Assembly (NCBI RefSeq): GCF_001590835.1
Contig: NZ_LTAQ01000011.1
Span: 17,996 to 81,995, forward strand
Direction of reading: 5' to 3'
Source of the DNA: Bacillus gaemokensis
GTDB lineage: Bacteria > Bacillota > Bacilli > Bacillales > Bacillaceae_G
DNA length: 64,000 nt
The position numbers and the translations under genes are program-made. Shown here one piece after another: positions 1 through 64,000 of this stretch (position 1 is its first letter; the number at the start of each line of letters is the position of its first letter). The notes under the pieces are model-generated. The model searched no databases, was not told the DNA's origin, and saw only the letters and a list, made by a program, of their open reading frames with translations.

Positions 1-309
1 TCCTATTAGTAATATATATAGATTTGGGACAAGGACGGATAAACCATTCCCAATTATAAAGACAAGCATCACCAATAATAATAACTTTTTTCTTGGGATT
101 CCTGCTGTAAGAGAGGTGAGGATAGGTGCGCCTATCGTTACACCTAAAGCATATATTGTAACGGTTAATCCTGCCATGCTAACGGAAACATCTAAGTCAT
201 TAGAAATTAAGGGGAGTAGACAAACACTGATAAACTCTGTGACACCGATGGTAAAAGCTGAAATAGCCAAAGTTAATAAAGCTAACGTACTGTTGTTTCG
301 TGTATTCAT
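1..309 (-). CDS. MFS transporter, N-terminal part (runs off the left edge)
   Basis: Only the first about 103 residues are in the window. The translation begins MNTRNNSTLALLTLAISAF and continues with hydrophobic helices and a short basic loop (IPRKKL) between helices 2 and 3. This fits the AraJ/YdhP-like DHA1 drug-efflux branch of the major facilitator superfamily in the cytoplasmic membrane. Two ATG codons stand in tandem (312 and 309). GGAGG lies 4 nt from the first and 7 nt from the second, so the second is preferred. It is transcribed divergently from an ArsR-type repressor, and the shared intergenic region carries three matching palindromes, so it is probably that repressor's target. The substrate cannot be read from the sequence. 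Confidence 0.8.
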   Translation of the reverse strand, partial: MNTRNNSTLALLTLAISAFTIGVTEFISVCLLPLISNDLDVSVSMAGLTVTIYALGVTIGAPILTSLTAGIPRKKLLLLVMLVFIIGNGLSVLVPNLYILLIG

Positions 310-341
310 CATATTACCTCCATGTCTGTGAAATTCGGCAT

Positions 342-466
342 ATCGGGAATTGCCGATTATTTTTTCCTTGTTAACTATGTTAATCGGTTTATACCGATAT
401 ATCAAAATTTAAAATCCTAAACATGGAATGAGATGAATTGACATATCGTAAATAGCCGATTAATCT
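342..466. promoter_or_regulatory. Divergent control region with three 16-bp operators and the arsR promoter
   Basis: Three palindromes share an ATCG(G)-6-7 nt-(C)CGAT layout at 342-357, 383-398 and 445-460. The middle one is perfect (ATCGGT, 4 nt, ACCGAT). The third fills the 17-bp spacer between a TTGACA at 438-443 and a TAATCT at 461-466, so a bound repressor would block RNA polymerase at the regulator's own promoter. The other two lie on the MFS side. The sites are seen directly. That the ArsR protein at 473-787 binds them is inferred from the arrangement. Confidence 0.75.
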
Positions 467-472
467 GGGGAT

Positions 473-787
473 ATGAATAGAATAGAAATTTTTAAAGCAC
501 TTTCTAATGATACTCGTTTAAATATTTTGGAATGGTTGAAAGAACCAGAGAAACACTTTGATAAACCATCAGCTCATTTATCAAAGAACATTAACGAAAA
601 AGGCGGTGTATGTGTAGGGGATATTCAAGAAAAAGCAAATCTTTCTCAATCAACCATTTCACAATATCTTTCTATGATGCAAAAAGCCGGATTATTAGAA
701 TCTACAAGACACGGCCAGTGGACATATTATCGGAGAAATGAAGAAACAATTCGAAACATTACAGAGTTTTTAAAACACAATTTATAA
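473..787 (+). CDS. ArsR-family winged-helix transcriptional repressor
   Basis: This 104-residue protein has the usual ArsR/SmtB opening (IFKALSNDTRLNILEWL) and a recognition-helix region around residues 52-75 (IQEKANLSQSTISQYLSMM). The wing follows (GQWTYYRRN). It lacks an obvious arsenic-type CxC pair in helix 3. The one cysteine, in GGVCVGD, could matter for sensing, but this is not established. The -10 box at 461-466 predicts transcription starting at or next to the ATG, so the message may be leaderless even though GGGG stands at 467-470. It probably represses itself and the divergent MFS pump. Family assignment is firm; the ligand is unknown. Confidence 0.85.
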   Translation: MNRIEIFKALSNDTRLNILEWLKEPEKHFDKPSAHLSKNINEKGGVCVGDIQEKANLSQSTISQYLSMMQKAGLLESTRHGQWTYYRRNEETIRNITEFLKHNL

Positions 788-1153
788 TTATGATTTATCA
801 CATTAAGTTTAGATAGTTACGGTTTCTCTAAAGATGTGAATCAAGTTTCAGGTATCAGATTCGATAAGGAATAAAAAAGCAAGCGCCGTTTGAAATATGA
901 AACGATGCTTGCTTTTTTAGTATTGTATTTTGTAGAGAGGAAGGTCTATTATTTGCCTTGTCCGTAATTGCATCAACAATGTGATGCAATTACGCATCGA
1001 CCAATCAAACAAAAACGTAAAAATATACATGTAATCGGACTGTAGCCGCGATATGACCGTACTAATTCGCAACCAACCTTTCCCGAAATAGAGGAATTGA
1101 ACTTACTTTGTCAAAATACTGCCGGAAGTGAGTGGGGAAGGGATAGGATGTAG
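788..1153. other. Intergenic stretch with gene remnants and a 12-bp inverted repeat
   Basis: No intact gene is visible. About 798-871 reads as an open frame ending in a plausible C-terminus (LDSYGFSKDVNQVSGIRF then DKE and TAA), followed by a terminator. About 1035-1152 reads through about 36 codons without a stop but has no start, so it may be another remnant. A perfect 12-bp inverted repeat (GTAATTGCATCA at 964-975, its complement at 982-993, 6-nt loop) has no T-run and so is not an obvious terminator. I do not recognise any of these. Confidence 0.35.
873..918 (+). terminator. Rho-independent terminator after the arsR region
   Basis: AAAAAGCAAGC pairs with GCTTGCTTTTTT around an inner CGTTT/AAACG stem, ending in six T residues. 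It would end transcripts from the ArsR gene and the short remnant behind it. Confidence 0.8.
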
Positions 1154-1756
1154 TTGAATAGGATCGAGTATATGCTAGTGATTGTGATAGCTTTTGTTAG
1201 TCTGTATATGTATGTACTAGCCAATGTTCATGCTTGTGATTGTGTGCCACAACAGACCGAGGGATCATTTAAGAAAGATGATACGGTATTTGAAGGGACA
1301 GTACTCGAAATTCAAGAGTGAAAGGAAAAGAATGAGACAGGACAAGTTATATTGTTTGAAGTGAAGAAAAACTGGAAAGGCGCAGATTCTTCTCAAATTA
1401 TTATTTATACGACTGGTGGCTCCTGTATGTTTCCTTTTGCGAAAGGAGGAGAATATCTTGTGTTTTCTTCTCAGAGAGGGACAGAAGATCAGTTATATAC
1501 TTCTAGTTGTAGTGGGACGAAACCATTAGCAAGGGCTGAAACGGATATATCCGTTTTAAGTCATATTACAAAGGGAAATGTTCCGACAAAACAAGTGAAT
1601 CTTGAAGGAGATATGCCAAATCATTCTAAAATAAGCAATACTGCTATTGTTGCTGTAGTAGCATTGTTTGCCATCATTATAGGCGTGTTTGTAATAAGAC
1701 GTATGCGCAAAAAAATGATGAATGGGATAGAAAAATATCAATTTTCTTTATGGTAG
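1154..1756 (+). pseudogene. TIMP/NTR-like membrane-anchored protein, interrupted by an in-frame TGA
   Basis: One reading frame runs from a TTG at 1154 (or ATG at 1172) to TAG at 1754-1756, broken only by TGA at 1319-1321. It encodes a signal-like hydrophobic N-terminus and then a CDC motif right after the presumed cleavage site. Next come FEGTVLEI, the core VKKNWKGADSSQIIIY, conserved cysteines in GGSCMFPF and TSSCSGTKPLA, and a C-terminal membrane helix followed by RRMRKK. Two Cys near a new N-terminus plus this core is the layout of the Bacillus TIMP-like (NTR-fold) proteins. The 134-residue piece after the stop lacks the N-terminus, so the product is probably not functional. The exact start is uncertain. 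Confidence 0.75.
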
Positions 1757-1772
1757 TAAGTGGAGTTTAGGC

Positions 1773-2003
1773 TTGTGAAAGCTACATAGTTATGCTAAGA
1801 TTTATGTAACTTTTAATGAACGGAGGGGTCTCCTTTGATCTTAATCAGATTACGTCTCAATACTTTGTGCCGATAATTGAATAGCGCTCAAAGGCTCTGT
1901 CTGTGTACAGAGTGAACGGGATTGGTCTGCCTATTTTAAAGGAACCCTTTATTGAACTTATATGTGAAAAGAGGGAGGGACGAATACGCCCTCTTTTTGT
2001 TTT
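1773..2003 (+). ncRNA. Candidate structured small RNA or leader RNA upstream of hflX
   Basis: TTGTGA (1773-1778), a 17-bp spacer and TAAGAT (1796-1801) look like a promoter. A terminator at 1967-2003 (AAAGAGGG paired with CCCTCTTTTT) ends the unit, which has no credible ORF. The roughly 190 nt between contain several helices: GGAG/CTCC at 1822-1833, CCTTTGA (1832-1838) with TCAAAGG (1888-1894), CTCTGT/ACAGAG (1895-1912) and AAAGG/CCTTT (1938-1950). I could not match it to a known riboswitch or 6S RNA. It could be a free sRNA or the 5' part of a long hflX leader. Confidence 0.45.
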
Positions 2004-2132
2004 GCCTTTAAAAATAGAATGATGTGATATAGGTGTGCATTTCTTTGGATACGTATATCATTTGGGACTTTTTGACCATTTAACAAGTTGAAAGTCATGC
2101 TTTCTTTTGTTTATTTGGTATACCGTTTTACG

Positions 2133-2162
2133 AAAAACACAGGCAGTGACCTGTGTTTTTTA
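2133..2162 (+). terminator. Strong terminator 32 nt before the hflX start; candidate attenuator
   Basis: A perfect 11-bp stem (AAAAACACAGG with CCTGTGTTTTT, loop CAGTGA) and a T-run sit just before the hflX ribosome-binding site. No gene ends immediately upstream, so its likely role is control of hflX. A 30-codon ORF starting at ATG 2097 runs through the hairpin and stops at 2187-2189, but it has no good SD site. Confidence 0.7.
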
Positions 2163-2193
2163 TTTTATGTAATCGAAATGGAGGAATGAATAT

Positions 2194-3453
2194 ATGGAAG
2201 AGATAGTACAAAAAGCAATATTAGTTGGTGTGAATTTAAATAATGAAAGTGATTTTGAATATTCAATGGAGGAATTAGCAAATCTTGCGGAAGCATGTGA
2301 TGTGGAAGTGTTAGGTCAAGTTACGCAAAATTTACATCGTGTAAATCCATCACATTACCTTGGAAAAGGTAAGATTGAAGAAGTATCGGTTTTTGTAAAG
2401 GAAGCAGATGCGAATATGGTCATTTTTAATGATGAGTTATCGCCTTCACAAATTCGCAATTTAGAAGAAGATTTGGATTGTAAAGTAATTGATCGGACCA
2501 TTTTAATTTTAGATATTTTTGCGCAGCGTGCTAAGACGAAAGAAGCACAATTGCAAGTAGAAGTAGCACATTTGCAATATATGATGCCTCGTTTAATCGG
2601 TCTTCGTGAATCGTTAGGAAGACAGAGCGGCGGCGTTGGTACGAAAAACAAAGGTGTCGGTGAGAAGAAATTAGAGCTAGACCGTCGTAAGATTGAAGAA
2701 CAAATTGCAGCGTTAAATAAAGAATTAGAAGCGCTTGTTGCCCAGCGTCAAACGCAGCGTAAACAGCGTAAGAAAAAAGAAGTCCCTGTTGTTTCGTTGG
2801 TAGGATATACAAATGCAGGGAAATCAACGACGATGAATGCGATGCTTGAAATTTTTAACGGTTCTATCGAGAAACAAGTATTTGAAAAGGATATGTTGTT
2901 CGCGACGTTAGAAACATCTGTACGAAATATCGGACTTCCGGATAATAAATCTTTCTTATTAACAGATACAGTTGGATTTGTAAGTAAATTACCACATCAT
3001 CTTGTAAAAGCATTCCGTTCGACGTTAGAAGAAGTAGCGGAAGCAGATTTACTTATTCATGTGGTGGATTATGCAAATCCAAATTATGAACAATTAATTG
3101 AGATTACAAATCAAACACTAAAGAAAATGGGAGTTGAAAATATCCCAACGATTTATGCTTATAATAAGTCGGATATGATGGATGTTGAGATTCCGCAAGT
3201 ACAGGAGAATCGTGTATATTTATCTGCAAAACAAAAAGTGGGCATTCAGGAACTCGTTGAAATGATTCGGTCACACATTTATAAAGAATATACAAAGTGC
3301 GAAATGATGATTCCTTATGATCAAGGGCAAGTTGTTTCCTACTTCAATGAACATGCCCATGTTTTATCTACAAGTTATGAAAATGAAGGCACAAAGATTT
3401 CACTCGAATGTAAGACGAGTGATTTTGAGAAGTATAAGCGTTTTGTAATGTAA
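2194..3453 (+). CDS. hflX: GTPase HflX
   Basis: This is a 419-residue ribosome-associated GTPase of the Obg-HflX group, the normal length for the family. The N-terminal HflX domain contains HYLGKGKIEE and the glycine-rich GRQSGGVGTKNKGVG stretch, followed by a coiled-coil linker (about residues 160-195). The G domain shows G1 GYTNAGKST (about 204), G3 DTVGF (about 257) and G4 NKSD (about 324). HflX proteins bind the 50S subunit and split stalled or heat- and antibiotic-arrested ribosomes. GGAGG stands 9 nt from the ATG. The terminator directly upstream suggests readthrough-controlled expression. It converges on an OppA gene with a shared terminator. Confidence 0.93.
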   Translation: MEEIVQKAILVGVNLNNESDFEYSMEELANLAEACDVEVLGQVTQNLHRVNPSHYLGKGKIEEVSVFVKEADANMVIFNDELSPSQIRNLEEDLDCKVIDRTILILDIFAQRAKTKEAQLQVEVAHLQYMMPRLIGLRESLGRQSGGVGTKNKGVGEKKLELDRRKIEEQIAALNKELEALVAQRQTQRKQRKKKEVPVVSLVGYTNAGKSTTMNAMLEIFNGSIEKQVFEKDMLFATLETSVRNIGLPDNKSFLLTDTVGFVSKLPHHLVKAFRSTLEEVAEADLLIHVVDYANPNYEQLIEITNQTLKKMGVENIPTIYAYNKSDMMDVEIPQVQENRVYLSAKQKVGIQELVEMIRSHIYKEYTKCEMMIPYDQGQVVSYFNEHAHVLSTSYENEGTKISLECKTSDFEKYKRFVM

Positions 3454-3454
3454 A

Positions 3455-3497
3455 GAAAAAAGGCGATCCTATTTTTGGTAGGATCGCTTTTTTTCTT
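3455..3497. terminator. Bidirectional terminator between hflX and the oppA-like gene
   Basis: GCGATCCTA (3463-3471) pairs with TAGGATCGC (3479-3487). An A-run lies on the left and a T-run on the right, so it works for both converging genes. Confidence 0.85.
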
Positions 3498-5137
3498 TAC
3501 TCCGTCATGTAAGCCCATTTGTAAGAGTAAATTCCCGCGAATGGACGAACGACAACATCTTTTACAGTTGGACGTTCTAAATAAACAAGTCCTGACTGGA
3601 AGATTGGAGCGATTGCTGCATCGTCTTCCACTAAAATCTTTTCAGCATCTTGGAACGCCTTCCAACGTGCTGATAAATCATTTAGTAGGGAAGAGCCGGC
3701 ATTTTGAATGAATTCATCATATTTTTTGTTAGAGTAGTTCATTCTATTGAAGGAACCGTCTGTTACAAACATATCTAAAAATGTCATTGGATCTGGATAG
3801 TCGGCTCCCCATGAAGAAAGTGAAATTTCAAAGTCACCGTTTCCTTCATGATCTAAGAACGCTTTTACCGGAAGTGGACTTAATGTAATCTTTAACCCAG
3901 GTAAGTTTTTCTCTAATTCACCTTTTAAGTATTCACTAATCTTTTTATCATTTGATTCGTCAGTTGTTAAAATGGAAAGAGAAACGTTTTGCATATTTGT
4001 TTCTTTTTTTGCAGTTTCCCATAATTTTTTTGCTTCTTTTATATTTGTTTCTACATTTAGATTACTTGTACTACGAAAATCTTTATTGTCAGGTCCCTTT
4101 ACAAATCCTTTTGGAATAAGGGCATTGGCAGGAGTAGAGCCGTTGTTTAAAATTGTGTTTGCTACGCCTTTTTTATCAAATGCAAGAGAAATAGCTTTTC
4201 GTGCATTTTTATTTGCAAGTAATGGATTCTTTTGATTGAACCGGAAGAAACTCACAGAAGGGCGCGATTTTTTCTTTAAACTTGAGTCTTTTTGATATTT
4301 ATCAACGAATTCCGAATTAATGATGATACGGTCTACTTGTTTTCCCTCAAATAAGTTAACTGCTGTAGAAGTATCTTTCACGATATTTACATTAATTTCA
4401 TTTAGTTTTACGTTTTTATTATCCCAATAGTTTGGGTTCTTTTTCATTTTATAGCTTGCATCATGTTTCCATTCACTTAATACAAATGGCCCGTTATAAA
4501 CTACATTTGCAGCTTCAAGTCCATAATTTTTCCCTTGAGCTTCTACCACTTTTTGATTTTGAGGATAGAATGTTGCGAATCCCATTAAACCTAAAAAGTA
4601 GGGAACAGGATGTTCAAGTTGTATTTCAAGTGTTTTATCATCGAGAGCTTTTACACCAAATGAATCGATTGGTAATTCTTTTTTGTTAATTTTTTCGGCA
4701 TTTTTAATATCAAACATAATGTGTGCATATTCAGAGGCAGTCTCTGGACTTACAGCACGTTTCCATGCGTACTCGAAATCATGTGCAGTTACAGGGTCAC
4801 CATTTGACCATTTTGAATCGTGAAGTTTAAATGTGTATGTTTTTCCATCTCCACTTAATTTGTAAGATTCAGCAGCAGCTGGAACTGGTTTGTCATCTGG
4901 TCCAGGCATATAGAGTCCTTCCATAACATTATTTAATGCTCCGTAAGAAAAACCATCAGATGCAATGGATGAATCAAGTGTAGAAATTTCCCCAGATTCT
5001 ACAATGTTTAGCACTTGTTTTGAAGCTGTTTTTTTCTTTTCTGAGCTAGAGGTTGTCTCTTGTTTTTGACCACATGCAGATAAAAATACTGATAGTGTGA
5101 GTGAGAGTGCAACCATCCCTTTTATCTTTTTCTTCAT
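3497..5137 (-). CDS. Oligopeptide ABC transporter substrate-binding lipoprotein (OppA-like)
   Basis: A 546-residue extracellular solute-binding protein of family 5. It has a lipoprotein signal ending in LSAC (lipid-modified Cys22), then the conserved start of the lobe (LNIVESGEISTLDSSIASDG), DSKWSNGDPVTAHDF and YNGPFVLSEW. An ATG lies 9 bases further upstream (5146), but AAAGG is correctly spaced only for the ATG at 5137. No permease or ATPase genes are adjacent, so it presumably feeds a transporter encoded elsewhere. A paralogue of similar length lies at 40867-42495. The particular peptide ligand is unknown. Confidence 0.9.
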   Translation of the reverse strand: MKKKIKGMVALSLTLSVFLSACGQKQETTSSSEKKKTASKQVLNIVESGEISTLDSSIASDGFSYGALNNVMEGLYMPGPDDKPVPAAAESYKLSGDGKTYTFKLHDSKWSNGDPVTAHDFEYAWKRAVSPETASEYAHIMFDIKNAEKINKKELPIDSFGVKALDDKTLEIQLEHPVPYFLGLMGFATFYPQNQKVVEAQGKNYGLEAANVVYNGPFVLSEWKHDASYKMKKNPNYWDNKNVKLNEINVNIVKDTSTAVNLFEGKQVDRIIINSEFVDKYQKDSSLKKKSRPSVSFFRFNQKNPLLANKNARKAISLAFDKKGVANTILNNGSTPANALIPKGFVKGPDNKDFRSTSNLNVETNIKEAKKLWETAKKETNMQNVSLSILTTDESNDKKISEYLKGELEKNLPGLKITLSPLPVKAFLDHEGNGDFEISLSSWGADYPDPMTFLDMFVTDGSFNRMNYSNKKYDEFIQNAGSSLLNDLSARWKAFQDAEKILVEDDAAIAPIFQSGLVYLERPTVKDVVVRPFAGIYSYKWAYMTE

Positions 5138-5388
5138 AGCTGTCATCCTTTCCCTTCATCTCTTGCCTAAGTATAAAAGAAGATAAAGAAAATTTCTATA
5201 ATTAAATCTGATAAATCCTATACAAAAACAATAAATTAAGAGGTTTATATAAACTCGAAGTTGTGTGGCTGGAAAAAGAAGCAAAACCAGTATAGAATAG
5301 AAAATATTTCAAAAATCAGAAATTATTACAGTAGGTGTAATACTAATTAGTTACATTTTCTGTTTTTTGAGGAAGGAGAGAGTGAAAT

Positions 5389-6597
5389 ATGCAGGCAGTT
5401 TCGAAAGAGAATACAGTGGCCACGCCAACGATTTATCGCATTTTATTTGCGATTAGTTTTGGACATTTTTTAAATGATTCGATGCAGGCAGTTGTACCAG
5501 CACTGTTTCCTATTTTGGAAAAATCGATGAATTTATCCTATATGCAGGTGGGGTGGATTGCCTTTGCGTTAAATATGACGTCATCGATTATGCAACCGGT
5601 GTTTGGGATGTACTCTGATAAGAAGCCATCGCCATTTTTATTACCACTCGGTATGTTTTCAAGTATGCTTGGGATGATTGGACTTGCGTTTGCACCAAAC
5701 TTTATTATCGTTATTATTTCTGTTTTATTTATTGGATTAGGATCAGCAGTCTTTCATCCTGAAGGAGCACGTGTTGCTTATATGGCAGCTGGTGCAAAGC
5801 GTGGTTTGGCGCAGTCGATTTATCAAGTAGGGGGAAATACAGGGAATTCTCTTGCTCCAATTTTTACAGCGTTAATTTTCGTTCCGCTTGGTCAAATCGG
5901 GGCACTTGGCTTTACAGGCTTTGCGGTGGTCGGTATTGTATTATTAATTTTCGTTTCAAGTTGGTACAAAAATGAGTTAATAAATGGTGCCGTACGAAGA
6001 AAGAAACGTGCTGCACTTGAGGCTGAGAATGCAATTGTTAGTACACATATAAAATTTGTAATTGTTCTTCTGGTCTTCTTAACCTTTGTTCGTTCTTGGT
6101 ATGGAGCTGGTATTGGGAATTTCTATCAGTTTTATTTAATTGAGCATTACGGTTTGTCTATTCAAAATGCGCAGTACTTTGTATTTGCTTTTATGATTGC
6201 TGGTGTTCTCGGTACATTCTTTGGTGGACCGTTAGCAGATCGGTTTGGGAAGAAAAATATTATCGTATTTTCGATGCTAGGTTCTGCACCACTGGCGCTT
6301 TTATTACCACATGTTTCTCTTGCGTGGGTTGTGCCACTATTTATCTGTATTGGTTTCATTAGTTCTAGTAGTTTTAGTGTTATCGTTGTGTACGCACAAG
6401 AGCTTGTTCCAGGAAAAGTGGGAATGGTGTCAGGGTTAATTGTTGGCCTTGCATTTGGTCTTGGAGCGTTAGGAGCTGTTGTTCTTGGGAAATTAGCAGA
6501 TGTGTATAGCTTGCAACTTATTATGGTATTATGTAGTTGTTTACCATTAATTGGACTTACATCATGGCTACTGCCAAGCGACCGAAAATTAGTATAG
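5389..6597 (+). CDS. MFS exporter of the fosmidomycin-resistance (Fsr) type
   Basis: A 402-residue protein with 12 predicted membrane helices. The opening FGHFLNDSMQAVVPALFPI is the hallmark of the Fsr/YfnC branch of the MFS. MYSDKKPSP and LADRFGKK are the two cytoplasmic loop motifs (helices 2-3 and 8-9), and helix 4 reads FHPEGARVAYM. Members export fosmidomycin or unknown compounds; the natural substrate here cannot be deduced. The stop is only 15 nt before the cysK start, so the two genes are probably co-transcribed. It is divergent from the oppA-like gene across about 250 bp. Confidence 0.85.
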   Translation: MQAVSKENTVATPTIYRILFAISFGHFLNDSMQAVVPALFPILEKSMNLSYMQVGWIAFALNMTSSIMQPVFGMYSDKKPSPFLLPLGMFSSMLGMIGLAFAPNFIIVIISVLFIGLGSAVFHPEGARVAYMAAGAKRGLAQSIYQVGGNTGNSLAPIFTALIFVPLGQIGALGFTGFAVVGIVLLIFVSSWYKNELINGAVRRKKRAALEAENAIVSTHIKFVIVLLVFLTFVRSWYGAGIGNFYQFYLIEHYGLSIQNAQYFVFAFMIAGVLGTFFGGPLADRFGKKNIIVFSMLGSAPLALLLPHVSLAWVVPLFICIGFISSSSFSVIVVYAQELVPGKVGMVSGLIVGLAFGLGALGAVVLGKLADVYSLQLIMVLCSCLPLIGLTSWLLPSDRKLV

Positions 6598-6612
6598 AAT
6601 AGGGGATACGCT

Positions 6613-7530
6613 ATGAAACGATGTCACAACGTTACAGAATTAATTGGAGATACACCTGTCGTACGTTTATCTCGCTTCGTTCCAGAAGATGCAGCGGATG
6701 TATATGTGAAATTAGAAATGTTTAATCCATCTCGAAGCGTGAAGGACCGTGCTGCCTATAATTTAATTCATATGGCGGAAGAGAATGGCCATATTCAGCC
6801 TGGCGATACGATTATTGAACCAACAAGTGGAAATACAGGGATTGGTTTAGCGATGAATGCAGCTGCTAAAGGGTATAAAGCGATTTTAATTATGCCAGAT
6901 AATATGTCAAAAGAACGGATTAATTTATTGAAGGCATATGGAGCAGAGGTAGTATTAACGCCCGCGGAACAAAGAATGCCGGGAGCAATTGCGAAGGCAG
7001 TAGAATTACAAAAACAAATACCAAATAGTTTTATTCCGCAGCAGTTTGAAAATCCAGCAAATCCGAATATTCATCGTTATACAACAGCTCTTGAAATTTA
7101 TGAGCAAATGGATGGAGAGTTAGATGCTTTTGTAGCAACCGCTGGAACTGGTGGAACTATCACAGGAACAGGGGAAACGTTAAAAGAGAAATTACCGGAC
7201 TTATATATTGCGGTAGTAGAACCAAAAGGATCTCCTGTTTTATCTGGTGGTGTTCCAGGGCCTCATAAACTAGTTGGAACAAGTCCCGGATTCGTTCCGA
7301 AAAACTTAAATACAGAAGTATACAATGAAATCATTCAAATTGGAGATGAAGAGGCGCTTACTACCATGAGGAATCTAGCGAAGCAAGAGGGGATATTAGT
7401 AGGTCCATCTTCAGGTGCGTCGGTTTATGCCGCAATCATGATAGCGAAACGGTTAGGTGCTGGAAAGAAAGTATTATGTATTGCGCCTGATACGGGAGAA
7501 CGCTATTTAAGTATGGGATTGTTTGAATAA
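6613..7530 (+). CDS. cysK: Cysteine synthase (O-acetylserine sulfhydrylase)
   Basis: A 305-residue fold-type II PLP enzyme that makes L-cysteine from O-acetylserine and sulfide in the cytosol. It has the PLP lysine in NPSRSVKDRAA (Lys44), the substrate loop EPTSGNTGIG (about 70-79), the phosphate-binding TAGTGGTITGTG (about 175-186) and a C-terminal PSSGAS motif. The length is normal for CysK. It follows the Fsr-type exporter with a 15-nt gap and is closed by a terminator. No S-box or CymR-type site was recognised, so its regulation is unclear. B. cereus-group genomes carry several CysK/CysM paralogues, and this could be a secondary one. Confidence 0.9.
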   Translation: MKRCHNVTELIGDTPVVRLSRFVPEDAADVYVKLEMFNPSRSVKDRAAYNLIHMAEENGHIQPGDTIIEPTSGNTGIGLAMNAAAKGYKAILIMPDNMSKERINLLKAYGAEVVLTPAEQRMPGAIAKAVELQKQIPNSFIPQQFENPANPNIHRYTTALEIYEQMDGELDAFVATAGTGGTITGTGETLKEKLPDLYIAVVEPKGSPVLSGGVPGPHKLVGTSPGFVPKNLNTEVYNEIIQIGDEEALTTMRNLAKQEGILVGPSSGASVYAAIMIAKRLGAGKKVLCIAPDTGERYLSMGLFE

Positions 7531-7552
7531 TGGTTTCTTTTGAAAAGAATAG

Positions 7553-7590
7553 AAAAAGGTGTAGCTATTTTTAGGCTACACCTTTTTTAC
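7553..7590. terminator. Bidirectional terminator between cysK and the flippase gene
   Basis: AAAAAGGTGTAGC (7553-7565) pairs with GCTACACCTTTTT. The A- and T-rich flanks let it serve both converging genes. Confidence 0.85.
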
Positions 7591-7591
7591 G

Positions 7592-9226
7592 TTAGTTCAC
7601 GAACCTTTTCAGTAGAGGTAAACGCCCGATGCGATCACCGAGAATATGTGATGCAAGTCCACTCGTTAATACGAAAGAAAGATAGACGAATCCACCAACT
7701 GTACTACATATGATAACGATTAGTAATGATTCGATATAAGGTTCTCCAGGAATTAACCATCCTAGGATGGATTTTAGTCCCATTACGACAGCGGACATCG
7801 CTGCGGAGTAAATTGTAATAAGAAAAGCTGCTTTAGCTGTTTCTACAATATCAAATTTCGCAAATTTAACGATGCAATATAGCATAATGATATCAGAAAC
7901 GAGATATCCGAGAATTGTTCCAAGAACGGCACCATGCCCACCTAATAAGTAGAGAAGAGGCGTGTTTACTAAGATTTTTACAACAATACCAACAGAAAAG
8001 GCAATCATTGTTTTTCGTTGATAATCAATCCCTTGTAAAATTGCTGCTGAAACAGTGAAAATGGCACTCAATATTGCTGATGGCGCATAAGAAATTAAGT
8101 ATTGTGATCCGCCCAAGGCTGTTTCAGGACTCATGTATACCATACGAAATGCATCATATGCGATGCTAGCTAGTCCGAATGCAGCAGGGATGGTAAAGAA
8201 TAATAATACTTGAAAAATCTTTGTGATTTGTCCCTGTAATTCTTCTAGTTTTCCGCTTGTAAATGATTTTGTTATCGCGGGAATGATCGTAAGTGAAAAT
8301 CCTGTTGCGAGTGAAGCGGGAATCATAATTAATTTTTGTGCATAGTTCGTTATATAAGCGAAAATAGCATTTGCTGTTTCGAGTGGTGTTCCAACTGCTC
8401 TTAGTGCATCTGCAACTGTATATTGATCCACTAATGTGTACAGCGGAATAGCTATACCTACAAATACAATTGGAATCGCATAACGAAGTAATTCCATATA
8501 GATACTTTTTAATGGAATGTTAGATGATCTTGTTTTAAGCTCACCTTCTGGCGGTTTTAAGTTATTGTACTTTCTCCAGTACATCACTAAAATTGAAACG
8601 CTAGCAATGGCTCCGATTACTGCTCCAAATGTAGCAACGGCAACGGAAGAAGCGACAGACCCACCTAACAATTTTGAAACGATAAAACTACCAACTAAAA
8701 TGAAAACGACACGTGCGATTTGTTCGACAACTTGAGAAACAGCACTTGGTTTCATATGTTGGAAACCTTGGAAATAACCACGTGTGACACTCATTGCTGG
8801 TACGATAATAAGAGCAAAGCTTAGCGCACGCATGGTAAGCGTTACGTCAGCTATAAATCCTGGATCTGGGGTTTTCGAACGAATAATAAATTGTGATACG
8901 TAAGGAGCTCCAATAAATAAAATTAAAAATCCAGCAAAGCCCATAAACATCATTAGTTTTACGCTGGAATTATACAGCTTTTTACTTGTGCTATAGTCAC
9001 CTAGTGCGTTATATTTCGCGACAAATTTGGATACGGCAATTGGAATACCCGCCGTTGAAAAGCTAAGCAAGATGCCATACCAAGAATAGGCATATGCATA
9101 TAAAGCAACCCCTTGTTCACCAACTAATAATTGAAAAGGGAAGAAGTATATAAAGCCTAAAATACGAGAAATCATTGTGGCACCACTTAGTAAAGCAGTT
9201 CCTTTTAAAACTTTTGAAGTAGACAA
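7592..9226 (-). CDS. MurJ/YtgP-type polysaccharide (lipid II) flippase family protein
   Basis: A 544-residue multi-pass membrane protein of the MOP exporter superfamily, with about 14 hydrophobic helices. The N-terminus (LKGTALLSGATMISRILGF) and the repeated PSAILSAIF/ILQGIDYQRK region match the group containing YtgP (B. subtilis MurJ), SpoVB and YkvU. Such proteins flip undecaprenyl-linked wall precursors or sporulation polysaccharides outward. The start is TTG, with AGGAGG 9 nt upstream. It stands alone and converges on cysK. Which paralogue it corresponds to (YtgP, SpoVB or another) cannot be settled by eye; the 544-residue length matches YtgP. Confidence 0.82.
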   Translation of the reverse strand: MSTSKVLKGTALLSGATMISRILGFIYFFPFQLLVGEQGVALYAYAYSWYGILLSFSTAGIPIAVSKFVAKYNALGDYSTSKKLYNSSVKLMMFMGFAGFLILFIGAPYVSQFIIRSKTPDPGFIADVTLTMRALSFALIIVPAMSVTRGYFQGFQHMKPSAVSQVVEQIARVVFILVGSFIVSKLLGGSVASSVAVATFGAVIGAIASVSILVMYWRKYNNLKPPEGELKTRSSNIPLKSIYMELLRYAIPIVFVGIAIPLYTLVDQYTVADALRAVGTPLETANAIFAYITNYAQKLIMIPASLATGFSLTIIPAITKSFTSGKLEELQGQITKIFQVLLFFTIPAAFGLASIAYDAFRMVYMSPETALGGSQYLISYAPSAILSAIFTVSAAILQGIDYQRKTMIAFSVGIVVKILVNTPLLYLLGGHGAVLGTILGYLVSDIIMLYCIVKFAKFDIVETAKAAFLITIYSAAMSAVVMGLKSILGWLIPGEPYIESLLIVIICSTVGGFVYLSFVLTSGLASHILGDRIGRLPLLKRFVN

Positions 9227-9399
9227 AACATTTCCTCCTACTCTTGCTCTAATGCAATCATCCTATACTACTATAAACTCGTCACTGTATTTAATAAAGT
9301 ATAAACCATAAGTGGTACAATAGTATTCATCGAAAAGTCATATTTTGAATTTTTATAGGGGAAAATAGCGAAATAATACATGAAAATTCGAAAAATAAG

Positions 9400-9428
9400 T
9401 TGACACTATTTTTATTGTGTGATAAAAA
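9400..9428 (+). promoter_or_regulatory. Promoter of the T-box leader for the NSS transporter
   Basis: TTGACA at 9400-9405 is followed at 17 bp by an A-rich -10 (TAAAAA at 9423-9428, preceded by TGTG). It stands about 35 nt before the start of the T-box Stem I region. Confidence 0.55.
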
Positions 9429-9667
9429 TGATAGTAATCAATTCGGAAAACATATAGTTGGGCAATGAAAGGGTAAAGTAGTGAGAATCTCCCTATATCA
9501 GAGAGCTGGTGGTTGGTGCGAATCAGTATATAGATTATTCATGAAGTTCGTCCTGGAGCATCTTTCATAAATCTCATTGTGAGGAAATGAAAGACGGTAG
9601 TGTATACCGTTATCAAATAAAGTGGTGAAGAATTTTTTCATAACTAGGGTGGTACCGCGATATATAT

Positions 9668-9703
9668 CGTCCCTACGTTTTTACGTAGGGGCGTTTTTTA
9701 TTT
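9668..9703 (+). terminator. T-box terminator 1
   Basis: CGTCCCTACGT pairs with ACGTAGGGGCG, followed by TTTTTTATTT. It competes with the antiterminator formed by the T-box at 9646-9659. Confidence 0.9.
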
Positions 9704-9756
9704 AGGGATTAGCCTTGTTGTATCTTCATAACTAGGGTGGTACCGCGATATTTTAT

Positions 9757-9790
9757 CGTCCCTACGTTTTTACGTAGGGACGTTTTTTAT
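9757..9790 (+). terminator. T-box terminator 2
   Basis: CGTCCCTACGT pairs perfectly with ACGTAGGGACG, followed by a T-run. It belongs to the second T-box copy. Confidence 0.9.
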
Positions 9791-9844
9791 TTAGGTGGTT
9801 TCTTAGTATTCTTCACAACTAGGGTGGTACCGCGATGTTTTAAT

Positions 9845-9879
9845 CGTCCCTACGTCTTCGTAGGGGCGGTTTTTTATTT
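9845..9879 (+). terminator. T-box terminator 3
   Basis: CGTCCCTACG pairs with CGTAGGGGCG around TCTT, followed by a T-run. This is the last gate before the transporter gene. Confidence 0.9.
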
Positions 9880-9977
9880 CTGAAAGGAAGTGGTTGTATT
9901 AGAAAGGAAAGCGGATAGAACAATATGAGTAAGGTTGAAATGAAAAGAAAAAATAGAAGAAGAGAGGAGATAGAAAG

Positions 9978-11315
9978 ATGAATTCACAGCAATGGACATC
10001 GAAATTAGGTTTCGTTTTAGCAGCAGCAGGATCAGCTATTGGCCTTGGGGCGATTTGGAAGTTCCCATACATGGCTGGTGTTGGAGGGGGAGGGGCTTTC
10101 TTCCTGATTTTCATCGGTTTCACATTATTAATTGGTTTGCCTTTATTATTAGCTGAATTTGTAATTGGAAGAAGTACACAAAAAGAAGCTGTTGATGCAT
10201 ATAGAGAAATCGCTCCTAACACATTGTGGCCGTGGGTTGGGAAATTAGGAATTGTAACATGTTTCATATTACTTTCTTTCTACAGCGTTATCGGTGGTTG
10301 GATTTTATTATATTTATGGAATGCAATTACAGGTAGACTATGGGAAGGGAATGGTGCATATGAAGCAACATTTGGTGAAATTATTTCTAATCCATATTTA
10401 GCAGTTGGATCACAGTTATTATTTATTCTTATTACTATTTTTATTGTAAGTAAAGGAGTACAAAACGGTGTTGAAAAAGTAAATAAATATTTTATGCCAG
10501 CACTATTTGTTCTATTCTTTGTATTAATTGTTCGTGCGCTCACATTAGATGGAGCAGGAGAAGGGGTTCGTTTCTTCCTACAACCTAATTTTTCAGCTGT
10601 AAAGTCTACGGATATTCTATATGCGATGGGACAATCGTTCTTCTCATTATCTGTCGGTGTAGCAGTAATGGCAACATACAGCTCATACTTACCAAAAGAA
10701 GAAAGTTTACCACGTTCGGCATTTTCTATTGTTGGTTTAACACTTGTTATTACATTGCTTGCTGGACTTGCAATTTTCCCAGTTGTATTCGCATTTGGGA
10801 TGAAACCAGATCAAGGACCAGGATTACTATTTGTCGTATTACCGGCGGTCTTCAGTAAAATGGCATTTGGAAAACTATTTTTCGTTATTTTCTTATTACT
10901 ATTCTTCTTTGCCACTGTAACATCAGCAATTTCTATGTTAGAAATTAGCGTTGCTTCTTTAACGAAGAACGGTACAAAGAAACGTGAAAAAATGGCTTTA
11001 ATTATTGGTTTGTTAATCTTTGTTGTTGGGATTCCGTCAGCATTGTCATATGGTGTGTTAAGCGATATGAAACTATTTGGAAAAACAGTTTTTGATCTAG
11101 CAGACTTCGCAGTAAGTAACGTTCTTATGCCGCTTGGCGTATTATTAGTTGCGATCTTCGTTCCATTAAAAATGAAGAAAGATGTATTAATGAAAGAACT
11201 TGGAGTAAGTAAAAACAAAGGCTATAAATTATTTGTATTATGGCTATTCTTGCTTCGCTATATAGCACCGATTGCAATTATTATCGTGTTTTTAAATGTA
11301 ATTGGAATTATTTAA
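9978..11315 (+). CDS. Sodium-dependent amino-acid transporter, NSS (SNF) family
   Basis: A 445-residue protein with about 11-12 membrane helices. Helix 1 carries the NSS signature [18 protein letters not shown], with the unwound sodium-site glycines, then GGGAFFLIF. Later regions [19 protein letters not shown] (helix 6) and [11 protein letters not shown] (helix 8) match the family. Bacterial relatives such as MhsT and TyrT carry hydrophobic or aromatic amino acids. The Phe-type T-box upstream suggests uptake of phenylalanine or related amino acids when tRNA-Phe is uncharged. GAGGAG lies correctly before the ATG. A strong terminator follows. The family is firm; the substrate rests on the leader. 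Confidence 0.9.
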
Positions 11316-11364
11316 AAAGAACGCTAGCTTATCGTTATAATGATAGGCTAGCGTTCTTTTTGTT
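11314..11364. terminator. Bidirectional terminator between the NSS transporter and the deacetylase
   Basis: AAAAAGAACGCTAGC (11314-11328) pairs with GCTAGCGTTCTTTTT (11347-11361). It has A- and T-tracts on the proper sides for both converging genes. Confidence 0.88.
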
Positions 11365-11365
11365 T

Positions 11366-12058
11366 TTAAATTGCTCTTTTTTGTAACTCATTTACTGTGA
11401 CGAACTGATAACCTTGCTTAGATAACGAATCTAAAATCCCTTCAATGGTTTGTGAGTTACTATTAGAACTGTCATACATAGCGTGTAATAAAATGATAGA
11501 ACCTGGCTTTACATTTTGATTCACATAGTTGATTTTGTCAGTTGCAGAACTGTAAAAAGTATCAGGTTCAATGTCCCATGTAATGGTTTCGATGTTATGT
11601 TCGTTTAAATAATAAGGTAGACCGATTAATTTCTTTCCGTTAGGTGGCCTGAAATCGATTTTGTCTGTATAGCCTGTTTTACGAATTAATGTATTAGTCT
11701 TTTCAATCTCATCTTTAATAAAAGAGGGTGTTTTGAAAACCATTCTGTTATGAGAATACGTATGATTTCCAAGTTGATGCCCAGACTCTGCAATAGCTTG
11801 TCCTAACTGTAAGTTTTTCTCTAATTCGTTTCCGATAACAAAGAAAGTAGCTTTCGCGTTGTATTTATTTAAAAGCGATAATATTTGTTCAACGTTTTTT
11901 GTAGGACCATCATCAAAAGTTAGGGCAACAACCTTTTGATTTGTTTCTACACGATGTGTTAATTCACCAAATAATTGAAAGCTTCTTGCATTCATTAATT
12001 TGTAAGTCCCAAATAATAATAGGGAAAGGATAAAGATTATAATGATTCTTTTTTTCAT
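11366..12058 (-). CDS. Polysaccharide deacetylase (carbohydrate esterase 4 family)
   Basis: A 230-residue protein with an N-terminal membrane anchor (about residues 4-22) and an extracellular NodB domain. The catalytic and metal motifs are visible: ALTFDDGPT (Asp49, Asp50), GNHTYSH (about 98-104) with the two zinc histidines, RPPNGK, and the late LLHAM histidine. Such enzymes remove N-acetyl groups from peptidoglycan or chitin-like sugars, and the B. cereus group has many paralogues. The motif-3 variant RPPNG instead of RPPxG(x)Y is typical of several Bacillus members. It stands alone. The exact glycan substrate is not determined. Confidence 0.87.
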   Translation of the reverse strand: MKKRIIIIFILSLLLFGTYKLMNARSFQLFGELTHRVETNQKVVALTFDDGPTKNVEQILSLLNKYNAKATFFVIGNELEKNLQLGQAIAESGHQLGNHTYSHNRMVFKTPSFIKDEIEKTNTLIRKTGYTDKIDFRPPNGKKLIGLPYYLNEHNIETITWDIEPDTFYSSATDKINYVNQNVKPGSIILLHAMYDSSNSNSQTIEGILDSLSKQGYQFVTVNELQKRAI

Positions 12059-12210
12059 AACGTAACCTCACCTCACAATATCTTTTGACTCAATCAAAAT
12101 GTATTATATCAAAATAAGTCATTTGTTTCTTCTAAAAGTATGAAGATGCAAGTATGGGGAATTTATCATATAATAAAATGGAATCAAAAGGTATATTAGG
12201 AGGTGTTTAT

Positions 12211-12294
12211 ATGGCGATTACGATACAATTGCCAGACACTGCAGCGTCTCATGCAAAGCCAAGTATGGAAATGGCGATACTTTGCGTGAGGTAG
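12211..12294 (+). pseudogene. Short ORF of 27 codons, probably a truncated gene start
   Basis: ATG 12211 is preceded by a near-perfect AGGAGGTG at ideal spacing and opens MAITIQLPDTAASHAKPSM, stopping at TAG 12292-12294. A real initiation signal followed by a very short frame suggests a gene whose body was lost. The last part of the frame lies within a 103-bp segment bounded by 11-bp inverted repeats (12252-12354), which may be the interrupting insertion. I do not recognise the product, and a genuine micropeptide is possible. Confidence 0.4.
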
Positions 12295-12354
12295 ATAAGT
12301 AATATATAATCGCCAAAATGAGCTCGTATCATTTCTTTTCTATTTGGCTTTGCA
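12252..12354. repeat. Possible MITE-like element with 11-bp terminal inverted repeats
   Basis: TGCAAAGCCAA (12252-12262) is repeated in inverted form, TTGGCTTTGCA, at 12344-12354. The 103-bp segment between the outer ends has no coding potential and begins inside a well-initiated but quickly terminated ORF. No target-site duplication is obvious, so mobility is an inference. Confidence 0.3.
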
Positions 12355-12395
12355 CCTTATTGAAATGAACCATAAAAAATAAGGGGCGAGCAGAA

Positions 12396-12659
12396 ATGAA
12401 ATACGTAAAAGCAGCGACTGTTTTACCAGAAAACTTAATTATAGAAATTCAAAAGTATGTGCAAGGCGAAACAATCTATATTCCAAAACAGGAACATGCA
12501 CATCATAAATGGGGTACACGATCTGGAGGAAGAAAGCAAATTGACGCGCGAAATAGAGGAATTAAACATGCTTTTAAAAGCGGAACTTCAATTCATCAAT
12601 TAGCTGAAGAATACTTTCTTTCTGTGGAAACGATAAAAAAAATCGTATATTCAAAATAA
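12396..12659 (+). CDS. CD3324-family small protein with a Mor-like helix-turn-helix
   Basis: An 87-residue protein opening MKYVKAATVLPENLIIEIQ, with GETIYIPKQEH and a basic WGTRSGGRKQIDARNRG segment. Its C-terminus (IHQLAEEYFLSVETIKKIVY) reads as a helix-turn-helix. This matches the CD3324-like/Mor-activator-related small DNA-binding proteins of Firmicutes. AAGGGG precedes the ATG and a terminator follows, so it is a single-gene unit. Its target is unknown. Confidence 0.78.
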   Translation: MKYVKAATVLPENLIIEIQKYVQGETIYIPKQEHAHHKWGTRSGGRKQIDARNRGIKHAFKSGTSIHQLAEEYFLSVETIKKIVYSK

Positions 12660-12663
12660 CAAT

Positions 12664-12705
12664 GAAAAGCACTGATTATTCGATAAGAAATAATCAGTGC
12701 TTTTT
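12664..12705 (+). terminator. Terminator after the CD3324-family gene
   Basis: AAAAGCACTGATTA (12665-12678) pairs with TAATCAGTGCTTTTT (12691-12705). Confidence 0.85.
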
Positions 12706-12802
12706 GTGTATACTTTATTTATCAATTGTTTTCGACATTTTATAAAATACGTGTATCGTATACAATAAAAAGAGATCAACAATTTGGTATGGAGTGATAA
12801 AA

Positions 12803-13441
12803 ATGGAAGCTTTTATTAGAAGTGATCAATATAATTTTATAAAATCACAAGCTCATATTCTAGCGAATGGACATGTGACAGCAAACGATAGAGGCGTTAT
12901 TGCTGCCCTGAAGTCTCTTGCGATAGAAAAAGTATTACACTTATTTGAAAATCTTACTGATGAACAAAAAGAATTAATGGATACGATTTTGACAGTTGAA
13001 AATAGAGAGGACGCGGAAGCGTTTGTATTGAAGTTACATCCGTATGTAATTCCGTTTCAGGAAGTTACGCCGCAAACGTTAAAAAAATTATTCCCAAAGG
13101 CTAAAAAACTGAAGCTTCCTGAAATGGGAGAAATAAATATGAAAGCAATGTCTTATCTAGGTTGGATTGATAAAGGAACGAGCAGGAAGTTTATTATAGC
13201 AAGGAATAAAAATAAGTTTGTTGGTTTACAAGGTACATTCCAAAGTATAAACAAAAAAGGAATTTGTGCATTGTGCCATGGACATGAAGAAGTAGGTATG
13301 TTTCTTGTTGAAATAAAAGGGGATGTGCCAGGTACTTTTATTAAAAGAGGAAACTATATTTGTCAAGACAGTGTAGCTTGTAATCATAATATGAAGTCAC
13401 TTGATAAATTACATGATTTTATTGAGAGGTTGAGGAAATAA
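12803..13441 (+). CDS. FusB/FusC-family elongation factor G-binding protein
   Basis: A 212-residue two-domain protein. The N-terminal helical part (about 1-80) leads to the C-terminal EF-G-binding domain with a treble-clef zinc site. The cysteines are in ICALCHG and near the C-terminus in YICQDSVACN. FusB-type proteins free EF-G from fusidic-acid-stalled ribosomes, and chromosomal homologues are common in bacilli. An in-frame GTG lies 9 bases upstream (12794), but GGAG is spaced for the ATG at 12803. It stands alone between two terminators. Whether it gives fusidic-acid resistance here is not known. Confidence 0.85.
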   Translation: MEAFIRSDQYNFIKSQAHILANGHVTANDRGVIAALKSLAIEKVLHLFENLTDEQKELMDTILTVENREDAEAFVLKLHPYVIPFQEVTPQTLKKLFPKAKKLKLPEMGEINMKAMSYLGWIDKGTSRKFIIARNKNKFVGLQGTFQSINKKGICALCHGHEEVGMFLVEIKGDVPGTFIKRGNYICQDSVACNHNMKSLDKLHDFIERLRK

Positions 13442-13485
13442 TGTATAGTAGATAAAAGCGAATAAGAAGTGCTCTTTATTACTCT

Positions 13486-13517
13486 AAAAAACCTCCAAGA
13501 ATGAATTGGAGGTTTTT
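13486..13517 (+). terminator. Terminator after the FusB-like gene
   Basis: AAAAACCTCCAA (13486-13497) pairs with TTGGAGGTTTTT (13506-13517). Confidence 0.82.
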
Positions 13518-13529
13518 ACATTTGAACAT

Positions 13530-13650
13530 TTAACTTTTTAAAAGAGCGAGAGTATATACGTCGTGCCATGTTTTCGTGTCGTCATGCCACAAATGTTGTT
13601 TTAATAGACTTTCTATTCCAAATCCTAATTTCTTAATATTAGAAAGTCAA
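13530..13650 (-). pseudogene. C-terminal fragment of a GNAT acetyltransferase
   Basis: The minus strand encodes SNIKKLGFGIESLLKQHLWH followed by a WHDVYTLALL-type ending and TAA at 13532-13530. The KKLGF...LLKQH...WHDVY pattern is the typical last third of a RimJ/RimL-like N-acetyltransferase. An in-frame stop lies just upstream and no start or acetyl-CoA loop remains, so this is the tail of a lost gene. Confidence 0.65.
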
Positions 13651-13748
13651 TAGTGAGAGAAGCATGGGAAATAGATTGAAAAAAGTTTAGTCGTTTTTCC
13701 GTAATATGATATAATTTACAAAAAAAGTATATAAAATAGGTGGAGTAA

Positions 13749-13902
13749 GTGTTAAAAAAGTTTGTATACTCTTTGCAAAATTACATACTTATATTCATCG
13801 TTTTGTATATAACTTATACTGCCTCTCTCAGTTTTGGGTATAAGATGTTATGAGCATTAGCCATTGGGCAATTGGTGTCTTAGCTACTAACATTTTTTAG
13901 AT
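13749..13902 (+). pseudogene. Decayed small membrane protein
   Basis: GTG 13749, with AGGTGGAG upstream, opens a 34-codon hydrophobic frame (LQNYILIFIVLYITY) ending at TGA 13851-13853. A second frame overlapping by ATGA (13850) continues with SISHWAIGVLATNIF and stops at TAG. Both halves are membrane-like and meet at a frame change, which suggests one small membrane protein broken by a frameshift. It is not assigned to a family. Confidence 0.35.
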
Positions 13903-14014
13903 ACTTTTACTTTCATTAAGTGCTCGATAAAACGAAGTACTTCATGATTGGATTTAGATTCCAATCGGTATAAGGTGAATATGAAAAAATGGAATGTGAA
14001 CTGGGGGAAATGAA

Positions 14015-14113
14015 ATGTCTAATAAGAATCAAGAAAGAGTGAAAAATGAAATAAAACTATGGAGTTTAACGGCGGTTGTTCTTATTATTGTGTGGTATTT
14101 CTTCCAAAGGTAG
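14015..14113 (+). CDS. Small single-pass membrane protein (32 aa)
   Basis: ATG 14015 is preceded by GGGGGAA at good spacing. The product has a charged N-terminus (SNKNQERVKNEIK) and one hydrophobic helix (LTAVVLIIVWYFF) before a short basic end. It lies 41 nt upstream of the CPBP-protease gene and may be co-transcribed with it. Function is unknown. It is scored as real because SD, start and membrane topology agree. Confidence 0.5.
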   Translation: MSNKNQERVKNEIKLWSLTAVVLIIVWYFFQR

Positions 14114-14154
14114 TATGTTCATAGAGAAACTAGATGAATAGAGGAGAGATAACA

Positions 14155-14834
14155 ATGCATATCGATCTTGCACAGGAAGAGGCGCAAACTGCTAGAAGTT
14201 TGTATATGTTAGAAATTATAGGTATGGTTATTGCATTTTTTATATCTTTATTTAGTATACGTTATGTAAGCGATGCATTTAAGATAAACTTGGCGAATGA
14301 ATACACTTCAACTATGGTTTCGTGTAGTATTTTCTATGTAATCGTATTTGTTTATCCGCCGGCAAGACGATATTGTATCCAAATATTTTCTTTTATGACA
14401 TTTAGGGAGAAGAAACATTATTTTATTATAATAACCTCTGTAATTGGTTTAATTGTATATTTAGCTATATTACAGACGACTTTACAGGGAACACAGGATA
14501 GTACTAACTCTGCAGTAACGTATGTATATCCTGAGAAAGTAGAGTTCATTTTCTATGTGATTGGATCCATTTTGTTTGCCCTGCTATGGGAAGAGCTATT
14601 CTTCCGAGGAATTTTATTAATGAAGCTGGGAGAGTTTTTTCAAAGTGGATAAGTATAATAATATGTTCAGTAGTGTTTACCTTTGGTCATCCTATTTCAA
14701 TAGGCGCTACATTGTATATTTTTATGCTCGGAATCGTACTGGCAATTATATATTGGAAAACTAATAATTTTTTAGTACCGTATGGTGTACATTTGTTAAA
14801 TAATTCATTTGCAATGGCAATACATGCAGGATAA
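14155..14834 (+). pseudogene. CPBP (CAAX/Abi) intramembrane metalloprotease, frameshifted at a T-tract
   Basis: Two overlapping frames together make a complete CPBP protease. Frame 1 (14155-14652) has several membrane helices and the glutamate motif EELFFRG. Frame 2, from about 14635 on, has FTFGHP and HLLNNSFAMA, the two histidine motifs. The join is at six T residues (14635-14640); one extra T would restore a single frame. All catalytic motifs survive on the two sides, so the break looks recent. GAGGAGAG supports ATG 14155. Family members act in prenyl-protein processing, bacteriocin self-immunity or unknown regulated proteolysis. Confidence 0.8.
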
Positions 14835-14835
14835 T

Positions 14836-14882
14836 AAAACCCTCACTACTTGTTTCATTCAATGACAGCAGTGAGGGTTTTC
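14836..14882. terminator. Bidirectional terminator between the CPBP gene and msrA
   Basis: AAAACCCTCACT (14836-14847) pairs with AGTGAGGGTTTT (14870-14881). Confidence 0.82.
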
Positions 14883-14885
14883 TAA

Positions 14886-15419
14886 TTATTTTTTCCAATT
14901 TTCTTTAATGAAATTTTCACGACCAGACTCTTTACGTTCCTGTGCGTATTTCTCAGGATTTTTTTTATAGAAATGTTGATGGTATTCTTCTGCTTCATAA
15001 AAAGGAGCAGAAGGGCGAATTTCTGTTACGATTGGGTCTTTAAACATGCCGCTTTCTGCTAGAGCTTGCTTGGATTTTTCAGCTAGCTCTTTTTGCGTTT
15101 CATTATGATAAAAAATTGCTGTACGATAGGAAGGACCACGGTCAAAAAATTGTCCGCCATCATCAGTTGGATCAATTTGTGGCCAATATAAATCTAATAA
15201 TTTTTCATAAGGAAAAATAGAAGGATCGAATGTAATTTGAACGACTTCTAAATGTCCAGATGTTCCGGATTTTACTTGTTCGTATGTTGGATTTGGGGTA
15301 TGACCACCAGCATAGCCCGAAACAACTTTTTGAATACCTGGAAGTTCATCAAATGGTTTGACCATGCACCAAAAGCAGCCTCCTGCAAAGGTTGCGAGTT
15401 CGTATGTTTTCTCTGTCAT
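14886..15419 (-). CDS. msrA: Peptide methionine sulfoxide reductase MsrA
   Basis: A 177-residue cytosolic enzyme that reduces the S-form of methionine sulfoxide in proteins. The catalytic GCFWC lies at residues 14-18 (Cys15 nucleophile). [27 protein letters not shown] and the PTDDGGQF(F)DRGPSYRT substrate region follow. The frame extends upstream, but AGGAGG is 9 nt from the ATG at 15419, giving the standard length. No msrB is adjacent. The upstream SDR is on the same strand about 90 bp away. Confidence 0.95.
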
Positions 15420-15510
15420 TGTTGTAATCCTCCTAAATATATATGTTTTATCTAGTATTATATAAATTGTTTTATTGCGCAATAAAATAGATTTGCAAAT
15501 ATATGTTTTT

Positions 15511-16269
15511 TTATAAACATGATCCGCCGCTAACATCAATTAATTGGCCAGTAATCCAGCGGCTGTCGGGGGAAGCGAGAAATGCAGCAGTATCTGCGAT
15601 ATCTTCTACTTCGCCTAAACGGTTAAAAGCGGATATCTCAGTAGCATACTGTTTCATCATTGGATCACTTAATAGTTCAGCATTCATATCTGTTTTGATA
15701 AAACCTGGGAGTATTGCGTTTACTGTTATTCCTCGTGAGCCAAGCTGTTTTGCTAGAGTAAAAGTCATTGTATTGATTGCGCCTTTTGTCATACTGTATG
15801 CAACGAAATCTGGTAAAGAAATACGCGTTGCAGCAGATGAAATGTTAATAATGCGGCTATTATCACGTAAACGTGGCAATGCTTGTTGTGTGATGAAGAA
15901 TGGTGCTTTTGCATTTACGGAAACCATTCTATCAAAAAAATCTTCAGTTGTTTCCTCGATAAAGGCCCCGGGACCAATTGCGGCATTATTTACTAAAATA
16001 TCAAACTGATTCCCGCCAGTACGTTTTTCTAATTCGGAATCTAAAGATGCGTAAAGAGCTTCTACACCATGTAATGATTCAAGATTTCCTTCTATAGAAA
16101 AGGCTGATCCGCCATTAGATTGGATTTCACTTACTGTCTCTTCTGCATCGCTTTTTCGATTTCCATAATGAACAGCAACTAATGCACCATCGTTTGCTAA
16201 GCGTTTTGCGATAGCACGTCCAATTCCGCGGCTTGCTCCTGTAACTAATGCAACTTTTCCTTTTAACAT
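15511..16269 (-). CDS. SDR-family oxidoreductase (FabG-like)
   Basis: A 252-residue classical short-chain dehydrogenase. It has the NAD(P) motif [12 protein letters not shown] near the N-terminus, NNAAIG, the catalytic serine in INISSAA and YSMTKGA (Tyr-x3-Lys). It ends with the usual [17 protein letters not shown]. Basic residues after the glycine motif (GNRKS) favour NADPH. It resembles 3-oxoacyl-ACP reductases but lies outside any fatty-acid cluster, so the substrate is open. AAGGAG is 11 nt from ATG 16269. A GTG at 16281 overlaps the SD and is unlikely. A long palindrome lies just upstream. Confidence 0.87.
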
Positions 16270-16304
16270 ATACTGACCCACTCCTTATAATTTAAAATAT
16301 GTAT

Positions 16305-16352
16305 TTAAGTCTGTTTGTCTTTATTGATATGGGTAAAGACAAGCAGACTTAA
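16305..16352. promoter_or_regulatory. 48-bp palindrome upstream of the SDR gene, candidate operator
   Basis: TTAAGTCTGTTTGTCTTTA (16305-16323) and TAAAGACAAGCAGACTTAA (16334-16352) form 19-bp arms with a single G-T pair and a 10-nt loop. No T-run follows on either strand, so terminator function is doubtful. The position, 36 bp before the SDR start, suits a repressor site or a 5'-UTR hairpin. Confidence 0.5.
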
Positions 16353-16506
16353 GTACTATATGAGTGCTTGTGTTACATTCATTCCTTTTTTGTTGGATAA
16401 ATATTTGGTTGTTATTATCAAGGTATGTAGTAGAGAGTATGTATCTTTATTAATCTAAGAAAAAAGAAAAGAATTTTATTTTAAATATAAATTTTCAAAA
16501 AACTTA

Positions 16507-16536
16507 TTGACAATGAAAAGAGTGAAGTCCTATAAT
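16507..16536 (+). promoter_or_regulatory. Promoter of the ilv operon leader
   Basis: TTGACA (16507-16512) and a perfect TATAAT (16531-16536) are separated by 18 bp. Transcription would start near 16543, about 50 nt before the first T-box. Confidence 0.8.
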
Positions 16537-16591
16537 ACGTGTAACAACTAAAAGTTAATTAAGAATTTTCTAACTTTAATATTTTTTATAT

Positions 16592-16885
16592 GCAAAGAAG
16601 AGGAAAGTAGATGATTAGGAAAGTTTCAGAGAGCTGCCCCGTGGCTGTGAGGGTGGTAACAATCGAATCATTGAAGATCACCTCGGAGCATCGCTTGCGA
16701 ACGGGAAACCAAGTAGAGAGCGGCGGAATCGTCTCCGGTAAAAAGACGGGGGTCTGATAGGACCTATAGAGCTTATATTTCGTGAGAAGTATAAGGAAGC
16801 TGAGTGGTACCGCGAAACTCTCGCCTCAGCAATCAAAGCTACAATGGTGTAGTGATTGATTGCTGAGGCGAGAGTTTTTATTTTA
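16592..16885 (+). ncRNA. T-box riboswitch 1 of the ilv operon (Ile specifier)
   Basis: AGAGAG opens the Stem I loop region and GAAG-ATC-A carries the specifier ATC at 16677-16679, an isoleucine codon. The antiterminator has GAGTGGTACCGCG at 16802-16814. The terminator pairs ACTCTCGCCTCAGCAATCA (16817-16835) with its complement at 16857-16875 before a T-run. Uncharged tRNA-Ile should allow readthrough. Confidence 0.93.
16817..16880 (+). terminator. Terminator of ilv T-box 1
   Basis: 19-bp perfect arms at 16817-16835 and 16857-16875, followed by TTTTTATTTT. Confidence 0.9.
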
Positions 16886-16901
16886 GAAAATAGAATAGAA
16901 G

Positions 16902-17198
16902 AAAGCAAAGAAGAGGAAAGTAGACGATACAAATTGTTTCAGAGAGCTACCCCGTGGCTGTGAGGGTGGTAACAATTATATCGATTGAAGATCACCTCAG
17001 AGTACTACTCACGAAAGGAAACAAGTAGGGGGTAGCGGAGTTGTTCCCGGTAGAAGAACAAAAGTCTAATTCGGACTTACAGAGCTTATATTTCGCGAGA
17101 AGTATAAGGAAGCTGAGTGGTACCACGATTCCCTCGTCTCAGCAATGGATTGCTACAAGTTTGTAGAAAATCGATTGTTGAGACGGGTATGTTTTTAA
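16902..17198 (+). ncRNA. T-box riboswitch 2 of the ilv operon (Ile specifier)
   Basis: A second complete T-box, diverged from the first, follows at a period of about 313-314 nt. The specifier is again ATC (16991-16993, in GAAGATCACC). The antiterminator core reads TGGTACCACG (17118-17127), with A in place of the usual G of CCGCG. Its terminator (CTCGTCTCAGCAAT with ATTGTTGAGACGGG, 17133-17187) has two G-T pairs and a poor tail (TATGTTTTT), so it should be leakier than terminator 1. The shared GCAAAGAAGAGGAAAGTAGA at both starts shows tandem duplication. Confidence 0.9.
17133..17196 (+). terminator. Terminator of ilv T-box 2
   Basis: The stem at 17133-17146 and 17174-17187 contains G-T pairs and is followed by TATGTTTTT, weaker than the first. 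Confidence 0.75.
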
Positions 17199-17297
17199 GT
17201 TAAATATACAGAATGTTCTGACTAAATGTATTCTTCTCAGCAATCGATATAGAGATGGATTGCGTAAAAAGAGATAAAACAAGAGGAGCGATGTAAG

Positions 17298-18197
17298 ATG
17301 GGAAACCAGTATATCTATATGAATGGGGAATTAGTGGAGAAAGAAAAGGCGGTCGTTTCAGTATATGATCATGGATTTCTATATGGGGACGGTGTATTTG
17401 AAGGGATTCGTAGTTACGGTGGAAATGTATTTTGTTTGAAAGAGCACTTAAAGCGTTTATATGAATCTGCTAAATCAATTTTACTAACGATTCCAATGAC
17501 GGTGGAAGAGATGGAAAAAGCAGTTTTACAGACATTGCAAAAAAATGAATATGCAGATGCTTATATTAGATTAATTGTTTCAAGAGGGAAAGGGGACTTA
17601 GGGCTTGATCCGAGAAGTTGTGCAAATCCAAGTGTCATCATTATTGCGGAACAGTTAAAGTTATTCCCGCAAGAATTTTATGATAACGGTCTTAGTGTTG
17701 TATCAGTTGCCTCAAGGCGTAATATGCCAGATGCGCTTGATCCACGTATTAAATCAATGAACTATTTGAACAATGTATTGGTAAAAATTGAAGCAGCACA
17801 GGCAGGTGTGCTAGAAGCACTTATGTTAAACCAGCAAGGTTATGTTTGTGAAGGATCAGGAGATAATGTATTCGTTGTGAAAGACGGGAAAGTAGTAACA
17901 CCTCCTGCCTATTTAGGGGCATTAGAAGGAATTACACGAAATAGCGTTATTGAACTTTGTGAGCGATTAGGTATTTCATGCGAAGAAAGACCATTTACTC
18001 GCCACGACGTATATGTGGCAGATGAAGTTTTCTTAACGGGTACAGCAGCTGAATTAATTCCAGTAGTAAAAGTAGATTCGAGGGAGATTGGGACTGGAAA
18101 GCCAGGAGAAGTAACCAAACAGTTAACAGAGGAGTTCAAAAAATTAACTAGAGAGCGAGGGGTACGTGTTCCAGGATTAGCAGAAAGCTTAGCTTAA
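17298..18197 (+). CDS. ilvE: Branched-chain amino-acid aminotransferase
   Basis: A 299-residue class IV PLP aminotransferase that transfers the amino group between glutamate and the 2-oxo acids of Ile, Val and Leu. Visible are YDHGFLYGDGVFEGIRSY (about 24-41), RLIVSRGKGDLGLDP, the PLP lysine in RIKSMNYLNN, and CEGSGDNVFVV. It is the first gene of the operon, directly behind the two Ile T-boxes, with AGGAG before the ATG. The next gene begins about 25 nt after its stop. Confidence 0.94.
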   Translation: MGNQYIYMNGELVEKEKAVVSVYDHGFLYGDGVFEGIRSYGGNVFCLKEHLKRLYESAKSILLTIPMTVEEMEKAVLQTLQKNEYADAYIRLIVSRGKGDLGLDPRSCANPSVIIIAEQLKLFPQEFYDNGLSVVSVASRRNMPDALDPRIKSMNYLNNVLVKIEAAQAGVLEALMLNQQGYVCEGSGDNVFVVKDGKVVTPPAYLGALEGITRNSVIELCERLGISCEERPFTRHDVYVADEVFLTGTAAELIPVVKVDSREIGTGKPGEVTKQLTEEFKKLTRERGVRVPGLAESLA

Positions 18198-18221
18198 GGA
18201 GCGAAGGAAGGGGTTAACAAA

Positions 18222-19946
18222 ATGGAGGAACAACATGCAGTTTGTGAAGAAACACATCATGAAGAAGCGAAACGAGTAACAGGCGCCGGTCATGTTATTC
18301 AATGTTTGAAGACATTAGGTGTAACAACAGTTTTCGGATATCCAGGCGGAGCGATTTTACCGGTTTATGACGCGCTATACGGGAGTGGTTTGAAACATAT
18401 TTTAACGCGCCATGAACAAGCAGCAATTCATGGTGCAGAAGGATATGCAAGAGCCTCTGGAGAGGTCGGGGTAGTGTTCGCTACTTCCGGCCCAGGGGCT
18501 ACAAACTTAGTGACTGGTTTAGCAGATGCATATATGGATTCGATTCCTTTAGTTGTCATTACTGGTCAAGTAGCAACACCACTCATTGGAAAGGATGGAT
18601 TTCAAGAAGCAGATGTTGTGGGAATTACAGTGCCAGTAACAAAACATAATTATCAAGTCCGAGATGTGAATAGCTTGTCACGTATCTTGCATGAGGCATA
18701 TTATATCGCCAAAAGTGGGCGGCCAGGACCAGTGTTAATTGATATTCCAAAGGATATTCAAAATTCTATTGTAACAAAATTTTTTGAAGGAGAAGTTGAA
18801 ATCAGGGGATATAAACCGCAGCTTGAACCAGACGTGCAGCAGATGGAAACGGTAGCAGAAGCGGTATCAAATTCAAAACGACCGCTCCTTTATATCGGAG
18901 GGGGGATCATTCACGCAGATGCATCTGAAGAGCTAGTAACATTTGCAAGGAAGAATCAAATTCCAGTCGTTTCAACTTTAATGGGGCTTGGTGCTTATCC
19001 ACCGGAAGATTCGCTATTTTTAGGAATGCTCGGTATGCATGGGACGTATGCTGCAAATATGGCAGTAACCGAATGTGATTTGCTTCTTGCCTTTGGTGTT
19101 CGTTTTGATGATCGTGTAACTGGAAAGCTAGAGTTATTTTCTCCTTATTCGAAAAAAGTACATATTGATATTGACCCAGCTGAACTTCATAAAAATGTTG
19201 TAGTAGAATATCCGGTTGTTGGGGATGTGAAGCGAGCGCTGCAAATGTTAGTAGATATGCCAGTGTACTGTCAAACGGATTCATGGGTAGAGAAAGTAAG
19301 AGTGTGGCAAGAAGAGTACCCACTGTCATACGAGAAACAGAAGGAAAAACTAAAACCACAGCATGTAATTGATTTAGTAAGCGAATTAACAAATGGTGAA
19401 GCAATTGTGACTACAGAAGTCGGACAACATCAAATGTGGGCAGCACATTTCTATAAAGCAAAAAGTCCGCGGACCTTTCTTACATCTGGTGGATTAGGAA
19501 CGATGGGGTTTGGATTCCCAGCAGCAATTGGTGCTCAGCTTGCCTTTGAGAGTAGGCTTGTTGTCTGTATCGCAGGTGATGCTTCCTTTCAAATGAACAT
19601 TCAAGAGTTGCAAACAATTGCTGAAAATAATATTCCTGTCAAAGTCTTTATTATTAACAATAAGTTTTTAGGTATGGTAAGGCAATGGCAAGAGATGTTC
19701 TATGAAAATCGCTTATCAGAATCGCAAATTGGTTCACCTGATTTTCTGAAGGTAGCAGAAGCGTATGGAGTAAAAGGATTGCGTGCTACAAATCCAATGG
19801 AAGCGAAACAAGTTATGTTAGAAGCATTTTGTCATGAAGGACCAGTCGTAGTGGATTTTTGCGTAGAAGAGGGAGAAAACGTATTTCCGATGGTTCCTCC
19901 TAATAAAGGAAATCATGAAATGATTATGAAGAGGTGGGAAGAATGA
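18222..19946 (+). CDS. ilvB: Acetolactate synthase, catalytic subunit
   Basis: A 574-residue ThDP enzyme that makes acetolactate or acetohydroxybutyrate, the first common step to Val/Leu and Ile. The ThDP-activating glutamate lies in RHEQAAIHGAEGYARASG and the FAD-domain region in FGVRFDDRVTGK. The ThDP/magnesium motif GDASFQMNIQELQTIAENNI is followed by NNKFLGMVRQWQ. GMHGTYAAN and GFQEAD confirm the acetohydroxyacid synthase subgroup. It overlaps ilvN by four bases (ATGA), implying coupled translation. Confidence 0.96.
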   Translation: MEEQHAVCEETHHEEAKRVTGAGHVIQCLKTLGVTTVFGYPGGAILPVYDALYGSGLKHILTRHEQAAIHGAEGYARASGEVGVVFATSGPGATNLVTGLADAYMDSIPLVVITGQVATPLIGKDGFQEADVVGITVPVTKHNYQVRDVNSLSRILHEAYYIAKSGRPGPVLIDIPKDIQNSIVTKFFEGEVEIRGYKPQLEPDVQQMETVAEAVSNSKRPLLYIGGGIIHADASEELVTFARKNQIPVVSTLMGLGAYPPEDSLFLGMLGMHGTYAANMAVTECDLLLAFGVRFDDRVTGKLELFSPYSKKVHIDIDPAELHKNVVVEYPVVGDVKRALQMLVDMPVYCQTDSWVEKVRVWQEEYPLSYEKQKEKLKPQHVIDLVSELTNGEAIVTTEVGQHQMWAAHFYKAKSPRTFLTSGGLGTMGFGFPAAIGAQLAFESRLVVCIAGDASFQMNIQELQTIAENNIPVKVFIINNKFLGMVRQWQEMFYENRLSESQIGSPDFLKVAEAYGVKGLRATNPMEAKQVMLEAFCHEGPVVVDFCVEEGENVFPMVPPNKGNHEMIMKRWEE

Positions 19947-20173
19947 GTCATACTTTTTCACTTGTAGTTAATAATGATCCGAGCGTTTTATTACGGGTAA
20001 GTGGTATTTTTGCTCGGCGTGGTTATAATATTTCTTCTTTAAATTTAAATGAAGGAGATACAAAAGATGTTTCTAAAATGAAACTTACAGCAGCCTGTAA
20101 CGAAAATGAAGCGACACTACTCGTTAATCAGTTGGAAAAATTAATTGATGTTCTGCAAGTAAACAAATTATAA
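19943..20173 (+). CDS. ilvN: Acetolactate synthase, small regulatory subunit (short form)
   Basis: A 76-residue protein consisting essentially of one ACT domain (HTFSLVVNNDPSVLLRVSGI, GYNISSLNLNEGD, and VNQLEKLIDVLQV). It regulates IlvB and mediates valine feedback. The usual IlvH is about 160 residues with a second domain, which is absent here; B. cereus-group IlvN proteins of this operon type are known to be short. The ATG at 19943 overlaps the ilvB stop. ilvC starts 15 nt after its stop. Confidence 0.9.
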   Translation: MSHTFSLVVNNDPSVLLRVSGIFARRGYNISSLNLNEGDTKDVSKMKLTAACNENEATLLVNQLEKLIDVLQVNKL

Positions 20174-20188
20174 GGAGTGTATGGGAAG

Positions 20189-21202
20189 ATGAAAACATAT
20201 TATGAACAAGATGCAAATTTAGAGGTATTAGCAGGAAAAACAGTGGCGGTAGTTGGATATGGGTCACAAGGTCATGCACAAGCGCAAAATTTACGAGATT
20301 CTGGTGTTCGAGTTGTAGTTGGAGTTCGCCCGGGAAAATCTTTTGAGGTAGCAAAAAAGGATGGTTTCGAAGTAATGTCCGTTTCGAAAGCGGTACGAAC
20401 CGCGGATGTTGTACAAATGTTACTACCGGATGAACAGCAGGCACATGTTTATCGAAATGAAGTAGAAGAGAATCTTCGTGAAGGACAAATGTTACTTTTT
20501 TCACATGGATTTAATATTCACTTTGGACAAATTCAGCCCCCAAGCTACGTAGATGTTGCAATGGTCGCACCGAAAAGTCCAGGTCATCTCGTTCGTCGTG
20601 TTTTCCAAGAAGGAAATGGGGTTCCAGCTTTAGTTGCTGTTCATCAAGATGCGAGTAGAAAAGCGTTTGATATTGCTCTTGCTTATGCAAAAGGAGTTGG
20701 CTGTACACGCGCGGGTGTAATCGAAACATCATTTCAAGAAGAAACAGAGACGGATTTATTTGGAGAACAAGCTGTACTTTGTGGTGGGGTAACTGCTCTT
20801 GTGAAAGCGGGTTTTGAAACGTTAACGGAAGGTGGATATCGACCAGAAATTGCGTACTTTGAGTGTTTACATGAATTGAAGTTAATCGTTGATTTAATGT
20901 ACGAAGGTGGATTAACGAATATGCGTCATTCGATTTCAGATACCGCTGAATTTGGTGACTATGTAACAGGATCAAGAATTGTTACAGATGAAACGAAAAA
21001 AGAAATGAAACGAGTTCTTTCGGAAATTCAGCAAGGAGAATTTGCAAAGAAATGGATTTTAGAAAATCAGGCGGGACGTAAGGCGTATAATGCGATGAAA
21101 AAGGCCGAACAAAACCATCAACTTGAAAAAGTAGGGGCAGAATTGCGTGAAATGATGACTTGGATTCAGCGACCAGAAGGAAGAGATTTAGTAAAGAAAT
21201 AG
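20189..21202 (+). CDS. ilvC: Ketol-acid reductoisomerase
   Basis: A 337-residue class I enzyme that converts acetolactate to dihydroxyisovalerate with magnesium and NADPH. The Rossmann motif is [15 protein letters not shown], followed by GVRPGKS for cofactor phosphate binding. The metal-site helices contain [14 protein letters not shown] and the later [18 protein letters not shown]-type segment (read here as [19 protein letters not shown]). GTG at 20177 is in frame, but AAGGAG lies at 20172-20177 and fits ATG 20189. This is the fourth gene of the operon. Confidence 0.95.
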
Positions 21203-21247
21203 AATACCGTTAGATAAACAAAATGTGCAAGGAAGGGACTTGAAAAG

Positions 21248-22921
21248 ATGAGAAGTGACATGATTAAAAAGGGCTTTGACAAAGCACCACATCGTAGTTT
21301 ATTAAAAGCAACAGGTTTAACAGATGAGGATTTTGATAAGCCATTTGTAGCAATCTGTAATTCTTTTATTGAAATTATTCCAGGACATAAACATTTAAAT
21401 GAATTTGGTCGTCTTGTAAAAGAAGCGGTGCGTGCAGTCGGAATGGTTCCGTTTGAGTTTAATACAATTGGAGTGGATGATGGAATTGCAATGGGACATA
21501 TTGGTATGCGTTATTCGCTTCCGAGCCGCGAGATTATTGCGGATTCAGTTGAAACAGTAGTAAATGCGCATTGGTTTGACGGTATGATTTGTATTCCAAA
21601 CTGTGACAAAATTACACCGGGTATGATGATGGCAGCACTGCGTGTTAACATTCCGACTGTATTTGTTTCTGGTGGTCCAATGGCAGCTGGAAAAACATCA
21701 AAAGGTGATGTAGTAGATTTAAGCTCTGTTTTTGAAGGAGTAGGAGCCTATCAATCTGGGAAAATTTCAGAAGAAGAATTAAAGGATATTGAAGATCATG
21801 GTTGCCCATCTTGTGGTTCCTGTTCTGGTATGTTTACAGCGAATTCTATGAATTGCTTATGTGAAGTATTAGGGCTTGCACTTCCTGGGAATGGTAGTAT
21901 TTTAGCGACGGATCCAAGGCGTGAAGAATTGATCAAGCAAGCAGCAGAGAAATTAAAAGTATTAATTGAACGAGATATTAAACCACGTGATATCGTGACG
22001 GAAGATGCAATTGACGATGCATTTGCATTAGACATGGCGATGGGAGGATCAACCAATACGGTACTACATACGCTCGCAATTGCACAAGAAGCAGGACTCG
22101 ATTATGATATGAAACGAATTGATTCTGTTTCAAGGCGTGTTCCCCATCTTTGCAAAGTAAGTCCAGCTTCAAATTGGCATATGGAAGATATTGATCGTGC
22201 TGGTGGCATCAGTGCTATTTTAAAAGAATTAAGTAGAAAAGAGGGCGTACTCCATCTAGATCGTATTACTGCTACTGGTCAGACACTACGTGAAAACATT
22301 GCTCATGCAGAGATTCAAGATAAAGAAGTGATTCATTCTCTTGAAAATCCTCATAGTGAAGAAGGTGGCCTGCGTATATTAAAAGGAAACCTTGCAAGAG
22401 ATGGTGCTGTTATTAAAAGCGGCGCAACAGAAGTAAAACGATTTGAAGGACCATGTGTTATTTTTGGTTCTCAGGACGAAGCACTTGCGGGGATTATGCT
22501 CGGTAAAGTAAAAAAAGGAGATGTGGTTGTTATTCGTTATGAAGGACCAAGAGGTGGACCGGGCATGCCAGAAATGTTAGCTCCAACATCAGCGATTGCT
22601 GGTATGGGATTAGGTGCAGATGTTGCATTGTTAACAGATGGCCGTTTCTCAGGGGCATCACGCGGCATTTCTGTAGGACACGTTTCACCTGAAGCCGCTG
22701 CGGGCGGAGAAATTGCGCTTCTTGAGCAAGGTGATATTGTATGTATCGATGTAGAAGAACGGTTGCTTGAAGTGAGAGTAAGTGATGAAGAATTAGAAAA
22801 ACGCCGGAAAGAATGGAAAAGACCTGAGTTAAAGGTAAAAACAGGATGGCTTGGACGCTACGCGCAAATGGTGACATCAGCAAATACAGGAGCTGTACTA
22901 AAAATACAGAGCTTAGATTGA
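21248..22921 (+). CDS. ilvD: Dihydroxy-acid dehydratase
   Basis: A 557-residue iron-sulfur dehydratase that forms the 2-oxo acids of Val and Ile. The cluster and magnesium cysteines are in [23 protein letters not shown] and [28 protein letters not shown] and [20 protein letters not shown] are the conserved C-terminal motifs. The ATG has AAGGAAGGG upstream. It continues the ilv operon, 45 nt after ilvC. Confidence 0.96.
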
Positions 22922-22954
22922 TCCTATATAAAAAGAGATAAGGAATGATACGAG

Positions 22955-24217
22955 ATGGTGCAAAATGTAAAGGAGAGAGTGAAAATCGAAGATATCCTTG
23001 TGGCTCATAATCATATGAAGGATATCATCAATACAACACCGCTTCAGCGAGACTCAGTTTTATCTGAGAAGTATGAATGTGATGTATATGTGAAAAGAGA
23101 AGATTTGCAAGTCATTCGGTCATTTAAAATCCGTGGTGCTTACAATTTAATTCAAAGCTTATCGAAAGAACAATTGCAAAACGGTGTTGTGTGCGCGAGT
23201 GCTGGTAATCATGCGCAAGGGGTTGCATATACGTGTAATTTATTGAAGATTCAATCTAAAATTTTTATGCCAACAACAACACCTAAACAAAAAGTATCAC
23301 AAGTACAATTTTTTGGTGGTGCTTATGCAGAAATTGTGTTAGTTGGGGATACATTTGATAGTTCTTTCCAAGAAGCGCAGTACTATTGTGAAGAAAATCG
23401 TATGATGTTTGTTCATCCATTTGATGATCCATATGTAATTGCCGGGCAAGGTACTGTAGCTGTTGAAATTTTGCATGATATGGAGAAACCAGTTGATTAT
23501 GTTTTTACCGCAATCGGTGGCGGTGGTTTAGCATCGGGCATTGGTACATACGTAAAAGGTGTGAGCCCTGCTACAAAAGTAATCGGTGTGGAACCAAAGG
23601 GAGCAGCATCGATGAAGGAAGCTTTTTTACGAAATGAAAATGTAGCCCTAGAAAGCATCGATAGTTTTGTTGATGGAGCGGCTGTCAAAAAGGCAGGGAA
23701 ATTAACCTTTGAAACTTGTAAAGACGTACTAGATGATATTGTATTAGTTTCAGAGGGGAAAATTTGTACAACAATTTTAGAATTGTACAAGAAAAATGCC
23801 ATCGTTGCTGAGCCAGCTGGTGCTCTTTCCATTGCAGCGCTCGATTTTTATAAAGATGAAATTAAAGGGAAAACCGTTGTTTGCATATTAAGTGGTGGAA
23901 ATAATGATATTGATAGAATGCAAGAAATGAAAGAACGCTCTCTCATTTACGAAGGATTAAAACATTATTTTATTATTGAATTTCCCCAGCGTTCAGGAGC
24001 GTTACGAGAATTTCTTGATAAAGGATTAGGCGCAGAAGATGATATTACAAGGTTTGAGTATATTAAGAAACATAATAAAGAAAATGGTCCTGCCCTCGTT
24101 GGTGTGGAGTTAAAGCATAAAGAAGATTATGAGGCGTTAATTACTCGTTTTCAAGAAAATAATATTCAATTTATGGAACTGAATAAAAATCCTGTTTTGT
24201 TTGATTTGTTAATTTAA
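22955..24217 (+). CDS. ilvA: Threonine ammonia-lyase (threonine deaminase), biosynthetic
   Basis: A 420-residue fold-type II PLP enzyme that makes 2-oxobutanoate from threonine, the entry step to isoleucine. The PLP lysine is in VIRSFKIRGAYN (about residue 55), the catalytic loop in CASAGNHAQGVA, and the phosphate-binding glycines in AIGGGGLASGIG. A single ACT-like regulatory segment follows at about 335-420 (YFIIEFPQRSGALREFL), as in Firmicute IlvA. It is the last gene of the operon, closed by a strong terminator. Having ilvA last fits control by an Ile-specific T-box. Confidence 0.95.
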   Translation: MVQNVKERVKIEDILVAHNHMKDIINTTPLQRDSVLSEKYECDVYVKREDLQVIRSFKIRGAYNLIQSLSKEQLQNGVVCASAGNHAQGVAYTCNLLKIQSKIFMPTTTPKQKVSQVQFFGGAYAEIVLVGDTFDSSFQEAQYYCEENRMMFVHPFDDPYVIAGQGTVAVEILHDMEKPVDYVFTAIGGGGLASGIGTYVKGVSPATKVIGVEPKGAASMKEAFLRNENVALESIDSFVDGAAVKKAGKLTFETCKDVLDDIVLVSEGKICTTILELYKKNAIVAEPAGALSIAALDFYKDEIKGKTVVCILSGGNNDIDRMQEMKERSLIYEGLKHYFIIEFPQRSGALREFLDKGLGAEDDITRFEYIKKHNKENGPALVGVELKHKEDYEALITRFQENNIQFMELNKNPVLFDLLI

Positions 24218-24221
24218 AGTG

Positions 24222-24268
24222 TAAAAAAAAGAAAGGGGGCCTTTTCACTGAAAAGCTCCCCTTTTTTT
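24222..24268. terminator. Terminator closing the ilv operon, shared with the CapA-like gene
   Basis: An interrupted stem of AAAGGGG with CCCCTTT and TTTTC with GAAAA, with A-run and T-run flanks, lies between the converging genes. Confidence 0.85.
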
Positions 24269-25364
24269 ACTTACGTTTATCTATAACCTTTCCGTTTTCG
24301 TCAATTTCGATATTGGTTGAAACAGTTTGTAAATATTGCAGTGTTTTTTTCTTTTCCTCCGGAGTAACAGGGGAAATTTGATCGTTACGGATCATATAAG
24401 GGTTGAATGACATTTGGATATTATCCCCTTTTAGCGTAAGAGTCAGTATACCAGTCTCGGCACTTTTTCCTTTTACATAGTTTGGGAATAGGAAGTTTCC
24501 TAATGAATATGCGACAGGGACTTTGTTGTAGTACTCAAATCCTTGCAGCCAGTGTGGATGACTTCCCACAATCGCATTAGCACCAGCTTCAACCATTTTT
24601 GGAACATATTGTTTTTGGTAGTCTACAGGTCTATTGGATTTTTCAACACCCCAATGCATATAGACAATTAAATAATCGGCATCCTTCTTTTGTTCTTGAA
24701 TTGTTTTTGTTACTAGATTTATATCATATCCATTTGCAACACCTGGTTTGTCTTTTCCGGCTACCCAGGTGAAGTCAGGCATAAAGCGTACAAAAGAAAG
24801 AAATTTGATTTTTTTTCCTTTTACTGTGATTTCTCGTGCTGTATACGCATCATCTGCATTTTTTCCTGCACCAATATAAGGAAGTTTTAGTTTTTCTACA
24901 TGAGATATCGTATCCATAAGTCCATCTCGTCCATAGTCAAGTGTATGATTGTTACCGATATTAACAATATCATATCCTGTATTTTTAATGGCTTGTAAAG
25001 TGGAAGGATCGCTTTTAATCCAGAATTGCTGACCAGGGATTTTTTTCTCGCGTGTTGTAAATGCAGATTCTAAGTTTATAAAGGAAATATCAGCTTTTGT
25101 TATTTCATCTTTCACATGCTGAAACGGATAATCAGCACCATTCTTTTGAATGGCAGGACGTAATTGCCAATCAAACATTGTATCACCAGAAAAAGTAAGG
25201 GTAATTTCAGGATCCTTTGTTTTCTTTGTATCCGCTGGTTTTTCGGTTTTACTTGCGACTTCAGCTTTGTTTTTTGCTTTTGAGGTGAAGGAGTGGTTTA
25301 CAAATAAAACAATGGGTGTAATAAGAATGGCTATTAAAATAAAACGTTTGAATAAGGTTGTCAT
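24267..25364 (-). CDS. CapA-family (poly-gamma-glutamate type) metallophosphatase-like protein
   Basis: A 365-residue protein with an N-terminal signal anchor (about 7-27), a Lys/Thr-rich linker and then a CapA fold. It shows LTFSGDTMFDWQ, INLESAFTTREK, NIGNNHTLDYGRDG, VYMHWGVEK, GSHPHWLQG and YSLGNFLF, which supply the metal-binding residues of this calcineurin-like family. CapA proteins take part in poly-gamma-glutamate capsule synthesis, but the capB/C genes are absent here and most stand-alone members have unknown roles. AAAGGAAAG precedes the ATG. It is a single-gene unit. Confidence 0.85.
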   Translation of the reverse strand: MTTLFKRFILIAILITPIVLFVNHSFTSKAKNKAEVASKTEKPADTKKTKDPEITLTFSGDTMFDWQLRPAIQKNGADYPFQHVKDEITKADISFINLESAFTTREKKIPGQQFWIKSDPSTLQAIKNTGYDIVNIGNNHTLDYGRDGLMDTISHVEKLKLPYIGAGKNADDAYTAREITVKGKKIKFLSFVRFMPDFTWVAGKDKPGVANGYDINLVTKTIQEQKKDADYLIVYMHWGVEKSNRPVDYQKQYVPKMVEAGANAIVGSHPHWLQGFEYYNKVPVAYSLGNFLFPNYVKGKSAETGILTLTLKGDNIQMSFNPYMIRNDQISPVTPEEKKKTLQYLQTVSTNIEIDENGKVIDKRK

Positions 25365-25699
25365 GTTTATCTTTCCTTTTTTCGTTTTTATATAATGACG
25401 TACTTCTAGAAAATCTGTTAGTACGAGTTTCGTATAATATGTACAAAAAACAAGTAGATGCTTCTTAATCTATGTATGCTAGAATTTGTAGCATGAACAA
25501 TGCATGTGGTAAATTATGAGAATGGATTGAGACTTCATCTCGTAATCTTTGCAATATTACGGTAACACGAAACAAGGAGAGAATACAATACATAAGTCGA
25601 TTTTAATATTTTTGTTTTGAAAATTCTGTCGAAAATGAGGGTATTTTGTTGTATGGTGGAGATAACAGTTGAAAGCTTGAAGGGGGTGAAGGATGTTTA
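25365..25699. other. Intergenic region between two divergent genes
   Basis: About 335 bp hold the upstream regions of the CapA-like and DUF554 genes. I see AT-rich promoter-like sequence and a weak inverted repeat (GTACT...AGTAC at about 25399-25424) but no gene or clear regulatory site. Confidence 0.5.
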
Positions 25700-26413
25700 A
25701 TGGTTATATTAGGGGCAGTAGTAAATGGGATTTGTATTATAATAGGTACTTTATTAGGTAAATTATTGAGTAGTATCCCAGAAAGTATGAAGGGAACAGT
25801 TATGCATACAATCGGTTTGGCTGTGACGGTACTTGGACTTCAAATGGGATTGAAAAGCGAAAACTTTCTTGTTGTTATTCTCAGTCTAGTAATTGGAGCA
25901 GTGATTGGGGAATGGCTGCAATTAGAAGAGAAATTAAAGAGCTTAGGAGATTGGTTAGAAACTAAAGTTGGTTCAAAAGGGGAAGGAAGTATATCTGTAG
26001 GATTTGTGACAGCTACGTTAATCTTTGCAATTGGAGCAATGGGGATACTTGGAGCATTAGATAGTGGCATTCGCGGAAATCATGACGTGCTATTTACGAA
26101 AGCAATTATTGATGGATTCATTTCTCTTATTTTAACGACAACACTTGGCATTGGCGTGCTATTTTCAGCAGTTCCAGTTATTTTATATGAAGGAGCAATT
26201 GCTATATTTGCAACGCAAATTGATAGTTTTGTATCAGAGAAATTGATGAGTCAATTTATAACCGAAATGACTGCAACTGGTGGGATTATGATTTTTGCAA
26301 TTGGATTAAACTTACTTGGCTTTATTAAAATTAAAGTGGCGAATTTATTGCCGGGGCTACTTGTTGTTGGAATAATTGTTTCTATTATATATGGATATAA
26401 TTTGTATGTTTAA
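25700..26413 (+). CDS. DUF554 family membrane protein (YdfK-like)
   Basis: A 237-residue protein with about seven membrane helices. The N-terminus ILGAVVNGICIIIGTLLGKL, the FAIGAMGILGALDSGIRGNH centre and the glycine-rich C-terminal helices match DUF554 (YdfK/YqgA-like). Function is unknown; a transport or membrane-stress role has been suggested for relatives but not shown. ATG 25700 has a GGGGG-rich SD region further upstream, with a competing short ATG frame at 25693. A single gene with its own terminator. Confidence 0.82.
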   Translation: MVILGAVVNGICIIIGTLLGKLLSSIPESMKGTVMHTIGLAVTVLGLQMGLKSENFLVVILSLVIGAVIGEWLQLEEKLKSLGDWLETKVGSKGEGSISVGFVTATLIFAIGAMGILGALDSGIRGNHDVLFTKAIIDGFISLILTTTLGIGVLFSAVPVILYEGAIAIFATQIDSFVSEKLMSQFITEMTATGGIMIFAIGLNLLGFIKIKVANLLPGLLVVGIIVSIIYGYNLYV

Positions 26414-26418
26414 GTTTG

Positions 26419-26457
26419 ATAGCCCAGAACTCTTTTGAAACAGTTCTGGGCTATTTG
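26419..26457. terminator. Terminator between the DUF554 and ABC permease genes
   Basis: AGCCCAGAACT (26421-26431) pairs perfectly with AGTTCTGGGCT (26442-26452), with a modest T-rich tail. Confidence 0.75.
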
Positions 26458-26471
26458 TATGTAAAGAAGGA

Positions 26472-27200
26472 TTAATATGCTTTTTTGATAAAATGAACAA
26501 AACCGCCTATAAATAAAATAACAAAGCTACCAATTATGACAAATACTAGTGTTTGAAAAGAGATATAAAATAGTTGTGAGTCTTCTTTAGGAAGCATAGC
26601 GAGAAAAGGTTGAGACCATGGATAGAAAGGTCCAAACCTTGCAGAATTTGCAATTATTACAGCGGGTATGGTTGCTATAACATTTAAAGCAATCGGTGCT
26701 GCAAAGCTGGACCAAATGCTTGAAACCCAAAGTTGTAAGGCAATTAAAGGGAGTATAGCAATCCAGCCGCCTACTACACTTTTTACTATAGTAGCTAGAG
26801 GGAATGGACCAGATATATGCAAAAGTTGTCCAATGCTAATATAGCCCATAATGAAGAAGACTTGCATCGCACCTATAAATAAGAGAACAAAGAGAAATTT
26901 TATAATATAGACGTGATATCGTGATATAGGTTGTACTAAAAGTTGTTTCCAACCACCATTTGAATGTTCATAGCGGCAAATAAATGCGGTGAAAATACCT
27001 GTTAATAATGGTAGAAGCAACATGCCATGTATCGTTAACATGATATTATAAATTAACTCCCAATGTTTATAATCAGGGTAGTCTGAGGCGTTTGCATAAG
27101 CTATTATCCCAGATAAGACAGGGCTTAACAATAGTAGTATCCATATTTTTGTTTTTTTAATTTTATAAAATTCAGCTTGCATTGTTTTAAGCCAAACCAT
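26472..27200 (-). CDS. ABC-2 type permease, peptide-immunity (MutE/EpiE/BcrB-like) subunit 2
   Basis: A 242-residue protein with six hydrophobic helices. It opens with the cytoplasmic WLKTMQAEFYKIKKTK typical of lantibiotic-immunity ABC permeases and has the central YEHSNGGWKQLLVQPISR loop found in that family. Its start overlaps the stop of the upstream permease as TAATG. Together with the second permease and the ATPase it should form a heterodimeric exporter that removes membrane-active peptides from the envelope. The paired two-component genes are divergent. Confidence 0.85.
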   Translation of the reverse strand: MVWLKTMQAEFYKIKKTKIWILLLLSPVLSGIIAYANASDYPDYKHWELIYNIMLTIHGMLLLPLLTGIFTAFICRYEHSNGGWKQLLVQPISRYHVYIIKFLFVLLFIGAMQVFFIMGYISIGQLLHISGPFPLATIVKSVVGGWIAILPLIALQLWVSSIWSSFAAPIALNVIATIPAVIIANSARFGPFYPWSQPFLAMLPKEDSQLFYISFQTLVFVIIGSFVILFIGGFVHFIKKAY

Positions 27201-27916
27201 TATTTGTGCACATCCTTTCTAGCAAAGATTTCTGTCTCGAAAAATAGCATACATATACTAACGACTAGACCTATTGTTACACATAAAAGTGGAGGCCCCC
27301 AGTCAATACGTAAACTTGGCCATCGCCATATAAACCAATTCGGAAGAGCTGTTGAAAACATTGTAAAAATAGTTCCTAGCAGTCCAATCGTAAATGCAAT
27401 ACTTTGGTTATGGAATATAACAGCAATCCATAGTTGTAAAGCTACAATTGGTAGTGCCGACCAATAAGGATAGAAACTCATTTTAAATATAGAAAACCAT
27501 GGAATCACAGCATCGAATTGTAATGCTAAACCTAATCCAATGGTCCCAACTAATAATAAAGAACAAGATATAGTAAGCAAGAAAAACACCAGTATAAATT
27601 TCACTAAAAAAATATGTCTTTTCTTAATAGGTAATGATAGTAGATGTTTCCATGAACTAGAATGGTGCTCTAGGTGAGCAATTAAAGAAGTAATAATTGT
27701 AGTACCTAATATAAGGGTTACTAGAGCGAGAGGTTGAACTTCAAAGATTAGTCCTCCCCATAAGTCTTTCGCATATTTAGTTGTCAACCAATCATATCGA
27801 AGAAAAAAGTTACATGCTTGAAGCGAAATGACACCTATCGGTCCTAAAAAGATTAAAAACCAAATCCATTTTCTTTTTATTTTTAAAAGCTCAGATTGAA
27901 AGAGGCGTTTGTACAT
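27200..27916 (-). CDS. ABC-2 type permease, peptide-immunity subunit 1
   Basis: A 238-residue six-helix permease, related to its downstream neighbour. It opens with RLFQSELLKIKRKWI and has LEHHSSSWKHLLSLPIKKRH, the same loop signature. It begins inside the last 26 bases of the ATPase gene and ends at the TAATG overlap, so the three genes are tightly coupled. The role follows the family: export or membrane clearance of antimicrobial peptides such as lantibiotics or bacitracin-like compounds. Confidence 0.85.
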   Translation of the reverse strand: MYKRLFQSELLKIKRKWIWFLIFLGPIGVISLQACNFFLRYDWLTTKYAKDLWGGLIFEVQPLALVTLILGTTIITSLIAHLEHHSSSWKHLLSLPIKKRHIFLVKFILVFFLLTISCSLLLVGTIGLGLALQFDAVIPWFSIFKMSFYPYWSALPIVALQLWIAVIFHNQSIAFTIGLLGTIFTMFSTALPNWFIWRWPSLRIDWGPPLLCVTIGLVVSICMLFFETEIFARKDVHK

Positions 27917-28823
27917 GGGTTTCTCCCTCCTTTACAAGCTGTAAGAATATCTCTTCAAGTGATTTTTTATTTTCTTCAATTCGAAATACAGAAATATTAT
28001 GTGTTACAAGTGTTTTTACAATCCCTCCAACAGTTTCATTTGATACATTTGATAGAATAATTCGCTTCTCTTCTTGCATAGAAGGGATCCCTTTTGCGAG
28101 AATGACTTTCCAAGCTGAATCTGGTTTGTCTGTCATAAGTGAAATAGAGTGCTGAGCATGGCGGCGCAATGTTTCTATTTTGTCTTGAAAAATAAGCTTT
28201 CCTTTTGCAATGATACCAACATAAGTTGCCATTTGATCAATTTCACTTAATAAGTGACTAGATATAAGGATGGTAATTCCTCTTTCTTTTGCTAATTGCT
28301 TAATTAACGTACGAATCTCATGAATCCCCTCTGGATCAAGTCCGTTTGTCGGTTCATCTAAAATTAATAGCTGTGGATCACCAAGTAAGGCAATTGCAAT
28401 TCCTAACCGTTGTTTCATTCCTAATGAGTATTCTTTTACTTTCTGTTTTGCAGCATGTTGTAAACCAACGATTTGTAAAACCTCTTCAACTTTTTCTTTT
28501 GGAACATTACGTAATATACGATAGACTTCTAAATTTTCAATAGCATTTAAATGTGCGTAATAAGATGGATTTTCAACAAGAGCTCCAATTTTAGATAGTA
28601 TCGATAAACGTTCTTTCATTAAATCCTGTTGAAAGATTGTAACATTACCTTGCGTTGGTTTAATAAGACCTAAAAGCATACGAATACTAGTTGTTTTGCC
28701 AGCCCCGTTCGGGCCAAGAAAACCGTAGATTTCACCTTTTGGGATTTTTAAGTCTACGTTATGTACAACGTAATCATTTCGATATTTTTTTGTTAATCCT
28801 GTCGTTTCTACAATATAATTCAT
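27891..28823 (-). CDS. ABC transporter ATP-binding protein, BcrA/lantibiotic-immunity type
   Basis: A 310-residue ATPase with Walker A GFLGPNGAGKTTSIRML (about 33-49), a Q-loop region, signature YSLGMKQRLGIAIALLG, Walker B LLILDEPTNGLDPEG and switch histidine ISSHLLSE. It has the roughly 80-residue C-terminal extension usual for BcrA-like subunits. First gene of the operon. A direct repeat suitable for an OmpR-type regulator lies upstream of its promoter, pointing to control by the divergent two-component system. Confidence 0.92.
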   Translation of the reverse strand: MNYIVETTGLTKKYRNDYVVHNVDLKIPKGEIYGFLGPNGAGKTTSIRMLLGLIKPTQGNVTIFQQDLMKERLSILSKIGALVENPSYYAHLNAIENLEVYRILRNVPKEKVEEVLQIVGLQHAAKQKVKEYSLGMKQRLGIAIALLGDPQLLILDEPTNGLDPEGIHEIRTLIKQLAKERGITILISSHLLSEIDQMATYVGIIAKGKLIFQDKIETLRRHAQHSISLMTDKPDSAWKVILAKGIPSMQEEKRIILSNVSNETVGGIVKTLVTHNISVFRIEENKKSLEEIFLQLVKEGETHVQTPLSI

Positions 28824-28843
28824 TTTCCTATCACCTCAAATCA

Positions 28844-28898
28844 AGTATAGGAAATAAAGGTTAATGATAATGTTAGGAGAGTTTAAGTTTTGTTTAAA
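28844..28898 (-). promoter_or_regulatory. Promoter of the ABC operon with OmpR-type direct repeat
   Basis: On the minus strand, TATACT (28849-28844) is 17 bp from a poor -35 (CATTAT, 28872-28867). About 10 bp further upstream TTTAA occurs twice at an 11-bp step (28882-28886 and 28893-28897, plus-strand reading). A weak -35 with helical-phase direct repeats is the usual layout for activation by an OmpR/PhoB-family regulator. Confidence 0.55.
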
Positions 28899-29000
28899 TT
28901 TAGACATTATCCCCTAATTTTAGAGTATTCTAGTTTTCAAATAGTGTCGTATTCCTTATGATGGAAGAGAAAGGTTAAATTTGTATATGAAGGTGAAGAA

Positions 29001-29672
29001 ATGATACGCATTTTATATGTTGAGGATGATCTTGAGATTGGGGAATGGGTGAAAAGGGAACTGGAGAAACAAGAGTATGAAGTTTCATGGTTTACTTCAG
29101 AGAAAGGAACTACAGCAGCGAGTGAAGCAGCGGATGTAATTGTTTTAGATGTTATGTTACCAGGGCTGGATGGTTTTACATTAGGCCAACGTTTTAAAAG
29201 TGAATATCCAGATACCCCGATCATTATGTTGACAGCAAGGACCACATTAGAAGATAAAATATATGGATTAACATTTGCGGATGATTATATAACGAAGCCA
29301 TTCCATCCAAAAGAATTAATAGCACGTATTGAAGTTTTAATAAGACGTTATAACAAGGATGAGGCAGTAGAACGACATGTGCAACATTTAAAAGTGTATA
29401 CGAAAGATTACCGAATTGTTAACAAAGAAACAAATGAAGAAATTGTTCTATCGGGAAAGCAACATCAAATCTTTTTTTATTTGATGAAGAATATGAATCG
29501 TACATTAACGAAAGAGCAAATTTTTGAAGCTGTATGGAATGAGTATTACATAGAAGGTGATAAATCTTTAATGGTTCATATCCGTCATTTGCGTGAAAAA
29601 ATAGAAAAAAAACCAAGTAGTCCAACAATAATACAGACAATCCGTGGAATTGGTTATCGGTGTAAGGCATGA
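29001..29672 (+). CDS. OmpR-family response regulator
   Basis: A 223-residue protein. The receiver domain has acidic residues Glu8-Asp9-Asp10, phospho-acceptor Asp50 (VLDVMLPG), the Thr in MLTARTT and Lys in YITKPF. The C-terminal winged helix (about 125-220) contains LSGKQHQIFFYLMKN, VWNEYY and HIRHLREKI...IRGIGYRC. It overlaps the sensor kinase by four bases (ATGA). It probably activates the divergent ABC operon in response to envelope-active peptides. Confidence 0.93.
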   Translation: MIRILYVEDDLEIGEWVKRELEKQEYEVSWFTSEKGTTAASEAADVIVLDVMLPGLDGFTLGQRFKSEYPDTPIIMLTARTTLEDKIYGLTFADDYITKPFHPKELIARIEVLIRRYNKDEAVERHVQHLKVYTKDYRIVNKETNEEIVLSGKQHQIFFYLMKNMNRTLTKEQIFEAVWNEYYIEGDKSLMVHIRHLREKIEKKPSSPTIIQTIRGIGYRCKA

Positions 29673-31018
29673 TAAAAAGTACGTCGTTACTCAGAAGATA
29701 TCTTCTTATTATATTTGCAGCACTGTTATTATTACCCTTTGTGGTTCCGCTTAGCTCATTTGTTTTTATAAAGTATATCGAGTGGATGGGTGATTTTGAG
29801 GTTTCGTATTCCAGTATCGAAATAGAAGAGGAATGGAGAAATAGAGCGAAGACTTTACAAGAAAAAAATGCTGAGGAAATTGAGAGGAACTTTCAAGTGA
29901 TCCGAGAAAAATATCCAGAAAGTTCAATGTTTTGGGTAGATAGTCAAGGGAAAACAAGTTTTCAAATTCCGGAAAAACAAAATATTCCAGAGCGGTGGAG
30001 TGTGAGCGACGCAGTAACGTTTATGAAAAGAAGTTTTGAAGGGGATCCATTTACTGTTGTATCTTATATCGGAACAGAGAAACAAGGTGCATTTATAGTA
30101 TTTCAAATTCCAAGGAAATATTTGAATGCACCAATTGTTCAAATACGTGAGAGGTACGAGATTGTCTTCGAATTCGTAATAATTAGTTGCTTTGTAATAT
30201 TTATTGTTTGCTCTATCTTATTTTTTCTTAAAATTAGAAAACGATTATTAAAGTTACAAAAGGCAATGGAACTACCACAGGATCAGACTCTCCCATCTCA
30301 AATTCAAATCTCAAAACAAGATGAGATTGGTTTGTTAGAAGAGTCCTTTAATCGGATGGTAGGAGCTCTAAAGCAAAGCCGGAAGAAGGAGGAAGAAGAG
30401 GAGCAATTTCGTAGAAAACTAATTGCCGATCTTTCTCATGATTTGCGAACGCCATTAACAACAATGCGTGCACAAATTGATTCTTTAAAAGAAGAAGTTA
30501 TCTCAGTCAAAGGACAGAAAACAATCGTACGAATGGATGGAAAAATTAATTACTTAGCGGAGTTAATAGAGAACTTATTATCGTATTCATTAATAACAGC
30601 AAAAAAATATCCGTACCATCCAGAAAAAACGGATATGACACGTTTAACGAGAAAACTTGTTGCATCATGGTATGACATATTAGATGAACAAGGATTCAAA
30701 GTGGATATTGTGATTCCAGAAAAGCCGCTTTTTTGGACTGTTGATGCGAATTGGTTTCAAAGAATCATAGATAATGTAATTCAAAATGTAGTTAGGCATG
30801 CGAGTGATGGGAAATTTATAGGAGTATATATGAACCATGAGGAAGGAACGATTGCAGTTGTTGATCATGGATCAGGTTTTCAAAATGATCATTCGTCAAA
30901 TAAGGGAGCGGGAATTGGATTATCTATTATTGCTGTTATGGCGAAAGAGATGAGTATCGACTGGAGTATAGAATCTGATGATACAGGAGCGAAGTTTATA
31001 TTTAAAAAGTTACCTTAG
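29669..31018 (+). CDS. Sensor histidine kinase of the ABC-linked two-component system
   Basis: A 449-residue kinase with membrane helices at about 11-31 and 167-190 enclosing an extracellular domain of about 130 residues. A HAMP region (about 190-245) follows. The HisKA box is LSHDLRTPLTTM (His257), and the ATPase motifs are NVIQNVVRHA (N), DHGSGF (G1) and KGAGIGLSI (G2). The large extracellular loop separates it from the short-loop BceS type that senses through its transporter. It probably senses antimicrobial peptides or envelope damage, inferred from the neighbouring exporter. Confidence 0.92.
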   Translation: MIKSTSLLRRYLLIIFAALLLLPFVVPLSSFVFIKYIEWMGDFEVSYSSIEIEEEWRNRAKTLQEKNAEEIERNFQVIREKYPESSMFWVDSQGKTSFQIPEKQNIPERWSVSDAVTFMKRSFEGDPFTVVSYIGTEKQGAFIVFQIPRKYLNAPIVQIRERYEIVFEFVIISCFVIFIVCSILFFLKIRKRLLKLQKAMELPQDQTLPSQIQISKQDEIGLLEESFNRMVGALKQSRKKEEEEEQFRRKLIADLSHDLRTPLTTMRAQIDSLKEEVISVKGQKTIVRMDGKINYLAELIENLLSYSLITAKKYPYHPEKTDMTRLTRKLVASWYDILDEQGFKVDIVIPEKPLFWTVDANWFQRIIDNVIQNVVRHASDGKFIGVYMNHEEGTIAVVDHGSGFQNDHSSNKGAGIGLSIIAVMAKEMSIDWSIESDDTGAKFIFKKLP

Positions 31019-31033
31019 CAAGGGGGAGTATGT

Positions 31034-31897
31034 ATGGAAGAATTTCAGTTCACAAAGCGTGTAAATAGAATCTTTCAACTTGCAAGTCAAGAAGCTGAAT
31101 GTAACGAGGATATCATCCGACCGCTAAACTTATTTATAGGAGCTTGCAAAGAAGCAACAGGGGTTTGTAGTGAATTACATATGTATTTGTTTCGTTATGA
31201 GGGTATAGATTTTTTAGCTAGGTTATCGCATTTACAACATGTATATTTTGAAAATAAAAGATATATGGAGATAGCAGGGTATAAAGTCTCTTATAAAACA
31301 ATAGAGATATTACAGTTAGCCAGACAGAAGATGGAACGGTTCCATCAAGTGTATATCAATGAAGGACATATTTTGAATGTAATTCTTCAGAAGGATAAAG
31401 TAATTCGCAGTTTTCTAGATGAAGATGTACGACAAGGAATTTTACAAATTGTTTCAGTACCAAGAGATATGACTGTGAATTTGAAAAGCTATGAAATACT
31501 AACAAGTATGAATCATTCAATTTGTAATGTTAGACGAGCAACTCAATCTGATTTAGAAGAACTTCTCCAGTTCGTTATCTATGAATTTGGTGAAAGATGG
31601 ATTGAAGCGGTGAATAATGGTTTTCAGGGAAATACAGAAATATCAATTTATATTGCAGTAGAGGACGAAAAGATTATTGGTTTTGCTTGTTATGATGTTG
31701 TAAGAGGAAAGAAGGGGCTGTTTGGGCCAATGGGAACAGCTAAAAATAGCCGTGTGAAAGGTGTGGGTAGAGAACTACTACACCGATGTTTGTCTGATAT
31801 GAAGAAAATTGGTTATGAATATGCGATTATTGGTCAAGCGGGTCCGATTGAGTTTTATGAAAAAGCATGTGGAGGTCGATTAATACCTAATAATTGA
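31034..31897 (+). CDS. Fusion of a Clp N-terminal-like domain with a GNAT acetyltransferase
   Basis: A 287-residue protein. Residues 1 to about 145 look like the double Clp_N repeat of ClpC/ClpA. FTKRVNRIFQLASQEA...RPLNLFIGACKE is followed by YKTIEILQLARQKMERF...INEGHILNVIL. Residues about 160-287 form a GNAT domain (VRRATQSDLEELLQF, IAVEDEKIIGFACY), with the acetyl-CoA loop near VKGVGRELL and a late FYEKACGG. No AAA+ ATPase is present. It starts 16 nt after the kinase gene and so probably belongs to that operon. Clp_N domains bind protein substrates or adaptors, which suggests targeted protein acetylation, but this is inference. Confidence 0.75.
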   Translation: MEEFQFTKRVNRIFQLASQEAECNEDIIRPLNLFIGACKEATGVCSELHMYLFRYEGIDFLARLSHLQHVYFENKRYMEIAGYKVSYKTIEILQLARQKMERFHQVYINEGHILNVILQKDKVIRSFLDEDVRQGILQIVSVPRDMTVNLKSYEILTSMNHSICNVRRATQSDLEELLQFVIYEFGERWIEAVNNGFQGNTEISIYIAVEDEKIIGFACYDVVRGKKGLFGPMGTAKNSRVKGVGRELLHRCLSDMKKIGYEYAIIGQAGPIEFYEKACGGRLIPNN

Positions 31898-32023
31898 AAG
31901 GATGGATAAACAATAGGAATGATATTGCTTATTGTTTGTCCATTGTATTGCTTTTGGAATCATATTGCTAAACTATTTAAAGGAAAGGGTGTAGAATGGG
32001 TATCTAAGAAAGAAGGTGTGAAA

Positions 32024-33238
32024 ATGGCCAGCTGGAAACGAAATTTAATGATTTGTTGGCTTGGTTGTTTTACCACTGCAGCAGGTATGAGTTTAGTGAT
32101 ACCGTTCTTATCCTTTTATATTGAGGATCTGGGAGTGACAGGTACTTCTAATATTGCACAGTGGTCAGGAATTGCATTCGGTGCAACATTTCTAATGGGT
32201 GCGATCGTGTCACCTTTATGGGGGAAACTTGGTGATATACATGGACGGAAATTGATGCTTATTCGTGCTAGTCTTGGTATGGCGGTTATTATGACGCTTA
32301 TGGGATTTGTCACAAATGTGTATCAACTAGTCGCACTTCGTTTTTTAATGGGAGCGGTGTCGGGTTTCCTTTCCACTGCGATGACGTTTATTGCAGCAGA
32401 AACACCAAAAGAGCATTCTGGATGGGCAATTTCTACTATATCAACTGGAGGTGTAAGTGGTTCCTTACTTGGTCCGATGCTCGGGGGATATTTGTCTGAG
32501 TTAATTGGAATGCGCCATGTATTTTTAATTACAGGGGCTTTTTTATTTCTGTCATTTATAATCGTCTTTTTCTTCTTACATGAATCGAATCAGTCTGTTC
32601 AAGCAAAAAAAGTGCAGCCGAAGAAAGTATGGACGATGGTACCAGCGAAACATTTTATTATAAGCCTATTTGTAGCAACTTTTATGATTCAGCTTGCAAA
32701 TATGTCAATTCAGCCTATTATTACGTTGTACGTAAAGCATTTAGCAGGGGCACATACAGCTCATATTGAAACAATTGCAGGTGCAGTAATGTCTGCAACA
32801 GGATTAGCGGTCATTTTGGCGGCTCCTAGATTAGGACGTTTATCAGATCATATTGGTCCTCAAAAAACTTTAGTTGTAGCGTTGTTCTTTGCAGGAATTA
32901 TCTTTATCCCACAAGCATTTGTGACCTCCGCTTGGCAGTTATTAATTCTTCGTTTTTTATTAGGAATTGCACAAGCTGGATTATTACCTTCCGTACAAAC
33001 TCTACTAAAACAACATACACCAAATCATGTAACTGGACGTATTTTCGGGTATAATCAATCCTTTCAATTTTTAGGAAATATGATTGGTCCGGTACTCGGT
33101 GGACAAATCGCTGCACAAGCTGGATTTCAATATGTATTCTTCTCTACATCATCGCTTTTGTTTATAGCGTGTATATGGGTGAATTTTAATAGTAAACACG
33201 CACAAGTGGCTGAAAAACAGCATTTGGAAGTTAGTTAA
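32024..33238 (+). CDS. MFS multidrug-efflux-type transporter (DHA1)
   Basis: A 404-residue 12-helix protein. The motif A loops are GKLGDIHGRKLMLIR between helices 2 and 3 and GRLSDHIGPQKTL between helices 8 and 9. Motif C-like ISTGGVSGSLLGPMLGG in helix 5 marks a drug/proton antiporter. The frame extends upstream to 31919, but the SD (GAAGGTG) fits ATG 32024, which gives a normal N-terminus (WKRNLMICWLGCF). It follows the Clp_N-GNAT gene on the same strand and may be part of the same peptide- or drug-response unit. Substrate unknown. Confidence 0.87.
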   Translation: MASWKRNLMICWLGCFTTAAGMSLVIPFLSFYIEDLGVTGTSNIAQWSGIAFGATFLMGAIVSPLWGKLGDIHGRKLMLIRASLGMAVIMTLMGFVTNVYQLVALRFLMGAVSGFLSTAMTFIAAETPKEHSGWAISTISTGGVSGSLLGPMLGGYLSELIGMRHVFLITGAFLFLSFIIVFFFLHESNQSVQAKKVQPKKVWTMVPAKHFIISLFVATFMIQLANMSIQPIITLYVKHLAGAHTAHIETIAGAVMSATGLAVILAAPRLGRLSDHIGPQKTLVVALFFAGIIFIPQAFVTSAWQLLILRFLLGIAQAGLLPSVQTLLKQHTPNHVTGRIFGYNQSFQFLGNMIGPVLGGQIAAQAGFQYVFFSTSSLLFIACIWVNFNSKHAQVAEKQHLEVS

Positions 33239-33284
33239 TAAGATGAATTATATAGTAGAACCGCTAAATAATAATGTATGAAAA

Positions 33285-33320
33285 CAAAAAGGATGAAGCG
33301 TTGTGCTTCATCCTTTCTTT
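33285..33320. terminator. Bidirectional terminator between the MFS and dioxygenase genes
   Basis: AAAGGATGAAGC (33288-33299) pairs with GCTTCATCCTTT (33305-33316). Confidence 0.85.
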
Positions 33321-33325
33321 ATGAA

Positions 33326-34087
33326 TTAAAACTGAAAGCAAAGATAGCTTAATGTTCCAAGCTCATAGCTACGATGAATGACTTTTCCTTCAGCAGTACC
33401 ACTTCCCATAGCGATGAAAAGGGGGACAAAATGCTCTGCTCTTGGAACAGCTAAGCGTGCATGAGGAGCGGTAGCTTCCCAGTTAAATAATGAATCTTTA
33501 TCGTTATTTTGCATATGATTTATAATCCATTCGTCAAATTCTACAGCCCATTCTTCAGGTGTTGTTTGATCCCATTTTAGTGCGCGTAAATTATGCACGG
33601 TAACACCGCTACCGATTACTAAAATATCTTCTTGTCCAAGCCCTTGAATTGCTTGTCCAATTTCAAATTGCTCTTTTGCAGGAAGGAAGGGATTTACTGA
33701 AATTTGAACGACAGGTATATCAGCTTTTGGATACATACGATGCAATAGTGTCCATGAACCATGATCTAATCCTCTAGTTGTATCTTTGCGAACAGGAATC
33801 CCTTTATTCTTAAATTTTGCTTCTAGCATTGTTGCAACGGCTGAAGAACCTTTTGCTTTATATTTTATTTCATATAATTCGGGAGGGAATCCGCCGAAAT
33901 CATAAATTGTTTCATATTCATTATCGGAAGATGAGATCGTTAGTACCTCACTTTCCCAATGTGCTGTAAAAATAACAATTGCTTTTGGTTTATATGTTTC
34001 ACCAAGTGTTTTTAAAAAGCGTGTATAATCTGTATCTTGAACGGCAAGCATTGGTGAGCCGTGTGCTAAAAATAATGATGGTATCAT
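33326..34087 (-). CDS. DODA-type extradiol dioxygenase (YgiD/LigB family)
   Basis: A 253-residue protein of the class III extradiol ring-cleavage family, close to E. coli YgiD. Metal and catalytic residues are in SLFLAHGSPM (His), IFTAHWES (His), LDHGSWTLLHRMYP (His) and PRAEHFVPLF (His). YgiD-like enzymes bind zinc or iron and can open catechol rings such as DOPA, though the natural substrate in Bacillus is unknown. Standard length; good SD before ATG 34087. Single-gene unit. Confidence 0.88.
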   Translation of the reverse strand: MIPSLFLAHGSPMLAVQDTDYTRFLKTLGETYKPKAIVIFTAHWESEVLTISSSDNEYETIYDFGGFPPELYEIKYKAKGSSAVATMLEAKFKNKGIPVRKDTTRGLDHGSWTLLHRMYPKADIPVVQISVNPFLPAKEQFEIGQAIQGLGQEDILVIGSGVTVHNLRALKWDQTTPEEWAVEFDEWIINHMQNNDKDSLFNWEATAPHARLAVPRAEHFVPLFIAMGSGTAEGKVIHRSYELGTLSYLCFQF

Positions 34088-34289
34088 AAGTGTTACCTCC
34101 TAAAATTTATATTAATTACTTTATGTAAGTAACTATATAATTTTATTTTATATTCGTCAAGGGAATCGTTTAATAAATAGAACATACAGTGTTTGTCATA
34201 ATGAAAACAATTGCATATAATACATAGTAAGAATAATGAATACTCATTCATTTTATGAGGATATACATAATGGATTTGGAGGCTGCAAA

Positions 34290-35213
34290 ATGAACCTACA
34301 AGAAAGCTTCGTTACGGTATTGGATGGATCGGAAATTTATTTGCGTAAGTGGCTGCCGGGAAGTGAGCCTCGAGGAATTGTGCAGATTGCACACGGTATG
34401 ACAGAACATGCTGGTGTTTATACAGAATGTATTCATGCCTTATTACAAGCTGGATATGGCGTCTATGCTCATGATCATAGGGGACATGGGAAAACCGTAA
34501 AGCAGGAAGAGGACTATGGTCATTTTGAACCCAATGTTGGCTGGAATCATGCTGTTTCTGACGTGATTTTTGTATCGGAATATATTCGAAAGCAGCATAC
34601 TAGCCCGCTTTTTTTATTAGGACATAGTATGGGCTCTTTCTTATCAAGACGTGCTGTACAACTTCGTGGTGAGTTGTATGATGGGTTTCTTATTTCAGGA
34701 ACAGGTGGTAACCCAGGGATTTTAGGGGCTATTGGTCATAAAGTAGCAACAATTGAGATGAAGGTTCGCGGAAAAAAAACGAAAAGCCCAATGTTAAACT
34801 TTTTATCATTCGGGAATTTTAACTCGCATTTTAAACCGAATCGTACGAAGTTTGATTGGCTTTCTTCAGATACAAATCAAGTTGATAGATATATAGAAGA
34901 TCCGTTATGTGGTTTTATTTGTTCAACAAGCTTTTATCGTGAATTATTTAACGGTGTACTTGAAGTGAATAAACTAGAGGAATATAAGAAAACGCCAAAA
35001 GACCTTCCAATACATATTTTTTCTGGAGACCATGATCCAGTCGGAAACATGGGGAAAGGCGTAAAAGAAGTATACGAAATGTATAAAAAATGTGGTGTAA
35101 AAGATGTAACAATACGCTTATATGAAAATGGGAGACATGAAATGTTTCATGAAGTAAATAGACATGAAGTATTTCAAGACTTAATTGATTGGCTAAATGA
35201 ACATATTGTATAA
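34290..35213 (+). CDS. Alpha/beta hydrolase, lysophospholipase/monoacylglycerol lipase-like
   Basis: A 307-residue cytosolic hydrolase of the Hydrolase_4 (serine aminopeptidase S33) group. It shows the oxyanion region IAHGMTEHAGVY, AHDHRGHGKT, the nucleophile elbow LGHSMGSFLSRR, acid in FSGDHDPVG and catalytic histidine in NGRHEMFHEVNR. The arrangement is that of PldB-like lysophospholipases. An upstream in-frame ATG exists (34236), but GGAGG is placed for 34290. It probably cleaves acyl esters of lipids; the substrate is unproven. Confidence 0.87.
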   Translation: MNLQESFVTVLDGSEIYLRKWLPGSEPRGIVQIAHGMTEHAGVYTECIHALLQAGYGVYAHDHRGHGKTVKQEEDYGHFEPNVGWNHAVSDVIFVSEYIRKQHTSPLFLLGHSMGSFLSRRAVQLRGELYDGFLISGTGGNPGILGAIGHKVATIEMKVRGKKTKSPMLNFLSFGNFNSHFKPNRTKFDWLSSDTNQVDRYIEDPLCGFICSTSFYRELFNGVLEVNKLEEYKKTPKDLPIHIFSGDHDPVGNMGKGVKEVYEMYKKCGVKDVTIRLYENGRHEMFHEVNRHEVFQDLIDWLNEHIV

Positions 35214-35253
35214 AGAGAAAACTCACTTTTGGTGGAAGTGGGTTTTCTTTTTA
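35212..35253 (+). terminator. Terminator after the lysophospholipase-like gene
   Basis: AAAGAGAAAACTCACTT pairs with AAGTGGGTTTTCTTTTT, with a T-tract at the end. Confidence 0.82.
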
Positions 35254-35272
35254 AAACATTGGAGGAGTAAGC

Positions 35273-35878
35273 GTGAGTGAATTTGTAGATAAAGAGTATG
35301 TAGAAATAGATTTTCGATATATTGCTATAAAAGAAGAGGAATTAAAAAACTGTACATTCATTAAATGCCGTTTCAGGGATGTAGATGCATCAGAAGTTTT
35401 CACGAAAAATTGTAATTTTATAGAATGTGATTTTACTGGTACTCTTTTTAATGCGTGTATTCATCAAGGAACTACGTTTGCCAATTGTAACTTTTCTGGA
35501 GCAAATTTATTTGTTTCTAAATTTGAAGAATGTAAAATGACTGGTTCTGATTTTGAAGAGACGAATGTAGATGGGATAACAATTGTAGCTGGTGATTGGT
35601 CATATACAAATTTAAGATTCGTTAATTTAAGTAAACAAAAGTTAAAAGGTATTCGCTTAGTTGAAGCTGACTTGTATGAATGTAATTTAGAAAAAGCAGA
35701 TTTACGTGATGCTGATTTGACAGGTGCGCAGTTAGGGAAAGCGAAGCTAGTAGGTGCAGATTTAAGAGGAGCAATAGTTGATCGAATTGACTTTAGAGCA
35801 TTTGATTTGAAAAATGTAAGGTTGGATATTGAGCAGGCCGTTGCTGTAGCGAGGTGTTATGGAGCGAAGGTAAATTAA
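35273..35878 (+). CDS. Pentapeptide-repeat protein
   Basis: A 201-residue protein of A(D/N)LXX-type repeats forming a right-handed beta-helix. Many units are visible, such as CNFSGANLF, ADLYECNLEKADLRDADL and AKLVGADLRGA. The start is GTG with GGAGG 7 nt upstream. Size and repeat layout recall Qnr/McbG-like DNA-gyrase-protecting proteins, but the family is functionally mixed. I do not claim quinolone protection. Confidence 0.83.
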   Translation: MSEFVDKEYVEIDFRYIAIKEEELKNCTFIKCRFRDVDASEVFTKNCNFIECDFTGTLFNACIHQGTTFANCNFSGANLFVSKFEECKMTGSDFEETNVDGITIVAGDWSYTNLRFVNLSKQKLKGIRLVEADLYECNLEKADLRDADLTGAQLGKAKLVGADLRGAIVDRIDFRAFDLKNVRLDIEQAVAVARCYGAKVN

Positions 35879-35880
35879 AT

Positions 35881-35922
35881 TATTTTTAACACCGTTCAAA
35901 TTTTTGAACGGTGTTAAAAATA
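35881..35922. repeat. Perfect 42-bp palindrome between converging genes
   Basis: TATTTTTAACACCGTTCAAA (35881-35900) and its exact complement (35903-35922) are separated by two bases. The T-run lies on the outer left and the A-run on the outer right, the reverse of a normal bidirectional terminator. It may still terminate weakly, form a cruciform, or bind a protein. Confidence 0.7.
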
Positions 35923-35951
35923 GTAAATCTATCGGAAAGCAACATACATTA

Positions 35952-36932
35952 TCAATAATTAGTCTCTGTATAAGAAGCTATTTCATTAGCAAGAGTTGAT
36001 GTTAATATTGTCGATACATTGCTTAAAATAATGATTGTTACATCCTTTTCAATCAATCTTAAATAAGATGATGTAAAACCATTAATGCCGCCATGATGGA
36101 ATACAAGTTTATTATTTTGTGTTGTCATAGAAATATTCCACCCGTAACCATATTCATAACTACCTGCAGTAAACATACGAGAAGTTATGTCACTAGATAA
36201 CAAACGATTCTCTTTTATTGCAAGATCAAGTAAATGTAAATCTTCGACTGTTGAAAATAATCCACCAGCTGAATATGAGTTAGACATGTTAATAAATGAT
36301 GCAGGCTGCAAGTGATTAGTAGGATGTAGTTCATAACCATTTGCCTTATATTTTTGAATCGTACTGTTAGAATCAAGTCCTGTATTCATCATAGATAAAG
36401 GCTGTAAAATCTTCAACTTAAGAAATTCTTCATAAGAAATACCACTTATAACTTCAATAATCTTTCCTAATACAATATATCCTGAATTAGAATAATTAAA
36501 TGTTTCTCCCGGATTAGATTCAAATGGACAGGTAATAATCCAGTTTATTAACTCATCTGGTGTCCGAGACTCACAAGACTTTAATAAAAAGTCTTGTTGA
36601 GAGGTAATATTACCAACCCCAGATGTATGAGTGAGTAGGTGATCAATCGTGATTAGGTTACCTTTTGGAAAAACTGGAATGAATCTATTTATAGTATCAT
36701 CAAATTGTAACTTGTTTTCCTCAATTAACATTAAAATAGCAACCGCGGTAAAGATTTTAGTTACAGATCCAATACGGAACTTAGTTGTAGATGTATTTGG
36801 AATATCCCAATCATAATTAGCTTTTCCAAATGACTTCTTATATGTGGTCTTTCTTTGGTGAGTTACAAGGATCGTTCCATTAAACGTTTCGTTGTTTGTA
36901 TATAAAAATGAATTAATATATGAGTTTAGCAA
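35952..36932 (-). CDS. Serine hydrolase, beta-lactamase/D-Ala-D-Ala carboxypeptidase family
   Basis: A 326-residue class C beta-lactamase-like protein. SVTK (Ser-x-x-Lys, about residues 55-58), the Tyr-x-Asn motif YSNSGYIVLG and HHGG in the third position define the PBP4*/EstB-type group. It has no clear signal peptide, so it is probably cytosolic and an esterase or peptidase rather than a beta-lactamase. The start is TTG 36932, with AAAGGAG 9 nt upstream. It stands alone. Confidence 0.82.
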   Translation of the reverse strand: MLNSYINSFLYTNNETFNGTILVTHQRKTTYKKSFGKANYDWDIPNTSTTKFRIGSVTKIFTAVAILMLIEENKLQFDDTINRFIPVFPKGNLITIDHLLTHTSGVGNITSQQDFLLKSCESRTPDELINWIITCPFESNPGETFNYSNSGYIVLGKIIEVISGISYEEFLKLKILQPLSMMNTGLDSNSTIQKYKANGYELHPTNHLQPASFINMSNSYSAGGLFSTVEDLHLLDLAIKENRLLSSDITSRMFTAGSYEYGYGWNISMTTQNNKLVFHHGGINGFTSSYLRLIEKDVTIIILSNVSTILTSTLANEIASYTETNY

Positions 36933-37337
36933 ATTTCAGGCACTCCTTTAAATTTTGGAATATTAGTTACCTGAAATGTTGTCCAACGGCATAAGCAACT
37001 CCCCCTAAAGGATGGTTTGTTTTGGAATACTTTTCTATTTTATAGTGCTAGTAAGGAAAGAATCAAGGGGAATATGAAAGAGCTATGATAAGTTCTATAT
37101 TTTTAAAGAGATTACACAATAAACGATTGTAAAGTAAGGTTTAGGTATAGTTCGTTATTGAAGACCACGCAAGATGATTGAGATGAAATACAGGGGTGAT
37201 AGCTCTATGGATTATATAAATAGAATATTAATTATTACAAAAGTGTAAGGTTTGTGTAATGTAAATAGATAATTCAGTTTTAGTACCTGTGATAGTATAC
37301 GAAATATCAAAACTGAAAGAAGATTAAAGGTGGAAAA
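36933..37337. other. Intergenic region with a gene-tail repeat and an inverted repeat before the YxeA-like gene
   Basis: 37052-37108 is one copy of a 57-bp sequence repeated at 38302-38358 with three differences. It encodes the end of a small membrane protein (RKESRGI then stop) and follow-on sequence. TTCAGTTTT (37273-37281) and AAAACTGAA (37309-37317) form an inverted repeat near the expected promoter. No intact gene is seen. Confidence 0.5.
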
Positions 37338-37730
37338 ATGAAAAAACTAATAGGAATCGTAGTAATATTTTTTGTTGGAATTATTGCATGGGGTATTGCT
37401 GATAAAGAAGATTCATTTGGTATTAAGAGTTGGATGACATCGGAGTATTATGTTCAAATTAATGGAGATGGTAAAGAAGCAACGGCTGTAGCTGATGATG
37501 GTACAAAAGATAAATTCAATTGGTATACATTAAAAGCGTATAATGCATATGGGGATGAAAAAACGATTTATTTTCATGGAATGAAAAAATTAAGAGTGAA
37601 TGCATATCTCCGTGTTGAAATAGGTGGAAAATACAACGGTGAATCTTATTATGGAATTCATAGATATGAAGAAGTAAGACCTGAAGATATGCCTAAAAAA
37701 GCAAAAGAAAAGTTGGATAAAAAACAGTAA
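37338..37730 (+). CDS. YxeA/DUF1093-family secreted or membrane-anchored protein
   Basis: A 130-residue protein with an N-terminal hydrophobic segment (about 3-22) and a YxeA domain with EYYVQINGDGKEA, FNWYTLKAYNAYGDEKTIYFHG and LRVNAYLRVEI. YxeA proteins are small extracytoplasmic proteins of unknown function. AAAGGTGG precedes the ATG. An inverted repeat lies upstream. The two flanking copies of a 57-bp repeat suggest the locus arose by local duplication. Confidence 0.8.
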   Translation: MKKLIGIVVIFFVGIIAWGIADKEDSFGIKSWMTSEYYVQINGDGKEATAVADDGTKDKFNWYTLKAYNAYGDEKTIYFHGMKKLRVNAYLRVEIGGKYNGESYYGIHRYEEVRPEDMPKKAKEKLDKKQ

Positions 37731-37853
37731 TTACATAGTTAGAAATGAACAGTGCACTTTTTGTTTCACCTTTTGAGACGAACAAGCATATATTGGAGTA
37801 TAGGACAAGCTAACCGCCGCTTATATCCTATTCATTACTCCTTATCGCGTTGA

Positions 37854-37887
37854 AGAGCATCTAATAGGGCAGATGCTCTCTTTTTAT
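37854..37887 (+). terminator. Terminator downstream of the YxeA-like gene
   Basis: AGAGCATCT (37854-37862) pairs with AGATGCTCT (37871-37879), followed by CTTTTTATT. Confidence 0.8.
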
Positions 37888-37997
37888 TGATCAAAATGGA
37901 CATTTGAATGAGTAATACGTTACATCTACATAAAGGAGAATGGGCTTTGTATCTCTAATATATTTTAGGTGAAATATAATTAGAAAGGAGACATTAT

Positions 37998-38250
37998 ATG
38001 TCGAATGAAAATGTGCAATCACAAGGATATCAATTCCAAATTCCAAACCCTAATCTGAATCAATTGGAGCGTTTAGTTAGTATTTGGAAGGTTAGTGGAG
38101 GCGCTGAAGGTACCGTCACTTAAGAGTGGATGGAAGGGCTCACCTGCTTACTTTAAAGGAGTATTCAGCCAAGACGGCAACGTGAATATCGGTGCGTGGG
38201 TCTATCCTAATGGCGGTGGCTATGAATCAATCATGACAAGGATAAAATAG
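37998..38250 (+). pseudogene. DUF1579-like protein, internally deleted
   Basis: ATG 37998 with AAAGGAG opens SNENVQSQGYQFQIPNPNLN, continues to LVSIWKVSGGAEGTVT and then hits TAA where EWMEG would follow. The rest resumes in another frame as GSPAYFKGVFSQDGNVNIGA to TRIK and TAG 38248-38250. The middle of the domain is missing. The head and tail fit the small lipocalin-like DUF1579 proteins of bacilli, so this is a remnant with a stop and a large deletion. Confidence 0.68.
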
Positions 38251-38358
38251 TTTTTGTAATCTTAGGCGCTGTCGTGATCGGTATAGCGTCTTATTTGTTG
38301 TTAAGGAAAGAATCGAGAGGAATATGAAAGAGTTATGATAAGTTCTATATTTTTAAAG
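38226..38358 (+). repeat. Membrane-protein tail and second copy of the 57-bp repeat
   Basis: An open frame without start reads DKDKIVFVILGAVVIGIASY and ends LLLRKESRGI at TGA 38325-38327. It overlaps the end of the DUF1579 remnant. The following 57 bp (38302-38358) repeat 37052-37108. Both copies keep the last codons of the same lost membrane protein. Confidence 0.6.
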
Positions 38359-38435
38359 GACTTATTGGATTTTTTAAGAAGTAATTCTAATTTGGTAAGT
38401 TAAATATCAATATAAGATGAAGAGAGGGACTAGGG

Positions 38436-38882
38436 ATGAAAACGAGAGAGGCCGTACTAAGCGAAGCAAATGAACTCAGTGAACTAGCACTAAACTCAAA
38501 AGCAACTTGGGATTACAGCGAAGAATTTATACTGGCATGTAAGGAAGATTTAACGATTACGGAAAAGTATATTAAAAATCACTACGTATATATTTTAGAA
38601 AATGAAGGAGTGAAAATTGGTTTTTTCTCATTCCAACGAAAAGAAGAAGATGTTCTCGATTTTTTATATTTATATCCAAATTATAAGGGGAAAGGCTATG
38701 GGGAAATTCTATGGCGGAGTGTCGTAGAAAAAGCAGCGGAATTAGGAATTAAGAGTTTCATGATTGATAGTGATCCAAATGCGAAAGGCTATTACATGAA
38801 GATGGGAGCAAAGTTAATTGGGGAGACACCTTCAACAGTATTTAAAGATCGTGTTCTGCCACTTTTACAATACGACGTATAA
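38436..38882 (+). CDS. GNAT-family N-acetyltransferase
   Basis: A 148-residue single-domain acetyltransferase. The acetyl-CoA site is LYPNYKGKGYGEILW (about 82-96), preceded by VKIGFFSFQ and followed by DSDPNAKGYYMKMGAK, the usual final strand. GAGAGGG precedes the ATG. The next gene starts 27 nt later, so they may be co-transcribed. The acceptor substrate is unknown. Confidence 0.88.
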   Translation: MKTREAVLSEANELSELALNSKATWDYSEEFILACKEDLTITEKYIKNHYVYILENEGVKIGFFSFQRKEEDVLDFLYLYPNYKGKGYGEILWRSVVEKAAELGIKSFMIDSDPNAKGYYMKMGAKLIGETPSTVFKDRVLPLLQYDV

Positions 38883-38909
38883 ACTTTGGTATACATAGGA
38901 GATGCTGAA

Positions 38910-39254
38910 ATGAGAGATTTAGAAATTGCACAGGTACACAAGGTTTTAATGAAATCTTTGTCACTTGAAACAAGCTCAAAGTGGACGAAAGGAAATCCAG
39001 CAAAAGGACAATGTGGTGTAACAGCACTTGTTATACATGATTTGTTTGGAGGAGAAATAAAGAAGACGCAAGCTGGCGAGGCTTGGCACTTTTACAACGT
39101 TATAAATGGCAAGCAATATGATTTTACAGTAACACAATTTTTGGAAGAGATAGCCTATATGGATATTACTTCTAATAGAGAAGAAGCATTTGCAGATACG
39201 AATGAAAGACAATATTACGCTTTAAAACAGAAGGTGCATATCTTTATACAATAG
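38910..39254 (+). CDS. YunG-family protein
   Basis: A 114-residue protein opening MRDLEIAQVHKVLMKSL and containing KGQCGVTALVIHDLFGGEI and GEAWHFYNVINGKQYDFT. The Cys, His and Asp are placed as in a small papain-like fold. This matches the YunG family, whose function is unknown; the catalytic reading is inference. An in-frame TTG at 38886 is possible, but AGGAGATG favours ATG 38910. Confidence 0.78.
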   Translation: MRDLEIAQVHKVLMKSLSLETSSKWTKGNPAKGQCGVTALVIHDLFGGEIKKTQAGEAWHFYNVINGKQYDFTVTQFLEEIAYMDITSNREEAFADTNERQYYALKQKVHIFIQ

Positions 39255-39364
39255 AATTTGTTTGAAGTGAAATATCTTTTGACTCTTAATGTTTAATGAG
39301 TTACTATAATGGTGGTAACTTATTAAAGGGAATATACTTCATAGAGTTGAGAGGGGAAATACTT

Positions 39365-40672
39365 TTGAAAACAGCTTATGTAAGCGCTGCGATTGCAACT
39401 TTAAATGAACGGAATGAAGTGTTTAAAAACGGATATATCATTGTAGAAGATGGTAAGATTATAGAAGTGCAGAATGGTGAATTTTCTAATGAAAATCAAA
39501 TAGATGAAGTAATTGATTTGAATGGTAAGTGGGTATTGCCAGGTCTTGTGAATACACACACGCATGTCGTGATGAGTCTTTTACGCGGAATTGGCGATGA
39601 TATGTTATTACAGCCGTGGCTTGAAACGAGAATTTGGCCACTGGAAAGTCAATTTACTCCAGAACTTGCAGTTGCTAGTACAGAACTTGGTTTATTAGAA
39701 ATGGTGAAAAGCGGGACGACAACATTTTCTGATATGTTTAATCCCATTGGTGTAGATCAAGATTCGATTATGGAGACGGTTCGTAATAGCGGAATGCGTG
39801 CGGCAGTTTCAAGAACTTTATTTAGCTTTGGAACGAAAGAGGACGAGAAGAAAGCAATTCAAGAGGCAGAGAAATATGTAAAACGATATTATAGTGAGAG
39901 TGGCCTGTTAACAACGATGGTTGCTCCTCATAGTCCATATACATGCTCTACAGAAATGTTAGAAGAGTGCGCCCGAATTGCAGTGGAAAATCATACAATG
40001 GTTCACATTCACCTTTCAGAAACAGAGCGTGAAGTACGAGATATTGCAGCACAATATGGAAGACGTCCAGTAGCGTATGCAGCAAGTTGTGGTTTATTTA
40101 AAAGACCAACAGTGATTGCACATGGTGTTGTGTTAAATGAAAATGAGCGCGCTTTCTTAGCAGAACACGATGTTCGGGTAGCTCATAATCCAAATAGTAA
40201 TTTGAAATTAGGATCTGGTATAGCAGATGTGAAGTCGATGCTAGAAGCGGGAATCAAAGTAGGGATTGCAACGGATAGCGTTGCATCTAACAATAACTTA
40301 GACATGTTTGAAGAACTTCGCGTTGCAACGTTATTACAAAAAGGCATTCATAAGGATGCAACGGCATTACCTGTTGAAACAGCTCTTTCCTTAGCGACAA
40401 GAGGAGCAGCAGAAGTAATTGGAATGAAACAAACAGGTTCAATCGCGGTAGGAAAATGCGCTGATTTTATTACAATTGATCCATCCAATAAGCCGCATTT
40501 ACAACCAGCTGAGGAAGTATTATCGCACCTTGTTTATGCAGCAAGTGGAAAAGATGTATCTGATGTTATTATTAATGGAGAGCGTGTTGTGTGGCGTGGT
40601 GAATGTAAAACATTAGATGAAGAGCGAATTATTTTTGAAGCGGGTCGTTTTAAACGAGGATTAAAGATGTAG
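39365..40672 (+). CDS. mtaD: 5-methylthioadenosine/S-adenosylhomocysteine deaminase
   Basis: A 435-residue metal-dependent amidohydrolase that removes ammonia from MTA, SAH or related nucleosides. Metal ligands are in GLVNTHTHVVMSLLRG (about 56-71), APHSPYTCS, VHIHLSE, IAHGV and the final aspartate in IATDSVASNNN. The frame begins at 39296, but a TTG at 39365 after AGAGGGG gives the normal N-terminus (KTAYVSAAIATLNE). Single-gene unit with its own terminator. Confidence 0.88.
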   Translation: MKTAYVSAAIATLNERNEVFKNGYIIVEDGKIIEVQNGEFSNENQIDEVIDLNGKWVLPGLVNTHTHVVMSLLRGIGDDMLLQPWLETRIWPLESQFTPELAVASTELGLLEMVKSGTTTFSDMFNPIGVDQDSIMETVRNSGMRAAVSRTLFSFGTKEDEKKAIQEAEKYVKRYYSESGLLTTMVAPHSPYTCSTEMLEECARIAVENHTMVHIHLSETEREVRDIAAQYGRRPVAYAASCGLFKRPTVIAHGVVLNENERAFLAEHDVRVAHNPNSNLKLGSGIADVKSMLEAGIKVGIATDSVASNNNLDMFEELRVATLLQKGIHKDATALPVETALSLATRGAAEVIGMKQTGSIAVGKCADFITIDPSNKPHLQPAEEVLSHLVYAASGKDVSDVIINGERVVWRGECKTLDEERIIFEAGRFKRGLKM

Positions 40673-40712
40673 TTGTAAGGTGAAAATCACTGATGAAATA
40701 GAGAAAATTGAT

Positions 40713-40765
40713 AAAAAACACTATCCCTTTTAGTAAATAGAAGAAGAATAGTGTTTTTTATTTTA
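40713..40765 (+). terminator. Terminator after mtaD
   Basis: AAAAAACACTAT (40713-40724) pairs with ATAGTGTTTTTT (40748-40759), followed by ATTTT. Confidence 0.82.
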
Positions 40766-40866
40766 TAATGAATAAATATTCGTTAAAATGTAAGGGATTT
40801 ACAGTGATATTTCTGTTATAATATATAACGTTTTATAATATTATTTGAATTTAAGGAGAAAGATTC

Positions 40867-42495
40867 ATGAAGCAACATGATAAGCGATTAATAGTATTTA
40901 TACTTACAGCAGTTTTACTTTTAACAGCTTGTAGTAGCAAAACTGTTAAAACAAATGAAGTAGCACAAAAACAGGTGTTAAACGTAACAATATCAGAAGA
41001 AATTCCCTCCCTTGATACAGCGAAAGCGATGGACGGTACATCATCACATGTAATGCAAAATATATTTGAAGGGTTATATGTACTGGATCATCAAGATAAG
41101 CCTATTCCTGGTGTGGCGAAGTCATTTGAGAGAAGTGAGGATGGGAAAAGATATACATTCCATTTGCGTAAAGATGCAAAATGGTCAAATGGGGAATCGG
41201 TAACAGCATATGATTTTACTTTTGCGTGGAAACGGGCGTTGAGTCCTGAAACAGCAGCTCAATATGCATACTTGCTATTTGATATAAAAAATGCGAGAGA
41301 AATAAATAAAGGTATATTGGATGCTGATCAACTAGGAGTAAAGGTATTAGATAATTATACGCTAGAAGTACAATTAGAACAGCCTGTCCCATATTTACTA
41401 CAATTATTAGCATTACCTATTTATTTACCACAGCATGAATCGTTTGTGAAAGAACAAGGAAATAGATATGGATTAGAGCCAAATAATCTTATATACAATG
41501 GGGCGTTTGTGTTAGAAAAGTGGAAGCATGAACAAGAATTTCAATTGAAGAAAAACAATACATATTGGGATAAGAAGCAAGTGAAGCTAGAGGTAATAAA
41601 TTTTCATATTGTAAAAGATACAATGACGGCTGTAAATTTATATGAATCTGGTAGTATGGATCGTGCTCCTGTTAGTGCAACATTTGTAGATCAATACAAG
41701 GGCAAAAAGGAATTGCATATGAAAAAAGACTCTGCGATAGCCATGTTACGTTTTAATGAAAAGAATGCTACGTTAGCAAATAAAAAAATCAGGCAGTCTA
41801 TTTCTTTAGCACTGAATAAAGAGGAATTTGTAAATCACTTTATCAATAATGGTGCAACACCTGCAGAAGGTCTTATACCGATAGGATATAAGAATGAAAC
41901 AAATGGAAGAGATTTTCGACAGGAAAATGGTGATCTTGCTGTGTATGATTTGCAAAAGGCTAAACGAATTTGGGAAGATGCAAAAAAAGAACTTCGTACA
42001 GAAAGTGTCACACTTGAATTCTTAACATTTGAACAAGACAACGCAAAACGTATAGCAGAATATATAAAAGGAGAGCTTGAAAAGCACTTGCAAGGCTTAA
42101 AGATACAGATTAAGCAACAACCATCTAAACAAAAATTACAGCTTGAACAAACAGGGCAGTATGATATATCTATGGTAGTGTGGGGGCCAGATTACAAAGA
42201 TCCTATAAATTACTTAGAGTTATTTACGACAGATAATCCGAATAATAAAATGAAGTATTCAAATTCGTATTATGACGATCTTATAAATAAAGCTAAATAT
42301 GATATTGTATTAGATCGACAGAAAAGATGGGAATCTTTACAAGAAGCAGAGAGAGTATTGTTAGAAGATGTTGCTGTTGCTCCGCTTTATCATACTGGTT
42401 CAGCATATATACAAAAGGAGTATGTAAAAGGGATTGAAAAGCATCAATTTGGTGGTGTGTATACATATAAAAATGCTTTTATAACTCAAAAGTAG
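40867..42495 (+). CDS. Oligopeptide-binding lipoprotein (OppA-like), second copy
   Basis: A 542-residue family 5 solute-binding protein with lipobox LTACSS (Cys about 21). Conserved segments LNVTISEEIPSLDTAKAMDG, DAKWSNGESVTAYDF and YNGAFVLEKWKHE parallel the paralogue at 3497-5137. Both lack neighbouring transporter components. Peptide preference cannot be predicted. AAGGAG precedes the ATG; a terminator follows. Confidence 0.9.
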   Translation: MKQHDKRLIVFILTAVLLLTACSSKTVKTNEVAQKQVLNVTISEEIPSLDTAKAMDGTSSHVMQNIFEGLYVLDHQDKPIPGVAKSFERSEDGKRYTFHLRKDAKWSNGESVTAYDFTFAWKRALSPETAAQYAYLLFDIKNAREINKGILDADQLGVKVLDNYTLEVQLEQPVPYLLQLLALPIYLPQHESFVKEQGNRYGLEPNNLIYNGAFVLEKWKHEQEFQLKKNNTYWDKKQVKLEVINFHIVKDTMTAVNLYESGSMDRAPVSATFVDQYKGKKELHMKKDSAIAMLRFNEKNATLANKKIRQSISLALNKEEFVNHFINNGATPAEGLIPIGYKNETNGRDFRQENGDLAVYDLQKAKRIWEDAKKELRTESVTLEFLTFEQDNAKRIAEYIKGELEKHLQGLKIQIKQQPSKQKLQLEQTGQYDISMVVWGPDYKDPINYLELFTTDNPNNKMKYSNSYYDDLINKAKYDIVLDRQKRWESLQEAERVLLEDVAVAPLYHTGSAYIQKEYVKGIEKHQFGGVYTYKNAFITQK

Positions 42496-42507
42496 GCATG
42501 CTGAGAG

Positions 42508-42550
42508 AAAAAAGGGCTAAGTGCTATACAGAAGCACTTAGCCCTTTTTA
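42508..42550 (+). terminator. Terminator after the second oppA-like gene
   Basis: AAAGGGCTAAGTGCT pairs with AGCACTTAGCCCTTT, with A- and T-runs. Confidence 0.87.
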
Positions 42551-42570
42551 TGTTTCTTAAATCATTTTAA

Positions 42571-42729
42571 AACAAATCTAGAAAAAAGTTTTTTGAAAGC
42601 ATGTTTCTTTCAGAAGGATTACCATTATATTTTCGAGATATTGAGGGGCCAACTATGCCAAAAGGTGGGATTCGTATAGAGAGTGGAAATGAGGTGCCGA
42701 TAGGTGATATCATTTCACCTTTGACCTAA
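42571..42729 (+). pseudogene. Unidentified C-terminal gene fragment
   Basis: An open frame of 52 codons without SD or credible start reads SEGLPLYFRDIEGPTMPKGG, then IRIESGNEVPIGDII, and ends at TAA 42727-42729 before a terminator. The composition is protein-like, so it is probably the tail of a deleted gene. I do not recognise the family. Confidence 0.4.
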
Positions 42730-42773
42730 AATAAATCCCCTCTCCTTAAGAAGAGGGGATTTATTTTATTTTG
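42728..42773. terminator. Terminator after the gene fragment and before mntH (convergent)
   Basis: AAATCCCCTCT pairs with AGAGGGGATTT, followed by ATTTTATTTT. Confidence 0.8.
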
Positions 42774-42898
42774 TTGATTATGTAACTGAATTCTCGGATT
42801 AAATATGATGAAGACGAATAATGAAATGGGGATATTTGTAACGTTACTATTGAAATAAAAAAGATACCATCCGAGTTCGAATGATATCTTTCCTCTTA

Positions 42899-44194
42899 TT
42901 ATCCAGTAAATGTTTGGTACAGTAAGAAAATATTTAAAGCGATAACGAGTGCAGCAATTAACCAAGCGATTGCACTTGTAAGGCGATGATTAACTAGCAC
43001 ACCCATAATCTTCTTGCTACTTGTAAACATAATGAGCGGTACTAATGCAAATGCAATACCAAACGATAAAACGACCTGACTCATAACAAGAGCATAAGTT
43101 GGATTCACACCTAAAGCGATAATAACAAGGGGTGGAATCATTGTAACAAATCGTCGTAAATATAAAGGGATGTGCATACGGATAAACCCTTGCATAATAA
43201 TATCACCAGACATTGTACCGACAGAAGAACTAGATAAGCCAGCGGCTAATAATCCGATTCCGAAGAGGCTGGCAGATACAGGGCCAACTAAATTCCCAAA
43301 CTCCCTAAAAGCAACATCTAAGTCTTCAACATGTAATCCGTTTTTAAAGAATAAGGCAGCCGCTACAATTAACATACTTGCATTAATCGCTCCAGCGATC
43401 ACCATTGCAATAATGATATCAATGAATTCAAAGCGGAAGATCTTTTTGCGTTGTTCATCTGTTGTTCCGACTACGCGGCGCTGCGTTAACGCAGAATGCA
43501 GATAAATCGCATGTGGCATTACTGTTGCACCTAAAATTCCAGCTGCGAGTAAAATACTATCTACACCTTGAAATTTAGGGATAAATAGCCCTGAAAGAAG
43601 AGGACTTAACTCAGGTTTTGCATAAAATACTTGTACGCCAAATGCAACAACAACGATAAAGACCATCCCTGTAATGATAGCTTCTAATGGACGGAAGCCT
43701 CTGCGCTGAAATTCAAGAATAATGAATGAGCCAACGGCAGTGATTAAAGCTGCGGGTAACATTGGAATGCCAAATAGTAAATATAGACCTAAGGCAGCTC
43801 CGATAAACTCGGCTAAGTCAGTAGCCATAATAACGAGTTCACCTTGTATCCATAAACCAATTGAAACCGGTTTTGGGAAGTGCTCACGTGCAACTTCAGG
43901 AAGGTTTTTTCCAGTAGCAATTCCTAATTTAGCTGATAAAGACTGAATTAAAACAGCCATTAAATTAGAAACAAGGATTACCCAAAGTAATAAATAACCA
44001 TATTGTGATCCTGCGGCAATATTTGTAGCGAAGTTCCCTGGATCAATATAAGCAACGGATGCGATAAAAGCAGGTCCTAAAAAAGGTAATAATCTTTTAA
44101 CTCCTTTTGTTTCACCGCTTAAAACTAAGTGAGCGGATTGAACCGTTGTACTTTGAGAAGGGACATCTTCATCTTTTGTTATATCTTTATTCAT
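42899..44194 (-). CDS. mntH: Nramp-family manganese/divalent metal transporter
   Basis: A 431-residue protein with 11 predicted helices that imports Mn(II) by proton symport. The metal-site motif of helix 1 is DPGNFATNIAAGS and that of helix 6 is MPHAIYLHS. GIWIQGELVIMATDLAEFIG-type residues of helix 3 are also present (read here as GLWIQGELVIMATDLAEF). The frame extends further upstream, but GGGGAAC precedes ATG 44194. An MntR-type box and a good promoter lie upstream, consistent with manganese repression. Confidence 0.93.
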   Translation of the reverse strand: MNKDITKDEDVPSQSTTVQSAHLVLSGETKGVKRLLPFLGPAFIASVAYIDPGNFATNIAAGSQYGYLLLWVILVSNLMAVLIQSLSAKLGIATGKNLPEVAREHFPKPVSIGLWIQGELVIMATDLAEFIGAALGLYLLFGIPMLPAALITAVGSFIILEFQRRGFRPLEAIITGMVFIVVVAFGVQVFYAKPELSPLLSGLFIPKFQGVDSILLAAGILGATVMPHAIYLHSALTQRRVVGTTDEQRKKIFRFEFIDIIIAMVIAGAINASMLIVAAALFFKNGLHVEDLDVAFREFGNLVGPVSASLFGIGLLAAGLSSSSVGTMSGDIIMQGFIRMHIPLYLRRFVTMIPPLVIIALGVNPTYALVMSQVVLSFGIAFALVPLIMFTSSKKIMGVLVNHRLTSAIAWLIAALVIALNIFLLYQTFTG

Positions 44195-44768
44195 AGTAGT
44201 GTTCCCCTTTAATTTCTTAGCTTGATGCAATTTATTGTATTTATTTTTACTATTTATTTCAATACATTTAGATATTCTAGTTGATGTTTTTATTTGAACA
44301 TAAATGTTTCCTTAATGCAAATTATATGATCTCACGCAATAAAAGGTGTGTCAGGACGGAGAAATAGACAACAATTTGGCAAAAAGAATTGAAAAGTTAA
44401 ATATATGTAGTCGTAACTTTTTTACTCTGAGATGAATGAGAAGATTCAATGGTTTTGCATCATGTAATATGGTATAAGAAAGAATATTTTCTAATCTTTA
44501 CATCGAGATAAAATAGAGATTTCAGCATAATAATTGCTGGAAATTGATTTGTATGTTATATAATATATTGGGGTTACTATGACATCCATATTGGATTGTT
44601 ATGTAATCTTGTTTTCATTTGCGTTAACTTACGGAAAAAACATTATAAATAGGAGAAAATTACCTAAACAATAATTGGCATATCTTTTCTTTTTATTATA
44701 TGTTCCGATATGATCGTTAACTTATACATTATTTTAAAATATTGACTTAGATAGGTGGTAGAAACAAC
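44195..44768. other. Long intergenic region between mntH and trhO
   Basis: About 570 bp of AT-rich DNA contain the mntH promoter (44234-44262) and the MntR-like box (44306-44323). The remaining about 440 bp hold upstream sequence of trhO with no gene, repeat or structured RNA I can support. Confidence 0.55.
44234..44323 (-). promoter_or_regulatory. mntH promoter and MntR-type operator
   Basis: On the minus strand TTGAAA (44262-44257), 17 bp and TACAAT (44239-44234) form a good SigA promoter. Upstream, minus-strand AATTTGCATTAAGGAAAC (44323-44306) closely matches the Bacillus MntR box known from mntH and mntABCD. The box lies about 44 bp above the -35, further than in a simple roadblock, so activation or a second promoter is possible. 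Confidence 0.7.
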
Positions 44769-45743
44769 ATGTCAAATACGAAACCATATAGAGTGTTACT
44801 GTACTACATGTACACTACAATTGAGAATCCAGAAGAATTTGCAGCTCAGCATTTAGAATTTTGTAATTCACTTGAGTTAAAAGGAAGAATTCTTGTAGCG
44901 GAAGAAGGAATTAATGGAACTGCTTCAGGAACTGTCGAACAAACAGAGAAATATATGGAAGCGATGAATAATGATCCACGTTTTGCTGGAATCGTTTTTA
45001 AAGTGGATGAAGCAGAAGAGCATGCTTTCAAGAAAATGCATGTTCGTCCTCGCGGAGAGCTTGTTACACTTCGATTACATGACGATATTAATCCGAAAGA
45101 AACAACAGGGAAATATTTAGAGCCAAAAGAGTTTTATGAAGCAATGCAACAAGAAGATACTGTTATCATTGATGCAAGAAATGATTATGAATTTGATTTA
45201 GGTCATTTTAGAGGAGCAATTAAGCCGGATATTAAATCGTTCCGTGAACTGCCAGACTGGATCGATGAAAATAAAGAAATTCTTGAAGGTAAAAAAATCT
45301 TAACGTATTGTACGGGTGGTATCCGTTGTGAGAAGTTTTCAGGTTGGTTAGTTAGAGAAGGTTTTGAAGATGTAAGCCAGCTTCATGGTGGAATTGTAAC
45401 TTATGGAAAAGACCCTGAAGTACAAGGCGAACTTTGGGACGGACAATGTTACGTATTCGATGAGCGAATTGGTGTTCCTGTGAATCAAAAAGAACATGTG
45501 ATTGTTGGTAAAGACCACTTTACAAAAGAGCCTTGTGAACGTTATGTAAATTGTGCAAATCCAGATTGTAATAAACAAATTTTATGCTCAGAAGAAAATG
45601 AACAAAAATATTTACGTGCATGTTCACACGAATGCCGCGTACATCCGCGCAATCGTTATGTGAAAGAACATGAATTAACGGAAGAACAAGTTGCAACTGC
45701 ATTAGAAAAAATTGAAGAAGAAAATCAAGTGAAACAGGGATAA
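44769..45743 (+). CDS. trhO: tRNA uridine(34) hydroxylase TrhO (rhodanese-like)
   Basis: A 324-residue protein. The N-terminal UPF0176 domain ([33 protein letters not shown]) is followed by a rhodanese domain with the catalytic cysteine in [14 protein letters not shown] (Cys181). A cysteine-rich tail ([20 protein letters not shown]) completes it. TrhO (YceA/YbfQ) makes 5-hydroxyuridine at tRNA position 34 using oxygen. Family and length match fully. A single gene with its own terminator. Confidence 0.92.
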
Positions 45744-45761
45744 TACCCTAACTTGATATGA

Positions 45762-45806
45762 GAAACCGGATTATATCACGAAAGATATAATCCGGTTTTT
45801 GGTTTT
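45762..45806. terminator. Terminator after trhO
   Basis: AAACCGGATTATATC (45763-45777) pairs with GATATAATCCGGTTT, with a T-run. Confidence 0.85.
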
Positions 45807-45849
45807 AGGTATAGTAATGGTATTGATTTAGAAATGAAATAATGCATAG

Positions 45850-46311
45850 CTAGACAATACAAAAAATGATACCTTGTTTATTTGTAACTGCTTGCTCATA
45901 CAATTTCTTAATTTCTGAAAAATAACTATAAATATACTCGAATATTTCATCTGCTGTATCATCTTCAACGAGTGGGTAAAGCTGCTCGTCCATTAATTCT
46001 TGAAAGTTAAACATTTCTTTGAAATCATATTCGCTCACATCTTTTATTGCAAAATAAGCTTCATTGACTTGATTCGCTAGAAGTGGAAAAGTACCAAGGG
46101 AATCATCATCTATGTTGGAATTATGTAATGGTACAACATATCCAAGAGGCGGTTCACCCCCGCCAATCTCACCACATAAAACGAAATGAAGTAATTGCCA
46201 TGACTTATCAATATCTAAATCAGGTTCTTTAAAGTCAATATCCAGTTCTTTATTTTTTATTTTATTTATTTCTTCATCTATGACTAAGGTCTAATATCCA
46301 ATAATCCCTAT
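45850..46311 (-). pseudogene. DUF1877-like protein with a lost start codon and an early stop
   Basis: The minus strand frame is open from 46290 to TAA at 45850 and contains DKSWQLLHFVLCGEIGGGEP, PLGYVVPL and an acidic C-terminal part ending IIFCIV, as in the DUF1877 (YfbM-like) family. At the expected N-terminus the bases read ATA GGG ATT ATT GGA TAT TAG, where MGIIGY is the family's usual opening, with AGAGGAG suitably upstream. Both an ATG-to-ATA change (46311-46309) and a TAG at codon 7 (46293-46291) would prevent normal translation. An internal start at 46038 gives only 62 residues. Confidence 0.72.
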
Positions 46312-46348
46312 AATAGATAGCTCCTCTAAAGATTTTGAATTTATACCG

Positions 46349-46495
46349 CATTAATGGACACTAATACTCCCACCTCAAAATTCGGTGAAAGAAAAGAAGT
46401 TAGGTAGGAGATAAACTGCCCGTAAAAGCCCGATTGGTGAGGGCTAATAATCAGTGGGGATGAAAAAAAACCACTGATTAAAGTTTCACTTTATT
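46349..46495 (+). repeat. Dispersed B. cereus-group-type intergenic repeat, copy A
   Basis: About 147 bp closely matching 63731-63875. Shared blocks include TCCCACCTCAAA, TTCGGTGAAAG, AAGAAGTTAGGT, AGATAAACTGCC, AAAAGCCCGATTGGTGA and CACTGATTAAAGTTTCACTT. It contains CAGTGG/CCACTG hairpin arms and a 5' arm (ATGGACACT) degenerate relative to copy B (ACGGGCAGT). It resembles the bcr-type repeats described in the B. cereus group; the exact class is not assigned. Confidence 0.75.
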
Positions 46496-46678
46496 ATATC
46501 ATTTGTAATGCAGGTATTTGCTGCAAGACTTGGAAAGTAAGGTGGGATTATTAGAAAGTCTACTTGTTACTTTTAGATTGAAGGATTTTCATAGGTAGAA
46601 CATAGAAGGGAGAAATGTGAAGAAGTAAAATAGAAAAAATATGTGAGTGCGCGTTATAGATATTGAAGAATAAAACAG

Positions 46679-46722
46679 TTGACTCTTATGGTAAAAAATC
46701 AGTAAAATTAAACTGAATTTTA
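46679..46722 (+). promoter_or_regulatory. galK promoter with overlapping inverted repeat
   Basis: TTGACT (46679-46684) and TAAAAT (46703-46708) at 18 bp make a plausible promoter. TAAAATT (46703-46709) and AATTTTA (46716-46722) form an inverted repeat covering the -10. It could be the operator for the LacI-type regulator encoded at the end of the operon. Confidence 0.5.
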
Positions 46723-46781
46723 GTAAAATTTAAATAAATGCAGAGTGTTGTAACTGATTTTTTGTTAATAAGGAGGAACTT

Positions 46782-47966
46782 ATGGTACAAATTGAGACGT
46801 TAGCCAATTTATTTCAACAGAAATTCAATCAAAAGGCTTACAATGTTTTTTTTGCACCAGGACGAATTAATTTAATTGGAGAGCATACTGACTATAATGG
46901 AGGTCATGTACTACCTTGCTCGATTACACTTGGCACATATGCGTTAGTGAGAAGGCGTAACGATGATTTAGTGCGTATATATTCTATGAATTTTCAAGAG
47001 ACAGGGGTAATTGAGTTTTCATTGAAACAACTGGAATTTGATCCAGAACATAAGTGGGGAAATTACCCGAAAGGTATGATTCGTTACGTATTAGAAGCGG
47101 GGCATGATATTCAGTCTGGAATGGATATTTTATTTTATGGGACGATACCAAACGGTGCTGGTTTATCTTCATCTGCCTCTATTGAACTTGTAACAGGGAT
47201 TGTTATTGAAAAGCTATTTGATTTACGAATAGATCGTATGGATTTAGTCCGAATCGGTCAAATGGTAGAAAATAAGTTTATCGGTGTCGATAGTGGAATT
47301 ATGGATCAATTCGCAATTGGTATGGGGAAAGAAGGACATGGAATGCTGTTAAATTGTGAAAGACTCCAGTATTCATACACATCCATTCCATTAGAGAATT
47401 ACAACATTATCATTATGAATACAAATAAACGTCGTGAATTAGCAAGTTCTAAATATAATGAACGAAGAAATGAGTGTGAAAAAGCACTGCATTACTTACA
47501 AGAAGTCATAGATATACGATCTCTTGGTGAATTGACAGAAGAAATATTTGAACACTATAAAAACTGTATCCGTGATGAAACAATAAGAAAACGTGCTAAG
47601 CATGCCGTATACGAAAATAGTCGTACGATAAAAGCATTTCATGAATTGAATCATAACAATCTTGTTGCATTTGGAAAGTTTATGAATGAATCTCATTGTT
47701 CGTTGCGTGATGATTATGAAGTGACAGGGAGGGAATTAGATACTCTTGTTGAAACAGCTTGGGAGCAACAAGGGGTATTAGGGGCGCGTATGACTGGTGC
47801 AGGATTTGGTGGTTGTGCAATTACGATTGTGGAAAAGGATTATACGAGTCATTTTATAGATGAGGTTGGAAAGCATTATGAAAAAATAATTGGCTATGAG
47901 GCAACTTTTTATATCGCCCATATTGGTGATGGAGCACGTGAGATTTCAAAGGAGGTTCTAAAATGA
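46782..47966 (+). CDS. galK: Galactokinase
   Basis: A 394-residue GHMP kinase that phosphorylates galactose at C1 with ATP, the first Leloir-pathway step. The galactokinase signature APGRINLIGEHTDYNGG lies near residues 26-42, the ATP loop PNGAGLSSSAS near 121-131, VDSGIMDQFA next, and motif 3 MTGAGFGGCAI near 335. AGGAGG lies 6 nt from the ATG. The stop overlaps the galT start by four bases (ATGA). Confidence 0.96.
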   Translation: MVQIETLANLFQQKFNQKAYNVFFAPGRINLIGEHTDYNGGHVLPCSITLGTYALVRRRNDDLVRIYSMNFQETGVIEFSLKQLEFDPEHKWGNYPKGMIRYVLEAGHDIQSGMDILFYGTIPNGAGLSSSASIELVTGIVIEKLFDLRIDRMDLVRIGQMVENKFIGVDSGIMDQFAIGMGKEGHGMLLNCERLQYSYTSIPLENYNIIIMNTNKRRELASSKYNERRNECEKALHYLQEVIDIRSLGELTEEIFEHYKNCIRDETIRKRAKHAVYENSRTIKAFHELNHNNLVAFGKFMNESHCSLRDDYEVTGRELDTLVETAWEQQGVLGARMTGAGFGGCAITIVEKDYTSHFIDEVGKHYEKIIGYEATFYIAHIGDGAREISKEVLK

Positions 47967-49467
47967 CTATTTGCCAAGACATTCAGCAATTAATTGAATG
48001 TTCTTTGTCTGCAAAACTCATTGAAAAAGAGGATGAGATATATGCAAGAAATCAAATTCTTTCACTGCTCCATATTGATTTTTTTACCGAAAAGAAGCAT
48101 GTGAAATGTGAGTTGGATATACCGGACTTATTGATGAAAATAGTGACATACGCATGCGATCAAGGAGTAATTGAGGATAGGGAGACTGAGAAGGAGAAGT
48201 TATCGAGTAAAATTATGAATTGTTTTATCCCTATGCCTTCTATTGTGAATCAACGCTTCTATGAACTTTATAAATATTCTCCGAAAGACGCTACTCAATA
48301 TTTTTATACACTCAGTACAAACAGTAACTATATTCAAGGAAAACAGATTCAAAAAAATATAAGTTATAAGGCTCGAACTGAATATGGAGAATTAGATATT
48401 ACAATCAATTTATCTAAACCGGAAAAGGATCCAAATGAGATTATAAGAGAGGATAAGAATACAAGTGTGGACTATCCAAAATGTTTACTCTGTATTGAAA
48501 ATGAAGGGTATGCAGGAAGAATTGGGCATCCAGCACGTTCTAATCATCGTATGATTCAAATGAATTTATTAGATGAAAGGTGGTATCTTCAGTATTCACC
48601 GTATGTTTACTATCTTGAGCATTGTATTGTACTTTCTAAGGAACATCGAAATATGAAAATTGACCGTCGGACATTTTCAAATCTGTTATCTTTTGTTGCA
48701 CGATTTCCGCATTATTTTCTTGGATCTAATGCAGATTTACCAATCGTGGGAGGATCCATTTTGTCACATGATCATTATCAAGGTGGCCAATATGAGTTTG
48801 CAATGGCGAAAGCAGAAGATGAATATAAATTTGAACTAACTAGGTTTCCAGATGTTCAATGTTCAACGATTAAGTGGCCTGTTTCTGTTATTCGTTTAAG
48901 AAGTAAAATGATGAATCCATTAGTAGATGCGGCTGATTTTATTTTGCGGCAGTGGAATCAGTATAGCGATCCATCGGTTGCCGTTTGTGCCTATACAAAT
49001 AACATACCTCACAATACGATTACACCGATTGCACGTAAACGGAATAAAATGTTTGAACTAAATCTAGTGTTACGGAATAATCGGACAAATGAACAGTATC
49101 CACTAGGGATTTTTCATCCACATCAAGATGTACAGCATATAAAAAAAGAAAATATCGGTTTAATTGAAGTGATGGGATTAGCTGTGTTGCCAGCACGTTT
49201 GAAAAAGGAGTTACAAGAGATTGAGCAGTATCTAATAGGAAAGGGAACATATATTGAAAGTTACCATGTACCATGGGTAAAACAATTGATAGAACAATAT
49301 AAAGATAGAGTAAATGAACGGAATGTCCGAGATATTGTTAGAAAAGAGATAGCGAATAAATTTCTGAGGGCGCTTGAGAATGCGAGTGTGTTTAAGCGAA
49401 ACGATGAGGGAATCCTTGCATTTAGACGATTTATTCAGAAGTTGCAATTAGAGATGGGTGTCAAAAT

Positions 49468-49471
<4 letters not shown>
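47963..49471 (+). CDS. galT: UDP-glucose--hexose-1-phosphate uridylyltransferase (Firmicute type)
   Basis: A 502-residue GalT of the long Gram-positive class, which exchanges UMP between UDP-glucose and galactose-1-phosphate. It has CLLCIENEGYAGRIGHPARS, the catalytic histidine region VGGSILSHDHYQGGQYEF (about 261-278) and WPVSVIRLRS. The class is distinct in sequence from the about 350-residue E. coli GalT. It overlaps galK and galM by four bases at each end, implying translational coupling. Confidence 0.95.
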
Positions 49472-51503
<2,032 letters not shown>

Positions 51504-51537
51504 TTTCATATATTGTTTAAGAAGTGTGATTGAGAGT

Positions 51538-51576
51538 AATCCAGGTGCTGAAAAGTATCTGGGTTATTTTTTTTTC
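51538..51576 (+). terminator. Terminator closing the gal operon
   Basis: AATCCAGGTGCT (51538-51549) pairs with AGTATCTGGGTT (51554-51565) through 12 bp including G-T pairs, followed by nine T residues. Confidence 0.88.
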
Positions 51577-51745
51577 AATTTTATTTTGTAGAAGTTCTTG
51601 TTTTATGTCACGTACTTGTAACAAAGAGTCATTATGATTTGAATCAATGAAAGAAATTGCCCTTAAAAATATGTATAGATATTTGTGAAGAGATACATGT
51701 TAAGCGATTTTTTATAATGAGTTGAGTAGCTAGGAGGAAAAGAAA

Positions 51746-52732
51746 TTGCAAAATAAAATCATTTTAATTACTGGTGGGACAGGTTCTTGGGGGCGAGAGC
51801 TTATAAAACAATTATTAAAAAAATCACCAAAAGAAATCCGGATTTTTTCTAGGAATGAGACGGTTCAATTCGAGATGCAGCAGCAATTTTTAAATAATGA
51901 CAAATGTAAATTTATCATTGGGGATATTCGAGATAAAGATCAATTGATTCATGCCTGTGTAGGTGTCCATTATGTGTTTCACCTTGCTGCATTAAAACAT
52001 GTACCTGTATGTGAACATCAACCAGCTGAAGCAATTAAAACAAATATAAATGGTACACAGAATGTAATTGAAGCTGCTATACAAAATCAAGTAGAAAAAG
52101 TGATATATGTTTCAACCGATAAAGCGGCAGATCCATCTAATACGTATGGAATGACGAAAGCAATTGGGGAAAAGCTCATCATTCATGCAAATTTACAAAC
52201 GAAGAAGACGAAATTTATTTGTGTACGGGGAGGAAATGTTTTAGGGACAAGTGGCAGCGTAGTTCCTATTTTCAAAAATCAAATTCAAACTCGTTCGCAA
52301 CTTGGTATTACAGATCTAAATATGACTAGATTTTTCTTAACGGTTGAGGATGCGATTGAGTTGTTATTTAAAGCGACATATGAGGGAAGAGGTGGTGAAA
52401 TTTTTGTAATGAAAATGCCAGCGTGTAAAATTATCGATTTAGCCGAGGTACTTATTGAAGATACAGGAAACAAAAAGGTACACATAACAGAAATAGGTAT
52501 GCGACCTGGTGAAAAATTAAGTGAAATGCTTTTGTCTGAAGTTGAGAGTAAAACGAGTGTATGTTTTGATAAAGATTATTTTGTTGTATTGCCTTCTATT
52601 CAGATAGAAGGGCTACAAGAACACTATTCAAGTTATCCACCTGTGAATCTATCGAATTATAGTTCACAGCAAGGACTGATGCAGAAATACGAAGTGAAGC
52701 AAATGCTAAAAAAAGGAGGGTTTTTACTATGA
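51746..52732 (+). CDS. UDP-sugar 4,6-dehydratase/epimerase-like SDR (PseB/CapD/FlaA1 type)
   Basis: A 328-residue extended SDR. TGGTGSWGRELIKQLLKK is its NAD motif and FHLAALKHVPVCEHQP is diagnostic for the FlaA1/PseB/CapD group. YVSTDKAADPSNTYGMTKAI carries the catalytic Thr/Asp/Lys and Tyr-x3-Lys. Such enzymes dehydrate and/or epimerise UDP-GlcNAc to make deoxy- or amino-sugars for surface glycans. The start is TTG after AGGAGG. Its stop overlaps the next SDR gene (ATGA), so the two enzymes probably act in succession. Confidence 0.87.
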   Translation: MQNKIILITGGTGSWGRELIKQLLKKSPKEIRIFSRNETVQFEMQQQFLNNDKCKFIIGDIRDKDQLIHACVGVHYVFHLAALKHVPVCEHQPAEAIKTNINGTQNVIEAAIQNQVEKVIYVSTDKAADPSNTYGMTKAIGEKLIIHANLQTKKTKFICVRGGNVLGTSGSVVPIFKNQIQTRSQLGITDLNMTRFFLTVEDAIELLFKATYEGRGGEIFVMKMPACKIIDLAEVLIEDTGNKKVHITEIGMRPGEKLSEMLLSEVESKTSVCFDKDYFVVLPSIQIEGLQEHYSSYPPVNLSNYSSQQGLMQKYEVKQMLKKGGFLL

Positions 52733-53625
52733 AAAAAAATGCTCGCCTTTTAATAACTGGTGCAAATGGTTTTACAGGACGTCATGCTTGTCAATATTTT
52801 TTAAATTATGGTCTAAGTGTAATTCCTGTGTTTCAAACAAAGCATCGTGCATTAGAGATAGCGAATAGTGAGGTATGTGATTTAAGGAATAAGACGCAAG
52901 TGATGAGCTTAATTGAAAAGGTAAAACCAGACTATGTTTTACATCTAGCAGGAGGAAATTCGGTATTAGATTCTTGGAAAACACCTCTTAAGTACATAGA
53001 AGTAAATGCAATGGGTACCTTGTATTTGTTAGAAGCTATTAGAAATGAAGTGCCAAGTTGTAAAACATTAGTAGTGGGTTCAGCTTTGCAACATGATTTC
53101 GCAAATGGTACTGCGCCTTCCCATCCGTATAGTTTTAGTAAAACGATGCAAGTTGCTATTGCACTTGCTTGGGAAGAGTTAGTAGGAGCAAATGTTGTAA
53201 TAGCAAGGCCTTCGAACATAGTTGGTCCAGGATTCTCAAATGGTATTTGCTCTATTTTAGGTAAGAGAATGATAGACATTGAGGAGGGCAATAGTCAACC
53301 GGTTATTGAGCTAAGTAATCTTCAAACGAAAAGGGATTATGTAGATGTTCGTGATGTAGTTGCTGCTTATCATCTTTTACTTTGGAAAGGTGAAAGTGGA
53401 ACGAATTATGATATTGGTTCTGGTGTGGCGAGATCATTGTTAGAAGTAGTAACACAATATAAAGAATTAACACAGCTGGATTTTCAAATAAGAGAAACAG
53501 AAAAGAGTGAGAGTAAGGAGTTAGTATCTTTAAACATTAATGAAATTCGAAAGCTGGGATGGATTCCAAGGATTTCATTTGCTGATTCATTAAAAGATGT
53601 ATTGGCTTATATGAAAAATAAGTAG
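52729..53625 (+). CDS. NAD-dependent sugar epimerase/reductase (extended SDR)
   Basis: A 298-residue protein with ITGANGFTGRHACQYF (NAD motif), VLHLAGGNSV, a catalytic PYSFSKTMQ (Tyr-x3-Lys), RPSNIVGPGFSNG and KRDYVDVRDVVAAYHLLL. It resembles GDP-6-deoxy-lyxo-4-hexulose reductases (RMD) and other nucleotide-sugar 4-reductases, so it could reduce the 4-keto product of the upstream dehydratase. AAGGAGGG precedes the ATG inside the preceding gene. Confidence 0.82.
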   Translation: MKKNARLLITGANGFTGRHACQYFLNYGLSVIPVFQTKHRALEIANSEVCDLRNKTQVMSLIEKVKPDYVLHLAGGNSVLDSWKTPLKYIEVNAMGTLYLLEAIRNEVPSCKTLVVGSALQHDFANGTAPSHPYSFSKTMQVAIALAWEELVGANVVIARPSNIVGPGFSNGICSILGKRMIDIEEGNSQPVIELSNLQTKRDYVDVRDVVAAYHLLLWKGESGTNYDIGSGVARSLLEVVTQYKELTQLDFQIRETEKSESKELVSLNINEIRKLGWIPRISFADSLKDVLAYMKNK

Positions 53626-53647
53626 AAAAATGAAAACAGGAGGGTAT

Positions 53648-53974
53648 ATGATCGTACATCCACAGAATCAAATAGATTTATTTTCAATACATTATGCAGA
53701 AAACGGTACGGTGTATTTCTCTCTTTTTGACACATTGGACTGGAAAGAAGAAGAAAAACATGTGTTGATATTACAAGAGAAGATAAATGATTGCATCGTT
53801 TCTGTTGAACAGAAATGTAAAATAGTTACTAGAAAAAAGTTTGTTATACGAATCTTCGCTCAATATGAATGCAATGAATTTGGAACTGATTTTTATGAAC
53901 TTTTAAAAGATGTATTACATGATATGGGTCATGAATTTGAGTTTTATTTGATTAGCGACCCTCGTACTTGTTAA
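53648..53974 (+). CDS. Small DUF6572-like protein
   Basis: A 108-residue protein with IVHPQNQIDLFSIHYAENG, FDTLDWKEEEKHVLILQEKI and YECNEFGTDFYELLKDVLHD. The DxxD(L)W...HL..LQ.K.N pattern resembles the DUF6572 family of unknown function. An upstream ATG (53630) overlaps the AGGAGGG that serves ATG 53648. It sits between the sugar SDRs and murG on the same strand, but nothing in the sequence ties it to glycan synthesis. Confidence 0.65.
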   Translation: MIVHPQNQIDLFSIHYAENGTVYFSLFDTLDWKEEEKHVLILQEKINDCIVSVEQKCKIVTRKKFVIRIFAQYECNEFGTDFYELLKDVLHDMGHEFEFYLISDPRTC

Positions 53975-54121
53975 AAGTTCACTTTGGCACATATTTAGAG
54001 CCGATAAGATTTATATAAGGGATAGAGATTTCTGTAAGCTATCACGTATGTTACGGGGACTAGACAAAATGATATAGAGGTTAAAGTAATGCTACAAAAA
54101 ATAAAGGAGAGGGAATCATTT

Positions 54122-55186
54122 ATGAATAAAAAAGTAGTTTTTACTGGGGGAGGGACGGCTGGACACGTTATGGTTAACGTAGCACTCATACCTAAGTTTC
54201 TGGAAAGAGGATGGGACATTCAATATATAGGATCCCAAAATGGAATTGAAAAAACATTAATTACCGATGTGAAGTATCATAGTATAGCAACTGGAAAATT
54301 TAGACGATATTGGGATTGGGATAATGTAAAAGATCCTTTTAAAGTGATAAAGGGATCCCTTCAAAGTTATAAATTGATTAAAAAGATGAGACCAGATGTC
54401 GTTTTCTCGGCAGGGGGATTCGTGTCTGTTCCAGTTGTAATAGGAGCCTGGCTGAATAAAGTGCCTATTATCATTCGTGAACCAGATCGGACGTTAGGAC
54501 TTGCAAATAAAATAGCTATTCCTTTTGCTAAAAAAGTCTGTACAACATTTCCAGATACAGCTGAGAAGATAAATACAGCTAAAACACAATATATTGGTCC
54601 GATTGTAAGAGAAGAAATAAAAAAAGGAGATGCACTACGTGGGCTTTCATATTGTAAATTTAAAACTAGTAAACCAATATTATTAGTTATGGGTGGAAGT
54701 CAAGGTGCACAAAGTATTAATGATACGGTTAGAGCGTGTCTAGAGAACTTATTAAAAGATTTTAATGTCGTTCATATTTGTGGGAAAGGAAAATTAGATT
54801 CAGGAATTCATGTAGAAGGATATAAACAATTCGAATATATAGGTGAAAGATTACCTGATATACTCGCGCTGGCTCATATTGTAGTTTCTAGGGCAGGGTC
54901 TACTGCAATTTTTGAACTGAAAACGTTAAAAAAACCAATGCTTCTCCTGCCGCTCTCTAATCAATCAAGTAGGGGAGACCAAATTATAAATACAGAACAC
55001 TTTGAATCTTTAGGTTATGCTGAAGTATTACTTCAAGAAAATATAGATGCTGATACGTTTCTTCATAAGGTATATAAACTGCTGGAAAATAAAGATAAAT
55101 ACATTCAAAATATGAGCAAAAATGTAGAAGATAGAGAGGGGATAGATGAATTAGTTGATGTAATTAGTGAAGTTACTATAAAGTGA
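54122..55186 (+). CDS. MurG-family glycosyltransferase (second MurG)
   Basis: A 354-residue GT28 enzyme. The N-terminal glycine loop VFTGGGTAGHVMVNVALIP, FSAGGFVSVPVVIGAW, IREPDRTLGLANKIA, VMGGSQGAQSIND and RAGSTAIFELKTLKKPMLLLPL are the MurG motifs. It should transfer GlcNAc to lipid I at the inner face of the membrane. The housekeeping murG normally lies in the dcw cluster, so this isolated copy, known as a second MurG in B. cereus genomes, may serve a special condition. GAGGG is spaced for ATG 54122 rather than 54089. Confidence 0.88.
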   Translation: MNKKVVFTGGGTAGHVMVNVALIPKFLERGWDIQYIGSQNGIEKTLITDVKYHSIATGKFRRYWDWDNVKDPFKVIKGSLQSYKLIKKMRPDVVFSAGGFVSVPVVIGAWLNKVPIIIREPDRTLGLANKIAIPFAKKVCTTFPDTAEKINTAKTQYIGPIVREEIKKGDALRGLSYCKFKTSKPILLVMGGSQGAQSINDTVRACLENLLKDFNVVHICGKGKLDSGIHVEGYKQFEYIGERLPDILALAHIVVSRAGSTAIFELKTLKKPMLLLPLSNQSSRGDQIINTEHFESLGYAEVLLQENIDADTFLHKVYKLLENKDKYIQNMSKNVEDREGIDELVDVISEVTIK

Positions 55187-57321
<2,135 letters not shown>

Positions 57322-57332
57322 ATTGCAATTAA

Positions 57333-57384
57333 AGTTTCTAAAAGAAAGAACACTCATTTAGAGTGTTTTTTTCTTTTAGAAACT
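57333..57384 (+). terminator. Terminator after the bacillolysin gene
   Basis: AGTTTCTAAAAGAAAGAACA (from 57333), continuing ACTC, pairs with GAGTGTTTTTTTCTTTTAGA (from 57361), giving a long stem with T-run. Confidence 0.85.
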
Positions 57385-57750
57385 TGCTCTATGAAAATAG
57401 AATGTTGCTTGCGTCTAATAAATCAGAATAGAATTCTACGGGAAGTAACAAACTTAATTTTCTAATTAGAATTACATTATATACCCTTATCAGGCGTATA
57501 ATAATAAAAAATTTATATACATATATATGTATTCCAGATTTACGAGAATAAAAGAATTGATTATTAAGTAGTACGAAAATTAAAGAGAAAACATGGAAGA
57601 AGAAGTTTTGTAAAATAATTCAATTTAAATTAATTATATAGTTTGTTTAATATGACTAAAAAATAGTAGTCTTTTAAATATTTCTTTGATATAATTCCAT
57701 TTACATTATTTTATAATGAAATTAAGATGTATTAGGTAGGTAGTAGTAAC
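57385..57750. other. AT-rich intergenic region
   Basis: About 365 bp between the protease terminator and the SunI-like gene. Apart from AT-rich promoter-like sequence I see no gene, repeat or structured element. Confidence 0.5.
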
Positions 57751-58002
57751 ATGGCTGATATAAATGTTAGAAAATCAAAAGAGTATTTAATGATCGAATG
57801 GCAAACTGCAGAGATTAATATTCCTTTAGAGGATATAGTTGATGTTGATGGAGGGAATAATGATATTCTAGAGAAGAGTGATATAGTAAAAATAGGGAAA
57901 CGAAATGAGAGATCAGATTATATCTTAATTAGGACTAAAAAATTCGATTATGCATTATTTACAATGGATAAGGATTTACTTTTAAATAAAATTAATTTGT
58001 AA
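57751..58002 (+). CDS. SunI/YnzG-family small protein
   Basis: An 83-residue protein with INVRKSKEYLMIEWQTAEIN and IPLEDIVDV, a variable acidic loop, and IVKIGKRNERSDYILIRTKK followed by FDYALFT. This resembles SunI, the sublancin-168 immunity protein, and its paralogue YnzG. No bacteriocin precursor or ABC exporter is adjacent, so an immunity role is only a possibility. The start has a modest SD (AGGTAGG). Confidence 0.72.
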   Translation: MADINVRKSKEYLMIEWQTAEINIPLEDIVDVDGGNNDILEKSDIVKIGKRNERSDYILIRTKKFDYALFTMDKDLLLNKINL

Positions 58003-58072
58003 ATAATTCAGGTTTTTTTTATTTTGTATATATTAATATTCATTTGCTTAATACTATTCGTAGTAAAAAGAT

Positions 58073-58222
58073 CTACTTTTGTTTCATCATGTGAATAATT
58101 AGAGCATCTAACTCTTGACTAAACGCTATTACTTTTTCATGATGGAAACCATAATAGTTAACCAGTTGAATCAATTCTTCTTTTCTTTTTTCAATTAGAA
58201 TATATAGTTTGTTTAATTCCAT
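58073..58222 (-). CDS. Spo0E-like aspartyl-phosphate phosphatase
   Basis: A 49-residue protein: MELNKLYILIEKRKEELIQL, then VNYYGFHHEKVIAFSQELDA and a short LIIHMMKQK tail. Two helices with the SQELD signature identify the Spo0E/YisI/YnzD family, which dephosphorylates Spo0A-P and thereby delays sporulation. GGGGAG lies about 13 nt upstream of ATG 58222. It is convergent with the SunI-like gene and stands alone. It is easily missed because of its length. Confidence 0.82.
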   Translation of the reverse strand: MELNKLYILIEKRKEELIQLVNYYGFHHEKVIAFSQELDALIIHMMKQK

Positions 58223-58387
58223 ATTTTAATGTAAACTCCCCTATTCCTATAATATTACTTAGGGAATTATATACTATTTTTCTACATAAAGGAACAGTAT
58301 AATTAAACAAATTAAAACATCTTTATGAATTTTTAAATAGATAAGATGTAATAAGTACATACTTACAGTTAGATTAGTTATTTAAGC

Positions 58388-58438
58388 AATGAATACTCCC
58401 CCACCTCAAATCCATATTGAGGTGGGGGAGTATTCATT
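58388..58438. repeat. Perfect 21-bp-arm palindrome, terminator-like
   Basis: AATGAATACTCCCCCACCTCA (21 nt, 58388-58408) is mirrored exactly at 58418-58438 around a 9-nt loop. GC-rich in the middle, it has no T-run outside. It may end transcripts upstream of the GyrI-like remnant or be a small repeat unit related to TCCCACCTC-containing repeats. Confidence 0.65.
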
Positions 58439-58544
58439 ATCAAGATATGCTAAAGAAGTACATATAAATTCTAATTAAGCTTCTAGTATCATAAGACCAT
58501 TGGATATTCATGTTGAACATGAATAATGAGAGGAGATAGAAAAA

Positions 58545-59027
58545 ATGTAACCGAAAATAATAAATATTCCCGCTAAAAAAATTGTTGGAATAAAAAAAGA
58601 AACAACTTTTGAAAAAGACCCTGAAATCACAAGGGGGATATGGCAAACATTTATGCCGATAAGAAATAGTATTCTTCATAGAGCTAACTCTTGTTTTCTT
58701 TCCGTAAAAGTGTTAAAAACCCCTTTGAATATGAATGATATGAATTATGCCTATCAAAAATGGGCTGCTGTTGAAGTTGAAAGTTTTGATAAAGATATTT
58801 CTTTAGAGTTATCTAAGCACACATTAGCAGGTGGCTTATATGCTGTTTTTATCCATAAAGGAACGGCATCTGATATGAGTACATTCCAATATATTTTTCA
58901 AGAATGGTTACCAAATTCAAATTATAATTTAGATGTAAGGGAACATTTTGAAGTTATGGATGATACGTATCGTCCAGATGATATCAATGCCAAAGAAGAG
59001 GTTTGGATATCAATAAAGATGAAATGA
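58545..59027 (+). pseudogene. GyrI-like/AraC effector-binding-domain protein with a stop at codon 2
   Basis: AGGAGATAGAAAA leads to ATG 58545, immediately followed by TAA (58548-58550). Thereafter the same frame is open to TGA 59025-59027 and encodes PKIINIPAKKIVGIKKETTF, WQTFMPIRN, WAAVEVESFD, LAGGLYAVFIHKGTASD and WLPNSNYNLDVREHFEVM. These are hallmarks of the GyrI-like small-molecule-binding (SRPBCC-like) family. Reinitiation at ATG 58653 would lose 36 residues. The stop position implies loss of function or an error. Confidence 0.75.
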
Positions 59028-59258
59028 AGTATAGGAATATAAGTACTGTAAGATGAATTCTTGAAATGGAAAGATATTTATCGTGATGAAGATTCAAGAA
59101 TACAATCCGTGTAATTGTTTGGTCTTGAATTTATGGAGCATATTCTAATAGTTTAAATACAAAACAATAATGGTATAAAATATAATAATAGGCACCATCT
59201 AAAGTATCAATGTTGAATAAGTAACAAGAAATATAGTTTGCAATAATGAAGGAGGAGT

Positions 59259-59339
59259 ATGAGTAAGTTTGGATTGTATGGAAAATTTACAGTAAAAGAA
59301 GGGAAGCTACTTACTCTTGTTATAATCAGATCTTGTTAA
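59259..59339 (+). pseudogene. N-terminal fragment of an antibiotic-biosynthesis-monooxygenase-like gene
   Basis: A near-consensus AAGGAGGAG leads to ATG 59259 and SKFGLYGKFTVKEGK, the opening of small ABM-domain (quinol monooxygenase-like) proteins. After about 15 residues the frame runs into the 3' end of the oppositely oriented acetyltransferase gene and stops at TAA 59337-59339. The rest of the domain is gone, so a deletion joined the two loci. Confidence 0.55.
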
Positions 59340-59867
59340 ACCATAAACCACAGTATCTTCATAAACGCCCCAGTATAAACAACTTTGTTTAAATGTTCCT
59401 TCATGTTTCAATCCTAATTTTTGCATGACTTTAGAAGAGGCAGGGTTTTTAGTGAAAGCATCAGCGTAAATACGATTTAACTGCAATTCTTCAAATGCAT
59501 ATGTAACGATGACCTGCCCAGCTTCTGTACAGTACCCTTTACCCCAATATGATTTACCTACCCAGTATCTGAGTTCTCCTTTATTGTGTTTTTTATTAAT
59601 AAAAAGATATATGCAACCTATGAGCATATTTTGCTCATTAATCATTGCAAAGTGAAAACTGTCACCCTTATCCATAGCTGTATGAGTATAGGTAATCCAT
59701 TCTTCTGCCCAGCCATCTGGATAAGGATGAGGAATGATTGTAGTGGTTTTCGCCACTTCTTGATCTCCTGCTAACTCTTGAATTTTTGGGGCATCATCTA
59801 ATTCAAATGGGCGTATTGTTAATCTCTTAGATAAGAACATTGGATATTTCATTTTTTCGCTTCGCAT
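59307..59867 (-). CDS. GNAT-family N-acetyltransferase (RimJ/RimL-like)
   Basis: A 186-residue acetyltransferase opening MFLSKRLTIRPFELDDAP, with HFAMINEQNMLIGCIYLF, RYWVGKSYWGKGYCTEA (acetyl-CoA loop), LNRIYADAFTKNPASSKVMQ and KLGLKHEGTFKQSCLYWGVYED. This is the RimJ/RimL/YoaA group that acetylates protein N-termini or small amines. ATG 59867 and ATG 59852 are both possible, with SD spacing ideal for neither. The last bases overlap the ABM remnant. Confidence 0.87.
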   Translation of the reverse strand: MRSEKMKYPMFLSKRLTIRPFELDDAPKIQELAGDQEVAKTTTIIPHPYPDGWAEEWITYTHTAMDKGDSFHFAMINEQNMLIGCIYLFINKKHNKGELRYWVGKSYWGKGYCTEAGQVIVTYAFEELQLNRIYADAFTKNPASSKVMQKLGLKHEGTFKQSCLYWGVYEDTVVYGLTRSDYNKSK

Positions 59868-60092
59868 CCTTTCTACCTATACAAGTCGTTACTAAGTTTA
59901 TAATACATAATTTTTAAATTAAAATGTTACTAATTTGTTCGTTAATAAAATGATAAATACTATTATCTAGTCCTCGTTAAAATGAAATCTTATTAAAAAA
60001 GTGAATCTTCTGTCTGTTTAATAAGTCAGATGTATAATATAGTTATGTTACAATGAAGTGAAATTTTCATGTCTGGAAAAGGGGAGTTCTAT

Positions 60093-61007
60093 ATGCGTAT
60101 TTTGGTGTTAGGAGCTGGAGGAGTCGGGGGTTACTTTGGAGGCCGGTTAGTAGAAAAAGGAGAAGACGTTACTTTTCTCGTTCGTAGTGGACGAAAACAA
60201 CAGCTTGAGAAAAACGGTCTAGTCATTCGTAGTATAAATGGAGATTTTTCCTTTATACCACAATTAATAACAAAAGCTGAATCCACAGATCCATTTGATT
60301 TAATTTTATTTTCAACAAAAACCTATCATTTAGAAGAAGCAATAAACGACTTGAAATCATTTGTAGGTGAGAACACAATTATTTTACCACTATTAAATGG
60401 TATAGCTCACTTATCTCTATTACAACGCTCATTTGGTGAAGATAAAGTTATCGGAGGTTTATGCTTTATTGAAACAACATTAAATGGGGAGGGAGAGGTT
60501 GTTCAAACTAGTGCTGCCGACCGGCTTGTATTTGGTGAAATTGAACATCCAGATACAGAGCGAATACATCGGATTGCCAATACATTAAAGGATACAAAAG
60601 CAAGTTTTATTTTGAGTGATCATATTGTGCAAGATATGTGGCATAAATATTTGTTTATTACGGTTATGTCAGGCGTGACTACGCTAATGCGTGCGCCGAT
60701 AGGACCAATTCGTGAAAGTGATGGAGGACGAGAATTTATTCGGCATTTATTTGAAGAAGCGGCACAGATTATGAGAGCATCTGGAGCTCCAATTCATGAT
60801 ACTATTGTTGAAGAGCATATGAAGACGATTGATAAGATTTCATATGATATGAAATCTTCTATGCAGCGGGATATGGAAAAGGGGTCATTCATCGAAGGGG
60901 CATACTTACAAGGATATATATTGGAATTAGCTCAACAATTTCATATAGATGCGCCATTGCTAGAAATTGTTTATCAGAATTTAAAAGTTTACGAAGAGAT
61001 GTTGTAA
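60093..61007 (+). CDS. 2-dehydropantoate 2-reductase (ketopantoate reductase) family
   Basis: A 304-residue NADPH enzyme with LGAGGVGGYFGGRLVEKGED at the N-terminus, LFSTKTYHLEEA, LPLLNGIAHL and a C-terminal helical domain containing HKYLFITVMSGVTTL (catalytic lysine) and SSMQRDMEKGSFIEG. It could supply pantoate for coenzyme A synthesis. The B. cereus group carries several PanE/ApbA paralogues, so the role is not certain. AAAGGGGAG is 6 nt from ATG 60093; a start at 60069 is less likely. Confidence 0.87.
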   Translation: MRILVLGAGGVGGYFGGRLVEKGEDVTFLVRSGRKQQLEKNGLVIRSINGDFSFIPQLITKAESTDPFDLILFSTKTYHLEEAINDLKSFVGENTIILPLLNGIAHLSLLQRSFGEDKVIGGLCFIETTLNGEGEVVQTSAADRLVFGEIEHPDTERIHRIANTLKDTKASFILSDHIVQDMWHKYLFITVMSGVTTLMRAPIGPIRESDGGREFIRHLFEEAAQIMRASGAPIHDTIVEEHMKTIDKISYDMKSSMQRDMEKGSFIEGAYLQGYILELAQQFHIDAPLLEIVYQNLKVYEEML

Positions 61008-61544
61008 GGGGGCATTTAAACAGTCCATTGAGATGTTCGTAGACAAGGAAAGCGAGTCAGCTTTTCAACGTTCATCTACCATTAGAATCAATTTTGGAAA
61101 AGAACAAAAAATTCGATGTGGATACCAATGGAACTAGTATTATCTCCACAGAATTTTCAATTAAATGGAGAAATGATTATGAAGCCATAGTAAATTTTCA
61201 TTTCAGTATTAAAGAACCAAGAGAATGGAGATATACTTTTCAAAATGAATGCTAATATAGAAACTAAGTAGCCCTGTATCTTTAAAAGGATACAGGGCTA
61301 CTCTTGTAGATTTCTGTTAACATAAATGCGCTTATTGGTAGCAAAAGAAAAAACAATAGTATGAAGCCGTTATATTTTCGTTTCTTCCTTCTTGATAAAT
61401 GGATATGTGCTCCTAAATATATAGATGGAATTTCCGCTTAAATATTTATAAAGAAGTGATTTGAATGTTTTGGTAGGTTTGTCTAAAAAGCGTATAGAAG
61501 TATGAAAAAGTAAAATTTAAACTTATCCAAAGGGGATGACGAAG
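61008..61544. other. Region with a gene remnant and a terminator
   Basis: About 61048-61254 is an open frame without start that ends in TAA and reads VHLPLESILEKNKKFDVD, then STEFSIKWRNDYEAIVNF and EPREWRYTFQNEC. It is probably the tail of a lost gene, unidentified. The hairpin AGTAGCCCTGTATC (61267-61280) with GATACAGGGCTACT (61289-61302) follows. The rest, to 61544, holds the upstream region of the secreted-protein pseudogene. Confidence 0.4.
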
Positions 61545-62462
61545 ATGTTAAAAAAATTTGGTCTAGGATTATATTCTACAGCAATCGTGTTAAGTGCTGG
61601 TATAGGATTTTCAGGTACTGTATCAGCAGATAGTCCATCTGTATATGAACAAATTATGAATGGTAACTTTGAAGATAGGCTAAACCACTGAGTTTTATCC
61701 AATCCTAATTCTTCTAATGAAAACATTAATAATTCTGGAACAGGTAATCATTATTTGAAATTAATACATGAAGACACCGCTTATCAGCTTATTACTGTAA
61801 AGCCGAACACAGAATATACATTAACATTTGATACAGCAGGGATTTTGGGATCTCCGGCAGAAGTCACAGTAGGTAATTTAAATTCACTTCAAGAAGTAGT
61901 CCCATTAACCAAAAAGCAGTATACAGGTTTTTCACCCGCACACCATGAATTTACGTTTACAACCGGAGAAGATGTATCAAACTTTGTAGTGAAACTTGCT
62001 TCTACAGGCAGTGGAAGGGTTAAGTTTGATAATGTGGAATTGAAAGAGAAGTCTTATATTTTAAATGTTGATTTTGACCGGAATACGAATTTAGATCTCC
62101 TTAAACAATGGGGCTATGTAAATGCCAAAATTGAGGAACATGCAGGAGTAAATAATTCTAAAGGCATTCATTTAGGTGGATCAAATGGTGGATTCGAGGG
62201 GTACGTAACTTTTAAGCCTAATACTACGTATATATTATCTGCATATGGCAAAGTAGTATCCTCTGGACAAAAGGTTATTGTAGGGACTGGAATTGATGGA
62301 GTAGGTGAAAAAACTTTAAATTTCACTTCCTCACAATATGAACAAAAATCTGTTGAATTTACTACTGGAAATACTGAGGCTTCAGGAAAAGTCTACATTT
62401 ATATTCCCTCCGGTGAAAGCTGTGATGCTTATCTTGACGATACTGTATTAGTGGAAAAGTAA
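61545..62462 (+). pseudogene. Secreted carbohydrate-binding-module-like protein, interrupted by TGA
   Basis: ATG 61545 with AAGGGGATG starts a signal peptide (LKKFGLGLYSTAIVLSAGIG, ending SADS) and NGNFEDRLNH. The frame meets TGA at 61689-61691, at a point where Trp (TGG) would be natural, and then stays open to TAA. The remainder holds two beta-sandwich repeats with YQLITVKPNTEYTLTF, SNFVVKLASTGSGRVKFDNV and a parallel YVTFKPNTTYILSAYGKV...YLDDTVLVEK. This is the layout of CBM4/9-like or related carbohydrate-binding modules. The 235-residue downstream frame starts at a TTG without SD or signal. Confidence 0.72.
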
Positions 62463-63065
62463 GGTTCTGGTGTAAAAAGTATTTTATAGAGACATAGAGC
62501 CTATACAGGGTGTTCAACTTCAAAGTATGATGCGATTTCAAATGAGTTGTATTGTATGAAGCATAAAAAATTTAAATCTGTGCGAAGCATTGAGTTTTTG
62601 AAAATATACAAAGGGAGAAGAATGATAAAGATTCTTCTCCCTTTGTGTGTAATTAGGGTTGGCATTATCAATAGATATGCGCTGTTAGGAATTGCTGGAT
62701 GAACAATTCGCTTTTAAAATTATAACAAAATAAACCTGAAATATTATATGCAATATTTCATATTAAGATATATTTAACTGTTCAGGAATTCAAAATTATT
62801 ATGGGTAATTTTGGGGAGTTATAATTTACTAAAGATAACTTAAAATATGAGCAGGATTTCTTGTATAACAAACAGAACTGGATTTGCACTCCTTAATTAG
62901 AAAGCTCGTATTAATTTTTTTATAATTGTTCATTTAAATTCATGAATTCCCTTATTTTCCTTTGTAAGTTATGTAGGAATAAGCAATCTTCTAGAGGATA
63001 GTGAATAGAAATGTGATTTTTATAATTGTAAATAGCGTATATTAATTTTTAAGGAGTGATATCAT
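62463..63065. other. Long intergenic region before the TerC-family gene
   Basis: About 600 bp without a supportable gene. ACAAAGGGAGAAGAAT (62608-62623) and its perfect complement (62631-62646) form a 16-bp hairpin that probably ends transcripts from the secreted-protein locus, though the T-run is poor. The AT-rich remainder includes GAAATATT/AATATTTC, a short inverted repeat near 62738. I looked for the yybP-ykoY manganese riboswitch that often precedes TerC-family genes and did not find it. Confidence 0.55.
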
Positions 63066-63746
63066 ATGGATTTTCTTTCACCTGAATATTGGTCAACCTT
63101 ACTATCCATTATTGTAATTGATCTAGTTCTAGCTGGGGACAATGCAATTGTAATTGGATTGGCAGCAAGGAATTTACCAAAAGAACAACAAAAAAGAGTC
63201 ATCCTATGGGGAACAGTTGGTGCAATAGGAATAAGAGCAATTGCAACCGTATTCGTTGTTTGGTTACTAAAAATACCTGGTTTGCTTTTAATCGGGGGTA
63301 TACTACTTATATGGATTGCTTATAAACTCCTTGCTGAAGGAAAAGAACATGATGTTAAATCAGGAGAAAGTTTCTGGGCAGCTATTAAAACAATTGTTAT
63401 AGCTGATGCATTAATGGGATTAGATAATGTTCTAGCCGTTGCAGGAGCTGCTCATGGGGATTTTTCTTTAGTTATTATTGGCTTGTTAGTTTCAGTTCCA
63501 ATCGTAGTATGGGGAAGTACATTAATTTTAAAATGGGTAGAACGTTTTCCTATCATTATTACAATCGGAGCAGCAGTTTTAGCTTATACCGCATCTAAAA
63601 TGATTGTAGATGAAAAATTCCTAAAAGGTTTTTTTGAAGAAAATCTTATAATAAAATGGGGATTAACGATTTTAATTGTTGCAGGTGTAGTATTCTTTGG
63701 AAATTTAAAACAGAAAAAGAAATTATCCCACATTAACGGGCAGTAA
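63066..63746 (+). CDS. TerC-family membrane protein (YjbE-like)
   Basis: A 226-residue protein with about seven membrane helices and the two acidic membrane motifs of the TerC family, VLAGDNAIVIGLAARNLP (about 22-39) and ADALMGLDNVLAVAGAAHG (about 118-136). Bacillus relatives export manganese or load it onto secreted proteins. AAGGAGTG precedes the ATG. The final codons (INGQ and TAA) lie inside a dispersed repeat beginning at 63731, so the native C-terminus may have been replaced. Confidence 0.87.
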   Translation: MDFLSPEYWSTLLSIIVIDLVLAGDNAIVIGLAARNLPKEQQKRVILWGTVGAIGIRAIATVFVVWLLKIPGLLLIGGILLIWIAYKLLAEGKEHDVKSGESFWAAIKTIVIADALMGLDNVLAVAGAAHGDFSLVIIGLLVSVPIVVWGSTLILKWVERFPIIITIGAAVLAYTASKMIVDEKFLKGFFEENLIIKWGLTILIVAGVVFFGNLKQKKKLSHINGQ

Positions 63747-63875
63747 TAATCCCACCTCAAAGTTCGGTGAAAGTAAAGAAGTTAGGTGAGAGATAAACTG
63801 CCAGTAAAAGCCCGATTGGTGAAGGCTAATAATCAGTGGGGGATGAAGCCCCCACTGATTAAAGTTTCACTTTAT
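63731..63875 (+). repeat. Dispersed B. cereus-group-type intergenic repeat, copy B
   Basis: About 145 bp matching 46349-46495 in the same orientation. The outer arm ACGGGCAGT pairs with ACTGCCAGT, an inner TCCCACCT pairs partly with AGGTGAGA, and CAGTGGGGG pairs with CCCCCACTG, giving a multi-hairpin RNA-like structure. It starts within the last codons of the TerC-family gene. Confidence 0.78.
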
Positions 63876-63879
63876 AAAA

Positions 63880-63902
63880 AAGACCATTCGCTTGATGGTC
63901 TT
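63880..63902 (+). terminator. Terminator-like hairpin cut by the IS end
   Basis: AAGACCAT (63880-63887) pairs with ATGGTCTT (63895-63902), preceded by an A-run. Where a T-run would be expected, GGTCTTATCC begins, the presumed end of the insertion sequence. Confidence 0.5.
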
Positions 63903-64000
63903 GGTCTTATCCCTGTCAAGTAGACAGTATTAAAAAAGACTAAGCAACCATCGCGATTCGATATTCTATCGGAGCTCGGTGGTTGAGTCGTTTTTGGAAC
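63902..64000 (-). mobile_element. IS3-family insertion sequence, terminal part (runs off the right edge)
   Basis: Inward from about 63902 the sequence TGGTCTTATCCCTGTCAAGT, continuing AGACAG, looks like a terminal inverted repeat. It is followed on the minus strand by the 3' end of a transposase gene. The element continues beyond the window, so its length, its other repeat and its target duplication cannot be seen. Confidence 0.65.
63940..64000 (-). CDS. IS3-family transposase (OrfB), C-terminal end
   Basis: The last 19 codons before TAG (63942-63940) read FQKRLNHRAPIEYRIAMVA. The F(Q/N)xRLN..(A/S)P(I/V)(E/Q)YR ending is typical of IS3/IS150-group OrfB integrase-domain proteins, which finish after the DDE domain. 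Only this end is in the window. Confidence 0.75.
   Translation of the reverse strand, partial: FQKRLNHRAPIEYRIAMVA

Follow-up and report, generated by a model that had tools for sequence, protein, structure and literature searches.

The leader of a predicted transporter gene in Bacillus gaemokensis raises the question of why a single T-box sensor should be followed by three antiterminator/terminator modules (here termed gates), and whether the second and third gates are themselves read by tRNA. The window, i.e. the whole 64-kb stretch of DNA analysed here (35% GC), was searched with the T-box leader model of Rfam (RF00230), which gave one full-length match in this leader above the gathering score of 93 (9456–9677, 153.5 bits, model positions 1–219). 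Modules 2 and 3 are spanned by a second, stretched match of only 35.9 bits against the same threshold. On the forward strand (as are all features given below), the RF00230 alignment places Stem I at 9462–9559 (ends approximate), with AGAGAG and GGTTGGTG as its distal motifs and as the sole copy of the Stem I motif in the leader, a Stem IIA/B-type hairpin (CGGT...ACCG) at 9595–9609, and Stem III at 9622–9644 (ends approximate). Stem III belongs to gate 1 only, its 5' half being absent before gates 2 and 3 in the alignment. Both the sequence and the alignment identify the specifier as TTC (Phe) at 9547–9549. A promoter-like site (TTGACA, 18 nt, AAAAAT) at 9400–9429 is a consensus match alone, suitably positioned for the leader; one such match in the region compares with 2.7 expected in shuffled sequences, and is thus no more than chance would provide.

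Exact copies of the T-box core AGGGTGGTACCGCG are present at 9646, 9734 and 9821 (spacings of 88 and 87 nt), and with up to two mismatches allowed there is a single additional match in the 64 kb (16801, two mismatches; shuffle mean 0.01). Each core opens a predicted antiterminator of low stability without tRNA, namely gate 1 at 9646–9674 (pairing AGGG/CCCT and CGA/TCG, −2.5 kcal/mol), gate 2 at 9734–9763 (−1.9 kcal/mol) and gate 3 at 9821–9851 (−2.4 kcal/mol). Terminator hairpins follow at 9668–9693, 9757–9782 and 9842–9871, a T run after each extending them to 9699, 9788 and 9876, with stem energies of −18.5, −19.1 and −20.3 kcal/mol, respectively (−13.4, −14.5 and −18.3 kcal/mol for gates 1–3 in a shorter cut). 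Five terminator-like sites were counted in the region 9230–9980, as against 0.3 in shuffles. The strand containing CCCT and TCG is common to the antiterminator and the terminator in all three gates, which makes the two folds mutually exclusive, and the antiterminators (−1.9 to −2.5 kcal/mol) are far weaker than the terminator folds computed alongside (−17.0 to −19.1 kcal/mol). The sequence-only reading of this locus, which had described one sensor with one Phe specifier and three antiterminator/terminator modules at 87–88-nt spacing, was therefore accurate in its layout, its positions and its specifier. No tRNA genes were found in the 64-kb window.

This architecture differs from that of tandem complete T-boxes, where every terminator has its own Stem I and specifier, since the 87–88-nt spacing leaves no room for these elements. 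It is likewise distinct from tandem aptamers acting on one platform (the glycine type), as one sensor precedes three platforms here. One Stem I with three modules places the leader among T-boxes with duplicated terminator–antiterminator elements, a class that was reportedly described by Vitreschak et al. in 2008. The first 222 nt are those of an ordinary RF00230 leader (Stem I, specifier, Stem II/IIA-B, Stem III, T-box antiterminator and terminator), to which the window adds two antiterminator/terminator modules that have neither sensor nor Stem III. In the place of Stem III, gate 2 is preceded by a small putative hairpin in the computed pairing (GUUGU..AUAAC, 9717–9732). Among the 24 intact later modules of the homologous leaders described below, 95.8% of the cells of this hairpin are paired, as against 19–57% when the pairing is slid, while its covariation score was matched by 144 of 500 shuffles. 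It is mostly missing in module 3 of the window, and has one mismatch in both Priestia taiwanensis modules and in module 2 of L010. The terminator sequences vary too little to be informative on covariation.

Homologous leaders were sought by scanning for three cores spaced by 72–102 nt in a genome collection that represents each of 84,980 species by a single genome. Twenty-two stretches were obtained, 14 of which were covered by the Rfam scan, and RF00230 matched at the array in nine (L001, L003, L009, L010, L011, L014, L015, L017 and L020). Twelve stretches were dropped by eye as GC-rich repeats; Rfam likewise returned nothing for four of them (L002, L005, L008 and L022), and the decision on the other eight (L004, L006, L007, L012, L016, L018, L019 and L021) was by eye alone. 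Eight of the nine matched arrays proved to be a Phe leader before an orthologue of the same transporter gene, of the NSS family, in P. taiwanensis, five Lysinibacillus and two Paenibacillus genomes. The scan returned no record from the Bacillus cereus group, which the collection may not include. Scans with leader DNA, which did not demand three cores, matched six of 250 genomes in the family of L017 (six of 32 in its genus) and two of 295 in the family of P. alvei (two of 19 in its genus), and added one new leader (G612, =L087); no shorter leader was found in these families and genera. Only P. taiwanensis itself matched well among 397 genomes of its order (1.8e-128, the next being 3.4e-35). 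In the scans of 397, 250 and 295 genomes, two first-look candidates were scored for each genome, and misses are therefore possible. A class-wide scan for double cores identified L122, a Phe leader with two gates before an NSS gene 85.2% identical to that of the window, and this type of leader was present in one of 23 genomes of its family. In the family of P. taiwanensis, the double pattern was confined to that species (one of 19 genomes). A plasmid search produced one Anoxybacillus match covering 13% of the query, and no triple matches were present in viral contigs.

The homologue set thus comprises 11 leaders (the window, P. taiwanensis, six Lysinibacillus, two Paenibacillus and L122), and the NSS genes behind the homologous leaders are 84–92% identical to that of the window. 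In the Rfam covariance search, which the sequence-only reading had proposed for the leader and its orthologues, such leaders gave one sensor match each. The leaders have two to four intact gates. All 11 have one Stem I motif and a TTC specifier, the base preceding TTC being variable. Three intact gates are carried by the window, P. taiwanensis and both Paenibacillus leaders, four by L017, L020 and L087, and two by L122; L015 has three plus one decayed, L009 four plus one decayed, and L014 three plus one module whose terminator is lost. At least three intact gates are therefore present in 10 of the 11 leaders, although eight of these ten came from the three-core scan and the floor of three is partly a matter of ascertainment. 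Decay is confined to the last module in the three leaders concerned, behind three or four gates that are intact. In L009, gates 3 and 4 are separated by an insertion (roughly 130 nt, about 5120–5255) that contains inverted repeats and could be a small mobile repeat, and similar letters were seen by eye after gate 4 in L020.

To judge what has been retained in the later gates, the 24 intact later modules were compared column by column, leaving out the decayed modules (module 4 of L015, module 5 of L009 and module 4 of L014). The T-box core (14 columns) and TCGTCCCTACG (11 columns) are invariant throughout, as against one of 28 linker columns in that comparison. The bulge TGGTACC is invariant in all seven columns, as against one of 29 in the linker (Fisher, 1e-6), a statistic that is partly circular because the modules were selected by an exact core; with the three decayed modules added, four of seven bulge columns and none of the 29 linker columns are invariant. 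A terminator scan blind to the T-box found an exact core upstream of all 39 terminators in 12 leaders, which answers the circularity only for modules retaining a terminator. The bulge lies outside every helix of both modelled states and is nevertheless invariant, which suggests that the tRNA end makes contact there; the acceptor-end contact at each gate that had been proposed from the window alone would fit this pattern. Both states of the gates (antiterminator and terminator) are conserved across the homologues. Module 1 is 96% alike across leaders, while module 1 and later modules are 72% alike, and later modules are 87% alike between leaders and 91% within them. By this measure the classes defined by module position appear to predate the divergence of the host genera, or that of the transferred copies. 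Homogenisation by slippage could add to the likeness of the modules. Together these comparisons contradict the notion that modules 2 and 3 are recent, decaying duplicates, which would have undermined the earlier reading: modules from the second onward form a class of their own across genera, and their linkers change while T-box and terminator are kept. The later gates are thus under selection, and each is probably read by uncharged tRNA-Phe.

We propose, with a probability of roughly 0.6, that the leader is a switch for phenylalanine starvation in which one sensor is combined with several AND gates in series. Stem I would hold an uncharged tRNA-Phe (the discriminator base of which is A), and at each gate the antiterminator (about −2 kcal/mol) would lose to the terminator (−17 to −20 kcal/mol) unless the 3' end of the uncharged tRNA filled the UGGU bulge. 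Only a polymerase that had cleared each of the three gates would arrive at the transporter gene. The leak would then be the product of three leaks, while under full starvation a good part of transcription would still pass. Terminators in series can act only as an AND gate, because tRNA arriving late cannot rescue a polymerase that has stopped. By way of illustration, with an assumed leak of 0.1–0.3 and an open passage of 0.7–0.8 per gate, the on/off ratio rises from 2.7–7 to 19–343 with three gates, at an output of 49–64% of that of a single gate. The arrangement suggests that the cell checks the shortage of phenylalanine several times before the gene is read. We infer tRNA-Phe as the ligand, tRNA contact at each gate and a low leak as the purpose. 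The scheme is supported by a Veillonellaceae MAG (L003), in which three gates, their terminators unlike those here, precede a gene for an ABC binding protein, while L122, with its two gates, is a counterpoint to the three-gate set.

How one sensor could serve several gates is more tentative. The anchored tRNA would most likely be re-used, in that terminator 1 would refold behind the polymerase, the tRNA end would be freed and the next gate would then be tested; this step is a guess. In studied T-boxes Stem III is part of the tRNA-docking domain, and its absence before gates 2 and 3 speaks against their being read by tRNA. According to a single-molecule study (PMC5951919), the tRNA is snap-locked at the antiterminator in an ultra-stable complex, which makes a quick hand-over doubtful. 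Repeated tRNA contact is nonetheless preferred, with hand-over as its most likely form, in which we have modest confidence. An elaboration to which we give a distinctly smaller chance, well short of even, is that the leader performs proofreading by RNA only: one anchored tRNA would be queried n times for its amino acid, every terminator would refold once passed and so free the tRNA end, and gain and loss of repeats would tune n (2 to 4 here).

Gates 2 and 3 might be opened by further tRNAs without Stem I anchoring, as the sequence-only reading had also considered, which would agree with the bulge kept in the later gates, with the single Stem I and with the ultra-stable holding of tRNA by the antiterminator reported in PMC5951919. 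However, an antiterminator that is free should bind tRNA only weakly and with no anticodon check, so that specificity and speed would be poor at gates 2 and 3, and this reading seems unlikely to us. Alternatively, modules 2 onward may be by-products of repeat slippage that are kept alike by homogenisation and have little regulatory effect, in keeping with the range of two to four intact copies, the decay of an extra last module in three of ten leaders and the near identity of modules 2–4 in L017. Slippage does not readily explain why linkers diverge where T-box and terminator do not, why module 1 and the later modules remain separate classes across genera (72% between, 96% and 87–91% within), or why 39 of 39 terminators retain a T-box, and we regard it as very improbable.

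A further alternative, which we likewise hold to be unlikely, is that only gate 1 senses tRNA and that the later gates merely catch leaks. The tRNA-held antiterminator 1 would leave the 3' arm of terminator 1 idle, this arm would capture the 5' arm of terminator 2 while the second hairpin is still unclosed, and gate 2 would open without tRNA, and so on along the leader like dominoes. In calculations with polymerase and tRNA outside the model, forcing antiterminator 1 caused the just-emerged 5' arm of terminator 2 to pair with the 3' arm of terminator 1 at 0.99, with the same outcome for gate 3, and the cross duplexes in the window amount to −18 to −20 kcal/mol. At equilibrium, with the terminator complete, the capture is reduced to 0.37 at gate 2 (own hairpin 0.09) and 0.28 at gate 3 (own hairpin 0.70). 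If such capture were generally selected, the forward cross-duplex (3' arm of terminator 1 with 5' arm of terminator 2) should exceed the useless reverse one, as it does in L122, the arms of which differ (−17.8 versus −13.1), and in the second pair of L003 (−23.8 versus −20.4 kcal/mol). However, among the ten doubles L114–L123, two of which (L114 and L117) are near-identical, the forward duplex is weaker in eight (two of them by 0.2), equal in one and stronger in L122 alone, and it is also weaker in the first pair of L003 and in L013. Capture as a generally selected mechanism was thus set aside, the comparison of forward and reverse cross-duplexes giving it no general support, with L122 pointing the opposite way. 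It also leaves the invariant tRNA-contact bulge of the later gates unexplained. As a separate observation, the T-box consensus comes close to being self-complementary (10 pairs, −19.2 kcal/mol), and neighbouring T-boxes (e.g. 9646–9659 with 9734–9747) pair in the computed OFF fold; such pairing is a property of the consensus and is energetically real.

The regulated gene (9978–11315, 445 aa) belongs to the NSS/SNF sodium symporters, with matches to PF00209 (175.6 bits) and NF037979 (124.9 bits). Its product is a probable transporter of phenylalanine (or an aromatic amino acid), a substrate proposed because of the Phe specifier and because a 2008 survey (PMC2494555) notes a Phe T-box ahead of an NSS gene in the B. 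cereus group; the TTC specifier of all 11 leaders fits this prediction. A short reading frame lies near the transporter start codon in the window (9925–9981), and frames of 11–18 codons end near the start in eight of ten leaders looked at, a set without P. taiwanensis. Their letters begin MNKDRIVI.. in six homologues and are different in the window and L122, and the frame may be due to chance. The NSS gene of P. alvei (L092) contains one in-frame TGA, while the copy of the other Paenibacillus (L084) is intact. Ahead of a more distant NSS paralogue (61%) in L103, two complete T-boxes (946–1429; 144.7 and 120.2 bits), both with a TTC-like specifier by eye, meet the same regulatory need in another way.

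In a tree of the NSS proteins, from which three paralogues were left out, P. taiwanensis (three gates) branches first and L122 (two gates) next with support of 98/95, followed by the rest (86/89); the two gates of L122 may represent a loss or an older state. The NSS genes of Lysinibacillus and Paenibacillus are 90–92% identical to that of the window, exceeding the 84% of P. taiwanensis, whereas the single comparator used, ilvD (its match not necessarily the orthologue), is 63–70% identical in nine of the ten genomes compared, the tenth lacking it. The high NSS identity relative to ilvD suggests that leader and NSS gene may have moved together. Judged by eye from reading frames, a cysK-like gene lies upstream in both P. 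taiwanensis and the window, and other neighbours are present in L017 and L001.

The combination of one sensor and two gates recurs. A scan by exact pattern detected doubles in 10 of the 398 genomes sampled from the class of P. taiwanensis, this species among them, and in two of 391 in the class of L013 (own genome included). Seven of the eight double leaders scanned (L116 and L117 of the ten lying outside the Rfam scan) match RF00230, and L118 is alike but has no match above the gathering score. Doubles such as L115 and L119–L123 share with the window family one sensor and more than one antiterminator/terminator, but the latter keeps three to four intact gates across genera. The description of the window as an extreme case accordingly holds for its three to four conserved gates, which constitute an extreme variant of duplicated-element T-boxes, while its novelty is less than was implied, since the duplicated-element class is a known one. 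In the partial texts returned by a literature search no description of at least three gates behind one sensor was found. The accessible part of PMC2494555 mentions that T-box motifs lie at an unusual distance upstream of 'a sodium symporter (4x)' and does not describe extra gates there. Later modules lack Stem I, which is why each multi-gate leader gives one Rfam match at the gathering score, and extra gates are thus easily overlooked.

Serial control before one gene is known in other forms. Tandem T-boxes precede thrZ and trpE (PMC2494555), and a sharper response has been suggested for double T-boxes (PMC9413887). Similarly, in the excerpts of PMC9481103 and PMC12452182, serial control by tandem riboswitches is expected to be sharper and digital-like, but these consist of several complete units, or of one or more aptamers with one platform, and the excerpts contain no class with one aptamer and several platforms. 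Within the Phe leader family the sensor stays the same and the gates number two, three or four, a natural series in which leak, sharpness and tRNA re-use are measurable against gate number. Each of the tandem T-boxes of thrZ and trpE has its own Stem I. The window also contains two complete T-boxes in series (16586–17144; 99.4 and 94.9 bits) before a branched-chain aminotransferase gene (17298–18197) and ilv genes, and each of this pair, unlike the Phe gates, is matched over the full length of the model and has a Stem I of its own. In a rumen Clostridia MAG (L013, 900–1136), three T-box-like cores at 86-nt spacing lie near a contig end, with no Rfam match and with terminators that are weak or undetected in the computed fold. 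The Veillonellaceae leader (L003, 1377–1820) has one sensor and three gates before a gene for an ABC binding protein of the branched-chain type, and its terminators are unlike those of the Phe family, the third reaching about −44 kcal/mol.
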